Source: Lentimicrobium sp. (GTDB lineage Bacteria > Bacteroidota > Bacteroidia > Bacteroidales > Lentimicrobiaceae). From it: a DNA stretch of 64,000 bases. The translations under genes and the position numbers were made by a program. The stretch is taken from assembly GCA_024709105.1 (NCBI GenBank), contig JANJXJ010000016.1:21682-85681 (forward strand), written 5' to 3'. Position 1 is the first letter of the stretch; every line of letters begins with the position of its first letter. This document shows, piece after piece, positions 1 through 64,000 of the stretch. The notes under the pieces were generated by a model. That model saw nothing but the letters and a program-made list of their open reading frames with translations, was not told the origin of the DNA and made no database searches.

Positions 1-2024
1 TTGTCGGTTTTCATGGCCCTTAGTTTGGCTGTAAATTTAGCCGGTTCATGATATCCTACCTGTGAGTCGTTTAAACCTCCTGTAATGAGCATATTTGGAT
101 AATTTTGGGCTTTAACGTTATCGTAAGGGGAGTAGGAGAGCATATACTTATAATACTCTTCGATGTTTGGATTTCCCCACTCTTCGTATTCCTGAGTAGT
201 GAGCGGAAGACTGGCATCGAGCATGGTATTGATAACATCAACAAAAGGAACCTGAGCAACTGCTGTCTGGAAAAGTTCGGGGCGCATATTTACCACTGCA
301 CCTACCAGCAAACCACCTGCACTGCCTCCCATAATGGCAAGCCCTGAGGGAGAAGTGTACTTATCGGCAATCAATTTTTCGGCGCAGGCTATAAAATCGG
401 TGAAGGTGTTCTTTTTCTTCAGCAATTTTCCATCCTCATACCATTGTTCACCCATATCGCTGCCCCCGCGAATTTGTGCTACTGCAAATACAAAACCACG
501 GTCAATCAGGCTGTAAAAACTCGAAATAAAATAAGCATCCGAGCTGGCTCCGTATGAACCATAGGAATAAAGCAATGCAGGATTACTGCCGTCTTTTTTG
601 AGCGTTTTTTTATAAACAACCGACATGGGAACCTCAACACCATCGGCAGCTTTGGCCCAAACCCTTTCCACGGTGTAATCATCCGGATTAAATCCTGAAG
701 GGACTTCCTGCTGCTTCAACAGCGTACTTTTTCCGGTTGCCAGATCATATTCGTACACGCTGTTGGGCCGGTTGAGCGAAGTGTAGCTGTAGCGCAGACT
801 TGCCGAATTGTACTCAGGAGTTCCATTCATATAAGCAGTGTACACAGGCTCAGGGAAACTTATGGTTTTGCTGCTGTTGTCTCTGATGTTCAGCACTTTA
901 ATTTCGTTTAACCCATTTCTTCTGATCTGAGCAGCAATATAATCGCTGAAAATATCAATTCCTTCAAGTTTTGCCGATGCATCATGCGGGATCACCACTT
1001 TCCAGTTGCTGCGGTTTTCGTATCCCGTAAGAGGAGCCTCATACAACATGGAATTCAGGTTTTCGCGGTCCTTATATTGAATAAAGAATTTTTCTTTATG
1101 ATGATATACGTGGTATTCCACATCTTTAGTTCTGGGAATAAATACTTTAAACTTGCCGGCAGGTTCATTGGCATTGAGGTAAAGGTATTCCGAAGTAGTA
1201 AAGCTGCCGGATGTAATAAAGATAAAATCGTCGGTTTTTGATTTTTCAACGCCCACAATAAACTGTTCGTTTGGCTCTTCAAAAACAAGTGCGGCAGGTT
1301 TGTTGCTGCCCAGTTCCAGACGATAAACCCTCCAGGCGCGCAGGGCGTCGTTTCCTAAAGTGTAGAAAACCGTTTTATTGTCGTTTGCCCATGCAAATCC
1401 CTGAACATTATCAATAGATTCGGGCAAATCGGCTCCGGTTTCAAGGTTTTTAAATTTCAGCGTAAAACTGGCATATGAACCGGTTTCATTTGATGCATAG
1501 GCAGCAAGATTGTTGTTGGTGCTTATATCGTAGCCTGCAAAAATAAATGCGGGTTTTCCTTCGGCCATCTTATTTACATCAAAAACCACCTCTTCGGGGG
1601 CATTGGTATCGCCTTTTTTCCGGCAGTAGATGCGGTATTGTTTTCCTTCCTCGGTGCGGGAATAATAGAAGTAGCCGTTGTCTGACTGCGGCACGGTTTC
1701 GTCGGTTTCCTTAATGCGGCCTTTCATTTCAGCAAAAAGTTTCTCCTGAAGCGGCAGGGTGGATTGCATAACCGTGTCGCAATAAGCATTCTCAGCATTC
1801 AGGTATGCCAGTACTTCGGGATTCTCCTTTTCGCGAAGCCAGAAGTAATTGTCGATTCTTTCGTTGCCGAATTCGTTGAATTTAACCGGTTTTATTGAGG
1901 CTACCGGAGGTGCAGGAAAATCACTTTGCATAGTTATGGTTGCTGTGTGTTTTGTGTTGTTGGTGCAGGCCGAAAATGCCAGTGCGGCAATGCAACCCAT
2001 CAGTAGGTTTCTTTGCTTGTTCAT
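1..2024 (-). CDS. Oligopeptidase B-like S9 serine peptidase, lipoprotein; 3' end outside window
   Basis: Serine peptidase of the prolyl oligopeptidase (S9A) family, closest in appearance to oligopeptidase B, which cuts peptides after basic residues. The ATG at 2024 starts a lipoprotein signal: residues 1-20 have a hydrophobic core and end in AFSAC, so Cys20 is probably lipidated and the enzyme lies in the periplasm or on a membrane. The N-terminal propeller part includes the family-typical RTEEGKQYRIYCRKKG stretch. The nucleophile sits in GGSAGG (Ser568, near position 322) and the catalytic Asp in LNDSQVGYH (Asp653, near position 67). The reading frame is open to base 1 and stops just short of the expected catalytic His, so about 40-60 C-terminal residues lie outside. 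The frame is coherent throughout, with no break seen. The lipoprotein form differs from the cytoplasmic enterobacterial enzyme. Confidence 0.9.
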   Translation of the reverse strand, partial: MNKQRNLLMGCIAALAFSACTNNTKHTATITMQSDFPAPPVASIKPVKFNEFGNERIDNYFWLREKENPEVLAYLNAENAYCDTVMQSTLPLQEKLFAEMKGRIKETDETVPQSDNGYFYYSRTEEGKQYRIYCRKKGDTNAPEEVVFDVNKMAEGKPAFIFAGYDISTNNNLAAYASNETGSYASFTLKFKNLETGADLPESIDNVQGFAWANDNKTVFYTLGNDALRAWRVYRLELGSNKPAALVFEEPNEQFIVGVEKSKTDDFIFITSGSFTTSEYLYLNANEPAGKFKVFIPRTKDVEYHVYHHKEKFFIQYKDRENLNSMLYEAPLTGYENRSNWKVVIPHDASAKLEGIDIFSDYIAAQIRRNGLNEIKVLNIRDNSSKTISFPEPVYTAYMNGTPEYNSASLRYSYTSLNRPNSVYEYDLATGKSTLLKQQEVPSGFNPDDYTVERVWAKAADGVEVPMSVVYKKTLKKDGSNPALLYSYGSYGASSDAYFISSFYSLIDRGFVFAVAQIRGGSDMGEQWYEDGKLLKKKNTFTDFIACAEKLIADKYTSPSGLAIMGGSAGGLLVGAVVNMRPELFQTAVAQVPFVDVINTMLDASLPLTTQEYEEWGNPNIEEYYKYMLSYSPYDNVKAQNYPNMLITGGLNDSQVGYHEPAKFTAKLRAMKTD

Positions 2025-2427
2025 GAAAGTGAGTATTTTGCTGTAAAAGTAAAAAGAATTTCAGAGTTTATTTGAATTATAAGTCTGGTTTAATCATGAA
2101 AAACAAAAAGCATAGCGGTGAAATGGAGCGGCAGTAATAAATTATTTCATCTTTATAACTGAAAATATTTATCATGATTCATTTAGTTTTAATTCAATTT
2201 TTTTCAGGATCAATTTCCAGGTAATTATCAGTTTATTTAATAGGCTCATCACATGGATTTTTATAAATCATAGCACAGGTATTGTTCAAATTTGTACCAC
2301 TGCTGTTCTTATTCGTGCACTTTAATTAAATAAATATTTATGAGAAATATTGTAAAATAAACATTATAAGCAAATTACGATTATGGCTTGGAAATTGGTA
2401 TGTATTAAAAAACTTAATAACTACCTT
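2025..2427. other. Divergent intergenic region between two peptidase genes
   Basis: AT-rich stretch separating the divergent S9 and M3 peptidase genes, so it should hold a promoter for each. The nearest match to the phylum's -7 consensus (TAnnTTTG) facing the M3 gene is CAAATTTG at 2287-2294, which has one mismatch. I see no clear operator, RNA or ORF. Confidence 0.4.
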
Positions 2428-4317
2428 ATGAGCTACAAAAACTTACTCTTCTCGTTTTGCCTGATTTTTCAGGTGGTTTCTATCTTCGCAACTCAACCGG
2501 TAAAAGACAGGGAATCTGCCCCTGATTACATGAAATGGAATCTGTCAGATATTTATCCGGGATGGGATGATTGGCAAAAAGACTTTGAACTGGCCAACAA
2601 TTCGCTTGAAAAGCTTACTGCAATGAAAGGAACATTGGGCAGTTCGCCTGAAGCATTGCTGGCTTATTACAAGACTAATGATGAGTTGAGTAAATTGGGT
2701 ACAAAACTTTTCTGCTACCCATATTTACTCAGATCGCTTGATGCACGTGACAAAGAAGTGAATGAGCGGTTTCAAACAATTCAGGCCTTCTTTGCAAAGG
2801 TGGGGCAACAGTTGTCATGGGTGTCTCCTGAAATGGTTGAGATACCGAAAGAAAGAGTAATGAATTGGATGGATTCAGAAAAAGAATTTGCTCCTTACAA
2901 ATTCGGGATTCTTAACCGCTACCGGCTTCAGGAGCATATCCTTCCTGCTGAGCAGCAGGAGTTGGTGAGTTATTTCTCTCTGTTGGGCGACAGCCCCTCG
3001 GCAATTTATACTGAGGTTGCAGTATCTGATAATAAATTTCCTGAATTTATCAGATCAAATGGAGAAAAGGTTACACTCACTTATCCGGTTTTGTCGGAAA
3101 TTCTTACTTTTTCAACAGACCGTGAAGAGCGTCAAAGAGCTTACGTTGAATTTAACAACAATTTCAAATCCCGCGAGAATACCATGGCAGCATTGCTTTC
3201 AGCAGTATGCAAATCAGACTGGGCATATGCCAGGGCATATCGTTTCCCCGGGGCACTTGAATCATCGCTTAATGCAAACAATATTCCGGTGTCGGTTTAT
3301 GAAAATCTTATCAGTGCAGCTAAGGAGAATGCTTCAGCTTATCAGCGTTATCTTGCGCTGCGAAAAAAAGTGTTAGGTTACAGCGATTATAATTCCTGGG
3401 ATGGATCTGTTAGCCTGGGAGAGTACACCAGGAAATATTCATTTGATGAAGCTGCCCAACTGATAAAACAGGCATTAAAACCGCTTGGTGAAGAATACAA
3501 CAACAATCTTAATCTTGCTCTGCAAGGTGGTTGGATTGATGTACTCGAAGGTGAAGGTAAGGAAACAGGAGCCTATTCCATGAGTGTTTACGGAGCGCAT
3601 CCTTATATTTTGCTTAATTATGATCAAACCCTCAATTATGTTTCAACGTTGGCTCACGAACTTGGACATTCAATTCACTCTATGCTTTCATCAGCATATC
3701 AGCCTTTTTCAACCCACCACTACAGTACTTTTGTTGCTGAAGTGGCTTCTAATTTTAACGAAGAGCTGCTGTTGGACTATTTATTGAAAAATACTAAAGA
3801 TCACCACGAGCGCATTGCGTTGCTTGATCAGGCAATTGTTAATCTTACAGGCTCGTTTTACCGTCAAAGTCAGTTTGCTGATTTTGAGCTGCAGGTTCAC
3901 AGGCTTGTTGAGCAGGGAAAGCCAGTAAACGCGGGTATTCTTAATGGTATAATGGAAGACCTGAATCAAAAGTATAATGGTGATATATTGTCGCCCAATG
4001 AGTTAAGGAACAGCGTTTGGGCGCAGGTAATGCATTTCTACAACCTGCAATTTTATGTATATCAATATGCCACCAGTTATGCTGCTGCAATTCAGGTGCT
4101 GCAAATGACAACAACAGGTTCTGAAGAACAAAGAAAGGATGCAACCGAAAAATATCTTAATTTACTTCGGTCAGGAGGAAACGATTATCCTGTTGAGCAG
4201 CTGAAAAAAGCCGGAATTGACATGACCTCTCCTGGTCCAGTACTTGCTGTTGTTGACAGATTAAACTTTCTTATTGATCAGCTGGAAGCCGAACTTAAGG
4301 CAGTAGGAAAGATATAA
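2428..4317 (+). CDS. pepF: M3 family oligoendopeptidase F-like metallopeptidase, secreted
   Basis: Zinc metallopeptidase of family M3 (thimet/oligoendopeptidase F type), degrading short peptides. The zinc site HELGHSIH is visible with its first His codon at 3655, and the third ligand is probably the Glu in EVASNFNEE about 25 residues later. The N-terminal PepF domain (WNLSDIYPGWDDW near the start) and total length near 630 residues fit the family. The frame is open from an ATG at 2383, but the ATG at 2428 starts a clean signal peptide (Lys4, hydrophobic core, then FATQ), so I chose it; the upstream ATG would add 15 residues. Family members are usually cytoplasmic, so export here is notable and pairs functionally with the divergent lipoprotein peptidase in peptide scavenging (inference). 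Confidence 0.9.
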   Translation: MSYKNLLFSFCLIFQVVSIFATQPVKDRESAPDYMKWNLSDIYPGWDDWQKDFELANNSLEKLTAMKGTLGSSPEALLAYYKTNDELSKLGTKLFCYPYLLRSLDARDKEVNERFQTIQAFFAKVGQQLSWVSPEMVEIPKERVMNWMDSEKEFAPYKFGILNRYRLQEHILPAEQQELVSYFSLLGDSPSAIYTEVAVSDNKFPEFIRSNGEKVTLTYPVLSEILTFSTDREERQRAYVEFNNNFKSRENTMAALLSAVCKSDWAYARAYRFPGALESSLNANNIPVSVYENLISAAKENASAYQRYLALRKKVLGYSDYNSWDGSVSLGEYTRKYSFDEAAQLIKQALKPLGEEYNNNLNLALQGGWIDVLEGEGKETGAYSMSVYGAHPYILLNYDQTLNYVSTLAHELGHSIHSMLSSAYQPFSTHHYSTFVAEVASNFNEELLLDYLLKNTKDHHERIALLDQAIVNLTGSFYRQSQFADFELQVHRLVEQGKPVNAGILNGIMEDLNQKYNGDILSPNELRNSVWAQVMHFYNLQFYVYQYATSYAAAIQVLQMTTTGSEEQRKDATEKYLNLLRSGGNDYPVEQLKKAGIDMTSPGPVLAVVDRLNFLIDQLEAELKAVGKI

Positions 4318-4343
4318 ATGAATTCTTTACATTTATGTACCAG

Positions 4344-4373
4344 GCGCCCGGATAATATATTTATTACGGGCGC
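4344..4373. terminator. Bidirectional terminator hairpin between convergent genes
   Basis: Perfect 7-bp GC-rich stem, GCGCCCG (4344-4350) pairing with CGGGCGC (4367-4373), with an AT-rich 16-nt loop. It lies between the 3' ends of the convergent M3 peptidase and rpoN genes. The T-run after it is weak (TTCTATTATTT), so termination may be only moderate. Confidence 0.55.
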
Positions 4374-4421
4374 TTCTATTATTTCGAAGAAAATTTATTT
4401 GATCCTTTTTCTTGTAATAGT

Positions 4422-5885
4422 CTATAGTTCTTTCCGCAGTCTTGCTACCGGAATATTCAGTTGCTCGCGGTATTTGGCAACAGTACGGCGGGCGATGTTG
4501 TAGCCCTTTTCTTTTAAAATATCAGTGAGTTGCTCATCGGTGAGCGGTTTGCCTTTTTCTTCGGCTTCAATGCAGTCGGATAATATTTTTTTTATTTCGC
4601 GTGTAGAAACCTCTTCTCCTGATTCTGTTTGCATTGATTCAGAGAAAAATGTTTTAAGCAAAAATGTTCCGAAAGGAGTTTGCACGTATTTTGAATTGGC
4701 AACCCTTGAAATAGTAGAAATATCCAGGCCCACCAATTCGGCTACATCCTTAAGAATCATGGGGCGCAGCCGGGTTTCGTCGCCCGAAAGGAAATACTCC
4801 TTCTGGTATTCCATAATGGCTGACATGGTTACAAACAATGTGTTTTGCCTTTGTTTGATGGCGTCAATAAACCACTTGGCCGAATCTATTTTTTGTTTGA
4901 TGAACATTACAGCATCTTTCTGGCTGCTGCTTTTCGATTTGCTTTCGGCATAGGTTTCAAGCATATCTACGTAAGTGCGGCTGAGCCTGAGTTCGGGTGT
5001 ATTTCTCGAATTGAGCTGCAGTTCAAGTTCTCCGTCTTTATTATAGACAAAGAAATCGGGCATAATGTAATGATTGGTTCGGGTGGTTTCGCCCATCGAA
5101 TTGCCCGGTTTGGGGTTAAGCTTCAGTATCTCATTTACTGCATCGCGCAGCTCTTCTTCGGTTACCTTAACTTTTTTTGATATTTTGTCGTAATGTTTTT
5201 TGGTTAACTCATCAAAATAGCGATCTACCAGATGTGCTGCAAGTGTGACAGCCGGAGCGGGATCCTGTCTTTGCAGTTGTATCAGCAGGCATTCTCTCAG
5301 GTCGCGGGCACCTACACCCGGAGGGTCAAATCCCTGAACTATTTTTAGCATTTCGGCAAGTTCTTCGGGAGTCGTGGCGATGTTCTGCGTAAAAGCCAGA
5401 TCGTCAACCATGGCTGTGAGGCTGCGATTCAGATATCCCGAATCATCAAGGTTACCAATGATGTATGTTGCAATGGCTACCTGTCTTTCATCCAGACGCT
5501 GCATACCCAATTGGGCAATAAGCGTTTCATGAAAGGAAATTCCTGAGGCATAAGGTACTTCGCGGTGCTCATCGTCTGAACTGCTGTTGTTTGAATTCAT
5601 CCGGTAAGCCGGAATGTCATCGTCGTCGAGGTAATCGGTTATGTCAAAATCTTCGCGTTCCCGCTCCAGTTCATCCACCGGATCGGGCTCTGTATCGGTA
5701 GGAAACTCTTCGGCATCGGTGCTCATTTCGGGGTCAGAGGCATCTTCGAGTGCCGGATTTTCTTCAATCTCCTGCTTGATGCGCTGCTCAAGCGCTATGG
5801 AAGGAATCTGCAACAGCTTCATAAGCAGAATTTGCTGCGGCGACAGCTTCTGCAGGAGTTTCTGTTGTAGTTTCTGAGTTAACAT
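4422..5885 (-). CDS. rpoN: RNA polymerase sigma-54 factor
   Basis: Alternative sigma factor that directs RNA polymerase to -24/-12 promoters and needs an AAA+ activator. All three regions are present: the Gln/Leu-rich activator region at the N-terminus (TQKLQQKLLQKLSPQQILLM), an acidic linker (about residues 45-110), the core-binding region, and the C-terminal RpoN box seen as ARRTVAKYREQLNIP with a nearby helix-turn-helix. The ATG at 5885 was chosen because MLTQKLQQKL is the conserved start; an upstream in-frame ATG at 5924 adds 13 unconserved residues. Length 487 aa is usual. A weak -7 box (one mismatch, minus strand 5917-5910) sits just upstream. I found no sigma-54 activator and no convincing -24/-12 promoter in the window. 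Confidence 0.97.
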   Translation of the reverse strand: MLTQKLQQKLLQKLSPQQILLMKLLQIPSIALEQRIKQEIEENPALEDASDPEMSTDAEEFPTDTEPDPVDELEREREDFDITDYLDDDDIPAYRMNSNNSSSDDEHREVPYASGISFHETLIAQLGMQRLDERQVAIATYIIGNLDDSGYLNRSLTAMVDDLAFTQNIATTPEELAEMLKIVQGFDPPGVGARDLRECLLIQLQRQDPAPAVTLAAHLVDRYFDELTKKHYDKISKKVKVTEEELRDAVNEILKLNPKPGNSMGETTRTNHYIMPDFFVYNKDGELELQLNSRNTPELRLSRTYVDMLETYAESKSKSSSQKDAVMFIKQKIDSAKWFIDAIKQRQNTLFVTMSAIMEYQKEYFLSGDETRLRPMILKDVAELVGLDISTISRVANSKYVQTPFGTFLLKTFFSESMQTESGEEVSTREIKKILSDCIEAEEKGKPLTDEQLTDILKEKGYNIARRTVAKYREQLNIPVARLRKEL

Positions 5886-6155
5886 GCAAACCGGTGTTAA
5901 ATTATGCTGCGAATATAAGGGCAATTTACAAATTATTTTGCTTCATTGTTGCATTAGTCTGTTAATTTTAAGAATACATTAATGTTTTGCGGGTGTAATG
6001 GCTTGCTCCTGAGTGAACTGTAATTAATTGTGTTCTTATATAAATCATTGTAAATCAATAAAATAAATGGTTTCATAGAATAGTTTTCCCTGAATAGAAG
6101 GGAAATTTGTTTTATACAAATCCAATGAATTAAGAACCTTTAAAATTCCGCAATA
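5886..6155. other. AT-rich intergenic region upstream of rpoN
   Basis: About 270 bp between the rpoN start and the asnS terminator. Both genes are on the minus strand, so this is the likely rpoN leader and promoter region. No ORF, RNA or strong repeat seen. Confidence 0.35.
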
Positions 6156-6190
6156 AAAAACCTGACTGTTAAACAAACAATCAGGTTTTT
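6156..6190 (-). terminator. Rho-independent terminator of asnS
   Basis: Ten-base inverted repeat, AAAAACCTGA (6156-6165) with TCAGGTTTTT (6181-6190), 15-nt loop. On the minus strand it lies about 30 bases beyond the asnS stop and ends in a run of T, the classic intrinsic terminator layout. Confidence 0.85.
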
Positions 6191-6219
6191 GTGATAAGTC
6201 AGATACTGAAGGTATTTTT

Positions 6220-7626
6220 TTAGAATTCAGCGTTTTGCGGAGTCCTCGGGAATGGAATTACATCGCGTATGTTGGCCATTCCGGTTACGAACAGCATAAG
6301 CCGCTCAAAACCCAGTCCGAATCCTGCATGTGGCGCGGTGCCGTATTTGCGGGTATCGAGATACCACCAGATGTCTTTTTCGGGAATATGCATTTCGTTG
6401 CACCTTTGAACGAGTTTTTCGAGAATCTCTTCGCGCTGCGATCCGCCAATGATTTCGCCGATTCGGGGGAACAACACATCCATAGCCCTCACAGTTTTGC
6501 CATCGTCGTTTTGTTTCATGTAAAACGCCTTGATGTGTTTGGGATAATTGGTAAGGATTACAGGCCGCTGAAAATGTTTTTCAACGAGATAGCGCTCGTG
6601 TTCGCTCTGCAGATCGGTGCCCCAGTCTACCGGAAACTCAAATTTCTGTCCTGAAGCTTTCAGTATGTCAATGGCTTCGGTGTAGGAAAGCCGCATAAAG
6701 TCATTGTTTACAACAAATCTGAGTCTTTCAATCAGCTCGTTGTCGTACATTTTGTTCAGAAACTCCAGGTCATCCATACAATGTTCCAGCGCATAATTTA
6801 CCAGGTACTTCAGGAAATCTTCGGCCAGATCCATGTTGTCGTTGATATCGTAGAATGCCATTTCGGGTTCTATCATCCAGAATTCGGCAAGATGCCGCGG
6901 TGTGTTCGAATTCTCGGCTCTGAAGGTAGGCCCGAAAGTATAGATATTTGATAAGGCCATAGCTCCGAGCTCACCTTCGAGCTGTCCGGAAACAGTAAGA
7001 TTGGTGGCTTTTCCAAAGAAATCCTGACTGTAATCTACTTCTCCGGCATCGTTCAGGGGAGGGTTTTTGGCATCAAGGGTCGTTACTCTGAACATAGCAC
7101 CTGCACCCTCAGCATCAGAACCTGTGATGATTGGTGTGTGGAGATAATAAAAGCCGTTGTCGTTGAAATATTTATGAATAGCAAAGGCCATGGCATGCCT
7201 CATGCGCAGCACAGCACCGAAGGTATTTGTCCTTGGCCTCAGGTGGGCTATTTCACGTAAAAATTCCATGGAATGGCCTTTTTTCTGAAGCGGATAGGTT
7301 TCGGCATCGGCTGTGCCATAAACTTCAAGTTCTTTGGCCTGAATTTCAACAGCTTGTCCCTGTCCCGGTGATTCTACCAGAATGCCGTTTACTGAAATAC
7401 AGGAACCGGTGGTAACCAATTTCATGGTTTCTTCATCGAATGAAGCAAGGTCAACCACAATCTGTATGTTATGAATAATGGAACCGTCGTTTAAGGCTAT
7501 AAATGCAACATTTTTATTGCCGCGTTTGGTGCGCACCCAACCTTTAAGGTTTACCATGTTGCCAGCCCCAATGGCCTGCCATTTACTCAGAATTTCAGAG
7601 ATTTTTGTTCTTTTAAGCGATTCCAT
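6220..7626 (-). CDS. asnS: Asparaginyl-tRNA synthetase
   Basis: Class IIb aminoacyl-tRNA synthetase charging tRNA-Asn with asparagine. The N-terminal OB-fold anticodon-binding domain covers about residues 15-110 ([25 protein letters not shown]). The class II catalytic core follows, with motif 2 around [22 protein letters not shown] and motif 3 as [12 protein letters not shown] near the C-terminus. Length 468 aa is normal and the ending [16 protein letters not shown] is typical of AsnRS. It has its own promoter (7680-7673, minus) and terminator, so it appears to be transcribed alone. Confidence 0.98.
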
Positions 7627-7672
7627 TATGAAGGGAATTGAAATTGAGTTTAAATTTCATTTTAAAACGCTG

Positions 7673-7680
7673 CAAAGTTA
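7673..7680 (-). promoter_or_regulatory. Candidate -7 promoter box for asnS
   Basis: The minus strand reads TAACTTTG, an exact match to the Bacteroidota -7 consensus TAnnTTTG, 47 bases before the asnS ATG. No matching -33 TTG at ideal spacing was found, so confidence is moderate. Confidence 0.5.
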
Positions 7681-7827
7681 CAAAAATTGACCAAGCTTCC
7701 ATATGGCTTGTTGCCGAAACAAATTTCCATTTTTTTACATTCCTCTTCAGCAATCTTCTGAAACAGTCGATTTTGCGGAACTAATAAGGAGCTTATAATC
7801 AATGGAATAGAATACCATCTATATTAT

Positions 7828-7847
7828 TTCGACCATTCGACTAAAAT
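7828..7847. promoter_or_regulatory. Candidate TetR operator, copy 1 (upstream of the tetR gene)
   Basis: TTCGACCA-N4-ACTAAAAT at 7828-7847. The same two 8-mers with the same 4-bp spacing recur at 8528-8547 upstream of tolC. Shared motifs on both sides of a tetR-type gene in its own cluster are the expected signature of its operator. Here it lies just upstream of the predicted tetR -33 element (7862). Confidence 0.55.
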
Positions 7848-7861
7848 ATTCGATATTTTTC

Positions 7862-7892
7862 TTGCTTTTCGGAAATTGCCATTGTAATTTTG
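7862..7892 (+). promoter_or_regulatory. Candidate promoter of the TetR/efflux cluster
   Basis: TTG (7862-7864), 20 bases, then TAATTTTG (7885-7892): a match to the phylum's TTG-N19-21-TAnnTTTG promoter. It sits 35 bases upstream of the tetR ATG. Confidence 0.6.
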
Positions 7893-7926
7893 CAGCCGCA
7901 AACAAAATCAGGAGAACTTCCGGATC

Positions 7927-8511
7927 ATGCTCGACAAAGAAGAAGTAAAAAATTCAATCATTGCTGTTGCCAGGCAGATTTTCAGCCGTTTTGGTTTCAA
8001 AAAAACCACCATGGACGAGATTGCCATTGCCTCGCGCAAAGGAAAGAGTTCCATATACTATTATTTTGAGAGCAAGGAAGATATTTTTCAGGCGGTTGTC
8101 GAAAAGGAGGCATCCATGCTCAGGCGTGAACTGCAGGAAGCCATAAAAACAGTTGCTGATCCCAAAGAAAAGCTTAAGGTTTACGTTCTGGTGAGGATGA
8201 AAACGCTGAAAAACCTGGCCAATTATTACGATGCCATCCGCAGCGAATACCTCAGCCATCTTGATTTTGTGGAGAACATCCGCAAAAAATACGACGACGA
8301 GGAAATTACCATGGTGGAATCCATCCTGAAAGAAGGTGCCGAAAAAATGGAATTTAATATTGATAACACACGCCTGGCTGCGATTGCTATTGTCACAGCA
8401 CTGAAAGGACTTGAAATTCCGATGTTCTGGCAGAATAACGCCGATTTCGATATGGAAAAACGCCTCGACGACCTTATCAATATTCTTTTTTACGGATTGG
8501 TGCGTCGCTGA
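7927..8511 (+). CDS. TetR/AcrR family transcriptional regulator
   Basis: One-component repressor of 194 residues. The N-terminal helix-turn-helix is clear at about residues 10-50 (FSRFGFKKTTMDEIAIASRKGKS then SIYYYFESKEDIF), the signature of TetR_N. The C-terminal ligand-binding half is not recognisable to a subfamily. It stands first in a co-directional cluster with TolC, HlyD and two permeases, and identical half-site motifs occur upstream of itself and of tolC, so it very probably represses the exporter and itself. The inducing ligand is unknown. Confidence 0.93.
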   Translation: MLDKEEVKNSIIAVARQIFSRFGFKKTTMDEIAIASRKGKSSIYYYFESKEDIFQAVVEKEASMLRRELQEAIKTVADPKEKLKVYVLVRMKTLKNLANYYDAIRSEYLSHLDFVENIRKKYDDEEITMVESILKEGAEKMEFNIDNTRLAAIAIVTALKGLEIPMFWQNNADFDMEKRLDDLINILFYGLVRR

Positions 8512-8527
8512 TTTTTTTTGTAATTTA

Positions 8528-8551
8528 TTCGACCAAAAAACTAAAATGGTC
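8528..8551. promoter_or_regulatory. Candidate TetR operator, copy 2 (upstream of tolC)
   Basis: TTCGACCA-N4-ACTAAAAT (8528-8547) followed by GGTC. Inside it GACCA (8531-8535) and TGGTC (8547-8551) form an inverted repeat with an 11-bp spacer, and a degenerate further copy (ACTAAAAC-AGTC) follows at about 8556-8567. It lies in the tetR-tolC gap and duplicates the motif upstream of tetR. Confidence 0.55.
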
Positions 8552-8635
8552 AAAAACTAAAACAGTCAAAAATATATTCTTTTTTGATTGAAAAACACAG
8601 AGTAAAACCAAACAATGATTAACCAAAGTTGTATT

Positions 8636-10138
8636 ATGAAAAAAACTGTTTTGCAAATAAGCCTGCTTTTACTGCTGTTCTGCCAGCCAGTGACAATTAA
8701 GGCACAAATCAGCGGGCTTTCTCCGGAACTAACAGAACTCATCAGGCTTTCCGTTGAAAAAGACCGCAAGCTGGCAGCAACTCAAATTGACAGGGAAATC
8801 ACCCTGCAGCAGCACAAAGCGGTAAGGAATTCTTATTACCCTAAGCTTGAAGCCGGTGGTAAATATGTTTTTGCCAAATCGCCGCTGAACACAGAATTGG
8901 GCGACATTACAGGCTTTGAAAGTTTCGGAAAAATCACTCAGTTTATGCAAAGCCCTGCTTTTCCGCAAATGTTTCCCGGCCTGGCTGGACTAACCGGTGA
9001 ATTGATGCAACTGGAGCAGTTACTTGCTTCTCAGGGAATGGCATTGCCGGCTTTCAGTAAAGAAATTGAGGGCGATTTTTCAGGCAATTATTTTGGAGTG
9101 GATGTAACTGCCAGCGTGCTGTTATTCAGCGGGGGCAAGGTTCCCCGAATTTCTCAGGCGCTTGCAGAAAAGGCAGAGGCTCAGCAACAACTTTCGCGTA
9201 AAAGTACAGCCGATCTGATTGCCGAAGTGATAACTTCTTATGACCAATTGGCTCTTCTGGGGCAGTCGGGTTTATTGATTGATGAATCATCGCGCAGGCT
9301 TGAAGCTGAAAAGCGCTTTGCCACCTCAGCCCTGCGAAATGGCTTTGCCACCGCATACGATACGTTGAGAATTGCTGCTGCCGAAGCAGCGCTTAATGCA
9401 AAGAAAGCTGATTTTGAAGGGAAAAAGCTGTTGTTGTCACAAAATCTTGCCCGGCTCACAGGACAGCCATCAAGTCGCTTTTACAATATGTTTCCTGATC
9501 TTCAGCCCTTACTTCCGGCGGTGAATGCATCTGCAATTGCCAATCGTCCTGAATTGATGGCCCTTGAATCGGGCCTGCAGGCGCAAAAATATATGCTCGG
9601 CGCCGAAAAGTCACATTATCTGCCAAAAGTACAAGCGTTTGCATCTGCCCGCTACGATAACATTTTTAATGCAGAAGCTAATTTCAAATCGCCCATGAAT
9701 ATTGGTGCAGATATAAATTCAATGACACTGGGACCGGCATTTATGGCAGGGGTTGGCTTTAAATGGGATATTTTCGATTTATCAGGAGGCGACTCAAAAG
9801 TTAAACTGGCCAAACTTGAAGTAAAAAAGGCCGCCAATGCTCTTGAAGAAGCCCGCGAACTGCTGGAGCTCAACCTTACCAAAACCAAAACGGCTTTAGA
9901 AACTGCCAATGCACAGGTAATTCTTAAAAGCAAAGAGAAAGCCGTTGCTGAAAAGGCGCTGGAAATGGCATCAAAATCCTACAGTGAAGGCCAGATAAGC
10001 ATTACCGAACGCCTGGCTGCCGAAACCGGCTACCAGCAATCGGCACTTGAGTATTACCAGGCAATATTTGCCCAGCGGCAAGCTGCCATTGAGTTGTACA
10101 AAGCCACTGGTGACCTCGAAATTGAAAAAATCAAATAA
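8636..10138 (+). CDS. TolC-like outer membrane efflux protein
   Basis: Outer membrane channel of a tripartite exporter. The ATG at 8636 starts a Sec signal peptide (MKKTVLQISLLLLLFCQ...KAQ); an ATG at 8615 adds seven residues and is less likely. The mature protein shows the two-fold repeated OEP architecture with long Ala/Leu/Glu-rich helices (about residues 160-230 and 370-450) and the conserved NRPEL motif that begins the second OEP repeat. The ending YKATGDLEI is usual for this family. The next gene, 29 bases on, encodes the membrane fusion partner. Confidence 0.92.
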   Translation: MKKTVLQISLLLLLFCQPVTIKAQISGLSPELTELIRLSVEKDRKLAATQIDREITLQQHKAVRNSYYPKLEAGGKYVFAKSPLNTELGDITGFESFGKITQFMQSPAFPQMFPGLAGLTGELMQLEQLLASQGMALPAFSKEIEGDFSGNYFGVDVTASVLLFSGGKVPRISQALAEKAEAQQQLSRKSTADLIAEVITSYDQLALLGQSGLLIDESSRRLEAEKRFATSALRNGFATAYDTLRIAAAEAALNAKKADFEGKKLLLSQNLARLTGQPSSRFYNMFPDLQPLLPAVNASAIANRPELMALESGLQAQKYMLGAEKSHYLPKVQAFASARYDNIFNAEANFKSPMNIGADINSMTLGPAFMAGVGFKWDIFDLSGGDSKVKLAKLEVKKAANALEEARELLELNLTKTKTALETANAQVILKSKEKAVAEKALEMASKSYSEGQISITERLAAETGYQQSALEYYQAIFAQRQAAIELYKATGDLEIEKIK

Positions 10139-10167
10139 TTTCTTAAATCTTTAAAAAAACAACCAAA

Positions 10168-11205
10168 ATGAAAACGCTTAATAAACGCAATGCCGGAATG
10201 TTGGGGGCATTTATTACTTTCCTGTCAATAATAATTTTAGTAAGCATTGCAGGTTGGTTATTTCTTAAACCTCAGCCTGAAATGTTACAAGGGGAGATAG
10301 AAGCAACTGAAACCAGAATTTCTGGGAAAGTACCTGCCCGGATTCAGAAAATTTTAGTTGAAGAAGGCGCGCAGGTAAAAGCCGGGGATACACTGGTAAT
10401 TCTAGAAAGCCCTGAACTTGAAGCAAAACTCATGCAGGCTTCATCTGCCGAAAGCGCAGCTATGGCACAAAACAGAAAAGCTGTCAAAGGAGCGCGTCAG
10501 GAACAGATAACTGCCGCCTTTGAAATGTGGCAAAAAGCTGAGGTAGGTGCAGGATTCGCCAAAAAAACCTTCGACCGGGTACAGAATATGTTCAACGACG
10601 GTGTGATTTCTGCCCAAAAACGCGATGAAGCGGAGGCAGCGTACAATGCTGCTGTGGCTACTTCAAAAGCAGCACGTTCACAATACGATATGGCTGTGAA
10701 TGGCGCTGAAACCGAAGACAAACAGGCTGCTTTGGCTTTGGTTGACCGTGCCCGCGGTGCTGTGTCGGAAGTTCAGGCTTACCTTTCCGAAACCGTATTG
10801 TTGTCGCCTGTAAACGGCGAAGTTTCAGATATTTTCCCCCAAACCGGTGAATTGGTGGGCTCCGGAGCTCCCGTTATGAGTCTGGTGGATTTAACGGATG
10901 TGAAAGCCATCTTCAGCATACGCGAAGACAAAATGCAGCTTTTACAGAAAGGAAAGGAATTTGAAGCGGTAGTGACTGCCCTTGGAAACAAGAAAATCAC
11001 ATTAAAGGTGAGCTACATCAAAGCCATGGCGGCTTATGCCACCTACAAACCTACTAAAAGCAACGGTGGATTTGATGTAAAAACCTTTGAAGTTCACGCC
11101 CGCCCTGTAGATGGAAGCACAGGCCTGCTGCCTGGAATGAGTGTGCTGGTGGATTACAGCAGCCTTGAAAATAGCCATGCCAATGGCATGTCTGCCAGAA
11201 AGTAG
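10168..11205 (+). CDS. HlyD/EmrA-type membrane fusion (periplasmic adaptor) protein
   Basis: Periplasmic adaptor linking the inner membrane permease to TolC. One N-terminal transmembrane helix (about residues 12-34) is followed by a split biotinyl-lipoyl domain: the first half around ARIQKILVEEGAQVKAGDTLVILESPELEAKL, an alpha-helical hairpin (about residues 90-195), and the second half around LLSPVNGEVSDIFPQTGELVGSGAPVM. A beta-barrel domain follows and ends LLPGMSVLVDYS. Length 345 aa fits the YhiI-like group. Located between tolC and two ABC-2 permeases in one operon. Confidence 0.93.
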   Translation: MKTLNKRNAGMLGAFITFLSIIILVSIAGWLFLKPQPEMLQGEIEATETRISGKVPARIQKILVEEGAQVKAGDTLVILESPELEAKLMQASSAESAAMAQNRKAVKGARQEQITAAFEMWQKAEVGAGFAKKTFDRVQNMFNDGVISAQKRDEAEAAYNAAVATSKAARSQYDMAVNGAETEDKQAALALVDRARGAVSEVQAYLSETVLLSPVNGEVSDIFPQTGELVGSGAPVMSLVDLTDVKAIFSIREDKMQLLQKGKEFEAVVTALGNKKITLKVSYIKAMAAYATYKPTKSNGGFDVKTFEVHARPVDGSTGLLPGMSVLVDYSSLENSHANGMSARK

Positions 11206-11230
11206 CCTGGAACCAAATCCCGATCAGATT

Positions 11231-12460
11231 ATGAATAATAAATTCAAGGCTCTAATAGATGTGTCGGCCAGAGAAATTAACCGTATGACATCCAGGCCGT
11301 TGTATTTTCTTGCGGTGGTGATTTTACCCTTGCTGAGTCTGCTGTTTTTTGTGTCGCTTATGAAGGAAGGTGTGCCGGTAAAATTACCCATTGCGGTAGT
11401 TGATTACGATCACACAGCTTTATCGGCAAAATTCAGGCGTACCATAGATGCAACTCCGGGAAGCAGTGTGGTGATGACTCCTGCCACTGAACATGAAGCC
11501 CTGTCAGAACTCAGAAAGGGCAACATCTATGGTTATGTGGTATTGCCTCACAACCTTCAGGCTGAGATCATGAATGGCACACAACCTGTGGTCAGGTTCT
11601 ATTATCAGAATGGATTACTGATTGCAGGAGGACTGATACAGAATGATTTAACGGTAACCCTGCATACACTTTCAGCGGGTGTTAACAAGCAGAAACGTGA
11701 AGCCATGGGGCAGGATGTACCATCAGTTTATGCTGCAATTCAGCCTGTTAAACCCGAAGCACATTTGCTTTTTAATCCCGAAACCAGTTATCCGGTTTAC
11801 GTTACCAGTATTATGTTGCCCATTATGCTGCAGATTTTCATTCTGATGATTACCGTTTACAGCATTGGGATTGAAATAAAGGAGCGCACTTCGCGCGAAT
11901 GGCTCAGAATCTCAGGAAAATCTGTTGCAGTTGCACTTACAGGCAAGTTATTGCCTTATACGGCAATTTTCTTCATCCTGACAATGTTTTCCAACTTTTT
12001 ACTCTTCAGGGTGCTGGTGATTCCTTTAAACACAGGTATAATTTACCTGGTATTGTTGTCATTGCTTTACGTGCTGGCTTATCAGGCAATTGCTGTATTC
12101 TTCGTCGGATTGTTGCCCATGATGAGGCACTCCCTTAATCTGGCAGCTTTTTACGGCATTCTGGCTCTTACACTTTGTGGCTTTTCGTTTCCCATTGAAC
12201 ACATGCCCGAAGTTTTCAGGCTGTGGGCAGAAGCATTTCCCGTAAGGCACTACATGCATATTTTTCAGAGTCAGATACTTGCCGGTTTTGATTTTGTGTA
12301 TGCTGCCCCATCTTATCTGAAGTTTATGCTGTTTCTGCTGTTGCCGTTTGCTGTTATTTACAGGTTAAAATCAGCACTTATCTATCAGAACTTTATTGAA
12401 AAAATTCAAATCACAGATGCTGCTTTGGCAGTTGTTTCTGAAAAATCGCACATTCAATGA
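11231..12460 (+). CDS. ABC-2 type transporter permease (first of two)
   Basis: Integral membrane permease of the ABC-2 (YhhJ/YhgE-like) type, 409 residues. One N-terminal TM (about residues 23-42), a large periplasmic domain with the family feature PIAVVDYDHTALSAKFRRTIDATPG, then about five TM helices from residue 195 on, including SLNLAAFYGILALTLCGFSFP. The ATG at 11231 was chosen: it is 25 bases after the hlyD stop, and a longer frame from 11141 would overlap hlyD. The stop overlaps the next start by 4 bases (ATGA), implying translational coupling. No ATP-binding subunit is encoded nearby. Confidence 0.9.
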   Translation: MNNKFKALIDVSAREINRMTSRPLYFLAVVILPLLSLLFFVSLMKEGVPVKLPIAVVDYDHTALSAKFRRTIDATPGSSVVMTPATEHEALSELRKGNIYGYVVLPHNLQAEIMNGTQPVVRFYYQNGLLIAGGLIQNDLTVTLHTLSAGVNKQKREAMGQDVPSVYAAIQPVKPEAHLLFNPETSYPVYVTSIMLPIMLQIFILMITVYSIGIEIKERTSREWLRISGKSVAVALTGKLLPYTAIFFILTMFSNFLLFRVLVIPLNTGIIYLVLLSLLYVLAYQAIAVFFVGLLPMMRHSLNLAAFYGILALTLCGFSFPIEHMPEVFRLWAEAFPVRHYMHIFQSQILAGFDFVYAAPSYLKFMLFLLLPFAVIYRLKSALIYQNFIEKIQITDAALAVVSEKSHIQ

Positions 12461-13713
12461 AGATTATAATTTCAAAAACTTTCGAAAGGTTTAGAAGTGC
12501 AATAAGCAATACCGCGCTTATTTTTCAGCGCGAACTGCATCTTTTGCTTTCCGATCTCGGCGTAACCATCCTTCTGCTGATTGTGCCGGTGGTGTATCCC
12601 TTTTTATATTCGCTGATTTATTATCCCGAAGTGGTTCGCGATCTCCCGGTGGCTGTTGTTGATTTATCTCAAACTGCTGACAGCAGGGCTTTTATCAGAA
12701 AACTCAATGCTACACCCGATTTGGACATCAGGTATGAAAATATCTCGATGGAGGAGGCTGCCGAAAAGTTCAGAAAGCGCGAAAACAGAGGCATTATTCT
12801 GATTCCTGAGACCTATTCATCCGATCTGGCTCTGGGCAGACAGGCAGTGGTGTCATTGTATGCCGATATGGAATTTTTTCTGTATTACAAGGCTATGGTA
12901 ATGGGAGCCGGGCTGGTTTCTATAGAGGAAGGCAACGATATTCAGGTAAAGAGGTTGTTGAATGCGGGCCTTTCGGAAAGACAAGCCGAGGTTTTCAGCA
13001 ATCCCTTTGTCATCAGCGGAAGCGCCATAGCCAATCCGGCCGGAGGATTTGCCTCTTACGGAATTCCAGCCGCCCTTATGCTGATTATTCAGCAAACGCT
13101 TGTACTCGCCATTGGCATTATGGCAGGCACAGCACGCGAACGTCATAAAATGGGCACACTTATTCCCTGCGATTTGCGCCGTATGGGAACTTTAAGAATG
13201 GTAATGGGAAAATCAGCAGCCTACTTTTTTATTTATGCAGTAATGAGCTTTTACATGCTGGGCGCAATTCCTGCCTGGTTTGGTTATCCCGATAAGGCTG
13301 GTTTCTGTCAGTTGGTTGCCTTGATAGTGCCTTACCTGCTGTCGGCCATATTTTTCGGGTTAAGCCTGTCAGTATTTTTCAAAAACAGGGAGACCCCCAT
13401 GCTGCTCTATTTGTTTTTGTCGCTTCCGCTGTTGTTCCTATCCGGGATTATCTGGCCATTGTCGAACATGAGTCCTGTTTGGCAGGCTGTGAGGAGCATC
13501 TTTCCATCGTCTCATGCTATGCTTGGTTACATTAAAATGAACTCACTGGGCGCAGACATATCTGAAACCAGCCACGAAATAGCCATGCTTTGGAAGCTCA
13601 CAGCCTTTTACTTTATGACAGCATGTCTTGTTTACAAAACCCAAATCGCAAAGGTTAAAAAACTTGTGCTCAATGCCGGTGGTGAGCAAAATGAAACAAT
13701 TCCGGCACTTTAA
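12457..13713 (+). CDS. ABC-2 type transporter permease (second of two)
   Basis: Second permease, 418 residues, with the same plan as its neighbour: an N-terminal TM at about 28-48, a periplasmic domain beginning LPVAVVDLSQTADSRAFIRKL, and a C-terminal block of about five TM helices with LLFLSGIIWPLSNMSPVW. The two presumably form a heterodimer. Translation is coupled to the previous gene through the ATGA overlap at 12457-12460. The absence of an ATPase in the operon is the main open question. Confidence 0.9.
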   Translation: MKIIISKTFERFRSAISNTALIFQRELHLLLSDLGVTILLLIVPVVYPFLYSLIYYPEVVRDLPVAVVDLSQTADSRAFIRKLNATPDLDIRYENISMEEAAEKFRKRENRGIILIPETYSSDLALGRQAVVSLYADMEFFLYYKAMVMGAGLVSIEEGNDIQVKRLLNAGLSERQAEVFSNPFVISGSAIANPAGGFASYGIPAALMLIIQQTLVLAIGIMAGTARERHKMGTLIPCDLRRMGTLRMVMGKSAAYFFIYAVMSFYMLGAIPAWFGYPDKAGFCQLVALIVPYLLSAIFFGLSLSVFFKNRETPMLLYLFLSLPLLFLSGIIWPLSNMSPVWQAVRSIFPSSHAMLGYIKMNSLGADISETSHEIAMLWKLTAFYFMTACLVYKTQIAKVKKLVLNAGGEQNETIPAL

Positions 13714-13745
13714 TTAAAAAACAAAACTCTTAATAATTAAAAACA

Positions 13746-14372
13746 ATGAAAACAAAACTTTTAACACTGGCCATTTTTGCAATGGCAACCCTTTTTACAG
13801 CTCCTGTATATGCACAGGTTTCTTTTGGTACCCGCCACGGCCTGGCAATCAGCACGCTGTCAAAGACCGGAGATTTTTACGATAACGATGAGATGCATTT
13901 CTCCTACACTGGCGGAATCTTTGTTACTGCCCCGGTAAAGGGAGTTTTTGCGATACAACCCGAACTTAACTACATCTGCAAAGGTCGCAGCAGCGAAACC
14001 AGCGGATTATTGGAAACCAGTTACCAAAGCCGGTATCATTATCTTCAGCTTCCGGTTTTGGCCAGGTTCAACACTCATCTTTCCATGACCGAAAAAACCA
14101 AGGTGTATTTTAATGCAGGCCCTTATGTTGCTGCATTGCTGAAATCGCAGAACAAACCCGAAAATGTAACCGAATGGAAAGACGATAGCTACAGCGGTGT
14201 AGACAAAGATCCCGATCTGGGTTTGGTTTTGGGCATGGGAGTTACATTCCCTGTTAAGAAACTTACCTTGCAGGCTGACCTGCGCTACGATATGGGCTTA
14301 TCCAAAGTAAACTTTCAACCCGATGATTACCATACCAAAGCCATGAGCCTGAGTCTTGGTATTTTATTCTGA
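13746..14372 (+). CDS. Small outer membrane beta-barrel protein (porin-like)
   Basis: A 208-residue protein with a Sec signal peptide (MKTKLLTLAIFAMATLFTAPVYAQ) and alternating aromatic/hydrophobic strands ending in a C-terminal aromatic residue (SLGILF), as expected for an eight-stranded outer membrane barrel of the porin-like/OmpW-like groups common in this phylum. It follows the second permease by 32 bases on the same strand and precedes a strong terminator, so it is the last gene of the export operon. Whether it takes part in export is unknown. Confidence 0.8.
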   Translation: MKTKLLTLAIFAMATLFTAPVYAQVSFGTRHGLAISTLSKTGDFYDNDEMHFSYTGGIFVTAPVKGVFAIQPELNYICKGRSSETSGLLETSYQSRYHYLQLPVLARFNTHLSMTEKTKVYFNAGPYVAALLKSQNKPENVTEWKDDSYSGVDKDPDLGLVLGMGVTFPVKKLTLQADLRYDMGLSKVNFQPDDYHTKAMSLSLGILF

Positions 14373-14501
14373 TTTTTTAATCTCCGTAAGTGGAATTCCT
14401 TTAATTTACGGATCAGGGAAATGAAATGTTGCTTCAATAACGGAATTAATAATTTCATTTCCATTTTTCGGGTTAATTAGATCTTTTAAAGGATAATACA
14501 G

Positions 14502-14544
14502 ATAATCAGGTTGTTTGCAGTTAAGAACAGCCTGATTATTTTTT
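14502..14544 (+). terminator. Rho-independent terminator of the efflux operon
   Basis: ATAATCAGG (14502-14510) pairs with CCTGATTAT (14531-14539), and the stem extends inward by about six pairs including G-T wobbles, with an 8-nt loop. A run of six T follows (14539-14544). It lies 130 bases after the last gene of the cluster. Confidence 0.8.
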
Positions 14545-14617
14545 CAGCCAGAATTATGGCGCGGCTTGCTGAACAGTTGAAATGTTTTTCTTGTTAATGA
14601 TTGATTAAACAAAAGTT

Positions 14618-15037
14618 ATGAGCGAGCACACACGAAAAATAAGCGGATGGATTCTGTTAACCATGCCAACCATAATTTACGGAGGGTATTTTTTGCTCAC
14701 AATATTGAGCGGACAGCAGGATCACCTGAATCTCACCGATTTTCAGAAATCCATGTTCAGGGCCGGACATGCGCATGCTGGTGTGCTGGTATTGCTGGCA
14801 CTTATTGTGCAGTTGTTTGTAGATAGTATGTCATTTTCAGAAAACTGGAAATGGTTTGTTCGCATTACTATTCCTGTTTCATCAATCCTGGTGAGTATGG
14901 GTTTCTTTGCTTCAGCTACGGGAGAAGGCCTTACAGCCCCCAATGGGTTAATCTTTATTCTTTATGCAGGTATGATTGTGCTTGCATCGGGTTTGGTTGC
15001 CGCCGGAATCGGGCTGATCATGAGGAAGCAGAAATAG
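14618..15037 (+). CDS. Small four-helix membrane protein, function unknown
   Basis: A 139-residue integral membrane protein with four predicted TM helices: about residues 11-28, 46-68, 80-100 and 110-133. The first interhelix segment ends in a striking FRAGHAHAGVL motif at the start of TM2; its two His residues in a membrane-proximal position could bind a metal or haem, but that is inference. I do not recognise a named family. It stands alone, between the efflux terminator and an oppositely oriented gene. Confidence 0.75.
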   Translation: MSEHTRKISGWILLTMPTIIYGGYFLLTILSGQQDHLNLTDFQKSMFRAGHAHAGVLVLLALIVQLFVDSMSFSENWKWFVRITIPVSSILVSMGFFASATGEGLTAPNGLIFILYAGMIVLASGLVAAGIGLIMRKQK

Positions 15038-15204
15038 GGGGATGGGCTGTTCATAACACAGGCGGGAAGTTACTCAGGATTTAGATGATGTTGGTGGTTG
15101 TGGACAGAGCAAGTATTGAACGAAAAAATCAAACTACTGATTTCATGATTTCGCTTAAGATTGTTGACTAAAAAATCAAACTCCAGCAGCATCAGCCCTG
15201 ATTA

Positions 15205-15453
15205 TTAAGCCAATATAGTAGATATTAGAAGTATAACCAGCAGATAAAACAGAGTTCCAAATGAAAGCAGAAAAGTAACCCTTTTTTTATCCTTATCACC
15301 AGGTTTACCGTTGAAGAATATCTGATAACCTGTAAATTTAACCAACAGTATGAATGCCAGCGGGCCAAGCAGAAATATCAGGATATCACGTCCGGTTTTT
15401 CTACTTTTATTGCTGGCTGCTGGTTCTGTCTCTTTTTTCATAGGTTTCGGCAT
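15205..15453 (-). CDS. Small membrane protein, function unknown
   Basis: An 82-residue protein with a charged, Lys-rich N-terminus (residues 1-22) and two predicted TM helices (about 24-45 and 62-80). No family recognised. Base composition resembles its neighbours and the Lys/Arg placement supports a real membrane protein rather than a chance ORF. Confidence 0.55.
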   Translation of the reverse strand: MPKPMKKETEPAASNKSRKTGRDILIFLLGPLAFILLVKFTGYQIFFNGKPGDKDKKRVTFLLSFGTLFYLLVILLISTILA

Positions 15454-15520
15454 TGCTTAAATATTTGTCCTCAGGAGGTCTGGATTAATAGAAGTCCTTA
15501 CAATCAAAGGTTGTTGGTCA

Positions 15521-16558
15521 TTAATTCTCTTTATTTTCTATCAGTTGTTTTAACTCTGTTTTACTTGGTAAAACAGTTTGATATTTGTTTGCAAATATCT
15601 GTTCGTTATTGTCAGGTAGTGTAATTTCAACAAGAGTGTCTTTCTTGTCTTTACAAAGGATTATTCCAATGGTTTTATTTTCAGTATCAAGTTTAACAAA
15701 TCTGTCATAATAGTTTACATACATTTGCATTTGCCCTAAATCTTGATGCGTTAGTTTCCCTATTTTTAAATCAATTACAACGAAACATTGTAAAAGCCGA
15801 TTATAAAATACCAAATCAACCCGAAAATGTTCTTCATCAAAAGTAAACCTTACCTGACGACCAACAAAAGTAAACCCTTTTCCAAGTTCAAGTAAAAAGT
15901 GTTCTAATTTATCTATGATTCTATTCTCTAAATCACTTTCAGAATACTTCACATCTTCAGGTAATCCAATAAATTCTAAAATATATGGGTCTTTCAGGCT
16001 ATCATTAGCATTTTCAATTATTTGTCCTTTTTCAGAAAGTGCTTTTATTGCTTTTTTATCGCGGCTTAATGATAGCCGTTCATAAAGAGATGTATCAAAC
16101 TGTCTTTGCAATTCTCTTATACTCCAATTATTTTGAATTGTTTCGATTTCATAAAATTTCCTCTCTTCAATATTGTCAATCCTCATTAAAAACAAGTAAT
16201 GTGACCAACTTAATTGTAAATTATTATTCTTCAAAATGGTATTCTCAGATTTAGCAGACACTGTCTGTTGTTTTCCGTAAACATTATAAAAATTCTTCAT
16301 TTGTTGAAGATTAGTTACAGAAAATCCTTTACCAAATTCTAAGGTTAAGCTTCTGGATAATTCCTTTAAAATTTGTTTGCCATATTCGGCGCGTTCCTTC
16401 CCATTTTGCTCTTCTTCAATAATCATTCTACCAATTTCAAGATAGGTATATACCATTGTTTTATTAACAGTGCGAACAACACTTTCCCGAGCTTCTTTTA
16501 ACAAGTTAGCAACTTTATTATAAAAGTCTATATGCCTATTGTGCTCAATTTTGTTCAT
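15521..16558 (-). CDS. YhcG/DUF1016 family PDDEXK nuclease domain protein
   Basis: Predicted nuclease. The N-terminal DUF1016 domain (about residues 10-150) includes VYTYLEIGRMIIEEEQ and the WSHYLFLMRI segment typical of YhcG proteins. The C-terminal PD-(D/E)XK core follows, with FRVDLVFYNRLLQCFVVIDLK, where the Asp and DLK are the expected catalytic residues, and the GQMQMYVNYYDR helix after it. Start: an exact -7 box (TATCTTTG, minus, 16583-16576) overlaps an upstream ATG at 16576, so that ATG precedes transcription; the ATG at 16558 (MNKIEHNRH) is chosen. The gene is clearly more AT-rich than its neighbours, suggesting transfer. YhcG homologues are often found near restriction or defence genes, but none is visible here. 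Confidence 0.9.
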   Translation of the reverse strand: MNKIEHNRHIDFYNKVANLLKEARESVVRTVNKTMVYTYLEIGRMIIEEEQNGKERAEYGKQILKELSRSLTLEFGKGFSVTNLQQMKNFYNVYGKQQTVSAKSENTILKNNNLQLSWSHYLFLMRIDNIEERKFYEIETIQNNWSIRELQRQFDTSLYERLSLSRDKKAIKALSEKGQIIENANDSLKDPYILEFIGLPEDVKYSESDLENRIIDKLEHFLLELGKGFTFVGRQVRFTFDEEHFRVDLVFYNRLLQCFVVIDLKIGKLTHQDLGQMQMYVNYYDRFVKLDTENKTIGIILCKDKKDTLVEITLPDNNEQIFANKYQTVLPSKTELKQLIENKEN

Positions 16559-16575
16559 ATAAAGAATCATTTTCA

Positions 16576-16583
16576 CAAAGATA
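16576..16583 (-). promoter_or_regulatory. Candidate -7 promoter box for the YhcG-type nuclease
   Basis: Minus strand TATCTTTG, an exact TAnnTTTG match, 18 bases before the ATG at 16558. It helps decide the start codon. Confidence 0.5.
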
Positions 16584-16951
16584 ACATATTTCAGGTTTTT
16601 GACGTGCAGGTTTATTGTTTTAAATTATAATCAGAGATTGAATAGAAGTCGCTATTAATTTTAAGACAGCGGTTTTGATTAAGTGGATACTCACTGTTAA
16701 ATTACAGCCAGTTGATGTTAATTCGCTTGAGAAGTATGGCTTTTTTAGAAAATGCATTAAAGTATCCGGGGTTGAACAGGCTTTTGCGCGTATTCCTCAT
16801 TTTGAGAATGAAGCATAATTCTGATCAACAGGTAGTTTTGTGCGGCCAAAACATAAGTGATCGAATAGAATACAACTGCGCTTATCTCAGTTCAGCCAAC
16901 CATTTTCAGCCCAAAAAAACTAATATTGCAGTAAGAACCTAATCCCAAAGT
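16584..16951. other. Intergenic region without a supported gene
   Basis: About 370 bp between the nuclease promoter and the deaminase stop. A 76-codon plus-strand frame at 16712-16942 has no recognisable motif, signal or good start context and is not called. No terminator or repeat found. Confidence 0.35.
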
Positions 16952-17443
16952 CTACTGCTTATCGTACTTCATCAGCTCTTCGCTTACATAATCAAGGGTA
17001 ATGCCGGCTTCTTTAAACATCTCCTCAGATTCACCACCGGCATGATATTTTTTCTCGCAAACCACGCGCTCAATACCGCAGTTGATTATCAGCATGGCAC
17101 AGGTACGGCAGGGTGTCATGCGGCAGTAAAGTGTGGCACCTTCAAGGGCGATGCCCAGTCGTGCAGCCTGGCAAATGGCGTTTTGCTCGGCGTGTACCGT
17201 GCGCACACAATGGTTGGTGACTTTGCCATCGTCATGTACCACCTGTTTGAATAAATGTCCAACATCATCGCAGTGCGGAAGTCCTCTGGGCGAACCTACA
17301 TAACCGGTCACCAAAATCTGTTTGTTGCGGGCGATCACACAACCGCTTCGGCCGCGGTCGCAGGTAGCACGTTTGGCAATGGTGTTGGCCACTTCCATAA
17401 AGTACTCATCCCAGGTAGGACGAATGTATTGATTTTCTTCCAT
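16952..17443 (-). CDS. dCMP deaminase family protein (ComEB-like)
   Basis: Zinc-dependent deoxycytidylate deaminase converting dCMP to dUMP for thymidylate synthesis. Cytidine deaminase signature: HAEQNA supplies the zinc-binding His and catalytic Glu, and CRMTPCRTCAM supplies the two zinc-binding Cys residues. The earlier VIARNKQILVTGYVGSPRGLPHCDDVGH segment with its extra Cys/His is the additional metal site typical of dCMP deaminases. Length 163 aa is usual. A TATCTTTG box lies about 104 bases upstream. Confidence 0.93.
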   Translation of the reverse strand: MEENQYIRPTWDEYFMEVANTIAKRATCDRGRSGCVIARNKQILVTGYVGSPRGLPHCDDVGHLFKQVVHDDGKVTNHCVRTVHAEQNAICQAARLGIALEGATLYCRMTPCRTCAMLIINCGIERVVCEKKYHAGGESEEMFKEAGITLDYVSEELMKYDKQ

Positions 17444-17546
17444 AATGTTTTATTTATAGGCTGTGTCCGGCTGCAATGCGCCTCCCATTCAACCTTAATT
17501 ATTAGGGCAGTGAAGCGCGCTGCTGCGATTTAACATCGTCTACCGG

Positions 17547-17554
17547 CAAAGATA
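17547..17554 (-). promoter_or_regulatory. Candidate -7 promoter box for the dCMP deaminase gene
   Basis: Minus strand TATCTTTG, an exact TAnnTTTG match, implying a leader of about 95 nt before the ATG at 17443. It lies back-to-back with the blaI-type promoter about 60 bp away. Confidence 0.4.
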
Positions 17555-17609
17555 CTACCTTAATTTCAATTAAAAATTCAAGAAAAATTTAAAAAAAGTG
17601 CTCAAAAAC

Positions 17610-17640
17610 TTGACTAACTAAAAATTTAGTTGTACATTTG
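17610..17640 (+). promoter_or_regulatory. Promoter of the BlaI/M56 operon
   Basis: TTG (17610-17612), exactly 20 bases, then TACATTTG (17633-17640), an excellent fit to the phylum's promoter consensus. The start of transcription is expected near 17646, giving a leader of about 160 nt before the ATG at 17809. The first operator palindrome fills the spacer. Confidence 0.7.
17616..17631. promoter_or_regulatory. Candidate BlaI operator 1
   Basis: Perfect palindrome AACTAAA-AA-TTTAGTT at 17616-17631, between the -33 and -7 promoter elements. Binding there would block RNA polymerase. The core ACTAAA recurs in operator 2. Confidence 0.7.
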
Positions 17641-17642
17641 TC

Positions 17643-17675
17643 ATACTAAATAACTAAAAACTTAGTTATTAGTAT
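17643..17675. promoter_or_regulatory. Candidate BlaI operator 2
   Basis: Inverted repeat AATAACTAA (17649-17657) and TTAGTTATT (17662-17670) with a 4-bp spacer, extended by ATACT (17643-17647) and AGTAT (17671-17675) with one bulged base. It covers the predicted transcription start. Spacing between the centres of the two palindromes is about 36 bp, roughly three and a half helical turns. Confidence 0.7.
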
Positions 17676-17808
17676 TGACTTGTTAAGTTTGCTGTTCAGG
17701 TTCTCAATACATGAAGCCTGGCTGGCTTATAAGTCACGCAAAACCAGCACTTTGAACTTCTCCGTATTTCTGCCTGAACTGCGGAGAATTAAAACCAATC
17801 AATACACA

Positions 17809-18189
17809 ATGAAAGAATTAACACGAGCAGAAGAGCAGGTAATGCAGATATTGTGGCGCATAGGCAAGGGGCATGTAAACGATGTACTCGAACATTTTCC
17901 CGAGCCCAGGCCAGCCTACAACACAGTATCTACCATTATCCGTATTCTTGAAAAAAAAGAATTTGTTGATCACGAAGCCATCGGCAAATCTCACCGTTAC
18001 TTCCCCAAAGTGAGCAAACGTGAATATACACGTTTTACCATGAAACAGATGCTTACCGGGTATTTCAGCAATTCTTACAAACAAATGGTATCATTTTTTG
18101 CAAATGACCAGGAGTTAAGCATCAGCGAAATGGAAGAGATCAGGCAATTGATGGAGAATCAGATCAATCAGAAAAAGAAAAAGATATGA
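17809..18189 (+). CDS. BlaI/MecI family transcriptional repressor
   Basis: Winged-helix repressor of 126 residues. The family opening is clear: LTRAEEQVMQILWRIGKG, then the recognition part PAYNTVSTIIRILEKKEFVDHE. The C-terminal dimerisation helices carry the region cleaved by the partner protease in related systems. The ATG at 17809 gives the conserved start; a longer frame from 17680 would add 43 residues with no similarity. It overlaps the next gene by 4 bases (ATGA), and two palindromes overlie its promoter, so it very probably represses its own operon until the M56 sensor inactivates it. A beta-lactamase gene is not present nearby. Confidence 0.93.
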   Translation: MKELTRAEEQVMQILWRIGKGHVNDVLEHFPEPRPAYNTVSTIIRILEKKEFVDHEAIGKSHRYFPKVSKREYTRFTMKQMLTGYFSNSYKQMVSFFANDQELSISEMEEIRQLMENQINQKKKKI

Positions 18190-20573
18190 CACCGTTATTT
18201 TTATATCTGCTCAAGGCTTCGGCCATACATGCCCTGCTGCTGGCATTCTATTATTTTGTCATCAGGCCGGGGCGGCGGTTTCACCTGATGCGTGCTGTTC
18301 TGGTATTGGCCATGCTGCTTCCGCTGCTGTTTCCGCTGCTTCCGCAACCGGCTGTAAAACAGGGTGAAGAAGTAATACCTCTTTACGTTATTGCTTTACC
18401 CGAAGTTACTCCCGAAATAACAGTAAACGTGGAAAAAAGCAGCTGGTCAGTCAGCGACTGGTTATCATTAGGATATTTTTTAACTGCATCACTGCTCTCG
18501 GCAGGGCTGTTGCTTTCGGTGGCATCAGTGGTCAGGCGGCTGCGCAAAGCGGACTTTTCAATCACACCCTACGGAAAGGTTTATATTGATAATAAGGCCA
18601 TCAGCCCGTTTTCGTTTTTTAAATGGGTTTTCTTTCCCAAAAATACGCTGCGGCGCGATGATGCCGACTTGCTGCTCAGGCACGAATTCAGCCATGTAGC
18701 TCATAAACATAGCATTGACAGGTTATTGTCGGCTGGTTTCAGGGCATTTTTCTGGTTCAGCCCATTTGCTCACCTGAATTATAAATGGTTGTCGGAAGTG
18801 CATGAATATCAAGCCGATGCCGATGCCATCAATGCCAGCAGCGACCGGATTTCCTACACCCGGCTCATGGCCGAATGGTCAGGAATTTACACCGAAAATC
18901 AAATTGCTCATCCATTTAGTGCTCATCTTAAAAAACGATTTATTATGCTTAACCATTTTAAACCTGGCAAATTAAATTTTGCAGCCATTGTTGCAGGCCT
19001 TATGCTTGTAACTTCCGCCGTTGTGCTTACCTCCATGATTCAACCCGAAAATCACTTGAAGGGCAATCTGCTCGACAACAGTTTAACAGTAAGTGCTGAT
19101 TCTGAGGTTACTGCCAACGCGAGTTCTGCAAATACAGAAGGTGAAACCATACTTTTAGCAGATGAAACTTCATTCCCTGCTGATCTCAACTCATTTAGCA
19201 ATGGCGACACCAATCTGATTCCGGCAGAATACCCCGGGGGAGAAGAAGCCAGAATCAGGTTCTTTACCAGTACGATAAGGTATCCGGCTGAAGCCAGAAC
19301 CAGAAACATACAGGGTACCGTTTATTTTTCGTTTACCATTGATGCTGAAGGCAAAGTAGGTTCGTTAAAAATTGTGCGCGGAATAGGAGGGGGCTGCGAC
19401 GAAGAAGTGCTTCGTGTGGCCGCACTTATGCCTGACTGGAAACCAGCGACCCGCAACGGTAAGGCAGTCGCCAGTTCAATGGTACTGCCGGTAAAATTTA
19501 CTTTATCTTCAGGAAATGAGGACGAGAAAACAGTATTTACAGTTGTTGAAGAAATGCCCGAATTTCCCGGTGGCGATGAGGCTAAGGCCGCTTACATGAA
19601 ATCTAAATTGTCCTATCCCGAATCAGCATTGAAAAGCAAGACAGAAGGAACAGTTTATATAACATTTGTTGTTGAAAAGGATGGTAGTGTAAATGATGTA
19701 AAGATTCTAAGAGGTGTACATCCCGATCTGGATGCAGCGGCAATGAAAGCCGTTATAGAGATGCCCGCCTGGAAACCCGGCAAACAGAGAGGCGAACCGG
19801 TGCGGGTTCAGTTTAATTTGCCTGTTAGGTTTAAGTTACCCGCCGAAAGTCAGAAACCTGTTAAGGAAGTCAAAAACTCCTCCATGGTGGATGGCCGCGA
19901 GGTATTCAATGTAGTTGAAGTACAGCCTGAATTTCCGGGAGGTATTGACGCATTGGTCAAATACCTGAAAGAGAAGAATGTATATCCTGAAAAAGCCAGA
20001 CAGGAAAAAGTAGAAGGCACTGTGTATATAAATTTTATTATTGAGGCAGACGGTAGTGTAAGCAATGCCAAATTGTTGCGGGGCATTGGTTCGGGTTGCG
20101 ACGAGGTAGCCCTGGAATCAGTTAAAAACATGCCCGCCTGGAAGCCCGGTAAAAATAGGGGAGTTGCGGTTCCGGTATCCTTCAACATTCCCATTAAATT
20201 TACCCTTGACCCGTCTAAACCTGCGAAAGAGCCAGAAATGCCTGAAAAATCGATGTATGGAGGGCGCGAGGTTTACAATAAAGTTGATGAAGCTCCTGTT
20301 TTTCCGGGTGGAAATGACGCTTTGCTGGCTTATTTCCGGAGTTTTGTTCCCGGAATCAGCTTTACAGGCCCGGAGGTAAGCGCTGACGTTTATTATGTAA
20401 GTTTGATTATTGAAGCTGACGGTAAGGTGACCCCCGGCGGAATTTCCGGCAGCGAAAGCAAGCAGGTGAAAGAGCAGTTGATGTCAGCTGTAAAGGATAT
20501 GCCGGACTGGAAACCTGGAAAAAAGGCTGGTAAAGCGGTTCCGGTAAGGGAGATATTGTTTCTGAAAAAATAG
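18186..20573 (+). CDS. BlaR1-like M56 peptidase with four tandem TonB C-terminal domains
   Basis: Membrane metallopeptidase sensor of 795 residues. The N-terminal M56 part has TM helices at about residues 5-25, 35-53 and 95-120, and the zinc motif HEFSH at His166-His170, with HEYQADADA as the third-ligand helix. A TM at about 262-283 leads to the periplasm. Four TonB C-terminal domains follow, each opening with (Y/F)PGG at residues 349, 460, 583 and 706 and ending with MP-W-P plus a short beta strand; the fourth is the most divergent. BlaR1-TonB fusions are common in this phylum, usually with one or two such domains. The expected job is to sense an envelope signal and cleave the BlaI-type repressor encoded just upstream. 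There is no penicillin-binding domain, so the signal need not be a beta-lactam. Confidence 0.93.
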   Translation: MTPLFLYLLKASAIHALLLAFYYFVIRPGRRFHLMRAVLVLAMLLPLLFPLLPQPAVKQGEEVIPLYVIALPEVTPEITVNVEKSSWSVSDWLSLGYFLTASLLSAGLLLSVASVVRRLRKADFSITPYGKVYIDNKAISPFSFFKWVFFPKNTLRRDDADLLLRHEFSHVAHKHSIDRLLSAGFRAFFWFSPFAHLNYKWLSEVHEYQADADAINASSDRISYTRLMAEWSGIYTENQIAHPFSAHLKKRFIMLNHFKPGKLNFAAIVAGLMLVTSAVVLTSMIQPENHLKGNLLDNSLTVSADSEVTANASSANTEGETILLADETSFPADLNSFSNGDTNLIPAEYPGGEEARIRFFTSTIRYPAEARTRNIQGTVYFSFTIDAEGKVGSLKIVRGIGGGCDEEVLRVAALMPDWKPATRNGKAVASSMVLPVKFTLSSGNEDEKTVFTVVEEMPEFPGGDEAKAAYMKSKLSYPESALKSKTEGTVYITFVVEKDGSVNDVKILRGVHPDLDAAAMKAVIEMPAWKPGKQRGEPVRVQFNLPVRFKLPAESQKPVKEVKNSSMVDGREVFNVVEVQPEFPGGIDALVKYLKEKNVYPEKARQEKVEGTVYINFIIEADGSVSNAKLLRGIGSGCDEVALESVKNMPAWKPGKNRGVAVPVSFNIPIKFTLDPSKPAKEPEMPEKSMYGGREVYNKVDEAPVFPGGNDALLAYFRSFVPGISFTGPEVSADVYYVSLIIEADGKVTPGGISGSESKQVKEQLMSAVKDMPDWKPGKKAGKAVPVREILFLKK

Positions 20574-20587
20574 TTTAACTGAATAAA

Positions 20588-21058
20588 ATGTATCGGAGTC
20601 GTTTCACTTTGATTTTTATAATGCTGATTGCAGCAAGCAGTGTTTCGGCTGCCTGGCCCGGAATATTTAAAACCAACCGCTACAACAGCAACGGGCTTCG
20701 GCATGGCCGCTGGGTTTATTACTGGAACGATACCACAAAAGTTCCCATGAACCGGCTGCGTTTTAAAAACGGCCGGGAATTCGGACTCAACCGGTATTAC
20801 GACATCCATGGAAAAGTCTGGCTTAAGTTCAGGGCTGCTGCCGATGGCAGAATGAAAGTAACATATTATGATGAAAAAGGGCGCAAAGAAAAGTCAGGCA
20901 GAGCGTTGATGATTTATGATCCTGCCGAAATCCGCTATTGCTGGCATGGGAAGTGGAAATTCTATGAAAACGGCAAATTGGTGAGAAAGGCTGTTTTTGA
21001 AATGGGAAACGAAAAAACAGCTGATACAGAACCCTCAGGGGAAGCGCTTAAAGAATAA
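20588..21058 (+). CDS. Secreted YwqK/MORN-like repeat protein
   Basis: A 156-residue protein with a signal peptide (residues 1-22) and short repeats of the YwqK/MORN-like kind: GLRHGRWVYYW, RFKNGREFGLNRYY and WHGKWKFYENGKLV. Such repeats form antiparallel beta hairpins, often in envelope proteins; a function cannot be assigned. It follows the M56 gene by 14 bases and precedes a strong terminator, so it is the third gene of that operon. Confidence 0.75.
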   Translation: MYRSRFTLIFIMLIAASSVSAAWPGIFKTNRYNSNGLRHGRWVYYWNDTTKVPMNRLRFKNGREFGLNRYYDIHGKVWLKFRAAADGRMKVTYYDEKGRKEKSGRALMIYDPAEIRYCWHGKWKFYENGKLVRKAVFEMGNEKTADTEPSGEALKE

Positions 21059-21082
21059 TTAAAAAGGTTCACAGTTAATGCT

Positions 21083-21121
21083 CCGGCTATTCTCATGTTT
21101 ATATTGAGAATGGCCGGTTTT
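21083..21121 (+). terminator. Rho-independent terminator of the BlaI/M56 operon
   Basis: Thirteen-base stem with one T-G wobble: CCGGCTATTCTCA (21083-21095) with TGAGAATGGCCGG (21105-21117), 9-nt loop, then TTTT. Confidence 0.85.
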
Positions 21122-21195
21122 GCCAAATATTGTTAATTCAGAACTTTACCCAAACAATGGGTTTTCTGCTTTGTTTTTCTAAAAAAACCAAAACC

Positions 21196-21465
21196 ATGAA
21201 CTGTCCTGTTTGCAATGTTTCCCTCAATATTACCGAGCGTTCGGGTGTTGAAATTGATTATTGTCCGAAATGCCGGGGCATTTGGCTTGACCGCGGAGAG
21301 CTTGACAAGATTATTGAACGCAATAGTGAATCCATCCAGCAGAGGCCGGCTTCGGGAGATAACTACAGGCCCCATGACCATAATCAGGGCAAATATCCCC
21401 AGCACGGATACGGCCAGCCTTACAAGAAAAAGAAAAATTTTCTGGAAGATATTTTTGATTTCTAA
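21196..21465 (+). CDS. TFIIB-type zinc-ribbon protein
   Basis: An 89-residue protein with an N-terminal zinc ribbon: Cys3-P-V-Cys6 and Cys23-P-K-Cys26, followed by RGIWLDRGELDKI, the hallmark of the zf-TFIIB (YjdM/COG3809-like) family. The tail is polar, rich in His, Gln, Tyr and Pro, then basic (KKKKNF), and ends EDIFDF. The ATG at 21196 gives the conserved MNCPVC start; a frame from 21130 adds 22 unrelated residues. Function in the family is unknown. Confidence 0.88.
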   Translation: MNCPVCNVSLNITERSGVEIDYCPKCRGIWLDRGELDKIIERNSESIQQRPASGDNYRPHDHNQGKYPQHGYGQPYKKKKNFLEDIFDF

Positions 21466-21594
21466 TCAGCCTGAACCTCAGAAATTCTTTCATGTGCAGG
21501 TTAACCGGGTTTTTGCTGTAACAATAATGAATCAACCAGTGCACCATTTTTGATTTCCAGGCTGCTTTCCCGGCAAATCTGTAAGCATTTTTAG

Positions 21595-21602
21595 TATCTT
21601 TG
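21595..21602 (+). promoter_or_regulatory. Candidate -7 promoter box for the DUF4369/TlpA lipoprotein gene
   Basis: TATCTTTG, an exact consensus match, 27 bases before the ATG at 21629. No convincing -33 element. Confidence 0.5.
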
Positions 21603-21628
21603 GCCCCCTAACCCAACAAACTTAAAAG

Positions 21629-22732
21629 ATGAGAAACCTGTTTTTCAGTTTATTGGCCATTGTTCTTGTGGCTTCCTGCACATCGCGCAAAGGTGATGAG
21701 TATATCATAAAAGGTACTTTAACCGGAAGTAACCTCCCCGAAAAAGTTTTTTTACAAACCAGTAAAGACGGCCGTTTCGAGGTACTTGACACAGCCGATG
21801 TAGTGGAAGGAAAGTTCAGATTCGAAGGTAAAATCGGCAATCCCGATATGTTTTATGTCGCACTGGATGAAAACCGTTTTGCGTCATTTTTTAACGAAGC
21901 CGCAAGCATAAACATCGAATTGCACAGCGACAGCCTGATGAACCCCAAAGTTAATGGTTCAGAGTCTGACAAACAATACCGTGAATATCTCAGGATGGTG
22001 GAGCGCCAGCGCAGCGTTGAGATTGGGCTGTATACTGCATACAACGAAGCAGCCCGTCAGAACGACACCGTTACGCTTCAAAAGCTGGAAAAAGACATAG
22101 AAGCCAATGACCTGGCTCAGAAAGAGGAAATTATAACTTATATTAAGGACAACAATGCTTCATTTGTAACCCCCTACGTTGCCCTAAGGCATGCTTATTT
22201 GTTTGAGCTGGAAGATATGGAAACCATTTATGCCGCTTTCGATAAAAAGATTACTGACGCCAAGTACGCAGTAATGTTCAACGAAAGGATTGTAATTCTG
22301 CAGAATGTTGCCATTGGCAAAACTGCACCCGATTTTACCATGAACGATGTGGAAGGCCGTCCGGTGAGTCTCTCGCAATTCCGCGGTAAATATGTACTTG
22401 TTGATTTCTGGGCTGCCTGGTGCGGGCCATGCCGTGCCGAAAATCCCAATGTTGTAGAGGCTTACAATAAATTCAAGGATGCAGGATTTGATGTACTGGG
22501 TGTGTCTCTCGACCGCAGTAAGGAGGACTGGATGCAGGCCATTGCCAAGGACAACCTCACCTGGACCCATGTTTCTGATTTACAATACTGGCAGAACGCG
22601 GCCGCAAAACTTTACGGAGTCAACTCAATTCCGGCAAATGTGCTGCTCGATAAGGATGGGGTAATCATTGCCCGAAACCTCAGGGGAGAGGATCTGCACA
22701 AAAAACTTGCAGAAGTATTGGCAGGGGTATAG
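21629..22732 (+). CDS. TlpA-like thioredoxin lipoprotein with DUF4369 domain
   Basis: Envelope thiol-disulfide protein of 367 residues. The lipoprotein signal ends LVASC, so Cys17 is probably lipidated. A DUF4369 beta domain covers about residues 22-125 (YIIKGTLTGSNLPEKVFLQT). A helical linker follows, then an AhpC/TSA-thioredoxin domain from about residue 232 (GKTAPDFTMNDVEGRPVSLSQF) with the redox motif WCGPC in VDFWAAWCGPCRAENP. This domain order is typical of Bacteroidota TlpA/ResA proteins that reduce disulfides in the periplasm. It has its own promoter box and terminator. Confidence 0.93.
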   Translation: MRNLFFSLLAIVLVASCTSRKGDEYIIKGTLTGSNLPEKVFLQTSKDGRFEVLDTADVVEGKFRFEGKIGNPDMFYVALDENRFASFFNEAASINIELHSDSLMNPKVNGSESDKQYREYLRMVERQRSVEIGLYTAYNEAARQNDTVTLQKLEKDIEANDLAQKEEIITYIKDNNASFVTPYVALRHAYLFELEDMETIYAAFDKKITDAKYAVMFNERIVILQNVAIGKTAPDFTMNDVEGRPVSLSQFRGKYVLVDFWAAWCGPCRAENPNVVEAYNKFKDAGFDVLGVSLDRSKEDWMQAIAKDNLTWTHVSDLQYWQNAAAKLYGVNSIPANVLLDKDGVIIARNLRGEDLHKKLAEVLAGV

Positions 22733-22754
22733 TTAAAACCAAAAACTTTTTTAG

Positions 22755-22785
22755 CGGCAGTCCATTTTACGGATTGCCGTTTTTT
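22755..22785 (+). terminator. Rho-independent terminator of the TlpA-like lipoprotein gene
   Basis: CGGCAGTCC (22755-22763) pairs with GGATTGCCG (22771-22779) with one G-T wobble and a 7-nt loop, followed by TTTTTT. It lies between convergent genes and ends the plus-strand unit; on the minus strand it lacks a T-run. Confidence 0.85.
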
Positions 22786-22791
22786 GTTTAT

Positions 22792-23241
22792 CTACCTTTT
22801 CTTCTTAAAAAAATCTGTAATCAGTGCGCTGCATTCGTCGGCCATTACCCCCCCTTTGATTTTGGTTTTGGGGTGTAACAGCGATGCATTAAGGGTAGAA
22901 TAACCGCGTTTGGGGTCGCTGGCTCCAAATACAATTTCTCCTATTTGCATCCACATGGAAGCAGCGGCGCACATGGGGCAGGGCTCCAGAGTAACGTAGA
23001 GTGTGCAATCGTTCAGGTATTTGCCGCCAATAAAGTTGGCTGCAGCAGTAAACGCCTGCATTTCGGCATGTGCTGTGGCGTCGTTAAGTGTTTCGGTAAG
23101 ATTGTGCCCCCTTGCAATGATTTTGCCATTGCTCACAATTACCGCACCAACCGGCACCTCATCGCGCTGCAATGCCTTGAGCGCTTCTTTATATGCTTCG
23201 CGCATAAATTGCAGGTCGGTGTTTTTTGATAACATTTCCAT
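22792..23241 (-). CDS. tadA: tRNA-specific adenosine deaminase
   Basis: Zinc deaminase that converts the wobble adenosine of tRNA-Arg(ACG) to inosine. The signature is present: HAEMQAF (zinc His, catalytic Glu) and PCPMCAAA (two zinc Cys). VPVGAVIVSNGKIIARGHN and the C-terminal GYSTLNASLLHP are typical of TadA. The ATG at 23241 is chosen because a -7 box (minus, 23271-23264) lies between it and the next in-frame ATG at 23301; an ATG at 23235 is also possible. Length about 149 aa is usual. Confidence 0.93.
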   Translation of the reverse strand: MEMLSKNTDLQFMREAYKEALKALQRDEVPVGAVIVSNGKIIARGHNLTETLNDATAHAEMQAFTAAANFIGGKYLNDCTLYVTLEPCPMCAAASMWMQIGEIVFGASDPKRGYSTLNASLLHPKTKIKGGVMADECSALITDFFKKKR

Positions 23242-23263
23242 GTAGCGGTTATTATTCCTGGTG

Positions 23264-23271
23264 CAAATATA
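23264..23271 (-). promoter_or_regulatory. Candidate -7 promoter box for tadA
   Basis: Minus strand TATATTTG, an exact TAnnTTTG match 22 bases before the tadA ATG. It excludes the longer start at 23301. Confidence 0.5.
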
Positions 23272-23794
23272 GTGCAGGTTGGCTGATTGGCACATCAGCA
23301 ATCGGGTAAGTATGTATACATATAGAACAAAATTAACAGATTGTCCCTGATGCAGTTGTTTTGAATCCTTATGGCAACCGGGAATGGCTGGTGATGGAAC
23401 TGAGCCAAAACTCGGGATGCACTGGCATATATAATCCCGGGGAAGAGGGTTTTGTTTAATTTATAAATGAGTTATAATTAACATTAAGCCAACAAAATGT
23501 GCAGCTATAGTATTTAGTTTAAAAGCAATTTTGAAACAGAATAACCCAAAGTAACAAGCATTATATCTCCGGACCATCTGTCGCAGCAAAAAAAATGCAA
23601 TGAATCTTCAGTAAGTCAAACATTTTACCCAAACACTTGTTTAAGCCATTGCCCGAAGAAATGCCAGTCTGAAACGATTTTTTTCTGAATGCACTCATAA
23701 TTTGGTTTTGCAGTTAAAGCAAGCCTTATTTTTCCTATAATTGCAGTCCCGAAAGGGAAGTTTTATTATTTTAATATCGGTTTTAACAACTGGA
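23272..23794. other. Intergenic region upstream of the ATP synthase operon
   Basis: About 520 bp without a supported gene. It should hold the atp promoter; the nearest candidate is TATAATTG at 23736-23743, one mismatch from consensus and 52 bases before the atpB ATG. The rest shows no clear RNA, repeat or terminator. No atpI, atpC or atpD lies here. Confidence 0.4.
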
Positions 23795-24898
23795 ATGAAG
23801 AAATTTTACCTGATTATTTTTCTGTGGGTTTTCTCCCTGCAAATGCCAAATGTTGCATTAGCCGTGGGTTCCGGCGAAAACTCCGGCCACGAAGAAGACT
23901 TCAATGCAGGAGTGATGATTATCGATCACATTGTTGACAGTTATGAGTGGCACATTGCCAGCATTGGTCATACACACATTTCCATTCCCCTGCCGGTAAT
24001 ACTTCTCGATGAAGGAAAACTGCATGTTTTTCTCTCCTCAAAGTTTCATCACGGACACGATGCTTACAAGGGATTTAAAATTGAAACTGCTCAAGGTACC
24101 AACCGGGGTAAAATTGTAAAAGTAGTTCCTGAAACTATGGAAACCGACCATGAAGCCGGTAAGCCCGTTGATTTATCCATTACCAAGAATGTGGTAGGAG
24201 TTTTTGTTAGTTTTACTGTCTTGCTGCTGGTTTTCTTTTCGGTAGCCAGGGCTTACAAACGCAATGCAGGCCACGCACCCAAAGGCCTTCAGTCGGTACT
24301 GGAGCCACTTATACTCTTCATCCGCGACGAAATAGCAAAACCCTCTATTGGGAAACATTATGAGCGGTTTATGCCGTTTTTGCTCACCATGTTCTTTTTT
24401 ATCTTTTTTACCAACCTCATTGGTTTGATACCCATATTTCCGGGAGGAGCAAATGTAACCGGCAACATTGGAGTAACCATGGTGCTGGCGCTTTTCACGT
24501 TTTTTATGACATCATTCAGTGCCAACAAGTCGTACTGGCTGCATATTTTCAACACTCCCGGCGTTCCCTGGTGGCTTAAATTTCCGGTGCCACTTTTCCC
24601 TATAATCGAGATAACCGGAGCTGTGGTAAAGCCATTTGTACTGATGATTCGTTTGTTTGCCAATATTACAGCCGGTCACATCATTGTGCTGGGATTCATC
24701 AGTCTGATTTTTGTATTTGCCAAAATTAGTCCGGGCCTGGGCTATGGTGTATCGGTAGTATCGGTATTTTTTGCCATTTTTATCAGCCTGTTGGAGCTGT
24801 TGGTGGCATTTATACAGGCCTACGTTTTTACCCTTTTGTCGGCTTTGTATTTTGGTATGGCAACAGAAGAGCATGCACACGCAGGTGAGCACCACTAA
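23795..24898 (+). CDS. atpB: ATP synthase F0 subunit a
   Basis: Proton-channel stator subunit, 367 residues. The ATG at 23795 starts a signal-like segment (MKKFYLIIFLWVFSLQMP...ALA) followed by a His-rich periplasmic region of about 110 residues, an extension seen in Bacteroidota subunit a and absent from E. coli. Five or six TM helices follow from about residue 125. The essential Arg is in FVLMIRLFANITAGHI, and the C-terminal helix reads VAFIQAYVFTLLSALYFG. The frame is open further upstream (23741) but without a secretory start. First gene of atpBEFHAG. Confidence 0.95.
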   Translation: MKKFYLIIFLWVFSLQMPNVALAVGSGENSGHEEDFNAGVMIIDHIVDSYEWHIASIGHTHISIPLPVILLDEGKLHVFLSSKFHHGHDAYKGFKIETAQGTNRGKIVKVVPETMETDHEAGKPVDLSITKNVVGVFVSFTVLLLVFFSVARAYKRNAGHAPKGLQSVLEPLILFIRDEIAKPSIGKHYERFMPFLLTMFFFIFFTNLIGLIPIFPGGANVTGNIGVTMVLALFTFFMTSFSANKSYWLHIFNTPGVPWWLKFPVPLFPIIEITGAVVKPFVLMIRLFANITAGHIIVLGFISLIFVFAKISPGLGYGVSVVSVFFAIFISLLELLVAFIQAYVFTLLSALYFGMATEEHAHAGEHH

Positions 24899-24944
24899 GA
24901 ATTTTTAAAGTTAATTTTTTGATTCATCCTTAAACCAAACAATT

Positions 24945-25205
24945 ATGACAATTTTATCAGTACTTCTGCAGGCAGCAACTGATCTGGCCCCATTGGCCAA
25001 GATGGCTGCCGCTTTCGGCGCAGGAATCGCCGCAATTGCCGCTGCATTTGGTATCGGCAACATCGGCCGTGCAGCACTTGAATCCATTGCACGCCAGCCC
25101 GAGGCTTCAGGAGACATCAGGTCAAACATGATTGTATCGGCTGCTCTTATCGAGGGAGTTGCCTTCTTTGCCATCGTGGTTTGTCTGCTTATCCTGTTCA
25201 TCTGA
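24945..25205 (+). CDS. atpE: ATP synthase F0 subunit c
   Basis: Rotor-ring proteolipid of 86 residues with two TM helices joined by the conserved polar loop RQPE (residues 50-53). The ion-binding carboxylate is Glu70 in ALIEGVAFF. Helix 1 lacks the Gln, and Gly71 replaces the Ser/Thr, that characterise sodium-binding rings, so proton coupling is likely. The Gly/Ala-rich helix 1 (AAFGAGIAAIAAAFGIG) is typical. A terminator-like hairpin follows directly. Confidence 0.96.
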   Translation: MTILSVLLQAATDLAPLAKMAAAFGAGIAAIAAAFGIGNIGRAALESIARQPEASGDIRSNMIVSAALIEGVAFFAIVVCLLILFI

Positions 25206-25215
25206 TTTAAAGCAG

Positions 25216-25259
25216 AAAAAGCTTCCGGTTCAACGGTTGGTTGCGCCGGCAGCTTTTTT
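25216..25259 (+). terminator. Terminator-like hairpin inside the atp operon, between atpE and atpF
   Basis: AAAAAGCT-T-CCGG (25216-25228) pairs with CCGG-C-AGCTTTTT (25246-25258): 12 paired bases, one mismatch, 17-nt loop, ending in a T-run. It has the form of an intrinsic terminator but sits between atpE and atpF, so it is probably a partial terminator or a 3'-end stabiliser for an atpBE message. Confidence 0.7.
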
Positions 25260-25293
25260 AAACTGAAACAGTCATTAAACTAAAAGGAACAAT

Positions 25294-25788
25294 ATGGAAT
25301 TGGTAAATCCCGGAATTGGTCTCATTTTTTGGATGGCCCTTTCGTTTGGGTTGCTGTTGTTTATCCTCGGCAAATTTGTGTGGCCTCCCATTATGAAGGC
25401 ATTGCACGAACGCGAAAAAAATATCGAACTGGCACTTCACGAAGCCGATAAGGCCCGCGAAGAGATGAAACAGCTTATGTTCACCAACGAGCAAATGATG
25501 CTCGAAGCCAAGGAAGAGCGCGATAAGCTTATCGGAGAAGCCCGTCAAATAAGGGAATCATTGATTGAGGAAGCCAGAGCCAAAGCTGCTGAAGAGGCCT
25601 CGCGCATGATAGAAAATGCAAGAGAACGCATTCATTTTGAGAAACTTGCTGCCATAACCGAGCTCAAAAACCAAATCGCAAACCTGTCAATCGAAATTGC
25701 AGAAAAGGTGCTGAAAAAAGAACTTTCAGACCCTGCAAAGCAGGAAGAAATGGTACGTGAATCGCTCAAAGAAATCAATCTCAATTAA
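25294..25788 (+). CDS. atpF: ATP synthase F0 subunit b
   Basis: Peripheral-stalk subunit of 164 residues: one N-terminal TM helix (about residues 8-30, ending ILGKFVWPPIMKAL) followed by a long charged helix, rich in Glu, Lys, Arg and Ala, that dimerises and reaches the F1 head. Length and layout are normal. It ends 5 bases before atpH. Confidence 0.94.
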   Translation: MELVNPGIGLIFWMALSFGLLLFILGKFVWPPIMKALHEREKNIELALHEADKAREEMKQLMFTNEQMMLEAKEERDKLIGEARQIRESLIEEARAKAAEEASRMIENARERIHFEKLAAITELKNQIANLSIEIAEKVLKKELSDPAKQEEMVRESLKEINLN

Positions 25789-25793
25789 ATCAA

Positions 25794-26351
25794 ATGAATA
25801 ATCCAAGGGTAAATATTCGTTATGCACAGGCGCTTTTCGACCTGGCCATCGAACGAAACGAAATAGAAGAAGCCCGCAGGGACATGAAACTGATTGCAAC
25901 AGTTTGCAGTCAGAACGAAGATTTAATTTCGATGCTGAAAAGCCCGGTAATCAACAGCGATAAAAAAACAGGGGTAATCCGTCAGTTGTTTGGAAATCAG
26001 ATCAGCAAACTGTCATTAAGTTTTGTGGAAATCATTATCCGCAAAAGAAGAGAAGCGCATCTTTATCCGATAGTAAGCACTTTTGAGGATTTGTACCTTG
26101 ATTACCGAAAAATAATAAAGGCAACAGTAACTTCGGCTGAGCCACTTTCGGCGGGAGCACGCGAAAGCCTGCTTCAATTGCTTGAAAGTCAATCCGAATC
26201 AAAAATTGTGTTGTCGGAGGTGGTTGATCCGTCCATTCTTGGAGGTTTGATAGTAAAAGTAAAAAATCAGTTGTTCGACGACAGCATAAAGCAGAAACTT
26301 CAGTTACTGCGCAAAGAATTTAATGTTAACACTTACATCAGAGAATTTTAA
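25794..26351 (+). CDS. atpH: ATP synthase F1 subunit delta
   Basis: OSCP/delta subunit of 185 residues linking the b stalk to the top of F1. The opening [17 protein letters not shown] and the C-terminal pattern [29 protein letters not shown] are family signatures. It sits 11 bases before atpA. Confidence 0.94.
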
Positions 26352-26362
26352 ACTGGAAACCA

Positions 26363-27946
26363 ATGGCAGAAATTAAACCTGCAGAAGTATCGGCAATATT
26401 GCGGCAACAGCTTGCCGGGTTCAGCACACAGGCTGAGCTTGAAGAAACAGGAAGTGTTTTACAGGTGGGTGATGGAATTGCCCGCGTTTATGGCCTCACC
26501 CATGTGCAGGCTGGCGAACTTGTTGAATTTGCAACCACAGGAGTAAAAGGTATAGTTCTGAATCTTGAAGAAGACAACGTTGGAGTGGTTATGCTCGGCG
26601 AATCTTCCTCCATTAACGAAGGTGATCTTGTGCGCCGTACCAGGCAAATTGCTTCAATTCCGGTTTCTGAGGGTATGCTGGGCAGGGTCATCAACACCGT
26701 TGGTGAGCCCATTGATGGCAAAGGCCCGTTACTGGGAGAGGTTTTTGAAATGCCACTCGAGCGAAAAGCTCCCGGGGTAATTTTCCGTCAGCCCGTAAAT
26801 GAGCCGCTTCAAACCGGTATCAAAGCCATTGATGCTATGATCCCCATAGGCCGCGGTCAGCGGGAGTTGATCATCGGCGACCGGCAAACCGGTAAGACCG
26901 CCATTGCTATTGATACCATTCTCAATCAGAAAGAGTTTTTCGATAAAGGTGAGCCGGTTTATTGCATTTATGTTGCCATTGGACAGAAAGGCAGCAACGT
27001 TGCCAATATTGTACAGACTCTTGAGCAAAAGGGTGCCATGCAATATACAGTGGTTGTGGTTGCTACTGCCAGCGATCCTGCTGCCATGCAGTTTTATGCA
27101 CCATTTGCAGGTGCTGCCATTGGGGAATATTTCCGCGATACAGGACGTCCGGCCCTCATTATTTATGATGATCTTTCGAAGCAGGCTGTAGCTTACCGCG
27201 AAGTGTCGCTGCTGCTTAGACGCCCTCCCGGACGTGAAGCTTATCCCGGAGATGTTTTCTATCTGCACTCTCGTTTGCTTGAAAGAGCTGCCAAAATCAT
27301 CAGTTCCGATGATATTGCTAAAAACATGAACGACCTTCCCGAAAGTCTGAAAGGTAAAGTTAGAGGCGGTGGTTCGCTTACGGCACTGCCTATCATTGAA
27401 ACACAGGCGGGCGACGTTTCTGCCTATATTCCCACAAACGTTATTTCAATTACCGACGGGCAGATTTTCCTTGAAAGTAATTTGTTTAACTCCGGAATCA
27501 GGCCGGCGATTAATGTTGGTATTTCAGTGTCGCGCGTTGGAGGCAATGCTCAGATTAAACCTATGAAAAAAGTGGCCGGGACTCTGAAACTTGACCAGGC
27601 TCAATATCGCGAACTGGAAGCTTTTGCCAAGTTTGGCTCAGATCTCGATGCAGTTACCAAATCCATTCTTGACAAAGGTGCACGCAACGTTGAAATTCTG
27701 AAACAGGCGCAGTATTCTCCGCTTCCTGTAGAGCAGCAGATTGCAATTATTTATTGCGGGTCAAAAGGTCTGCTGCAGAAAATTCCAATGAAAAATGTTC
27801 ATAATTTTGAAGTGGAGTTTTTACACCGTTTGGAAGATACCCGCCCTGCTTTGCTTGAAAGCCTGCGCAAGGGAGCGTATACTCCTGAAATTGAGAAAGA
27901 ACTGGAAGAAGCTGCACGCGAACTGGTGCGGAAATATGAAGTTTAA
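26363..27946 (+). CDS. atpA: ATP synthase F1 subunit alpha
   Basis: Non-catalytic nucleotide-binding subunit of F1, 527 residues. The beta-barrel N-domain holds [16 protein letters not shown]. The Walker A motif is GDRQTGKTA (residues 172-180), followed by [12 protein letters not shown] and the Walker B-like [17 protein letters not shown]. The family signature [17 protein letters not shown] is present. Fifth gene of the atp operon; 17 bases separate it from atpG. Confidence 0.98.
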
Positions 27947-27963
27947 TCCTACATTTTTTCTTT

Positions 27964-28848
27964 ATGCCCAGTTTAAAAGAGGTAAGAACCCGAATCACTT
28001 CAGTAAAGTCAACGCAGCAGATTACCAGCGCTATGAAAATGGTGGCTGCATCAAAGTTGCGTAAAGCGCAGACCAGCATTCTGCAGCTGAGACCTTTTGC
28101 TGCACAGCAAAAGCTATTGCTTCAGCAACTTACTGCAGGGCTTGGGGATAAAACTCCAAATGTTTATGGCCGCGAACCCGAATCTGGTAAAGTATTATAT
28201 GTGGTATTTTCTTCAAACAGGGGTTTGTGCGGAGCATACAACACCAATGTTATCAAACAAATGAATGCTTTATTGGCCCGGCACAGGATTGATAACAACA
28301 TTCAGCATGTTTCACTGATGACCATCGGGAAAAAAGTGAGCGAATTTTTTGCCCGTCAGCAGGTAAACATTGTTTCTTCGCACGATGAGCTATACGATCA
28401 GATGAGCTATGCAAAGGCAGTTGCAGTTGCCGAAGACCTCATGAAAAAGTTTGTTTCAGGAGAGTATGACCGTATACTTTTTGTTTATCACCAGTTCAAA
28501 AATGCTGTGGTTCAGAAGCTTCAGGTGGAACAATTTCTGCCGGTTGAAAGCCCTGAAAACGAAAACGGAGGAGCTCATCATGAAGTAGAGTATATTTTTG
28601 ATCCTTCACGGACAGAAATTCTCGAAGATTTGGTTCCACAGATTCTTAAAACACAGTTTTACAAGGCTTTGCTCGACTCATGGGCATCAGAACTGGGAGC
28701 CAGAATGACTGCCATGTCGCAGGCTACCGATAATGCTTCGGAATTGCTTAAAGAACTCAGGCTTACCTACAACAAAGCAAGGCAAGCGGCCATTACCAAG
28801 GAGATTCTTGAAATTGTCGGAGGTGCCGAAGCATTGAAAAATTCGTGA
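27964..28848 (+). CDS. atpG: ATP synthase F1 subunit gamma
   Basis: Central-shaft subunit of 294 residues. The N-terminal coiled-coil helix LKEVRTRITSVKSTQQITSAMKMVAASKLRKAQ and the C-terminal helix SELLKELRLTYNKARQAAITKEILEIVGGAEAL are diagnostic. Last atp gene here: the beta (atpD) and epsilon (atpC) genes that complete F1 are not adjacent and must lie elsewhere. Confidence 0.97.
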   Translation: MPSLKEVRTRITSVKSTQQITSAMKMVAASKLRKAQTSILQLRPFAAQQKLLLQQLTAGLGDKTPNVYGREPESGKVLYVVFSSNRGLCGAYNTNVIKQMNALLARHRIDNNIQHVSLMTIGKKVSEFFARQQVNIVSSHDELYDQMSYAKAVAVAEDLMKKFVSGEYDRILFVYHQFKNAVVQKLQVEQFLPVESPENENGGAHHEVEYIFDPSRTEILEDLVPQILKTQFYKALLDSWASELGARMTAMSQATDNASELLKELRLTYNKARQAAITKEILEIVGGAEALKNS

Positions 28849-28903
28849 CAAGATTGTTTAATTCAGTAAATTCATTAACTGATAACCCAAAAACCTAAGA
28901 GTT

Positions 28904-29422
28904 ATGATTTCGAAAAAAGTTGAAGAAGCAATTAATGTTCAGATTAAGAACGAGGAGCATTCATCGCGCATCTATATGGCTATGGCTTCGTGGTGCGAAA
29001 CCAATGGATACCGTGGTGCTGCTGATTTCCTTTACAAGCAGAGCGACGAAGAGCGTATGCATATGCTCAAGTTTATCAAATACCTGAATGATCGTGGTGG
29101 ATACGCTGTACTGGCCGGACTTGAACTTCCTGCTTCTGAGTACAAATCGCTGCGCGATGTTTTTGATCATGTACTCAGCCACGAGGAATTTATTACTGCG
29201 TCAATCAATCAGTTGTACGAAGTATCCCTCAACGAAAAAGATTATACCACCGGTAATTTCCTGCAGTGGTATATCAACGAGCAAATCGAAGAAGAAAGCA
29301 CTGTTAACGGCATCCTCGACCGTATGAAGCTACTGGGCGATGACAAAGCCGGTATGTTCCATATAGACAAGGAACTTGAAACCATGGCAGCCGCCAAAGT
29401 GATAGACCCGCTAACTGAATAG
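28904..29422 (+). CDS. ftnA: Non-haem ferritin
   Basis: Iron-storage protein of 172 residues forming a 24-subunit shell. Ferroxidase-centre residues are visible: Glu17 (in KNEEHSS), Tyr24, the Glu and His of SDEERMHM in helix B, the Glu of LSHEEF, and Gln/Glu in NEQIEEE. Bacterial ferritin (FtnA) type rather than bacterioferritin, since no haem-binding Met is evident. It follows atpG by 55 bases and has its own terminator. No iron-responsive operator was recognised. Confidence 0.96.
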   Translation: MISKKVEEAINVQIKNEEHSSRIYMAMASWCETNGYRGAADFLYKQSDEERMHMLKFIKYLNDRGGYAVLAGLELPASEYKSLRDVFDHVLSHEEFITASINQLYEVSLNEKDYTTGNFLQWYINEQIEEESTVNGILDRMKLLGDDKAGMFHIDKELETMAAAKVIDPLTE

Positions 29423-29471
29423 GGATTTTAGCTATCGGTTGTCGCAGTTGACAATATCCAACTCAAAATAA

Positions 29472-29504
29472 GCGGTTCATCGGGTTACTGATGAGCCGCA
29501 TTTT
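29472..29504 (+). terminator. Rho-independent terminator of ferritin
   Basis: GCGGTTCATC (29472-29481) pairs with GATGAGCCGC (29490-29499) with one wobble and an 8-nt loop, then ATTTT. It lies between the convergent ferritin and nucleotidyltransferase genes. Confidence 0.8.
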
Positions 29505-29512
29505 GTATAACT

Positions 29513-30208
29513 TCACGAGTCAATATCTGCAATACTTTGGAATAAGGCAAAGATGAAGTCAGTTGCTGAATCTCCTGAACCATATGGCAATGCACTTTCG
29601 ATACCTTCAGTAATGTTTGGATTTTCCAAAAGTTTCTGGCATTCTGCTTTTAAATACAATTTAACTTTTGGCTTTGAGCCATTTATATTTTTCAAAATGT
29701 TTGTACAGTTATCCAAAAGATAAATAATATCTTCAAAATCATGACTTTGGCGCAAATCATTTCCCCCTCTGCCATTGTGGGCTTCGAATTTGGCAGCCAG
29801 GTAATATTCAGAAGGAAACACAAATATCCGGGTTCCATCTGGGAGTATTTTTGATATCCTATGTTCAAACCCGCTTTCGTACCATCTATTACTGAACCCA
29901 AGTACATCTGATTCTGTTGGCATAATATCTACTTTGATGCCATTGTATATCCATCTGCAAATTGGAGCACCAATCGAAGTGTCATTTTTAAATCCTTTAA
30001 ATCTCAGATTATTCTCAAGTCTGAAGAAATGTAGTTTAGAACTTATCTCAATGACACAATCAATATCAAGAGTTGTTCTTATTTCTGAAACCGCCGGATT
30101 ATCTGCGTATAGTTCAGCAACAGCGCCACCTACAAACACCATCTCATCTTTTAGTTCTCCCAACCCATTTGCAACGGATTGGAGCATAAGCATATTGGTA
30201 CTAGGCAT
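29513..30208 (-). CDS. Nucleotidyltransferase-like protein, possible toxin of a type IV-like TA pair
   Basis: A 231-residue protein with a polymerase-beta-like nucleotidyltransferase core: MVFVGGAVAELYADN (Gly-Gly active-site loop), then RTTLDIDCVIEI with Asp48-x-Asp50 as the likely metal pair, and GIKVDIMP as a third acidic strand. A helical C-terminal part follows (HDFEDIIYLLDNC). The general pattern resembles AbiEii/COG4849-type proteins. Its start overlaps the 3' end of the upstream winged-helix gene by 8 bases, so the two are translationally coupled. AT-rich compared with the atp genes next to it, suggesting transfer. It could instead be a housekeeping or tRNA-modifying enzyme; toxicity is inferred only from layout and fold. 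Confidence 0.72.
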   Translation of the reverse strand: MPSTNMLMLQSVANGLGELKDEMVFVGGAVAELYADNPAVSEIRTTLDIDCVIEISSKLHFFRLENNLRFKGFKNDTSIGAPICRWIYNGIKVDIMPTESDVLGFSNRWYESGFEHRISKILPDGTRIFVFPSEYYLAAKFEAHNGRGGNDLRQSHDFEDIIYLLDNCTNILKNINGSKPKVKLYLKAECQKLLENPNITEGIESALPYGSGDSATDFIFALFQSIADIDS

Positions 30209-30722
30209 TCTTCAAGCGTTTGGTTAATTCTTCAATGGCAATTTTTATCTCTCTGGCCCGGCCAACCCTAAGAGTATCGACTATGGACAAAAGTTCATAG
30301 AACATTTTATCTTCTTTTGCAAGAACAGGCAGGGTTTTATATAATGGCTCAATGGCCTGACCTCTTTGGGATCCCTTCGAATTCGGCCATACATAAACAT
30401 CAGTATCAGATAATATTTGTTCCTTTATCGGTGATGCAGAATGAGCTGTGGGAATTCCTTTGACCATTGATCCAGGTTCAGCAGGGAAAACATATTTTAA
30501 TCCGTAAATTAAAAACTCAGTGAAAGAGCTGATATTTACTTTTCTTTTTTTACTGTCAATCAGTTTTGCTATCCTACATCTGTTCAAAGCTTCAGAAACT
30601 TCAGATTGACTTATTCCAACACCATTGGCAAGATCAATATTTCTCCATTTATCATCTGCAAATGATATTATTTTTAAAAGAACAGCAATATCCTGAGGGC
30701 GCATCCCATTATGTTTCTTCAT
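30201..30722 (-). CDS. Winged-helix DNA-binding protein, possible antitoxin/autoregulator
   Basis: A 173-residue protein with an N-terminal winged helix-turn-helix (about residues 5-65: RPQDIAVLLKII, then WRNIDLANGVGISQSEVSEALNRCRIAKLI), MarR-like in appearance. The C-terminal half is unrecognised. An in-frame ATG at 30758 exists, but the predicted -7 box (30763-30756, minus) places transcription start after it, so the ATG at 30722 is used. A perfect palindrome lies 14-32 bases before that ATG. The stop overlaps the nucleotidyltransferase start by 8 bases. The arrangement matches regulator-antitoxin first, toxin second, as in AbiEi/AbiEii, but family membership is not proven. Confidence 0.75.
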   Translation of the reverse strand: MKKHNGMRPQDIAVLLKIISFADDKWRNIDLANGVGISQSEVSEALNRCRIAKLIDSKKRKVNISSFTEFLIYGLKYVFPAEPGSMVKGIPTAHSASPIKEQILSDTDVYVWPNSKGSQRGQAIEPLYKTLPVLAKEDKMFYELLSIVDTLRVGRAREIKIAIEELTKRLKNA

Positions 30723-30735
30723 AATTTTTCTTATT

Positions 30736-30754
30736 AATTCGCGATTCGCGAATT
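30736..30754. promoter_or_regulatory. Perfect palindrome, candidate operator of the winged-helix/nucleotidyltransferase pair
   Basis: AATTCGCG-ATT-CGCGAATT, 8-bp arms and 3-bp centre, lies across the predicted transcription start and 14-32 bases before the ATG. CGCG islands are rare in this AT-rich stretch, so chance is unlikely. The winged-helix protein encoded next to it is the obvious candidate ligand. Confidence 0.75.
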
Positions 30755-30755
30755 G

Positions 30756-30763
30756 CAAATATA
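30756..30763 (-). promoter_or_regulatory. Candidate -7 promoter box of the winged-helix/nucleotidyltransferase pair
   Basis: Minus strand TATATTTG, an exact TAnnTTTG match, directly adjoining the palindrome. A possible -33 TTG lies at 30781-30779 with a short 15-base spacer. Confidence 0.55.
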
Positions 30764-30795
30764 TCTATAATAATAACACAAAATATATTTCTTTA

Positions 30796-30896
30796 CACTA
30801 TTGTCCGGAAAAACATATTAACGCTCAAAGAGATTACCTTCCACCTCCGCCAGCGGCGGTGGAAGGTAATCTCTTACTTTTTCCCGGACAACAGTG
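30796..30896. repeat. Imperfect palindromic element of about 100 bp, MITE-like
   Basis: Terminal inverted repeats CACT-A-TTGTCCGG (30796-30808) and CCGGACAA-C-AGTG (30884-30896), each followed inward by an A-run or T-run. Inside is a perfect 17-bp stem, 30829-30845 with 30858-30874, closed by a further CCGC/GCGG stem (30847-30850 with 30853-30856) and a 2-nt loop. The GC-rich centre contrasts with AT-rich flanks. No ORF. It may be a non-autonomous transposable element or the ends of a decayed insertion; a bidirectional terminator or structured RNA is the alternative. No second copy was seen in the window, and no clear target duplication. Confidence 0.65.
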
Positions 30897-31014
30897 AAAC
30901 ATAATATTTAAAGAAGTATAATAATTCCTTGCCGATAAAAGACTGAGAATTATAAAGGCAGCCCTCTTTTCCCTGAAATGCGTGTGCAACCAGAATCAGT
31001 AAAATTGGACTAAA

Positions 31015-31581
31015 TCAATGCCGGCCTTCAATCTTCTCAACCAATTCGCGGTACCATTTTTCCCCGTATTTCCTTACGAGGGAATCTTTAAGGAAAACAT
31101 ATAAAGGAACGTTCAGCTTTTTGCCGAATTCTAGTGCAGGCTGGCAAATGTGCCACTGATGGTAGTTAACGGCATCAAAATCGTTGTATTTACTGATTCT
31201 TACCGGATATAAGTGACAGGAAACCGGTTTTCTGAATGAAGATTTTCCTGCTTCCCAGGCTTTTTCCATGGCGCAGGCAGCAATTCCGTCGTCGGTAAAT
31301 ATAACAAATGCACATTCAGCCCCATTGATGAGCGGAGTAACATAATGTCCGTAGGCATCGTAGTCAAAAACTCCCATTTCTTCAACGGCATCAACACCTT
31401 CGGTGCGCATAAAGGGCTTGATGTAGATCAGGTTGTCTTCAATTTCGGATATTTCATCTTCATCAAGAGGCGCTCCGGCATCACCTTCCACACAGCAGGC
31501 ACCTTTACAGGCCTGAAGATTGCAAACAAAGCAGACTTTGTACAGGTCGTCAGAATTCAGAGTATCGTCAATGGCTATCAT
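31015..31581 (-). CDS. DUF3109 family Cys-rich protein
   Basis: A 188-residue protein of the DUF3109 family, frequent in Bacteroidota. A dense Cys cluster near the N-terminus (CFVCNLQACKGACCVEGD) and later Cys residues in CAFVIF, CAMEKAW, CHLYPVRI and ICQPAL suggest metal or Fe-S binding, similar to YkgJ/UPF0153 proteins; the function is unknown. The ATG at 31581 gives the conserved start MIAIDDTL; the frame is open to 31860, with another ATG at 31647, but that part has no similarity and overlaps the divergent promoter. Confidence 0.88.
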   Translation of the reverse strand: MIAIDDTLNSDDLYKVCFVCNLQACKGACCVEGDAGAPLDEDEISEIEDNLIYIKPFMRTEGVDAVEEMGVFDYDAYGHYVTPLINGAECAFVIFTDDGIAACAMEKAWEAGKSSFRKPVSCHLYPVRISKYNDFDAVNYHQWHICQPALEFGKKLNVPLYVFLKDSLVRKYGEKWYRELVEKIEGRH

Positions 31582-31585
31582 GCGG

Positions 31586-31593
31586 CAAAGATA
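31586..31593 (-). promoter_or_regulatory. Candidate -7 promoter box for the DUF3109 gene
   Basis: Minus strand TATCTTTG ends only 4 bases before the ATG at 31581, so if it is real the message is leaderless or nearly so. Confidence 0.35.
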
Positions 31594-31662
31594 TACATAT
31601 TGATCAGAAACCGGATTGATTGTTTTAAGTACCTGTTTGATTTTCATATTGGTGCATTGTAT

Positions 31663-31693
31663 TTGCTTTTTAATAATTTTTAAAGTAGGTTTG
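31663..31693 (+). promoter_or_regulatory. Promoter of the START-domain protein gene
   Basis: TTG (31663-31665), exactly 20 bases, then TAGGTTTG (31686-31693), a full consensus match. It lies 18 bases before the ATG at 31712 and so excludes the longer frame from 31616. Confidence 0.6.
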
Positions 31694-31711
31694 CGCCTCA
31701 AATTCAAACTG

Positions 31712-32377
31712 ATGGGAATTTTTAAGGGACATTTTATTCTCATTCTTGTAGTGGCCATGTTTAATTCAAAGCATGGAAGTATTAATAATATCGAAATCAG
31801 TGAAGTATCAAATAATCCCTCTTCCCGATGGGAGCTTACTGATGAAGAAGAGGGAATCAAATTTTATGTGAGGTGGGTGCCCATTTCTGATGAGCAAAAA
31901 GTCAGAGAACGAAAAGTAGAAATTCTGGCGCATACATCGCTGGATAATGCTTTGAAGATGGTCACCGATATGGAAAAAGTCAGGCTTTGGATGTCGGGGA
32001 TAAAAAAGGCCTCTTTATTGCATCGCGACAGCAAAAACCAATGGTACTCATATGCCTTGTATGGCTTGCCCTGGCCTTTTAACGACCGTGAAATGATTAC
32101 CCTGTGTAAAATGAAACAGGAAGCCGCTCAGCCCCGCATTTCAATAAACATGGAGAGTATTGATCAATCCTATCCTCCTGCAAAGGGTGTTGAAAGGCTC
32201 ACCAATTACAAGGCAAGCTGGGAGTTGATTGAGATTAACAAAACTCTCGTAAAAATGACTTTTATTGCCCGTTCGGGCGACCCTCCGGCTTTTCCAAGGG
32301 TTATTCAGGACCCGGTAATTAAAAAAGTATTTATGGGGAACATGCGCGCCCTGAAAAGTCTGCTGGAAAAATCCTGA
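31712..32377 (+). CDS. START-domain (SRPBCC superfamily) lipid-binding-like protein, secreted
   Basis: A 221-residue protein with a short N-terminal hydrophobic segment (MGIFKGHFILILVVAMF) that serves as a signal or anchor, followed by a START-type helix-grip domain: WELTDEEEGIKFYVRW, a central WPFNDREMIT motif (typical of START proteins, where it reads WP.. .RD), and a long C-terminal helix (VIKKVFMGNMRALKSLLE). START domains bind lipids or other hydrophobic molecules. The start is set by the promoter just upstream. It converges on recJ, with 37 bases between stops. Confidence 0.85.
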   Translation: MGIFKGHFILILVVAMFNSKHGSINNIEISEVSNNPSSRWELTDEEEGIKFYVRWVPISDEQKVRERKVEILAHTSLDNALKMVTDMEKVRLWMSGIKKASLLHRDSKNQWYSYALYGLPWPFNDREMITLCKMKQEAAQPRISINMESIDQSYPPAKGVERLTNYKASWELIEINKTLVKMTFIARSGDPPAFPRVIQDPVIKKVFMGNMRALKSLLEKS

Positions 32378-32414
32378 ATTCCCGCATTTAATTGCAAGAA
32401 CATGTAATTTTAGC

Positions 32415-34205
32415 TTATACTTCCTCTCCCGGAAGTTTTATGTCTTTGATATTGAGTTGTATGGATTTCTGGTTATTCCATTCATTTTCTTCTATGTGGT
32501 AGCAGATATTAAATGGTTTTCCCTGATTGATATGGTTAAAATGTTCGCCTTGCTGAAATGCAATGGCAGGAAAAGGCGCTGACGCAATTTCGTGATGGCC
32601 TATGGTAAGTTTCAGGTGGTTCTTACCTACAATTCTTCCGTATCCGTTATCAATCACTCCATCGGTTCTGAACACCGGCGACATGTTTCCGGGTCCAAAA
32701 GGAGCAAACTGTTTTAAAACCTTATAAAACCTGGGTCCGATTTCATTAAGATTGATTTTCAGGTCAATTTCAACCTCCGGAGAGAGCATATCTTCAGTAA
32801 GACCTCTTTTTACCACCGTTTCGAACTTTTCGATAAAAGCTTCGAGGTTTTCGGGCTTTAGCGATAAACCAGCAGCATACTTATGGCCGCCAAAATGCTC
32901 AAGCAGTTCGCTGCATTCATCAATGGCATCGTAAATGTCAAAGTCTTTGATTGACCTGGCAGAGCCTGTCACCAAACCATTGGATTGAGTGAGAACAATG
33001 GTTGGCCGGTAATATGCCTCAATAAGCCGGGAGGCTACAATGCCAATTACACCTTTATGCCATTCCGGATGATAAACTACTGTGGAGCAGGCTTTCATGA
33101 GCCGAGGGTTGGTCTTGATAGCATCCAGCGCCATATCGGTGGTGGTTGCATCAAGATCGCGGCGGGTGGTATTAAAATCGTTGATCTGCTTTGCAATTTC
33201 TTCAGCTTCGTCGGGTATTTCGCTTACAAGCAGGCGAACCGAATTGCGGCCACTTTCAATTCTTCCTGCGGCGTTGATGCGGGGCCCAACCAGAAAAACC
33301 ATATCAGAAATGGTCAGTTCCCTGTTAAAAACACATGGCGGATCTTCATTGCCGTTAGGCGCTGTTATCGCCGGCACATCCTCAGTCTTTCTTATTATAT
33401 TTGAATACTTAAGAATAGACTCAAATCCCGGCCGGGGATTTTGATTGATCAGCCTCAGGCCATAATAAGCCAGAATTCTGTTTTCTCCGGTAATGGGAAC
33501 TATGTCAGATGCAATACTAACAACAACCAGATCGAGGTATTTATGCAGATTTTCAAAAGGGAGGTTCTTACGTGATGAAAGTGCCTGAATAAGTTTAAAA
33601 CCTACACCGCATCCCGAAAGTTCCTTAAAAGGATAGTTGCAGTCGGGTCTTTTGGCGTCAAGAACTGCTACAGCATCGGGTAGCATTTCATCGGGGCGGT
33701 GGTGATCGCAGATAATGAAATCAACACCGTATTCATTGGCTTTTTTAACTTTTTCGATGGCTTTGATCCCACAATCCAGGGCAATTACCAGCGCAAAGTC
33801 ATTTTCGTGAGCAAAATCAACTCCTTTGAATGACACTCCATATCCTTCTGAGTAACGGTCGGGAATGTAATAATCGAGCTGAGCATGGCCCAGTTCTCTT
33901 AAAAAAGTGTAAACCAGAGATACTGCAGTAGTACCATCAACATCGTAATCGCCGTAAACAAGGATTTTTTCATTTTTCTCCAGGGCTGCAAGTACGCGAT
34001 CAACGGCCTTGTCCATATCTTTCATTAAGAAGGGATCATGCAGATCTTCAAGCGATGGCCTGAAAAACTGCTTAGCCTCTTCAAATGTATTAATTCCCCG
34101 CTGTACCAGCAGTTCGGCCAGCACGGGACCAATGCCCAGCTCAGCCGACAAGCCGGCAACCTTTTCGGGATTGCCCCTCTCTTTCAACACCCAACGTTTC
34201 TGCAT
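32415..34205 (-). CDS. recJ: Single-stranded-DNA-specific exonuclease RecJ
   Basis: 5'-3' ssDNA exonuclease used in recombination and mismatch repair. DHH-family motifs are intact: VYGDYDVDGTTA (Asp86-Asp90 region), ALDCG, and ICDHHRP with DHH at residues 167-169; the DHHA1 part has VGPRINAAGRI and GSARS...FGGHKYAAG. The C-terminal OB domain completes the protein. Length 596 aa is normal. It lies 117 bases downstream of the FRG gene on the same strand. Confidence 0.97.
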   Translation of the reverse strand: MQKRWVLKERGNPEKVAGLSAELGIGPVLAELLVQRGINTFEEAKQFFRPSLEDLHDPFLMKDMDKAVDRVLAALEKNEKILVYGDYDVDGTTAVSLVYTFLRELGHAQLDYYIPDRYSEGYGVSFKGVDFAHENDFALVIALDCGIKAIEKVKKANEYGVDFIICDHHRPDEMLPDAVAVLDAKRPDCNYPFKELSGCGVGFKLIQALSSRKNLPFENLHKYLDLVVVSIASDIVPITGENRILAYYGLRLINQNPRPGFESILKYSNIIRKTEDVPAITAPNGNEDPPCVFNRELTISDMVFLVGPRINAAGRIESGRNSVRLLVSEIPDEAEEIAKQINDFNTTRRDLDATTTDMALDAIKTNPRLMKACSTVVYHPEWHKGVIGIVASRLIEAYYRPTIVLTQSNGLVTGSARSIKDFDIYDAIDECSELLEHFGGHKYAAGLSLKPENLEAFIEKFETVVKRGLTEDMLSPEVEIDLKINLNEIGPRFYKVLKQFAPFGPGNMSPVFRTDGVIDNGYGRIVGKNHLKLTIGHHEIASAPFPAIAFQQGEHFNHINQGKPFNICYHIEENEWNNQKSIQLNIKDIKLPGEEV

Positions 34206-34322
34206 CCTTGCTTTTTTTCGATTTGTAAAAATAGGGATAATGCAGCTAAGTTGGAAAGAAAATTTACGCTGAAAATTTAAAAATGAATTTCAAAGCTGCT
34301 ATTTCGCTGTTTTACTGATTGT

Positions 34323-35162
34323 TTATTCTATGCCATTAACATTATCCTGATGACTGTCATCATGGGCATAAGGCAGTGATTTTGGGCTGTACTGCCTTTT
34401 GAGCCAGCTGCTTAAGCCATCAAGACCCGGAAAAAGCACCCTTTCGGTGATGTTTGCCTGGTCAAGTTTATCGCGGATTTCCCATTTTAATTCTTTGGGG
34501 ATAATGATGCGATAAAAAAGTTCCGGATGGTCTTCAAGCCAATGGTTCATCAACAACCTTGCATTCGACATCAAAGAAAACAAAGCATGTTGATTGACAA
34601 TTCTTTCGTCCATGGAAGGGGGCTCCAGAAAAATTACAAATCGCCTTTCATGCAAGGTTTCAAGCTGTTTTAAACTATTACATACGGTATCGAGCATGGT
34701 GGGAGTGAAAACATTGGCTCCTTCTTCCTTGATGGTATTAAATAAGGGAGTTGGCAGAAATTCATTGGCTTTCACATAATTTACGCACCAGATAGCGCCA
34801 TCGGTATTAAACCTCATCAGGTTGGCTGTGGCAAAATGCAAAGCTATGTAAGGAGAATAAGTCCAGTCGAGCAGTCGGGTGGGCAAGCCATGGTGCTGAG
34901 CAATGGCCATAAGGTTCCACACCGATTCGCCTGAAACTGTATTCCGGTGTGCGTATTTTCTGAAATTTCTCAGCAGATGCCTTTCCAGGTCGCTGTAAGG
35001 GCCTTCCAGTCGCATCAGGCTGGTTTTTAGCTCATAACCTGCATCAGATAAACCCCTGAAAACGTGCGCAGACCTGAATCGTCCCAAACTGGCATCGTAA
35101 GAATCACGAAAAAGTTCTTCCTGCAACTCAGCCCAGCTTTTTACAATAACATCGTTTTTCAT
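34323..35162 (-). CDS. FRG domain-containing protein
   Basis: A 279-residue protein whose N-terminal half is an FRG domain: HVFRGLSDAGYELKTSLMRLEG (with the name-giving FRG), ERHLLRNFRKYA, and LMAIAQHHGLPTRLLDWTYSP. The domain name comes from the F-R-G motif, the catalytic role is unknown, and FRG proteins occur both in mobile or defence contexts and in ordinary chromosomes. No signal peptide. It lies 48 bases downstream of the permease gene on the same strand. No defence partner is recognised next to it. Confidence 0.9.
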   Translation of the reverse strand: MKNDVIVKSWAELQEELFRDSYDASLGRFRSAHVFRGLSDAGYELKTSLMRLEGPYSDLERHLLRNFRKYAHRNTVSGESVWNLMAIAQHHGLPTRLLDWTYSPYIALHFATANLMRFNTDGAIWCVNYVKANEFLPTPLFNTIKEEGANVFTPTMLDTVCNSLKQLETLHERRFVIFLEPPSMDERIVNQHALFSLMSNARLLMNHWLEDHPELFYRIIIPKELKWEIRDKLDQANITERVLFPGLDGLSSWLKRQYSPKSLPYAHDDSHQDNVNGIE

Positions 35163-35210
35163 TTTTTGATTGTTGGTGCCATTATTTCCAATTTCTGCAA
35201 AATGAAATTC

Positions 35211-36473
35211 TCAGAAAGTTGACCTCATGGCTTCCACAGGGTCAAGCCTTGATGCTGACCAGGCGGGAAGGAATCCTGAGACCAGGCCTATAACTGCCGA
35301 AACGCCAATTCCCAGTGCAATATTTCCGGTAGTTAAAATAAGATTCATGTCGAATGCTGCAGAAATTGCCAGAGTAAGCAAGAAAATGATGGCCAGCCCG
35401 AGCAAACCACCGAAAATGGACAGAAAAACTGCTTCAAACAGGAACTGAAGCAGAATAAAGTAATTTTTTGCACCCATTGCTTTTTGTATACCTATCTGTG
35501 CTGTTCTTTCCTTTACAGAAACAAACATGATGTTGGCAATGCCAAACCCGCCGACCAGCAGCGAAAATCCGCCAATAATCCACCCAACTGCCGAAACAAT
35601 CCTGAAAAAGCTATCGAATCCCTGCGAGATTACACTGGTTTCATTAATGGCAAAGTCATCTTCAATTCCAGGTTTTAGTTTACGAACAGAGCGCATGATA
35701 CCTGTCAGTTCATCGCGCAATTCCTCGTTACTGACATTGGGCCTGGCTCTTACCATGATAGCCGCGCCTATATTGTCGCTTTTCATATCAATGAAATTGC
35801 GGGCAAAATTTACCGGAAGTAATACCTGATTGTCATTGGAGTTGCCAAAATTGTTGTTGCCTTCTTTCTTCAACAAGCCGATTACCTCCACTTTCTGCCC
35901 AAAGACTTTTATTCGTTGTCCAACAGGACTGATACCTGCAAACAGGTTTTTTTCTATTTCGCTGCCGATTATTGCGACAGGGCGGCCTCCCAGCGATTCT
36001 TCCAGAGTAAAGTACCTGCCCGAAGTTAACTCAATGGGGGTAACCTCGCTGTAATCGTGCGAAACAGCAACTACCGAGGCATTATCAACTGCTGCAGCAT
36101 TAAACTTAACAGTTCGGTTCATACCTACCATATAGCTGCTGGCTTCGGCGGCCTGACTTCGTTTTTGAATTTCAGCAAGATCGGCCATGGTAGGCTCGGG
36201 TCTTTTCATGTACTTCCACCAGGGGTAGTCGTTTCCACCGAATGCCCAGGGCCATTTCTGCACAAACAACACATTGCTGCCCAGGGTATTGATGCTGTCG
36301 CGCAGTGTATTTTCGATGGAATCAAAAACAGTGAAAACCGATATAATAGCAAAGATTCCAATAGTAATACCAAGCAGAGACAGAAAAGTGCGTACCTTGT
36401 TTACAATAATGGCAGTGATTGCAAAAAGATAGCTTTCGCGGATTAGCCGGATCAAAATTATGGGTTTGTTCAT
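35211..36473 (-). CDS. MacB/FtsX-type ABC transporter permease
   Basis: A 420-residue permease with an N-terminal TM (about 22-45), a MacB-type periplasmic domain (about 50-270, with VAIIGSEIEKNLF and GQRIKVFGQKVEVIGLLKK), and three C-terminal TM helices in the FtsX domain (from about 295, including GIANIMFVSVKERTAQIGIQKAMGA). Such permeases work with an ABC ATPase to transmit conformational change across the envelope, for lipoprotein or antimicrobial export. No ATPase gene is adjacent; it must be elsewhere. Confidence 0.93.
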   Translation of the reverse strand: MNKPIILIRLIRESYLFAITAIIVNKVRTFLSLLGITIGIFAIISVFTVFDSIENTLRDSINTLGSNVLFVQKWPWAFGGNDYPWWKYMKRPEPTMADLAEIQKRSQAAEASSYMVGMNRTVKFNAAAVDNASVVAVSHDYSEVTPIELTSGRYFTLEESLGGRPVAIIGSEIEKNLFAGISPVGQRIKVFGQKVEVIGLLKKEGNNNFGNSNDNQVLLPVNFARNFIDMKSDNIGAAIMVRARPNVSNEELRDELTGIMRSVRKLKPGIEDDFAINETSVISQGFDSFFRIVSAVGWIIGGFSLLVGGFGIANIMFVSVKERTAQIGIQKAMGAKNYFILLQFLFEAVFLSIFGGLLGLAIIFLLTLAISAAFDMNLILTTGNIALGIGVSAVIGLVSGFLPAWSASRLDPVEAMRSTF

Positions 36474-36965
36474 AGGAAGTAGTTTGGCAGGGATGTAAAA
36501 TTACTAATTATTTGAGACACGATGCTAAGTTTACGTAATGAATTAAGAAAGATGGGCAGTTGAAAAAAAATCAGAAGAATACTAAAGCTAAGTTGTTACT
36601 TTTTTATCCTTCCCCAGGCCGGTTTAAACTTTTCTGATATATCATTGCTTCATTACCACTGCTATCTTTATAACATTGTTTTTGTTCATTCTAAACCTAC
36701 AGAGATATAGTTTTAACCGGGGCAGTAAGTTATACAACCGGTGCAGAGCTGCTGTTATTATCTAAAAAAAGTTTATATGTTAAAAAGCCTGACTGATGAA
36801 AAAACAGGTTGCATACTGAGCCGATTTTTAATAAACTTGCAAACTAAAATAAAGGCAGCCTTTTATTGTTTAATAAAGTGAAAGTCACTTATTTGCAATT
36901 TTGTTGCTTTTATAAAAAATCTTCTTTAATTGCCAATCTACCCAAAGAAAAATCCGGGAAAAATC
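36474..36965. other. Intergenic region upstream of purH
   Basis: About 490 bp between divergent genes. It includes two short dyads: AGCCTG...CAGGTT near 36785-36810 and AAAGGC-A-GCCTTT near 36851-36863, neither with a convincing terminator or operator layout. No ORF and no riboswitch fold recognised. Promoters for both flanking genes should be here. Confidence 0.35.
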
Positions 36966-38492
36966 ATGAGCGAAAAAAAACAAATCAGGTCGGCCCTGAT
37001 ATCGGTTTATTATAAAGACGGGCTTGAGCCTGTGGTAAGGTTATTGCATAAACATGGAGTTGCCTTGTACTCTACAGGTGGTACTCAAACCTTTATCGAA
37101 TCGCTTGATATTCCGGTTCAAACGGTGGAGTCTCTCACAAGTTACCCATCAATACTCGGAGGCAGGGTAAAAACCCTGCACCCAAAAGTTTTTGGAGGAA
37201 TACTCGGCCGCCGCCACAACAACAGCGATCAGGCTGAAATGCAGCAATACGGAATACCATCATTCGATCTGGTAATTGTTGACCTTTATCCTTTTGAGCA
37301 AACAGTAGCATCAGGCGCCGACCATGCTTCCATTATCGAGAAAATAGATATTGGAGGGATTTCTCTCATCAGAGCCGGTGCCAAAAATTATCAGGATGTT
37401 CTGATAGTTCCTTCATCTGCTCATTATCCCGAATTGTTAAAAATACTTTCGGAAAATGAAGTGAGCAGTACCATGGAGGAGAGAATGCGTTTTGCCGCTT
37501 ATGCTTTTGCAATGAGTTCGCATTACGATTCAGCAATTTTCAATTATTTTTCCGGGCAAACAGCTTATCAGGAGTTTCGCAGCAGTGTGGGGAATGCCCA
37601 TACGCTCAGGTATGGAGAAAATCCGCATCAGAAAGGGGAATTTTTTGGTAATCTGAACGAAGTATTTGAACAGTTGCATGGTAAAGAGCTGTCGTACAAT
37701 AATTTACTCGATCTGGATGCTGCTATTGCGCTGATCAGCGAATTTGATGAAACCACTTTTGCCATCATAAAACACAACAATGCATGCGGAATTGCATCGC
37801 GCGAACGGTTGATTGATGCATGGCAGGCAGCATTGGATGGCGACCCGGTATCTGCATTTGGAGGCGTGCTGGTTACCAACAAGGCTGTTGATACTGAAAC
37901 AGCTGCAGAAATCAATAAGTTATTCTTTGAGATAATTCTGGCTCCGGGTTACGAAAAAAATGCGTTGGATCTACTGCAAACTAAGAAAAATAGAGTAATT
38001 TTGCAGGCTAAATCATTTGATTTTCAGGGAAAACAGTTCAGAAGCCTTCTTAATGGTGTTTTGCAGCAGGACAAAGATCTGAAAACCGAAGTCGCAGCCG
38101 ATCTTAGGGTAGTAACCCATATTTCGCCCGGCGATGAGGAGATACAGGATTTGTTGTTTGCCAATAAAGTGGTAAAGCACAGTAAGTCAAATGCCATAGT
38201 TCTGGTTAAAAACAGGCAGATGGCAGGCAGCGGAGCAGGGCAAACCTCAAGGGTAGATGCCTTGCGTCATGCCATAGAAAAGGCCGGTAGTTTTGGTTTT
38301 GACCTGAACGGAGCAGTAATGGCATCTGATGCTTTCTTTCCTTTTGCCGATTCGGTTGAACTGGCTCACAAGGCAGGTATAGTTTCGGTGATACAGCCCG
38401 GAGGGTCGGTACGCGATGAAGATACAATTGATTACTGCAATGCAAACGCACTGAGCATGGTTTTTACCGGAATCAGACATTTTAAACACTGA
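36966..38492 (+). CDS. purH: Bifunctional AICAR formyltransferase / IMP cyclohydrolase
   Basis: Catalyses the last two steps of purine synthesis. The N-terminal MGS-like IMP cyclohydrolase domain shows ALISVYYKDGL, YSTGGTQTFIES, LGGRVKTLHPKVFGGIL and VVDLYPFEQT. The C-terminal AICAR transformylase domain has LRYGENPHQKG, IIKHNNACGIA, NAIVLVKN and SDAFFPFADSVE...VIQPGGSVRD. The ATG at 36966 gives the conserved start; 12 residues from 36930 are excluded. 508 aa is the usual length. It precedes mreB by 19 bases, a pairing seen across Bacteroidota. Confidence 0.98.
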   Translation: MSEKKQIRSALISVYYKDGLEPVVRLLHKHGVALYSTGGTQTFIESLDIPVQTVESLTSYPSILGGRVKTLHPKVFGGILGRRHNNSDQAEMQQYGIPSFDLVIVDLYPFEQTVASGADHASIIEKIDIGGISLIRAGAKNYQDVLIVPSSAHYPELLKILSENEVSSTMEERMRFAAYAFAMSSHYDSAIFNYFSGQTAYQEFRSSVGNAHTLRYGENPHQKGEFFGNLNEVFEQLHGKELSYNNLLDLDAAIALISEFDETTFAIIKHNNACGIASRERLIDAWQAALDGDPVSAFGGVLVTNKAVDTETAAEINKLFFEIILAPGYEKNALDLLQTKKNRVILQAKSFDFQGKQFRSLLNGVLQQDKDLKTEVAADLRVVTHISPGDEEIQDLLFANKVVKHSKSNAIVLVKNRQMAGSGAGQTSRVDALRHAIEKAGSFGFDLNGAVMASDAFFPFADSVELAHKAGIVSVIQPGGSVRDEDTIDYCNANALSMVFTGIRHFKH

Positions 38493-38511
38493 CAATAAAG
38501 AAATTACAATA

Positions 38512-39534
38512 ATGGGACTTTTTTCCTTCATGACCAAAGAGATCGCAATGGATCTCGGTACAGCCAACACTATTATTATTTACAACGACAAAGTAGTGGT
38601 TGATGAGCCTTCCATCATCGCCATTGAACGAAATACCGGCAAAATCATCGCAGTAGGAAAAAGAGCAATGATGATGCATGGCAAAACACATGAGAACATA
38701 AAAACAATCCGCCCCCTTCGCGATGGTGTAATCGCTGATTTTCAGTCGGCTGAATACATGATCAGGGAGTTAATAAAAATGACCGGCCCTACCCGTAGTC
38801 TTTTTCCGCCGGCATTGAAAATGGTTATTTGTATTCCTTCAGGGATTACTGAAGTAGAAGAAAGAGCTGTTAAAGATTCAGCAGAGCAGGCCGGAGCCAA
38901 GGAAGTAAGGCTTATTCACGAGCCTATGGCCGCTGCCATCGGAATTGGTATTGATGTGCTTGAACCCACCGGAAACATGATTATTGACATAGGTGGTGGT
39001 ACCAGCGAAATTGCTGTTATTGCACTGGGAGGTATTGTCAACAATAAGTCAATAAGAATTGCCGGCGACGATTTTAACAATGATATTGAAGAATATATGC
39101 GCAAGCAGCACAATATCAATATTGGAGAGCGCACTGCCGAAGCCATTAAGATAAATGTGGGTGCAGCACTTACCGAAATTGACAATCCTCCGCCTGACTA
39201 TCCGGTGCACGGCAGGGATATGCTTACAGGTATTCCCAAAGAAATTTATGTTAATTACAGCGAAATAGCTCATTGCCTTGATAAATCAATCGCCAAAATA
39301 GAAGCGGCTGTGCTGAATGCGCTGGAAATGACTCCTCCAGAACTCTCAGCCGACATTTACCGCACCGGAATCTATCTTGCAGGAGGCGGCTCTATGCTCA
39401 GAGGCCTTGATAAAAGGCTGCATCTTAAAACCAAACTTCCGGTGCATGTAGCTGAAGATCCGCTCAGGGCTGTTGCCAGGGGCACTGGTATTGCGCTGAA
39501 GAACTTCAATAAGTTCACCTTCCTGATCAAGTAA
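38512..39534 (+). CDS. mreB: Rod shape-determining protein MreB
   Basis: Actin-like ATPase that organises lateral cell-wall growth; 340 residues. Actin-fold motifs are present: MDLGTANTIIYN-like phosphate-1 loop, the DIGGGTSEIAVIALGG phosphate-2 loop, and the adenosine motif LAGGGSMLRGLDKRL. It lies in a tight run purH-mreB-mreC-mreD, implying a rod-like cell shape. Confidence 0.98.
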   Translation: MGLFSFMTKEIAMDLGTANTIIIYNDKVVVDEPSIIAIERNTGKIIAVGKRAMMMHGKTHENIKTIRPLRDGVIADFQSAEYMIRELIKMTGPTRSLFPPALKMVICIPSGITEVEERAVKDSAEQAGAKEVRLIHEPMAAAIGIGIDVLEPTGNMIIDIGGGTSEIAVIALGGIVNNKSIRIAGDDFNNDIEEYMRKQHNINIGERTAEAIKINVGAALTEIDNPPPDYPVHGRDMLTGIPKEIYVNYSEIAHCLDKSIAKIEAAVLNALEMTPPELSADIYRTGIYLAGGGSMLRGLDKRLHLKTKLPVHVAEDPLRAVARGTGIALKNFNKFTFLIK

Positions 39535-39571
39535 TAAAGACCTTTCAGGAAATTCACACCAGGGAAATGGT

Positions 39572-40414
39572 ATGCGGCACATTCTTGCTTTTATCTGGAA
39601 ACACAGCTTTTTCTTCCTGTTCCTGACTCTGGAATTTATTGCGCTTATACTCATTGCAAACCGAAGTTTTTACCACCGTTCAGTGTTTTCAAATGCTAAC
39701 GACAATTTTACCGGCAGTGTACTAACATCATGGTCGGGCATTACTTCTTACTTTTCGCTAAAACAGGAAAACAAATTGCTGTCTGCTGAAAACGCCCGGC
39801 TTATGCAGCTGCTCACCAAAAGCCAGGTGAGTAATGACACTGCATCGGAATACGTAAATGACACTTTATACAAGCAACAGTACACCTATACCCCGGCTCA
39901 GGTAATCAACAATTCTGCATCGAGACGCGACAATTACATTATGCTGAATAAAGGCCGCAGGATGGGAATCAAACCCGATATGGCTGTTATTAATCCGCAG
40001 GGAATTGTTGGGACAGTAGTGAGTGTATCTGAAAACTTCAGTTGGGTAATGTCATTGCTTAACAAACATTCGCGCATCAGTGCCAGAATTGAACGTATCA
40101 ACCAGATGGGAACGGTTATCTGGGAAGGCGGAAATCCTGCAACCGGAACACTCATTGACATTCCAGCCCACGTAAAAGTACTGCCCGGCGACAGTATTAC
40201 CACAAGTGGTTACAGCAATATTTTTCCTGAGGGAATTATGATTGGTACTGTGGAAGAAATTACAGTAGATAAAGGGGCTCATTTTTATACCATTTATTTC
40301 AGGTTCTCAGCCGATCTAAACAGCCTGAGACATGTTTATGTGGTAGGAAATCTGTTTCGTGAGGAACAAATTGAACTTAGTAAGAAGATCATAAATGGAG
40401 AAGTTCCCAGGTAG
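39572..40414 (+). CDS. mreC: Rod shape-determining protein MreC
   Basis: Bitopic elongasome scaffold protein of 280 residues. An N-terminal TM (about residues 10-30) is followed by a coiled coil (about 62-95, LKQENKLLSAENARLMQLL) and the beta-rich MreC core with NYIMLNKGRRMGIKPDMAVINPQGIVG and SRISARIERINQMGTVIWEG. The 3' end overlaps mreD by 20 bases, so the two are coupled. Confidence 0.95.
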   Translation: MRHILAFIWKHSFFFLFLTLEFIALILIANRSFYHRSVFSNANDNFTGSVLTSWSGITSYFSLKQENKLLSAENARLMQLLTKSQVSNDTASEYVNDTLYKQQYTYTPAQVINNSASRRDNYIMLNKGRRMGIKPDMAVINPQGIVGTVVSVSENFSWVMSLLNKHSRISARIERINQMGTVIWEGGNPATGTLIDIPAHVKVLPGDSITTSGYSNIFPEGIMIGTVEEITVDKGAHFYTIYFRFSADLNSLRHVYVVGNLFREEQIELSKKIINGEVPR

Positions 40415-40907
40415 AGATATCGCCAGATTTTTTATTTTGATTGTGGTTCAGGTAACTATGCTCGATCACATCAATCTGCAGGGTTTTGCCAACCCTTCTT
40501 TGTACCTGTATTTTATTCTGCTGCTTCCTTTTGAAGTTGCCGGCTGGATGCTGCTACTTTCTGCATTTCTGATTGGCTTTGGAATTGACAGCTTTAGCAA
40601 TTCTGTAGGATTACATGCAGCAGCAGCAACTGCAGCAGCTTTTGTAAGGCCTTATGCCATTAAACTGGCAGGTGCTCCTGCCGAATACGAGGGCAACCTC
40701 AAACCGGGAATCGGCGATATGGGTTTACGCTGGTTTTTTGCCTATACTCTGGTAGTGGTTTTTGTACATCAATTTTCGCTCTATATGCTTGAGTCATTGC
40801 GACTGGCCGAAGCCGGGATAATTCTTGTCAAAACCATAACCGGTACAGTGTTTACTCTGGCTCTAATTGTTGTTGTAGAATATCTATTTATGAGAAAAAG
40901 GGGGTAG
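40395..40907 (+). CDS. mreD: Rod shape-determining protein MreD
   Basis: Integral membrane elongasome protein of 170 residues with about five TM helices and the conserved DSFSNSVGLHAAAATAAAFVRPY segment. Start overlaps mreC. The genes usually next in this locus, the elongation transpeptidase (PBP2) and rodA, are absent: an oppositely oriented carboxyltransferase follows. Confidence 0.9.
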   Translation: MEKFPGRDIARFFILIVVQVTMLDHINLQGFANPSLYLYFILLLPFEVAGWMLLLSAFLIGFGIDSFSNSVGLHAAAATAAAFVRPYAIKLAGAPAEYEGNLKPGIGDMGLRWFFAYTLVVVFVHQFSLYMLESLRLAEAGIILVKTITGTVFTLALIVVVEYLFMRKRG

Positions 40908-40952
40908 TTGCAAAAACAACTTCCCCCTCAATAACTATATCCTGAAGTTTTT

Positions 40953-42683
40953 TCAGGAATGGCCCAGAATATCTCCTTCCTCCGTTGTCCAGTTGTACTG
41001 ATACAAACCATCAATCAGCCTTTGTTCTTTCTGTTCAGGACTTAAGGAATCATACGCTCGTTTTTCTGCTTCAAAACGGGCTCGTTTTTCTTCTTCTATT
41101 TTATGTATTTCGTCAAGATAATTCTGCTCAACACGTTTCTTTAAAAAATCGTGCGCTACTGAAGGAAATAACTCAAGCAACAATTCTTCTTTTTCGCTGG
41201 CAGCCAGTTTTACATCGCCGTATTCATGAAATACAGGATTTTCCTGACGTTTGTAGAATCTGGTATCGTAAGCTGTTTCGTCCTTAACTCCTGCTATCTT
41301 GTACCTGAACTCAGGGTCAACCGGAACCGGTGTTTTTCCATAAATACCTTTTACGAGATTTACAAACTGAATGGATTTGGTAGTATAAAGAGGCTGGCCT
41401 TTTGATTCATCAATAGCACAATTTACTGCCTGAACTCCCACAATCTGGCTGGTTGGAGTAACAAGCGGAGGACAACCGGCATCCATCCTTACGGAAGGGA
41501 TAAGTTCAAGCGTTCTCGGCAGGAGTTTTTCAAGTTTCAGTTGTTTAAGCTGGGCCAGCATGTTGGAATACATCCCGCCAGGGACTTCTGCTTCCTTAAC
41601 TTTTTCGTCGGGTTCAGGAAACCCGAAATAACTTTCGATGCGCTGGCAGGTGCTGAGCAAATCGTCCTGTTTGTCGGCTTTGGCAAATGCAATGGCAAGT
41701 TCAAACAGCTCCTCTATGTCTTTGGGTAACTTATCGGTAAGCAGATTAAATTCTTTGGGTAATTTTTTGTACTGATCGTATTCGGCAAGCTCATAACGGA
41801 TGTCTCGGAGTATGGCATCAATTTTCAACACTGCTTCTGCATTAACGCCGGTTTCAATATTCATGCGGTTGCAGAAAAGCTGAATAATTTCGTAGGATGA
41901 TGCAGCTGTGCCTCCTGCAAAGGGCATAATGCAGGTATCAACAATATCTGCTCCGTTTACAATGGCCATCAGTGTAGAGGCGAGTCCGTAGCCGGGAGTG
42001 CAATGGGTATGAAAATCGAGAGGAATGTGGAGGTGTTTTTTCAATAATCTAATCAACCGTCCGGCTCTGTGCGGAGGAATAAGGCCAGCCATGTCTTTGA
42101 TGGAAATCATATCAGCACCCATATCCTGAAGTTTCAGGGCTAGATCGAGATAATACTGATCGGTAAAAATATGGGTTTGCAGTGGTTTAGCCTGCAGTAT
42201 GGCCTTAAGTTTTCTGAAAGCAGAAAAATACGGATCTACTGTGTAGCAAATGGCGCAGTCGGCTATTCCTCCATTTGCTTTTACTGATTTGATGGTTGAA
42301 CCAATGTTGTTTACATCATTCAGAGCATCAAAAATGCGCATAATGCTGATACCCGATTGAATAGCATTGCGGTTAAACCCGTCAATAACATCATCGGGGT
42401 AGGGGTTATATCCAAATAAATTTCTTCCGCGGCTCAACGCTGTAAGCCGGGTGGTATCTCCAACTCCGTTTTTTATTTTTTCTAATCTGTCCCAGGGGTT
42501 TTCATTGAGATATCTCATTACCGAATCTGGCACGGCTCCGCCCCAAACTTCCATTGCATAAAAGCCGGCTTCACGGTAATAGGGCAAGACCCGGTCAACC
42601 TGCTGCTGGGTCATTCTGGTGGCAAAAAGCGATTGCTGACCATCGCGTAAGGTCAAGTCTCTGATTAAAAGTTTTTTACCCAT
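40953..42683 (-). CDS. Biotin-dependent carboxyltransferase (oxaloacetate decarboxylase alpha / pyruvate carboxylase B type), no biotin domain
   Basis: A 576-residue carboxyltransferase of the OadA/PycB group. The TIM-barrel domain starts LLIRDLTLRDGQQSLFATRM and contains MISIKDMAGLIPPHRA and DFHTHCTPGYG, which hold the carboxylated Lys and metal-binding His residues; a PYC_OADA domain follows (about 300-480). The C-terminus ends GLYQYNWTTEEGDILGHS with no biotinyl domain (no MKM), so the biotin carrier must be a separate protein. An ATG at 42737 precedes by 18 unconserved residues; the conserved start is at 42683. Confidence 0.9.
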   Translation of the reverse strand: MGKKLLIRDLTLRDGQQSLFATRMTQQQVDRVLPYYREAGFYAMEVWGGAVPDSVMRYLNENPWDRLEKIKNGVGDTTRLTALSRGRNLFGYNPYPDDVIDGFNRNAIQSGISIMRIFDALNDVNNIGSTIKSVKANGGIADCAICYTVDPYFSAFRKLKAILQAKPLQTHIFTDQYYLDLALKLQDMGADMISIKDMAGLIPPHRAGRLIRLLKKHLHIPLDFHTHCTPGYGLASTLMAIVNGADIVDTCIMPFAGGTAASSYEIIQLFCNRMNIETGVNAEAVLKIDAILRDIRYELAEYDQYKKLPKEFNLLTDKLPKDIEELFELAIAFAKADKQDDLLSTCQRIESYFGFPEPDEKVKEAEVPGGMYSNMLAQLKQLKLEKLLPRTLELIPSVRMDAGCPPLVTPTSQIVGVQAVNCAIDESKGQPLYTTKSIQFVNLVKGIYGKTPVPVDPEFRYKIAGVKDETAYDTRFYKRQENPVFHEYGDVKLAASEKEELLLELFPSVAHDFLKKRVEQNYLDEIHKIEEEKRARFEAEKRAYDSLSPEQKEQRLIDGLYQYNWTTEEGDILGHS

Positions 42684-42765
42684 AATTGTAGTTATATATG
42701 TAGTTTGTGTAATAGTGAAGTGCGCAGTATGTAACATGGCCAGATTTTACACTAAGCCCTGCTCA

Positions 42766-42773
42766 CAAAAGTA
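42766..42773 (-). promoter_or_regulatory. Candidate -7 promoter box for the carboxyltransferase gene
   Basis: Minus strand TACTTTTG, an exact TAnnTTTG match, implying a leader of about 75 nt before the ATG at 42683. The surrounding divergent gap (42684-43034) shows nothing else clear. Confidence 0.45.
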
Positions 42774-42983
42774 AAAACTTTAATACACAATAACATAGAT
42801 GGGAAAAAATATTTTGTCACTTCATTATTTTGTTTCTTTTTGAACCAGAATGGCTGACCTGAATACGACAGAATCATTGATTGACGGTAGAAAGGAGTGA
42901 TAAACTCATCTCTTCACTGAGATGACCGCCTTTAATTTAATTCCAGTATTTTACACCAATCACGGTTTTTTGACAATACATTG

Positions 42984-42991
42984 TAACTTTG
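42984..42991 (+). promoter_or_regulatory. Candidate -7 promoter box for the AraC-type gene
   Basis: TAACTTTG, an exact consensus match, 43 bases before the ATG at 43035. Confidence 0.5.
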
Positions 42992-43034
42992 CTATTCTTT
43001 TAGCATCAAATACTGCTGAAAATCAAATCAGGAT

Positions 43035-43871
43035 ATGACTGCCGGATCGTCTGCTGAAAATATTACGGGGAATATTATTCCAAAGCTTAGTGTATTCCCT
43101 GCCGGAATTAAAGTTTCAGCATTTGTTAAGTGTTACTGGCAGTTGGAGAAACCTGAGGGTTTTTTACATGAACGTTTGTTGCCCAACGGCGAAACTCAGT
43201 TGATCTTTCATTACGGCCAACCATTCAGGGAAAGTTACGGAGGCAATTCCACACACCAGCCAAATAGCCTGGTGTGTGGTCAATTTACCCGGTTCAAGGA
43301 CATTTTTTCAGAGCAGGAAGCTGGATTACTGGGTGTGGTTTTTCACCCTTTTGCCTCCAATGCTTTATTCGGAATACCGGCGCATCATTTTACCCACTTG
43401 TCGGTCGGACTTACCGATATTGATTCAGGATTGCACGATATTGGTATGAGAATTGCTTCAGCCAACACATTAAAGCAAAGGTTAATGCTGATTGAGGATT
43501 TTATACTTTGCAGGATGCGCAAACTGAATCAAAGACATTTTGCCCTGGTAAAGAAAAGCGTTGAAATTCTCGGTAAAAACAATTCAGAAGCTGATATTTC
43601 TAAAGTTGCCGGTTCTCTTTTTGTTGGCGAAAGGCAGTTTGAAAGACTATTTAAGGATTATGTGGGCCTTACTCCAATGCGTTTTGCTGGTATTTCGAGG
43701 TTTCACAAGGCGTTGGGACTTTTTGGGTCTTCATTAAACCTAACTGCCATTGCACTGGAGTCGGGATATTATGATCAGGCACATTTCATCAGAGAGTTTA
43801 AAAACATTGCCGGTGAGAAACCTTCAGCATTGAGAAAAAGGTTATTTGGTTCATTTTCTGAAGATTATTGA
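43035..43871 (+). CDS. AraC family transcriptional regulator
   Basis: A 278-residue regulator with a C-terminal AraC/XylS double helix-turn-helix (about residues 175-270): ISKVAGSLFVGERQFERLFKDYVGLTPMRF and LTAIALESGYYDQAHFIREFKNIAGEKPSALRK. The N-terminal part (LPNGETQLIFHYG, LVCGQFTRF, GVVFHPFA) matches the DUF6597-type sensor often joined to this DNA-binding domain. Ligand and targets are unknown. It precedes the M28 peptidase, which has its own promoter box. Confidence 0.92.
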   Translation: MTAGSSAENITGNIIPKLSVFPAGIKVSAFVKCYWQLEKPEGFLHERLLPNGETQLIFHYGQPFRESYGGNSTHQPNSLVCGQFTRFKDIFSEQEAGLLGVVFHPFASNALFGIPAHHFTHLSVGLTDIDSGLHDIGMRIASANTLKQRLMLIEDFILCRMRKLNQRHFALVKKSVEILGKNNSEADISKVAGSLFVGERQFERLFKDYVGLTPMRFAGISRFHKALGLFGSSLNLTAIALESGYYDQAHFIREFKNIAGEKPSALRKRLFGSFSEDY

Positions 43872-43928
43872 TGGTCTGTTTTTCATTAAAAAGTCGGTTT
43901 TGTACAATTTTGAACCGGAGAGCCGTGA

Positions 43929-43936
43929 TAATTTTG
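43929..43936 (+). promoter_or_regulatory. Candidate -7 promoter box for the M28 peptidase gene
   Basis: TAATTTTG, an exact consensus match, 28 bases before the ATG at 43965, with a TTG at 43910-43912 (16-base spacer, shorter than ideal). Confidence 0.5.
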
Positions 43937-43964
43937 CAGCCTGAAATCAACAATCCAATCCATC

Positions 43965-45182
43965 ATGCAAAACAATTCTTTTTCTGACAAAAGCAGACAG
44001 TATCTGCAAACATTATGCGAAACAATTCCGGGCCGTTGTGTCGGCAGCGAAGGAAACCGGCAGGCAACTCAATTTTTTAAGACTACTCTTGAAGCCCTTG
44101 GCTGGCAAACCCGTTCATCTGAATTTGAGGCCATGGATTGGCAAACCCGGGGTGCCGAACTTATTGCTGAGGGCTTGAACTTTGAGGTCTTTTCAAGTCC
44201 TTATTCCCCCGGGTGCGATGTGAAAGCCCGGTTACTTGATGCCTCAACTCTGCAGGAACTGGAGAAGCTCAAAATGGAAGATGCCATAGTATTGCTGCAT
44301 GGCGAAATTGCTGCAGAACAACTGATGCCGAAAAATTTTGTATTCTACAATCCCGATCATCATCAGAAAATTGTGTCTTGTCTCGAGTCGGGCAAACCTG
44401 CTGCAATAATAACTGCCACAGGCTTCAATCCGGAACTTGCCGGTGGTGTTTATCCTTTTCCAATGATTGAGGATGGAGATTTTGACATTCCTTCGGTTTT
44501 TATGACAGAAGAAGAAGGGGAGAGGCTGCTTGCTTATTCCGGTAAGGTTATCAGTCTTAAATCAGATGCTGAACGAATTCAGGGAAACGGATATAATGTT
44601 GCTGCAATAAAAGGAAAAAGTGCAGAAAAAAGGATAGTCGTCACTGCGCATATTGATGCAAAAAAGGGAACTCCGGGAGCAATTGATAATGCAACTGGAG
44701 TTATAGTGCTGCTTTTACTGGCAGAAATGCTTGCTGATTACACCGGAGATACACAAGTAGAACTGGTGGCATTTAATGGTGAAGACTATTATGCTGTTCC
44801 CGGGCAAATGTTGTACATTTCCGAAAATCAGGGATTATTCGATCAGATTTTGCTTAATATTAACATTGACGGAGCGGGATATTATGAAGGAATTTCTTGC
44901 TTTTCATTGTTTAGTTTACCCTCTGGTATGGAAACCCGCGTAAAGGCGATATTAAGTTCGCAGGAGCACTTAACTGAAGGGCCAGAGTGGCCGCAGGGAG
45001 ATCACAGCATCTTCGTGCAGTTCGGAAGGCCAGCAATTGCATTTACTTCCAAATGGTTTCTGGACAATATGTCAACCCAAAGGATCACCCATACACCCAG
45101 CGACCATCCGCGCATAGTTAACCATCAGCGGCTTATTGAAATAGCAGCAGCCATCAGCCAGCTTATAAAAGCAATTGATTAA
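43965..45182 (+). CDS. M28 family zinc aminopeptidase
   Basis: A 405-residue co-catalytic metallopeptidase. Ligand motifs in order: TAHIDAKKGTPGAIDNATGV (His and bridging Asp), NGEDYYA (catalytic and metal Glu), NIDGAGY (Asp), and HTPSDHP (final His). A PA-like insertion lies between about residues 75 and 200. No signal peptide, so it is probably cytoplasmic, unlike many M28 enzymes of this phylum. All catalytic residues appear present. Confidence 0.92.
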   Translation: MQNNSFSDKSRQYLQTLCETIPGRCVGSEGNRQATQFFKTTLEALGWQTRSSEFEAMDWQTRGAELIAEGLNFEVFSSPYSPGCDVKARLLDASTLQELEKLKMEDAIVLLHGEIAAEQLMPKNFVFYNPDHHQKIVSCLESGKPAAIITATGFNPELAGGVYPFPMIEDGDFDIPSVFMTEEEGERLLAYSGKVISLKSDAERIQGNGYNVAAIKGKSAEKRIVVTAHIDAKKGTPGAIDNATGVIVLLLLAEMLADYTGDTQVELVAFNGEDYYAVPGQMLYISENQGLFDQILLNINIDGAGYYEGISCFSLFSLPSGMETRVKAILSSQEHLTEGPEWPQGDHSIFVQFGRPAIAFTSKWFLDNMSTQRITHTPSDHPRIVNHQRLIEIAAAISQLIKAID

Positions 45183-45333
45183 TAGGCATTTATGCTATGC
45201 TATCGAAGTATTAGCACTATTCGGTACGGTGGGGAAAGTTTCATGAAAATTGAGCATAATTGCAACCGAACCGCCCCGGGCGGTGAGCTCAGCGTTAGCT
45301 AAATTCAACTCAGGTTCTGACTTAACCTGCAAT

Positions 45334-45367
45334 AAAAAACCGCAATTCTTTCGGATTGCGGTTTTTT
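45334..45367. terminator. Strong bidirectional terminator
   Basis: AAAAAACCGCAAT (45334-45346) pairs perfectly with ATTGCGGTTTTTT (45355-45367) around an 8-nt loop. It serves both the plus-strand M28 gene and the minus-strand Omp28 operon, with A- and T-runs on both sides. A separate small GC hairpin (ACCGCC/GGCGGT, 45270-45284) lies nearby. Confidence 0.9.
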
Positions 45368-45385
45368 ATGCAGAACAGGAATAAA

Positions 45386-46285
45386 TCAGGGCTGAATTAC
45401 ATCAGCTTCAATCGCCTGAAGTACTTCTTTGGTATCGTCATCGTAAACAAATGCAACCACGGTGCAGTTTTCTGCTTTGTAATTTTGGTTGAGTATGTGT
45501 TTGTATGTTTTAACCAGAGATTCGGGATTGGCGCTGCCTTTGAAACCCACCGTACTTCCCCAGGTGGTGGTTAGGGCTGTACGCAAGACATGATTGTGCT
45601 CATAGTTTTCGATTAACGGTGTAGTGCCAGAAGCGGGATCGTTGTTTTTCTGAGGAGCCACAATTCCGCTTTCGGTAAGGACAACAATCAGTTTCAGGTT
45701 TTTATCAATGGAACTGATAAATCTGACCTTAATATGAGAACAGAGTTTTCTCTCGGTGTCATCATATTCATTGATCATTTGCAAATCAATAAGAGGGTCT
45801 GTGGCCAGAGCATCAGAAACTGCACCGCTCCATGCTGCCGGCGATTTGATGTGATTTCCCGGAAAACCAATGCGGTTTACCATTCCATTGGGATTTCCTG
45901 CATTGCCAATTCCGAAAAATGTGTCCCATGCGTTTCCGGCTTCTGAGCGGAAATCGGTGGTAAATAGCCCGCCGGCTGTGGGTTCGGCAAAATATCCGGC
46001 ATGAACAGCAAGCAATACAAGTTTATCACCATGAGTTTCTTTTAGATTATGCGCCAGTATGGCTGCTTTGGGGCAGTTTACACAGGTGTGGCCGGTGTAA
46101 TCTTCGAGAAGAACTCTTTTTTTGAGGGTAGTGACTGCCGGAAATTCAGGAACAGGGCAGGCTGTAGTGTCCTGAGATTCTCCTTTTTTGGTGAAAGGCT
46201 CATCAATCTTATCGCATGAATGAAACAGCGATAATCCTGAAAGCAATATTCCGGTAAGAAGCAGGGTCTTGAATATATTCTTCAT
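45386..46285 (-). CDS. Omp28-like thioredoxin-fold lipoprotein
   Basis: A 299-residue envelope protein of the Omp28-related family. The lipoprotein signal (MKNIFKTLLLTGILLSGLSLFHSC) ends at a lipobox Cys. A thioredoxin-like fold follows with LLEDYTGHTCVNCPKAAILAHNL, where the CVNC pair is in the redox position, then a beta domain with NEYDDTERKLC. The frame is open to 46384, but the ATG at 46285 is the secretory start. Third gene of a minus-strand unit, 26 bases after the DUF6029 gene. Confidence 0.88.
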   Translation of the reverse strand: MKNIFKTLLLTGILLSGLSLFHSCDKIDEPFTKKGESQDTTACPVPEFPAVTTLKKRVLLEDYTGHTCVNCPKAAILAHNLKETHGDKLVLLAVHAGYFAEPTAGGLFTTDFRSEAGNAWDTFFGIGNAGNPNGMVNRIGFPGNHIKSPAAWSGAVSDALATDPLIDLQMINEYDDTERKLCSHIKVRFISSIDKNLKLIVVLTESGIVAPQKNNDPASGTTPLIENYEHNHVLRTALTTTWGSTVGFKGSANPESLVKTYKHILNQNYKAENCTVVAFVYDDDTKEVLQAIEADVIQP

Positions 46286-46311
46286 GGTCAAATCGGCTTT
46301 AGAGTAAAAAT

Positions 46312-47988
46312 TTAGAATGAACTGGTGAGGGTAATGGTTAACCCGTTTGAAGCGGGCACATTCCGGCACACACCACCCACACACACAATGCCTTCGCGCT
46401 GTTTGCCATAGGTAACCGAGAGGCGGTTGGATCCCCGGGTGTATCCTGCCGAAAGGGTAGGATAATGAAACCTCCTGTCTTTATCGGGATTACCGTAATT
46501 GTACTGGTCAGAAATGGTGAAATACCATTTGGGAGCAAAAGTATATTCTACCAGAAACTGCAACCATTCGCCTTCGTCTTGTTTGGTAAAGAGATGCTGA
46601 TATTCAACCTTAATGGCTTGTTTTTCGGTTAGTTTATAGGTACCGTCAACGATGAAAATATTGGCTTTTACCACTTCTTCTCCCGGATGTCCTTCAATTA
46701 CTGCAATGTCGTAGGTAAGATTCAGGTATGAGACGAGAAGCTTAAAGTTCTTATTGAACTTGTGTTGTACCTCAATGTTAAAATCGCTGAAATAGGCAGA
46801 GTCTCCGAATGCGAAGAATGGTGATTCATAACCCAGTGTGCCTGCAACATCAGTTAAAGTATCACCTGACAGTGCATTTTTTTTGATTGGGGTAACCCTG
46901 GAATAGTTAACAGCGATATCGGTGCCATATTTGCCACCCAGCAGAGTGCCTTTTTTAATTTTATAGTTGATTTGTCCCTGCAGAGCCATTTCGCCATTGG
47001 GCTGTCTAGCATAGGGGTACATGGCTGAAAGGCTGTAGGCATGTTGCCGGGTAAGGGCTGGCAGATAGTTGATGTCGAGTGTATTGCCGGTTTCGGTACG
47101 TTTGGATTTGAAACTCATATTGTCGGTACGTTTTGCCGAAACTATCGCTCCAAAACCGCGGGTAGAATAGGATGCCTGAAGTAGTAATGACTCGCCGTTT
47201 TTGTAGATGTAGTTGTTAATGGAGGACGGGTCGTTCATTTTATTGGCATATTCACCGTCGAGTGAAAAGCCGCCGTTCGATAAATTAAAGCGGGCAGCCC
47301 ATGCACCAACATTAGCAGGCAGAACGAGCAAATCGCCGTTTTCAACAAGAATTTCTTCAAGAGGTTGATATTTGCTGACAAAGCTTCCGCCTATGGTTAA
47401 ACGGGTTTTAAGTTTCCCTTCTTTATCGAAAATATCATTCAGCGCGAAATCGCCGTCAAGCCCCCTGACAATGCCCGGGCCTTGTTCCCAGAAAAAACGC
47501 TGTGTACCTATAAGTCCTTTTAAGACAACACCTTGTGCCGGAGAGAATTTAACTTTTGCTCCTCTTATTGTATTATCGTAACCCAGATTTCGTTCTTCGT
47601 AGCTGCGAAGTACCATACCGCTGCCAAATTGTTCATAAAAGTGCCCGACTGTAATTTCGAACTGTTCGTTGCGCCATGAGCCAAACCAGTATGGTACACC
47701 GCTTCCTTTGTAGCGTTCATCAAAGCCAAGCAAAGGGTTGAGATAGCTTTCAAATCTCATGCCTGCGCTGAAATTGCCGTTGGTATAAAGCAGATTGGCA
47801 AAAGAGTTCATGCGCATTTTTTCTTCTACTTCAAAAGCGCCAATGGCTGAATCGGCACGGTAAACCTGAGCATCGAGCTGAAAATTGCCGCTTACCCGGC
47901 CGCCTTCAAGAATTCCCTGGGCATAGGTGCTGTGGAAACTAAAAAATACAGCCACCGCTGCCACCGCAAAACGATATATAGTTTTCAA
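46312..47988 (-). CDS. DUF6029 family outer membrane protein
   Basis: A 558-residue protein with a signal peptide (MKTIYRFAVAAVAVFFSFHSTYAQ) and the pattern of a large beta barrel: repeated short amphipathic strands, GRVSGNFQLDAQVY at the N-terminus, GHFYEQFGSGMVLRSYEERNLGYDN, and a C-terminal strand ending SNGLTITLTSSF. It matches the DUF6029 family of Bacteroidota, function unknown. It sits between two thioredoxin-fold proteins in one operon. Confidence 0.85.
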   Translation of the reverse strand: MKTIYRFAVAAVAVFFSFHSTYAQGILEGGRVSGNFQLDAQVYRADSAIGAFEVEEKMRMNSFANLLYTNGNFSAGMRFESYLNPLLGFDERYKGSGVPYWFGSWRNEQFEITVGHFYEQFGSGMVLRSYEERNLGYDNTIRGAKVKFSPAQGVVLKGLIGTQRFFWEQGPGIVRGLDGDFALNDIFDKEGKLKTRLTIGGSFVSKYQPLEEILVENGDLLVLPANVGAWAARFNLSNGGFSLDGEYANKMNDPSSINNYIYKNGESLLLQASYSTRGFGAIVSAKRTDNMSFKSKRTETGNTLDINYLPALTRQHAYSLSAMYPYARQPNGEMALQGQINYKIKKGTLLGGKYGTDIAVNYSRVTPIKKNALSGDTLTDVAGTLGYESPFFAFGDSAYFSDFNIEVQHKFNKNFKLLVSYLNLTYDIAVIEGHPGEEVVKANIFIVDGTYKLTEKQAIKVEYQHLFTKQDEGEWLQFLVEYTFAPKWYFTISDQYNYGNPDKDRRFHYPTLSAGYTRGSNRLSVTYGKQREGIVCVGGVCRNVPASNGLTITLTSSF

Positions 47989-48055
47989 TTTTTCAATGAT
48001 TTGGGTTTCTACTTTCTGGGTTGCTTGGTCTTAATTCCTTTGAGGGACAGGAATT

Positions 48056-48583
48056 TTAGTGAGAGTCGATGGATTCACCTCGGTTGAGTTTGCGAACCAT
48101 TTCAATCAGCTGCAGTTCGCTTCCCTCGCTGAATGAGGTGTGTTGCCATACAATTTCTCCGTTACCGTTAATGAGAAAAGTATGCGGAATCATATTCACA
48201 TTCATGGCTCTTTTAAAATCTCCGTTGGCATCAAGCAGTACTTCGTAATCCCAGCCTTTGCCATTTACAGTGGGGCCAACTTTGGAGGTTGATCTGGAAT
48301 CATCAATAGAAACAGCTACCAGTTTAACACCGGTTTCTTCAACCCAGTCTTCGTAAACATCGGCAATAGTGGTGAGCTCATTGATGCAGGGTTTGCACCA
48401 CAGTGCCCAGAAACTTACAATCATGGGTTTGCCGTTGTTGGAGAGCTCGGCGGTGTTGATTGTTTTACCATCAAGAGTTTTTACTGATACTGCAGGTAAC
48501 TTTTTCAGCGATTTGCTTTCATCCTGAGCGTTGGCGCCTGCAAAAAGAAAAACGAGAAGCGAGAGGAAAATGATTTTTTTCAT
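48056..48583 (-). CDS. Periplasmic TlpA-type thioredoxin
   Basis: A 175-residue secreted thioredoxin (signal peptide MKKIIFLSLLVFLFAGANAQ). The redox motif is WCKPC in VSFWALWCKPCINEL, and cis-Pro is in NMIPHTFLINGNG. First gene of a three-gene minus-strand unit with the DUF6029 barrel and the Omp28-like protein. It may keep the Cys residues of its partners reduced (inference). Confidence 0.92.
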   Translation of the reverse strand: MKKIIFLSLLVFLFAGANAQDESKSLKKLPAVSVKTLDGKTINTAELSNNGKPMIVSFWALWCKPCINELTTIADVYEDWVEETGVKLVAVSIDDSRSTSKVGPTVNGKGWDYEVLLDANGDFKRAMNVNMIPHTFLINGNGEIVWQHTSFSEGSELQLIEMVRKLNRGESIDSH

Positions 48584-48632
48584 GTCGTTGTTTGTTGTTG
48601 GTTTATCCCGGTAAGTTCAATAATCGTGCCTT

Positions 48633-49625
48633 TCAGGCGATGTAAACTTCAAGTAACTTTGAATCTGACGAAGGAATGATATCCACCCGGTCAATGGAAG
48701 CAGGCAGGAGAATGGCTTCTCCCTGCGAAATGGTAACCTGAGGCTCTGTTTCCCCGTCGTGAACAATTGTAACACTACCGCCCACACAAACGTAAATTAC
48801 GAAAGAGTCCAGTTCGCTGTAGTCCTTTGCCAGGGCTTGGTCGAGCTGAATAAGGCTGGTAGTGAAAAACGGACTGTTTACCAAAGTGGCAGTGCCGTTT
48901 TGTTTGGGTTGATATTGTGATTTATAATCGTCGTAAACATTAAAATCAATGGCATCAAGGGCCTCTTCAATGTGCAGTTCCCTGGATTTGCCTTCGCTGT
49001 CAACTCTGTCCCAGTCGTAAATGCGGTAGGTAGTATCGGAGGTTTGCTGAATTTCGGCCAGAAAAATGCCCGGACCCAACGCATGAACCCTGCCGGCGGG
49101 CATATAAAAAACATCTCCTGCAGTTACCTTTTCAGCATTAAGTATCTGCTTCAGGCTTTTATCATTCAGGTGTTTCAGATAGGTTTGCTGATCAACTTTT
49201 TCGCTGAATCCGCTTATCAGTTCGGCGCCCGGGTCGGCATCAATGATGTACCACATTTCAGATTTTCCGTAACCTATGTTGCGTTTGGCAGCCAGTTCGT
49301 CGTCGGGATGCACCTGTATTGAAAGATAATCGGCAGCATCAATAAACTTTACCAGAATGGGAAACTCGTCGCCAAAGCGTTCGTAAACTTTATCTCCGAC
49401 CAAATCACCCATATAAACCTCAACCAGCTCATTCAGGTCGTTGCCTGCCAGAAATCCATTGACTATTCCTGTTTGATTACCATCAACACCAGAAAGTACC
49501 CAGGCCTCCCCGCAATTGGGCAGAGGGGCAAAATCAATACCTAAAACAGATTTGATTTTGTTGCCTCCCCAGATTTTGTCTTTCAAAACAGGAGAAAATT
49601 TGAGAGGATAAAGTTGCTTTTCCAT
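48633..49625 (-). CDS. manA: Mannose-6-phosphate isomerase, class I
   Basis: Zinc enzyme interconverting mannose-6-phosphate and fructose-6-phosphate, feeding GDP-mannose synthesis. The cupin metal site is visible: LSIQVHPDDELAA (His), MWYII, and MPAGRVHALG (second His). PLKFSPVLKDKIWGGNKI is the typical opening. The ATG at 49625 gives 330 residues; the frame is open to 49673, but those 16 residues are not conserved. Divergent from lipA. Confidence 0.93.
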   Translation of the reverse strand: MEKQLYPLKFSPVLKDKIWGGNKIKSVLGIDFAPLPNCGEAWVLSGVDGNQTGIVNGFLAGNDLNELVEVYMGDLVGDKVYERFGDEFPILVKFIDAADYLSIQVHPDDELAAKRNIGYGKSEMWYIIDADPGAELISGFSEKVDQQTYLKHLNDKSLKQILNAEKVTAGDVFYMPAGRVHALGPGIFLAEIQQTSDTTYRIYDWDRVDSEGKSRELHIEEALDAIDFNVYDDYKSQYQPKQNGTATLVNSPFFTTSLIQLDQALAKDYSELDSFVIYVCVGGSVTIVHDGETEPQVTISQGEAILLPASIDRVDIIPSSDSKLLEVYIA

Positions 49626-49696
49626 AGATTTTATTTTCCTTTTCGGGGTAAAATTACAATTAAATTCATTCATTCAAATAGTCAGATACTTATTGA

Positions 49697-49704
49697 TAAC
49701 TTTG
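49697..49704 (+). promoter_or_regulatory. Candidate -7 promoter box for lipA
   Basis: TAACTTTG, an exact consensus match, 74 bases before the lipA ATG, in the shared manA-lipA gap. Confidence 0.5.
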
Positions 49705-49778
49705 CAATCAGACTGAGGTTTTACTTAATTATTTTTTTTATTAAGTGTCGTAACCTCGAATGCTTTAATAATCAAAGG

Positions 49779-50639
49779 ATGTCGGACGAGAAGAAAAAGC
49801 ACATTAAAAAACCTGAGTGGTTGAAGATCAGGTTGCCGGGCGGAAAAAATTTTGCGAAAGTGAAGGAAATTGTTGAGGGCAATAAACTTCACACCATCTG
49901 CAGCAGCGGAAATTGCCCCAATATGGGTGAATGCTGGAATGCCGGAACAGCTACATTTATGATTCTGGGCGACATTTGCACCCGTTCGTGCAGATTTTGT
50001 GCAACAAAAACAGGACGTCCATTACCCGTGGATGTTGATGAGCCATTGAGGGTAGCAGATTCAGTAAAAAAAATGAATCTGAAACATTGTGTCATTACAT
50101 CGGTTGATCGCGATGACCTTGCCGACGGGGGCTCGGCGCATTGGGCTGAAACAATCGTACAGATAAAAGATAAAAATCCGGGAGTTACTATTGAAGTGCT
50201 GATACCTGATTTTAAGGGGATAACAACAGATATTGACAGAGTAATTGATGCAAGGCCTGATATCATTTCGCATAATCTGGAAACAGTTCGCAGGTTAACT
50301 CCGGCTGTGCGATCGGCTGCCAGCTATGAAAGAAGTCTGCTGGTACTCAGGCATATTGCTAACAGAGGCACTGTTGCCAAATCTGGCATTATGCTTGGAC
50401 TTGGCGAAACTAAAGATGAAGTCCTGCAAACTATGGACGATCTGCTTGGAGCCGGTGTTTCAGTTATGACCATAGGTCAGTATCTGAGGCCAACGCTCTC
50501 TCATTTGCCGGTTGAGGCATATATTACTCCTGAGGTTTTTGAGGAATACAGAGTCGCCGGCATCAGAAAAGGCTTCCGGCATATTGAAAGCCGGCCTTTG
50601 GTGCGCTCGTCTTATCATGCAGAGAAGCATGTGAAATAG
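49779..50639 (+). CDS. lipA: Lipoyl synthase
   Basis: Radical SAM enzyme inserting two sulfurs into octanoylated lipoyl domains. Both Fe-S clusters are seen: the auxiliary cluster CSSGNCPNMGEC (three Cys) and the radical SAM CTRSCRFC motif. The final Ser of the auxiliary cluster is expected in LVRSSYHA. The ATG at 49779, preceded by an AAGG purine-rich box, gives 286 residues and the normal N-terminus; a long frame from 49614 is not coding-like. Confidence 0.97.
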   Translation: MSDEKKKHIKKPEWLKIRLPGGKNFAKVKEIVEGNKLHTICSSGNCPNMGECWNAGTATFMILGDICTRSCRFCATKTGRPLPVDVDEPLRVADSVKKMNLKHCVITSVDRDDLADGGSAHWAETIVQIKDKNPGVTIEVLIPDFKGITTDIDRVIDARPDIISHNLETVRRLTPAVRSAASYERSLLVLRHIANRGTVAKSGIMLGLGETKDEVLQTMDDLLGAGVSVMTIGQYLRPTLSHLPVEAYITPEVFEEYRVAGIRKGFRHIESRPLVRSSYHAEKHVK

Positions 50640-50927
50640 TGTTTTTTCTGCCTGTTTTTTGCCAAATCCTTTAACTGGAATACCGTTTACCGGTAAATGA
50701 CAATATGTTAGACAACTGTATTGAAATTGTCTTTTAGTTGCGTATATTTACCCTGAAATTGCCTGAAAATTCCTCTTCATTTTTTTTCTTCATAAAATCA
50801 GCAGGTTTTTCATTTTTGGCGGTTACAACAGGCACATAATTCCATTAATCTTTTTATACTTCCCCTACTCTCAAAAACTAACCAGATTATTATTGGGTTT
50901 TGCAAACAATTACAAATCAGCCGGGGT

Positions 50928-53900
50928 ATGACAGACAGCTACTATCTGAATCTTTTGTTAAATTCTTCACTTGCTTTTGCAAGGCTTAGTGTTTCGGAGA
51001 AAGATCCAAACAATAAATTATACAAAGTAGTTATATGTAATCAAAGGTTTTCTCAGATTTTCAATAAATCTGGATCTGATGAAAAAGAGTTGCAGCTTCC
51101 GGCAGATTTTCTAAAAGAATTAGTTAGCAGTTTAAAATCAGAAAGGAATAAATTTGAATACAATAGCTTGTGTGAAGAAAGTGATGAGAAAATAGTATTT
51201 AAGCTAAGCCAATCACCCGATGGTTTTATTGATTTGTTTCAGAGTATCGAAATCAGCACTCTGCAAAATAATAACTCTGAACCAGAATTAAGTTCTCAGC
51301 AATTTATTGATGAGTCAGATGCCAACCGTTTCAGGTTTTTATTTAAAAGTATGGCATTGGGGGTAGTTTATGAAAATAAGGATGGGATAATTACCGATGC
51401 CAACCCGGCAGCTGAAAGAATTCTGGGGCTTACCCTTGATCAGCTTCAGGGCAGAACTTCCATTGACCCAAGGTGGAAAGCCATCCGTGAAGATGGCAGC
51501 GATTTTCCCGGAGAAGAACATCCGGTGTCGCTGTCCCTGGCTACCGGCAAACCAGTGAATGATGTAATAATGGGAGTTTTTAATCCCAAAGAAGAAGCGG
51601 TTAAATGGATTTTGGTAAATGCTCAGCCCGAGTTTCTGGGTAACTCTGAAATACCTTACAGGGCATTTGTTACTTTTCAGGACATTACCGACAGGGTGCT
51701 AACCGAAAAAGCGCTTAAGCTTAGTGAGGAAAAATTCAGTGCGGCCTTTATGCTCAGCCCCGACCTGGTGAGTATTACCAGATTAAGAGATGGATTGTAT
51801 ATTGACGTAAATCACCAGTTTGTAAAGTTATCAGGTTACTCTCGCGATCAAATAGTGGGTTCTTCAGCTTTTAAATTAAATATATGGAAAAACGTTGAGG
51901 ACCGTAATCGTTTGGTGGAGACATTAAACAGAGATGGCTTTGTTAAAAATCTGGAAGCTGAGTTTAACCTGAATGATGGCCGCGTAATTACAGGCCTGAT
52001 GTCGGCAAGAATGTTCGAGATGAATGGAGAGCCTCATTTGCTGGCTTTCACGCGTGATATTACTGAACGGATTGAGGCGCAGCAGAAAATCAAACAATTA
52101 CTTCAGCGGATTGACCTGGCAACAGGGTATGCAGGCATTGGTATCTGGGAATGGGACATAGCTGATAATGTACTCTCCCTGGATAAAAGAATGAAAGCAT
52201 TGTTTAATCTTGAAAATGATGAACGTGTTTATACTTTTAAACAATGGATGGAGAATGTTTATGCTGATGATAAAACAAGAGCTGTAAATATTCTGGACAG
52301 GGTGCTGGAGGGTACACAGGAATACGATACAGAACTTAGGATAGGTAATACGTTGAATGAATCACGCCATGTAAAAATTATAGGGAAAGTTTTAAGAAAC
52401 CTTAAAGGGAATGCCGAGAAGATGGTGGGCATCAGCTATGATATAACTGAAGAAAAACTTGCTGAGGCAGCCTTGCTCGAAAGCAGGGAGTTATATAAAA
52501 GTCTGATTTCGGCATCAGCAGAAGGAATAGTATTGCAAACCCGGGATGGGCGTATTCTGGCCTGGAACCATGCAGCTGAAAAACTTTTTGAAATCAGGGC
52601 AACCGAAGCCATTGGCCGAAATGCCGGGCAGTTTGAATTAAAATTCACCAAAGAAGATGGCGGTGATTTTACTTTTGAGGAGTATCCATCTACGATAACC
52701 GCCAATTACGGGAGAGCCTGCCATAATGTGATTATGAAGGTGATTACTCCTGCCGGTTCCAAAAAATGGATTAAGGTGAGTACAGAGCCCATTTTCTCGG
52801 GAAAAAGCCAATTGCCTGAGCAGGTGCTTATTACTTTTTCTGACATTACCGAAATTAAAAACACCCAGCAGGAATTGGTGAGAAGCCAATCCAGAGTTAC
52901 CCGGAAACTTCAGGCTATTTTATCTCCAAAAGGAGACCTTGGGGTGCTGGAACTGGGCGATTTGATTGATGCTGAAAGAATTCAGGAACTCATGGAATAC
53001 TTTTACCGCATCACTAAAATAGGGATAGGAATACTGGATAATTATGGAAATATTATCGTTTCTACTGGCTGGACCGACATTTGTTCGCGATTCCACAGGC
53101 CCAATCCCCAAAGTTGCAAAAACTGTATTGAAAGCGATTTGCAACTTTCAAAAGGATTGAAACAGGGCGAATTTAAATTATATAAGTGCAAGAACAATAT
53201 GTGGGACATGGCCACTCCCATTACCCTGGCTGGCCAGCAAATCGGAAGCCTTATGCTGGGGCAGTTTTTGTTTGACTATGAAGAGCCCGATGTAAATGTT
53301 TTCAAAGAACAGGCCAGCAGGTTTGGCTATGATGAGAACGAATACCTGAATGCTTTGAATAAAGTTCCACGCTGGAGCAAAGCTACAGTGGATAATGTAA
53401 TGGCGTTTTATGCAGGTTTTGCCGAAATTGTAAGTACACTCAGTTACAACAATGTTAGACTGGCGCGTTTGCTCGAAGAAAACCGCAAAGCACAGGAATC
53501 ACTGAAGGCATCGGCAGAAGTAGTTAAATCTATTCCGTCAGGATTATTTATTTACGAATATGTAAGACCCGATTTATTAATACTTTCTGATGTAAATCCC
53601 GCTGCGCTGGAACTCACAGGGTATGAGCGCAAGGATGTACTGGGAAAAGAGTTTGATCTGCTATGGCCAGAAGCCCGCAATCAAGGAATTACGGAGACAT
53701 ACCTTAACGTTATGAGAACCGGAATAACCTGGTTTGGCGAAAATATTTCCTATTCAGATGACAGATTATCAGGTTACTACAGGATAACAGCTTTCAAAAT
53801 TAATGAAACACGCCTGGCCATTGCATTTGAGGATGCCACCGAATTAAAAAAAGCAGAAATGGAGATCATTGCTGCCAAAGAAAAATCAGAAGAACAGGAA

Positions 53901-56495
53901 GCGCTGCTCAGAGCAATAATTGAAAATGCACCTTTCGAAGTATGGGCAAGGGATGAAAATGGTTATGGAATCCTTGAAAATCAGCATATTGTAGATCATT
54001 TTGGTAGTATCCTGGGGAAAAAACCTTCTGACTTCGAAGCTGATGAGGAGGTTACAAAACTTTGGGAATCAAACAACCGCAGAGTGCTGGATGGAGAAAT
54101 ATTAAATGAAGAACATATTTACCTGGTGAATGGAGAGCCGAGAACCTATCAGCAGATAATTGCTCCCATCTTTATAAAAGGTGATAAAACCGAAGGCATT
54201 GTTGGTTTTAATATTGATATAACCGACAACTACAGAATAAGAGAAGCACTCAGAGAAAGGGAAGAAATATTCTTTAATATTGTTAATCTGGCAGTTGACT
54301 CAATTGGACTAATTGTGCCTGAAACAGGTGAGCTGGCTGAATTTAACAGGGCAGCGCACGAAACCCTGGGGTATACCCGCGAAGAGTTCCAGGCACTCAG
54401 AGTGTATGATTTTGAAGCAATACAATCACGGGAAGAGGTGCTTGAAAATCTTCAGAAACTAATTTCCGCCGTAGGTATGGTTTTTGAAAGCAAACACCGG
54501 CGAAAGGACGGTAGTCTTATTGACGTGAGAATTTCCACACGAAGCATTGAAATCAGAGGCAAAATGTACATTTCAGCCATTTGGAGTGATCGCACCGCTG
54601 AGATTCAGGCTCAAGCTCTGATCAAAGAGAAGGAACTTATTTTCAGCTCATTGCTTAAAAATTCACCAGTTTATATTTTCTTCAAAGATCACGATTCCCG
54701 TTACGTTTATCTGAGCAGAAATTATGAGAACATGCTCGGTTTACCTCTTGATGAGATTAAGGGTAAAACCATGCATGATTTGTTTTCACCCGAAGTGGCT
54801 GCCAAAATAATTGCAGATGATGTTGAAACCCTCAAATCGCAGTCGCCGTTGCTCATTGAAGAACAGGAAGGTGACCGCTATTACAACACCATAAAATTCC
54901 CGGTATTTATTGAAGGAAAATCTCCGCTGATTGGCGGCTTTACAATTGATATCACCGATATGAAGAATGCCGAACTTGCTTTGAAACACCGTGAACGTAT
55001 TTTCAAACAAGCGCAGCAAATTGCAAATATGGGAAGCTTTGAGTACAATGTTAAAGAAGACACCGGAATACTTTCCGATAATTTATTAAGAATCTTCAGT
55101 TTAAATGAACAGGAGTCTGTTTTGAAAGGAGCCCTGAAAATCATCACTGCCTCCATACACCCGGATGATTCTGAAATATCAAAACGTGTTTTTGAAGAAG
55201 CGCTTGCCGGCAAAAGCGATTACGACCTTATCTACAGAATCATACAACCTGATGGGAACATCAGATCATTACATTCCAGAGCTGATATCTTTTTTAACGA
55301 AAATGGAGAACCAGAAACCATGATCGGGCTGGTACAGGACATCACTGAACGGCTAAAGGCAAGCGAGGCGCTGAAACAAAGCGAAGCACGATTGTCGGCA
55401 TTTATGCACTATGTGCCGGCAATGATTCTTATCAAAGACAAAGACTTCAGGCCCTTTTATGCCAACGAAAACCTCAAACTACTTTTTCCTTATGAAAAAT
55501 GGGAAGGAAAAACGCCGCATGAATCATTTGATGATGATAATGCTTCTTTCATTCTTTCCCGCGACAAAGAAGCATTCAAAAGCGGTTATGTAGCTTTTGA
55601 GGATGTTTGGACAGACCGGCAGGGTAACAAACTGATGTGTTTTGTTCAGAAATTCCGCATCAGCATACCAGGTACTGAACCTCTGCTTGGAGCGATAATT
55701 ACCGACATTACCGAGCGCAAACAATACGAAGAAGAAATCCGTTCGCTCAACATTAATCTTGAAAAGCGGATTGCCGAGCGAACCTCGGAATTACAGGCGG
55801 CCAATAAAGAACTTGAGGCTTTTGCCTACAGTGTTTCTCACGACCTTAGGGCTCCTTTACGCGCTGTTACCGGTTTTACCAGAATATTGCTCGAAGATTT
55901 TTACAATCAGCTCGATGAAGAAGGCCGTAAAGTTTGTGATACCATCAGCGAAAATACCATAAGGATGGGGCAACTGATTGATGATCTGTTGGTTTTTTCC
56001 AGATCAGGCAGAGGAGAACTCAATTTCTCAGTCATTGATATGACAAAACTTGCCAAAGCTGCCTGGCTTGATGTTACAGATGAAAGTCAGCGAAAAGTTA
56101 TTACTTTTAATTGCCAAACCTTACCGCAGGCAATGGCTGATCACTCATTAATAAAACAAGTGTGGATAAATCTGATATCCAATGCTGTAAAGTTTAGTTC
56201 GAAAAAAGACAGGCCTATAATTGAGATAAATGGGTGGGAAGAGGATGGCTACAATTATTTCCAGGTAAAGGATAATGGAGCCGGTTTTAATATGAAATAT
56301 GCCGACAAATTGTTTCTGGTTTTTCAACGCTTACATAATCTGCGCGATTTTGAAGGAACCGGAGCAGGGCTGGCCATTGTGCAGCGGATTATTCATCGCC
56401 ACGGAGGAGCAATTACCGGCAAGGGAGAAATAAATCATGGAGCTGAGTTTACGTTCAGACTCCCTGTAAAAGAAAATGAATTGACCAACAATTAA
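50928..56495 (+). CDS. Giant multi-PAS sensor histidine kinase with a PocR domain
   Basis: A 1855-residue soluble-looking histidine kinase without obvious TM helices. About ten PAS domains fill the sensor part; clear examples begin near residues 130, 265, 525, 865, 1115, 1240 and 1485. A PocR ligand-binding domain sits at about 665-850 (LGDLIDAERIQELMEYFY, then CSRFHRPNPQSCKNCIESD with its three Cys). After a coiled coil, HisKA has VSHDLRAPLRAVTGF with phosphoacceptor His1638, and the ATPase domain has the N box NLISNAVKFSS and the G box GTGAGLAIVQRII. There is no receiver in this protein, but the next gene, 10 bases downstream, starts with one. Confidence 0.94.
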   Translation: MTDSYYLNLLLNSSLAFARLSVSEKDPNNKLYKVVICNQRFSQIFNKSGSDEKELQLPADFLKELVSSLKSERNKFEYNSLCEESDEKIVFKLSQSPDGFIDLFQSIEISTLQNNNSEPELSSQQFIDESDANRFRFLFKSMALGVVYENKDGIITDANPAAERILGLTLDQLQGRTSIDPRWKAIREDGSDFPGEEHPVSLSLATGKPVNDVIMGVFNPKEEAVKWILVNAQPEFLGNSEIPYRAFVTFQDITDRVLTEKALKLSEEKFSAAFMLSPDLVSITRLRDGLYIDVNHQFVKLSGYSRDQIVGSSAFKLNIWKNVEDRNRLVETLNRDGFVKNLEAEFNLNDGRVITGLMSARMFEMNGEPHLLAFTRDITERIEAQQKIKQLLQRIDLATGYAGIGIWEWDIADNVLSLDKRMKALFNLENDERVYTFKQWMENVYADDKTRAVNILDRVLEGTQEYDTELRIGNTLNESRHVKIIGKVLRNLKGNAEKMVGISYDITEEKLAEAALLESRELYKSLISASAEGIVLQTRDGRILAWNHAAEKLFEIRATEAIGRNAGQFELKFTKEDGGDFTFEEYPSTITANYGRACHNVIMKVITPAGSKKWIKVSTEPIFSGKSQLPEQVLITFSDITEIKNTQQELVRSQSRVTRKLQAILSPKGDLGVLELGDLIDAERIQELMEYFYRITKIGIGILDNYGNIIVSTGWTDICSRFHRPNPQSCKNCIESDLQLSKGLKQGEFKLYKCKNNMWDMATPITLAGQQIGSLMLGQFLFDYEEPDVNVFKEQASRFGYDENEYLNALNKVPRWSKATVDNVMAFYAGFAEIVSTLSYNNVRLARLLEENRKAQESLKASAEVVKSIPSGLFIYEYVRPDLLILSDVNPAALELTGYERKDVLGKEFDLLWPEARNQGITETYLNVMRTGITWFGENISYSDDRLSGYYRITAFKINETRLAIAFEDATELKKAEMEIIAAKEKSEEQEALLRAIIENAPFEVWARDENGYGILENQHIVDHFGSILGKKPSDFEADEEVTKLWESNNRRVLDGEILNEEHIYLVNGEPRTYQQIIAPIFIKGDKTEGIVGFNIDITDNYRIREALREREEIFFNIVNLAVDSIGLIVPETGELAEFNRAAHETLGYTREEFQALRVYDFEAIQSREEVLENLQKLISAVGMVFESKHRRKDGSLIDVRISTRSIEIRGKMYISAIWSDRTAEIQAQALIKEKELIFSSLLKNSPVYIFFKDHDSRYVYLSRNYENMLGLPLDEIKGKTMHDLFSPEVAAKIIADDVETLKSQSPLLIEEQEGDRYYNTIKFPVFIEGKSPLIGGFTIDITDMKNAELALKHRERIFKQAQQIANMGSFEYNVKEDTGILSDNLLRIFSLNEQESVLKGALKIITASIHPDDSEISKRVFEEALAGKSDYDLIYRIIQPDGNIRSLHSRADIFFNENGEPETMIGLVQDITERLKASEALKQSEARLSAFMHYVPAMILIKDKDFRPFYANENLKLLFPYEKWEGKTPHESFDDDNASFILSRDKEAFKSGYVAFEDVWTDRQGNKLMCFVQKFRISIPGTEPLLGAIITDITERKQYEEEIRSLNINLEKRIAERTSELQAANKELEAFAYSVSHDLRAPLRAVTGFTRILLEDFYNQLDEEGRKVCDTISENTIRMGQLIDDLLVFSRSGRGELNFSVIDMTKLAKAAWLDVTDESQRKVITFNCQTLPQAMADHSLIKQVWINLISNAVKFSSKKDRPIIEINGWEEDGYNYFQVKDNGAGFNMKYADKLFLVFQRLHNLRDFEGTGAGLAIVQRIIHRHGGAITGKGEINHGAEFTFRLPVKENELTNN

Positions 56496-56505
56496 ACAGA
56501 AAACT

Positions 56506-59500
56506 ATGGAAAAGCTCGTAAGGGTTTTGATTGTTGAAGATATGGCCGCTGATGCCGAACTCAATATGAGAGAAGCACGTAAAGTGCTGGCCAACTGCGA
56601 ATTTGTGGTGGTTGAAAGAGAAGAAGACTTTTTAAATGCGCTGCGCGATTTTACGCCTCACCTGGTTTTGTCTGATTACACCATGCCCGAGTTTGACGGC
56701 CTTTCTGCCCTCAGACTTACCCTTGAGCATAGCCCCGATACTCCTGTGATTATGGTTACCGGCTCCATTAATGAAGACACTGCTGTTGAATGTATGAAAG
56801 CCGGCGCAGCCAACTATGTTATCAAGCACAGCATCAAGCGACTGGGGACAGCAATACTGCACGCTCTTGACGAAAGGCAGCGGAAAATTGATCATCGAAA
56901 AGCACAACAAGGACTTTTTGAAAGCGAGAAACGTTATCGTTCACTTTTTGAGCTTTCTCCGGTGGGAGTGATCTTGCAGGATGCTGACACAAAAATTATT
57001 AATGTCAATGATGCGTACTGTCAGATTTCCGGATTCAGAAAAGAAGAATTGATCGGGAAAAGTGTTTCCATGCTTGCTGGTTCAGAAAATTTAAATACAA
57101 TAGATGAAAACAGAAATCGAATACTATCAGGTGAAACATTACGACACGAAGTAAGAAACCGAACCAAAACCGGCACCGAGATTGTTATTGAACTTTACGA
57201 ATCGGCCATTACTCTTGTTGATGGATCACATGGCATTTTAAGTATAGCAGTCGATATTACCGAAAAAAAGAAAAACGAAGAAGCCATTCGCAAACAAGCC
57301 GATTTCCAGCAACGACTGATAGATGCCATTCCTATACCTGTGTTTTACAAAGATATCAACGGAGATTACCTGGGTTGCAACTCCGCCTTTTCTGAATTGA
57401 TGGGCTTATCAAAGGAAGCCATCCTTGGCAAAAAGGTATCGGATATTTACAACCCGCAATTTGCCAGTATTTATTATCAGGCAGATCTTGAACTGATCAG
57501 AACGGGAGGCAGTCAAACCTATGAAGCCCCTGTGGCCCCCACCGCAGGCGACATAAAAGAAATGTTGTTCAATAAGGCTACTTTCCCGGCAAACGATGGT
57601 TCGGTTGGTGGAATCATAGGCTCAATGACTGATATCTCCGAATTAAAAGGCCTTGAAATTTCACTGAGACAAAAAAATAAAGACCTGGAGTTCCTGTCAG
57701 ATTACGCCATGAAACTTTCAGGGGTAGATGCAGATACCAACCTGAATGCATTGATTACTGATGAATTGAGAAGTTTTACCACAGCCCCTCTGGCTATGAT
57801 TTCGGGTTACATTGAAAAAGACAAGTCGTTGGTGCCCATGCATTTTTCTACCGATCTTGCCGATTTTGAAAATATTCTTGATAGTTTAGGTTCACCCCAG
57901 CACAATCCTTTTCCAATACAAATCCCTGATGATTATATGCAGGTGCTGCTTAGTGAACCAATTATTGAATCAAATAACTTGTCTGAACTTGCTTTTGGCC
58001 AGATTCCTGAAGAATGGTTCGCTACTTTTAATCAAAACACAGGCCTGGTTAAAAGTTTGAGCATTGTACTTAAAATCGGAAATGAGTTGTTTGGAACTAT
58101 TAACCTCATTTTGCGAGGAAATTCGCAAGTGCCAGATTATGAACTTCTAAAGTCATTTGCTCATATAACATCCATTACACTCCGACGCAGAAAAGCCGAG
58201 GAAAGTTTAAGAGAAAGGGAAGAGCGCCTTGGCAAGGTTGTTAACTCAGCACAGGATGCCATGATTATCATAGATAACAATGGTAATGTAGTAATCTGGA
58301 ATAAGTCGGCAGAAAAAATGTTTGGCCATAGTTTTGAAGATGCTGCCGGCCAGCATCTTCACATGCTTATTGCCCCGGAAAGGTACCATAATGAATATTT
58401 TGACGCCTTCAGCAAATTCAAATCAACAGGAGAAGGGAATGCTGTAGGCCGCATTTATGAGATGATGGCGTTGCATAAGAATGGAAATGAATTTCCGGTT
58501 GAGCTGGCCCTGTCATCATTCCAGATTGAAAATGAATGGTATGGAATTGGGGCCATCCGCGATATAAGTGAACGGAAAGAAGCTCAGGAGGCTCTTTCCA
58601 AAAGCGAAAAAAGATACCGTGAGCTTTTTGATGCCAATCGTGATGGAATGGCCGTTATCAGCCTGGATGAAAATGGCACTTTGCATAAACTGCTCGAAAT
58701 CAACAAGGCTGGAGTTGAACTGCTTGGCTTTGACAGAGATGAAATACTGAATATTGGCATAGATCAAATGGAAAAGAACTTCTCCCTCGATAAAGCCAAA
58801 GAGCGGGTGCAGCTTCTTATGGGAACCAATGAAATAACTTTTGAAACCGAATTGTTGCAAAAATCCGGGAAATCAATACCGGTTGAAATGACTGTTAATC
58901 TGATACAGTACGACGATAAACCCGCTTTGCTTAATATAGCCCGGAATATTTCCGAAAGAAAGTTCAAGGAAAAACTTCAGAAACTGCAGTATAATATTAC
59001 AGGTGCAGCGCTTAATGCCATCAATCTTCAGGAGTTTTACGAATCGGTATGCGAAGAACTTTCACATCTGATAGATACCAGTAACTTTTATATTGCATTT
59101 TACAACGAAAAAACCGGAATGATGTTTTCTCCTCTTGAAAACGAGCAGAAAATTTCGGTAACAGAATGGGAAGCCCACAGATCTTTATCAGGCCGGGTAA
59201 TCAAAAGCGAAAGGGCAATAATTTATAGCAAGCTTGATATTCTGGAGCTTGCAGAAAAGGGAGAGGTTGATATTATCGGAGAACTTTCGGAAATATGGAT
59301 GGGTGCCCCGCTGTTTAAAGGCAAGAAAGCCATTGGTTTGATCGCAGTGCAGAGTTATGATAATCCTGCTGCATTCGATGATGATTCAAAATATATTCTT
59401 GAGCTTGCAGCTCACGAACTCAGCAATTACCTGGAGCGCAAGGAAGCCGAAGACTCCATCCTGAAACTTTCAAAAGCAGTGGAACAAAACCCCGTGGGGA

Positions 59501-60957
59501 TTATGATTACCAGCAACAGCGGAATAATTGAGTACGTCAATCCCAAGTTCACTGATATGACAGGTTATTCTCTTGCAGAAATAGTTGGTAAAACGCCACG
59601 TATTTTAAAATCGGGGAAACATAATAATGAATTTTACAACGATTTGTGGGAAACCATAAAATCAGGCAAAAATTGGTATGGCGAAGTAAACAACCGCCGA
59701 AAAGATGGAACTTTGTACTGGGAAAGTATGATTATATCTCCTTTGGTTGATGAAAACAATAAAGTCATCAATTTTATTGCAGTAAGGGAAGATATTACTG
59801 AAAAGAAACGGATGATAGAAGAACTGAAAGATGCCAAGGAGAAAGCAGAAGAGAGCGACCGCTTAAAAACTGCTTTTCTGCAGAATATTTCTCACGAAAT
59901 CCGCACACCGCTCAATGGAATACTTGGTTTTTCAGAGTTACTGATTCAGGAATGGACCACGCCCGAAGACCGGTTGGAATACAATGAAGCCATTCAGAAG
60001 AGCGGGAAACGCCTCATTGATATTGTAAGTAACATTCTCGACATCTCCATTATTGAAACCGGGCAGGTGCTGCTCACTCCGGTAAGGTTCAACTTCAATT
60101 CAATAGTGCTTGAAATATATAATTTTTATCATAGTCAGGCGCTGCATAAAAATCTGATTATGAAGTATGAACTAGGCCTCGAAAACGAACTTGCTTTTGC
60201 TACAGCCGATTCTTCACGTGTTTATCAGGTATTGAATAATCTGGTAAACAATGCAGTAAAATTTACCCGTACCGGAGAAATCGAATTTGGCTACAAAGCA
60301 GAGCCCGGCAAGGTTTGTTTCTTTGTTAAGGATACGGGCATCGGAATCCCGGAAACTGAGCAAGAAAAGATTTTTTCAAGGTTTTATCAGGTGGAACAAT
60401 CGTCGGCACGAAATTATGAAGGAGCAGGACTTGGCCTGGCCATCAGTGCCGGTTTGGTAAAGGCTATGGGCGGAAAACTCTGGCTCGAATCCAATCCGGG
60501 CGGGGGTACTATTTTCTATTTTACATTGCCTGCTCAGGATTTGAAATTGCCGGAAGTGGCCGAGGATAATACCAAAGGCATTACTAATCAATACGAAAAT
60601 CTGATTCTAATTGCCGAGGATGATGAAACCAGCTACCGGCTGCTGCTTACAGCCATTAAGAAATTCAATCTGGTAACGCTCAGGGCAAATAATGGACAGG
60701 AGGCTGTTGAGTATGTCGAAAACAACAAAAACATCAGCCTGGTTCTTATGGATATAAAAATGCCGGTGATGGACGGGTTGGAAGCCACTTCACTCATAAA
60801 AAAAATGAGGCCTGATTTGCCAGTGATTGCGCAAACCGCTTATGCCTTCAACGAGGATGTAGAGAAAGCCCGCGAAGCAGGTTGCGACGATCACATATCC
60901 AAACCAATTATTGCCAGCAAACTGGATAATCTGCTTAAAAAGTACCTGAAACTCTAG
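56506..60957 (+). CDS. Giant hybrid histidine kinase with N- and C-terminal receivers
   Basis: A 1483-residue hybrid kinase. Domains in order: receiver (1-120; Asp57 in HLVLSDYTMPEFDG), PAS (150-265), PAS (275-385), GAF-like (400-560), PAS (570-695), PAS (700-825), GAF (830-985), PAS (990-1105), HisKA (NISHEIRTPLNGILGF, His1130), ATPase (VNNAVKFTRTGE; GLGLAISAGLV), and C-terminal receiver (Asp1416 in VLMDIKMPVMDG; TAYAF; Lys in SKPI). Boundaries are approximate. No DNA-binding output domain. Co-transcribed with the preceding kinase, suggesting that the first kinase phosphorylates Asp57 here in a two-protein relay (inference). Confidence 0.94.
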   Translation: MEKLVRVLIVEDMAADAELNMREARKVLANCEFVVVEREEDFLNALRDFTPHLVLSDYTMPEFDGLSALRLTLEHSPDTPVIMVTGSINEDTAVECMKAGAANYVIKHSIKRLGTAILHALDERQRKIDHRKAQQGLFESEKRYRSLFELSPVGVILQDADTKIINVNDAYCQISGFRKEELIGKSVSMLAGSENLNTIDENRNRILSGETLRHEVRNRTKTGTEIVIELYESAITLVDGSHGILSIAVDITEKKKNEEAIRKQADFQQRLIDAIPIPVFYKDINGDYLGCNSAFSELMGLSKEAILGKKVSDIYNPQFASIYYQADLELIRTGGSQTYEAPVAPTAGDIKEMLFNKATFPANDGSVGGIIGSMTDISELKGLEISLRQKNKDLEFLSDYAMKLSGVDADTNLNALITDELRSFTTAPLAMISGYIEKDKSLVPMHFSTDLADFENILDSLGSPQHNPFPIQIPDDYMQVLLSEPIIESNNLSELAFGQIPEEWFATFNQNTGLVKSLSIVLKIGNELFGTINLILRGNSQVPDYELLKSFAHITSITLRRRKAEESLREREERLGKVVNSAQDAMIIIDNNGNVVIWNKSAEKMFGHSFEDAAGQHLHMLIAPERYHNEYFDAFSKFKSTGEGNAVGRIYEMMALHKNGNEFPVELALSSFQIENEWYGIGAIRDISERKEAQEALSKSEKRYRELFDANRDGMAVISLDENGTLHKLLEINKAGVELLGFDRDEILNIGIDQMEKNFSLDKAKERVQLLMGTNEITFETELLQKSGKSIPVEMTVNLIQYDDKPALLNIARNISERKFKEKLQKLQYNITGAALNAINLQEFYESVCEELSHLIDTSNFYIAFYNEKTGMMFSPLENEQKISVTEWEAHRSLSGRVIKSERAIIYSKLDILELAEKGEVDIIGELSEIWMGAPLFKGKKAIGLIAVQSYDNPAAFDDDSKYILELAAHELSNYLERKEAEDSILKLSKAVEQNPVGIMITSNSGIIEYVNPKFTDMTGYSLAEIVGKTPRILKSGKHNNEFYNDLWETIKSGKNWYGEVNNRRKDGTLYWESMIISPLVDENNKVINFIAVREDITEKKRMIEELKDAKEKAEESDRLKTAFLQNISHEIRTPLNGILGFSELLIQEWTTPEDRLEYNEAIQKSGKRLIDIVSNILDISIIETGQVLLTPVRFNFNSIVLEIYNFYHSQALHKNLIMKYELGLENELAFATADSSRVYQVLNNLVNNAVKFTRTGEIEFGYKAEPGKVCFFVKDTGIGIPETEQEKIFSRFYQVEQSSARNYEGAGLGLAISAGLVKAMGGKLWLESNPGGGTIFYFTLPAQDLKLPEVAEDNTKGITNQYENLILIAEDDETSYRLLLTAIKKFNLVTLRANNGQEAVEYVENNKNISLVLMDIKMPVMDGLEATSLIKKMRPDLPVIAQTAYAFNEDVEKAREAGCDDHISKPIIASKLDNLLKKYLKL

Positions 60958-60982
60958 TTTACATGATTAAGCTTGCTGATCT

Positions 60983-61016
60983 AAAAAAAGACCCGCCATC
61001 TGACGGGTCTTTTTTT
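60983..61016. terminator. Strong bidirectional terminator
   Basis: AAAAAAAGACCCG (60983-60995) pairs perfectly with CGGGTCTTTTTTT (61004-61016), 8-nt loop. It ends both the plus-strand kinase operon and the minus-strand T9SS protein gene. Confidence 0.9.
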
Positions 61017-61033
61017 AATGCTTCAGTAACAAT

Positions 61034-64000
61034 CTACCTTACAAAAACTTTGGCTGTTCCAGTACCTTTTTGTCCTCTGATGTTAATCAGATAAATGCCG
61101 GCTGGCACATTCAGGTTGATGTTGTAAGTGTTGCTGCCTCTGAGTTCATACATGGCAATGGTCTGACCCTGCAGATTCACCACATTCAGGGTGTATGCTT
61201 CGGTGTTGTTTGACTCAACCACCAGTTCTCCGCCGCGGGCAAAGATATTGAAATCGCTCAGGATGTTTTTCTTAACATCAATAGAAATCAGGTCGAGTAC
61301 AAGTACATTGTCGAGGCCGCCGTTAGGATTGCGGGTGTCGGTTTCAATCCACACACCACTGCCCATTACGTAGCTGTTCTGAATACTGCCATCTGTCAGA
61401 CTTCTTACTTCCACTCTCTGTACTCCTGCTGCATTGATGTTGGGCACAATTCCGCCCCATGCACCATCTACTGCGGCTACTTCTGTGGTATAGAAAGGTG
61501 CGTAAGAAGTGATTGCAGCAAAGTCAACCTCAGTGCTTTCAATATGAGCTCCGTATAATGGACGTCCGCTTCCATCCACATTATCGTAAATGAAGACAAA
61601 ATCCTTGGGAGTATCCTCACTCACGCCTCTAATTGCTGTTCCGTGGGTAGGATCTGCTTCGGTTCCGAACTGAAGAACTGTTACAGATTCGGTGGTGGTA
61701 AGACGGTAGGTTTCAACAACACCGCCGTTGCCATCGTTAAGCGAAATGCGCATAAATAACTGGTTGCCAGGTGTAAATCTTGCATTTCCGGAAGGCTCGG
61801 TAATAAACCAGCCAGTGAAGTTACCTTCTGCATCGGTGGTAAACTCGCTGTGCTCACCAGGATTGGCCAGTGAAGTGCTGGTAGTACGGCTGAAAGTTCC
61901 ATCAGCAGCTACAAAAATACAATTACCGGCTCCGTTGTAATCGGGAGCATCACCTTCCACAACAATTTTATTGTAGAATTTGTAGGTTGCCGAAGGCAAC
62001 AGATTGGTTAGGGTAGCCCGGTAGGCAAAAGGAACTCTTGAGTTATTGGTTCCGTTGATACCTTGAATATACAAAGGTAAAGTTACATCGGTAAGTTCGG
62101 GTTGCCCTGGGGCTTCAACAGTACCATTGCAGGTTACTGTTTTATCGGCAGCACCGCCACCGGCATTGATGATTGTCTGATTGCTGTAATCGCCAGCTGC
62201 AAGTCCGGCTTTCAAACGAACAGAAACGGTAACTGGTTGACCGGTGATAATACCATCGGCAAACGGCAGGCTTAAAGCAGCTTCGAAAGTGCTTCCATCA
62301 AGAGAAACTTCATAATCGGCAGGAGCTGTAACTGAAATATTACCACTTCCTTCGAGGTCTGTTCCGCTCAGCAGGTAGGTTTTTACTTCTGACGGGCCTG
62401 CACCTTCAACATAGGTGAAACCGTTCAGGGTTGAAGGGCTGGCTGAAAGAGTTGGAACTCCGCTGGGCATCAGGTCAATAACCAGAATGTCAACATCACC
62501 GCCAAAAGGATTGCGTGTATCATATACACCCCAAACTCCGTCTTCGGAAGTGTGCACCGCAACCAGACTTCCGTCGGCATTGCTGCGCTCCTCAATCCTG
62601 CGTATGCCATTGGGCAACAGATTGGGGACAATTCCTCCCCAGGAACCATTGTTTCCTTGTACAGCTGAGGTATAGAATGAGGCATAAGTACCTACAGTGG
62701 TAAAATCAATACCAGTGGTTTCAACGCTGGTTCCGTAAACGGGACGGCCGGATCCGTCGGTATTGTCAAACAGATAAACCATATTTCCGGCTGCAGCTTC
62801 TGATATTCCGCGAATACCAGTTCCCAATCCGGCCTGATTTACATTTCCGAAATCAATTACGGTGGCAGAAGCTGTAGTAGTAAGCCTTGTGGCCACAGTG
62901 CTTCCGTCGGCACCGTTGTTTAGCATAATGCGCATGAAAACCTGGTTTTCAGGGGTAAACCTTGCATTTCCGGTAGGCTCTGTAACAAACCATCCGCTGA
63001 AGGTTCCTGAAGCATCGGTAGTAAACTCTCCATATTCACCAGCTGTTCCCATTGAAGTGCTGCTGGTGCGTGCAAATGTTCCGTTCTGCAAAGCAAAAAT
63101 CGGATTACCTGCTCCGTCGGTTGTAGGGTTGTCGGTACCGATTACAACTTTATTGTAATAGCGGTAGGTTGCATTGGGCAACATATTGGTTATGGTAGCC
63201 CTGAAAGCAAAAGGAACACGTTTGGCATTGGTGCCGTTGATTCCCTGTATCCACATAGGAACCATTTCAGAAGAGAGGACAGGAATAGGATATGTAACGC
63301 TTCCTGAACATGTTACGATTCCATTCGGTGCATTGCCTCCAGCATGAACAATTTGCTGACCGTTATAGTCACCAACTGCAAGTCCGGCTTTTAGTCTTAC
63401 CGAGATGGTAAGTGGCTGACCCGTGATTTCACCTGATGCAAATGGCAGGTCCAGGCTGGCTGAGAATGCGGTACCATCAAGAGATACTTCGTAATCGGCA
63501 GGAGCTGTAACAGTTACATTTCCTGTGCCTTCCAGATTTACTGCACTGATGGTATAGGTTTGAATAGCTGAGGGGCCATTACCAATAATATATGCGAAGC
63601 CACTTAATGATGATGGTGTAACAGAGATTACAGGTGCATTGGCAGCAATCAGGTCAATTACCAGCACATCTGTGGTACCTCCCGCAGGATTGGCGGTAAC
63701 GGTAGCTCCCCAAACACCATCGGCAGATACATCGGTTTTAACAACCTGACCGGTAGTAAGTGAACGCTCCTCAATCAATCTTACTCCATTGGCATTTACA
63801 TTGGGAACAATACCTCCCCATGAACCATTTACTCCAGCAACGTTGTCGCGGAAGAAAGGAGCGTAAGAAGTAATACTGGCATAATCAACACCTGTGGTTT
63901 CGATGCTGCTGCCGAACAAAGGGCGGCCAGTACCAGAAACATTGTCATACAGAAAAACAAAATTTTTGGGAGCAGCAGTTGAAACCGCTCTGATTGCAGT
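61034..64000 (-). CDS. Repetitive T9SS-exported surface protein; 5' end outside window
   Basis: At least 988 residues, open to the window end on the 5' side, so signal peptide and N-terminus are missing. It is built of a unit of about 393 residues containing a beta domain (QGINGTN...VPFAYRAT, then SWGGIVPN and R.EERS), followed by a short domain with LEG-GN-VTAPADYEVSLDG and ITGQP..SVRLKAGLA.GDY. The last 75 residues form a type A T9SS sorting domain, with NTYNINLNVPAGIYLINIRGQ and ending AKVFVR, so it is expected to be secreted through T9SS and held at the surface or released. The biological role is unknown. Confidence 0.9.
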   Translation of the reverse strand, partial: TAIRAVSTAAPKNFVFLYDNVSGTGRPLFGSSIETTGVDYASITSYAPFFRDNVAGVNGSWGGIVPNVNANGVRLIEERSLTTGQVVKTDVSADGVWGATVTANPAGGTTDVLVIDLIAANAPVISVTPSSLSGFAYIIGNGPSAIQTYTISAVNLEGTGNVTVTAPADYEVSLDGTAFSASLDLPFASGEITGQPLTISVRLKAGLAVGDYNGQQIVHAGGNAPNGIVTCSGSVTYPIPVLSSEMVPMWIQGINGTNAKRVPFAFRATITNMLPNATYRYYNKVVIGTDNPTTDGAGNPIFALQNGTFARTSSTSMGTAGEYGEFTTDASGTFSGWFVTEPTGNARFTPENQVFMRIMLNNGADGSTVATRLTTTASATVIDFGNVNQAGLGTGIRGISEAAAGNMVYLFDNTDGSGRPVYGTSVETTGIDFTTVGTYASFYTSAVQGNNGSWGGIVPNLLPNGIRRIEERSNADGSLVAVHTSEDGVWGVYDTRNPFGGDVDILVIDLMPSGVPTLSASPSTLNGFTYVEGAGPSEVKTYLLSGTDLEGSGNISVTAPADYEVSLDGSTFEAALSLPFADGIITGQPVTVSVRLKAGLAAGDYSNQTIINAGGGAADKTVTCNGTVEAPGQPELTDVTLPLYIQGINGTNNSRVPFAYRATLTNLLPSATYKFYNKIVVEGDAPDYNGAGNCIFVAADGTFSRTTSTSLANPGEHSEFTTDAEGNFTGWFITEPSGNARFTPGNQLFMRISLNDGNGGVVETYRLTTTESVTVLQFGTEADPTHGTAIRGVSEDTPKDFVFIYDNVDGSGRPLYGAHIESTEVDFAAITSYAPFYTTEVAAVDGAWGGIVPNINAAGVQRVEVRSLTDGSIQNSYVMGSGVWIETDTRNPNGGLDNVLVLDLISIDVKKNILSDFNIFARGGELVVESNNTEAYTLNVVNLQGQTIAMYELRGSNTYNINLNVPAGIYLINIRGQKGTGTAKVFVR
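61270..64000 (-). repeat. Long tandem repeats within the T9SS protein gene, period about 1179 bp
   Basis: Similar DNA recurs at a spacing of 1179 bp (393 codons); for example the block around 62301-62332 matches that at 63480-63511 almost base for base. Two full inter-domain modules and three copies (one partial) of the larger domain are seen. DNA-level similarity this high points to recent duplication or ongoing homogenisation, and makes copy number prone to change or misassembly. Confidence 0.75.

Follow-up and report, generated by a model that had tools for sequence, protein, structure and literature searches.

The locus and the question it raises

The window analysed here, a 64,000-nucleotide stretch of a Lentimicrobium sp. 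contig (JANJXJ010000016.1), carries two overlapping minus-strand genes, A and B, which raise the question of whether they form an autoregulated toxin–antitoxin module and, if so, how such a module would be switched off and on. Gene A (30201–30722, minus) encodes 173 residues from its ATG (an alternative upstream TTG start would take the ORF to 30758), and judging by its sequence its product is a MarR-like winged-helix protein, likely both autorepressor and antitoxin; gene B (29513–30208, minus) encodes 231 residues, predicted to form a nucleotidyltransferase of the AbiEii/MenT kind and likely the toxin. A first-pass annotation had described the genes as overlapping by 8 bases, and the two ORFs do share 30201–30208, where the stop of A lies over the start of B, likely coupling their translation; overlaps of 8 or 11 nt recur in many related loci. 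The AT-richness it had noted was also found, with 36.8% GC in 30001–31000 against 40.6–42.4% in the remaining kilobases of 28001–33000. The pair is flanked by a plus-strand gene (28904–29422) that we take from its sequence to be ferritin-like and by a DUF3109 gene (31015–31860, minus).

Searches of Pfam and NCBIfam matched A and B to no family above its cutoff; the PADLOC models PDC-M21A and PDC-M21B matched A (5.2e-48) and B (3.3e-54), respectively, and the pair is already known as the PADLOC candidate defence system PDC-M21. The first-pass annotation missed this status, as it did the third gene, a phosphatase, that accompanies the pair in relatives. We consider it likely that the pair behaves as a toxin–antitoxin system, and favour, with modest confidence, the reading that it is an autoregulated MenT/AbiEii-type module, which relatives possess in a fuller form with a phosphatase that may reactivate B.

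Gene B resembles AbiEii and MenT nucleotidyltransferases

The GG...DxD core that had been claimed for B held up, as did the proposed conservation of its DxD residues: in an alignment of 64 B proteins D48, D50 and D94 were invariant and G27 and G28 nearly so, and the catalytic residues were also invariant in a second set of 23 proteins, 18 of them new. All four AbiEii/DUF1814 motifs as defined in the consulted part of PMC3985639 (I–IV: GG, R..DxD, K..R and DxxD) are represented in B, their residues being G27, G28, R44, D48, D50, K140, R147, D157 and D160, with His (H156) instead of Lys/Arg before the DxxD. The Pfam AbiEii family was matched at E ≤ 0.1 by 51 of the 64 family members (best 4.4e-10), the window's own B not being among the matches at that threshold. 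The statement that neither protein bears an AbiE signature therefore fails for B.

In the structure-based comparison that had been suggested as a check, B is predicted to fold like MenT1, the solved folds nearest to the model being MenT1, MenT3 and MenT4. A PDB search with the B family profile returned a nucleotidyltransferase-like protein and MenT1 (E 0.003–0.007); the sequence of the window's B by itself drew nothing above chance level from the PDB (best 0.065). B further has an Arg four residues ahead of the DxD (R44) and a Ser/Thr two residues ahead of it (T46), which is the spacing of the MenT phosphosite. Since Ser/Thr at the place of T46 is general to the DUF1814 family, the conservation of T46 is no special sign.

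Gene A resembles MarR regulators

That A has a winged helix of MarR-like character, as first proposed, is supported by sub-cutoff Pfam matches and a middling fold match over residues 7–81 (the fold comparison covered residues 4–81, the C-terminal domain being residues 82–173). The AbiEi family was absent from the Pfam matches of the window's A at E ≤ 1 and from the 25 shown of the 35 Pfam families matched by 67 A relatives, and hhalign of A against one annotated AbiEi, a weak test with a single AbiEi, gave a probability of 0.1–0.2%. Its sequence points to a MarR-like regulator without an AbiE signature. Two other identities were considered and rejected: an ordinary AbiE system, with which the B side is compatible and the A side is not (Pfam, hhalign), and an MNT–HEPN pair, as A has no HEPN match in Pfam and looks winged-helix.

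A conserved inverted repeat at the promoter of A

The palindrome AATTCGCGAATCGCGAATT (30736–30754; 19 nt, with 9-nt arms and one central base) is a putative and likely operator for A. It begins two positions past TATATTTG (30756–30763, minus), which we take, by the Bacteroidetes consensus, to be the -7 box of a Bacteroidetes-type promoter. The palindrome noted at first pass is real and beyond chance: the 70-nt upstream sequences of 77 loci plus the window gave 78 distinct regions, and 65 of them contained an inverted repeat whose arms reach 7 nt or more, whereas 100 dinucleotide shuffles yielded 9.2 such regions on average and never more than 15. The exact core TTCGCGAWTCGCGAA, present in 40 of the 78, is the Bacteroidales form of the repeat; ATATTGCATATCGCAATAT is used in several flavobacterial loci, and by eye a GTCC/GGAC form lies near the A start on rhizobial plasmids. 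Box and exact core were both present in 39 upstream regions among the relatives, the core starting 11 nt downstream of the box start in 28, 19 nt in ten and 24 nt in one. Across the window's 4.47-Mb assembly the core occurs without mismatch at a single site and with up to two mismatches at six, versus three for a backwards control, so that a regulon is unlikely and a role of A as a global regulator was rejected. The conserved repeat at the promoter and the single exact core in the genome together indicate that A most likely controls its own promoter through the predicted operator.

A and B are linked and B is preferentially lost

Co-occurrence of the two genes, another check proposed at first pass, was examined in loci found with B, of which the best 80 of 147 relatives were kept. 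A adjoined B in 77 of these 80; in two of the exceptions the match starts near a contig end (L046, L049), and the third is a B remnant without A (L072). With one locus on a viral contig (L162) there were 78 loci having both genes, and the frame of A was open over 168–188 residues in every one. B was shortened by a stop or frameshift in seven (L012, L026, L053, L066, L070, L071 and L073); it ends at the contig edge in L045 and is open, without an ATG, in L069. Were gene length alone to govern, the probability of all seven breaks falling in B would be ~0.02, for a count that may include assembly errors and shared ancestry.

In 395 genomes of the phylum we found A in 20 and B in 19. Ten of the B matches were strong (>100 bits), all ten beside A, and nine were weak only (<30 bits), which we take for other nucleotidyltransferases. 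Inspection by eye of the ten A genomes without a strong B match showed nine with no B after A and one at a contig edge (L126). The nine are not independent, since five share one genus (L131, L132, L133, L134 and L138). In that genus the solitary A looks settled, because three of the four genomes with the common genus neighbourhood share a downstream gene on the opposite strand. As A persists alone in nine genomes, five of them of one genus, it may serve some independent purpose. Among 60 relatives including the window's genome, A was present in eight and B in six: in G021 an intact A precedes a B of which only the beginning remains, running into a metallophosphoesterase frame, B is broken in G030, and G043 has A with no B seen. 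A and B are linked, and not SYMMETRICALLY; B is lost or broken beside an intact A, and the reverse was not observed.

Several further loci have neighbours of note. In L124 an A without B adjoins a zeta-toxin-like kinase gene (Pfam Zeta_toxin, 2.3e-6, above cutoff), with a small unknown gene nearby and a relaxase-like gene preceding; in L137 an AbiEii gene lies downstream of a solitary A; and in Phaeobacter (L206:501-1331) an annotated AbiEi antitoxin stands beside the family member. Genome G012 has, separate from its intact pair, an extra B remnant (L117:3062-3166) beside hsdS-like and AAA genes. Of the control genomes, Corynebacterium glutamicum matched the A and B models and Methanocaldococcus jannaschii the A model only.

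Phosphatases of unrelated families accompany the pair

Clustering of the neighbours in 81 Bacteroidota-centred loci (the 80 and L162) revealed one dominant family, a PPP-type metallophosphatase of ~220 residues present in 28, the next clusters comprising 7 loci. Its gene is on A's strand and upstream of A in all 28, and in 22 it lies 53–58 nt from the A start. The motifs GDxHG, GDYxDRG, GNHE, HAG and HGH, which we take to be the metal-site motifs of PPP-type enzymes, were kept in 18 of 18 aligned proteins. The nearest solved relatives were the metallophosphoesterase 4j6o (8.6e-13), presumably a polynucleotide kinase-phosphatase fragment, the lambda-type Ser/Thr phosphatase 1g5b (8.5e-11) and ApaH-type Ap4A hydrolases; the relatives thus include Ap4A and nucleic-acid phosphatases. 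A different metallophosphoesterase lies near A or B in five loci (L029, L042, L051, L075 and L113). In a single case, Saccharicrinis aurantiacus (L029:4779-6008), no stop separates the upstream phosphatase frame from A, and the two form one frame of 409 residues that spans the operator.

On plasmids the third gene is of another family. Within a non-random set of 20 plasmid loci (six from a best-match list, 13 from a spread list and one exception check; the spread list had 24 rows, 16 records being examined and six of the other eight being in the PP2C list), a PP2C gene lies directly downstream of B in 14, all 14 matching PDC-M21C, and that of L204 looks frameshifted. One further locus has a metallophosphoesterase (L198), two have PP2C remnants (L210, L220), and three, from Hymenobacter, Calothrix and Deinococcus, have no phosphatase. 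Starting from PP2C instead, a B match lies within 170 nt of 57 of the 60 PP2C matches listed (from 81 records in total), and the remaining three have no B among the rows compared. Ten of 60 B rows have no PP2C among the matches listed; eight of the ten are from Bradyrhizobium, of which the two loci examined hold PP2C remnants. The commonest linked third gene is therefore a phosphatase, from unrelated families, the PP2C and PPP counts being of non-independent events: PP2C after B in Pseudomonadota, where the evidence is from plasmids, and PPP before A in Bacteroidota kin. The PPP family is widespread in its own right, at 1e-20 reaching 202 of the genomes in the 395-genome sample, and none of the ten A–B genomes of this even sample has a PPP match on A's contig; PPP linkage is therefore a trait of the window's nearer kin.

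The window's own pair has no such gene. A tblastn search of window positions 29401–34400 with seven PP2C relatives found none beside the pair, and a search of the same interval for phosphatase remnants gave chance-level matches only (E 0.6–0.9). In a quick maximum-likelihood tree without bootstrap of 70 A+B rows (26 with PPP, three with another metallophosphoesterase, 37 with none and four unjudgeable), the window pairs with L003, apparently the copy of G012, inside a starred set of ten rows, of which the other eight comprise six with PPP, one with none and one ending too early. Because it nests among phosphatase-bearing kin, the window's pair has probably lost its phosphatase gene. The tree requires at least ten changes of phosphatase state, and on it the three rows with another metallophosphoesterase lie apart. 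Elsewhere, the window's genome (G000:C26) encodes a PPP phosphatase that is more distant (~36% identity).

Relation to known systems

PDC-M21 consists of a wHTH protein (A), a nucleotidyltransferase (B) and a PP2C (C), and the window's genes match its A and B models in the same order; the window's pair differs in having no PP2C, and its Bacteroidota kin in having the unrelated PPP phosphatase before A in place of PP2C after B. PADLOC candidates of this type are described as unvalidated in PMC12988326, the consulted part of which does not name M21. The window's pair may also correspond to the COG4861–COG4849 pairing pointed out in 2014 (PMC3985639, in part), in which a regulator gene likewise precedes a nucleotidyltransferase gene; motif III of the B family (consensus KLEAFxGR) fits the COG4849 motif KLxAaxxR given there, and the sections consulted mention no phosphatase. 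AbiE, as described in the sources consulted in part, likewise has a winged-helix regulator before a DUF1814-type nucleotidyltransferase and inverted repeats at its promoter; however, the abiE repeats are of 11 bp and 27 bp apart whereas the window's palindrome is short and compact, and no AbiEi model matches the window's A. To the MenAT systems (MenT1, MenT3/TglT with TakA, and MenT4) B is tied by its predicted fold and its Arg/Thr spacing, but the window's A is MarR-like whereas MenA1 is a small protein without a winged helix (PMC11375011, in part). The consulted MenAT texts mention no phosphatase gene beside menAT, the authors having looked to the housekeeping PstP.

The literature searched, which excluded preprints and supplements, yielded nothing on PDC-M21 and no account of a phosphatase gene being linked to a toxin of this kind. 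New relative to that literature are the Bacteroidota form with PPP for PP2C, the operator family, the asymmetry between A and B, and the link to the missing MenT phosphatase. The DUF1814 nucleotidyltransferase toxins are widespread, and phosphorylation silences some of them; the means of their reactivation is left open in the consulted part of PMC7205606. Operons with a phosphatase of their own, its family varying by phylum, make this question of reactivation testable with two purified proteins and give PDC-M21 a concrete mechanism to test; our results also suggest that its Bacteroidota form is overlooked if PP2C alone is sought.

A possible phospho-switch

According to the consulted part of PMC7205606, TakA phosphorylates TglT/MenT3 at S78, near the invariant R76, and thereby blocks toxicity; the phosphorylation is not reversed by degradation of TakA, reactivation is left to a "currently unidentified phosphatase", and PstP caused a slight change only in a short assay. 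Elsewhere MenT3 is described as dephosphorylated in vitro by PstP (PMC11541572, in part), and MenT1 as undergoing antitoxin-induced autophosphorylation at T39, ahead of D41xD43 (PMC11375011, in part). Read against these papers, the spacing of R44 and T46 in B suggests that the full module may comprise a toxin, an antitoxin that is also the autorepressor, and a reset phosphatase. A would repress the shared promoter at the palindrome, and B would act as MenT toxins do, adding nucleotides to the ends of tRNAs, or would add them to a different RNA. A would neutralise B by promoting phosphorylation of Thr46, two residues ahead of the DxD, a step modelled on Thr39 of MenT1 and Ser78 of MenT3/TglT and to which, by this analogy, we give slightly less than an even chance. 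The linked PP2C or PPP would then remove the phosphate when the toxin is needed, e.g., during phage infection, and for the window's copy a host enzyme, for instance the distant PPP phosphatase on contig C26, would have to take this part; this resetting of B by the phosphatase is a tentative proposal. Equally speculative is the whole three-part switch, in which a MarR-like antitoxin drives Thr46 phosphorylation and a dedicated phosphatase, independently recruited as PP2C, PPP or other metallophosphoesterases, reverses it and would be the kind of reset enzyme that the MenT/TglT account lacks.

The pair could instead be a toxin–antitoxin or abortive-infection module without phosphorylation, A repressing transcription or binding B and the phosphatases acting on what B produces or requires, be it nucleotides or RNA ends (Ap4A, 2',3'-phosphates). 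Such a module would agree with the PPP enzymes resembling ApaH and polynucleotide kinase-phosphatase models no less closely than protein phosphatases, with the window and other loci having no phosphatase, and with AbiE being described as a non-interacting type IV system without phosphorylation (PMC3985639, in part). The PP2C class is known for phosphoprotein substrates, and the third gene of Pseudomonadota being a PP2C argues against such a module, as does the MenT-toxin phosphosite spacing of B. We regard this alternative as rather unlikely. For the autoregulated toxin–antitoxin module that we prefer, the first-pass interpretation was sound as to the linked pair, the MarR-like A, the AbiE/MenT-like B and the operator-like repeat, and went astray in denying B its AbiEii signature.

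Neighbourhood and mobility

The presence of the pair is patchy. Among the 19 genomes of the genus it lies beside the ferritin gene in the window's genome and G012 only (in G012, DUF3109 was not found within the 12 kb examined); the other 17 have the ferritin and DUF3109 neighbours with no A or B, the distance between the match ends being ~60–200 nt in 15 and ~790 nt in two (L100 and L101, of G005 and G013). Since these two junctions are long without A or B, the junction takes up other inserts. Relatives of B occur on 116 plasmid records; searches of named phage records with the window's B and an Agrobacterium plasmid B gave no match, and the one viral contig (L162) carries A–B and a phosphatase, the phage nature of its other genes being judged by eye, with Pfam empty for three.

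The stop of B and the start of an hsdS-like gene overlap in five loci (L002, L006, L011, L020 and L023), where genes for an AAA ATPase and an HNH-like protein come next; four of the five also have an hsdM-like gene. The family matches of the representatives fall short of the NCBIfam cutoffs, and the HNH-like gene was named by eye. This arrangement, the plasmid and viral-contig carriage and the PADLOC listing as a candidate defence system would suit a defence cassette in which A is an infection-sensing repressor only, also steering downstream restriction genes, and B an effector rather than an addiction toxin. However, most of the 80 loci lack adjoining restriction genes (7 of 81 fall in the hsdS-like cluster), and a repressor-only A does not by itself explain the intact A beside broken B; we consider such a cassette rather unlikely as well. 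A harmless housekeeping regulator with an RNA-modifying enzyme and no toxin function, which A persisting alone in several genomes of one genus would fit, is improbable given the patchy presence (2 of 19 in the genus), the plasmid and viral carriage, the broken B copies, and the MenT fold predicted for B and its motifs.

Just upstream of the promoter of A, at window positions 30785–30905, lies a short inverted repeat, imperfect and with CACTRTTGTCCGGRAAAAA-like ends. Its 19 matches in the window's genome, several of them partial, suggest a MITE-like element.
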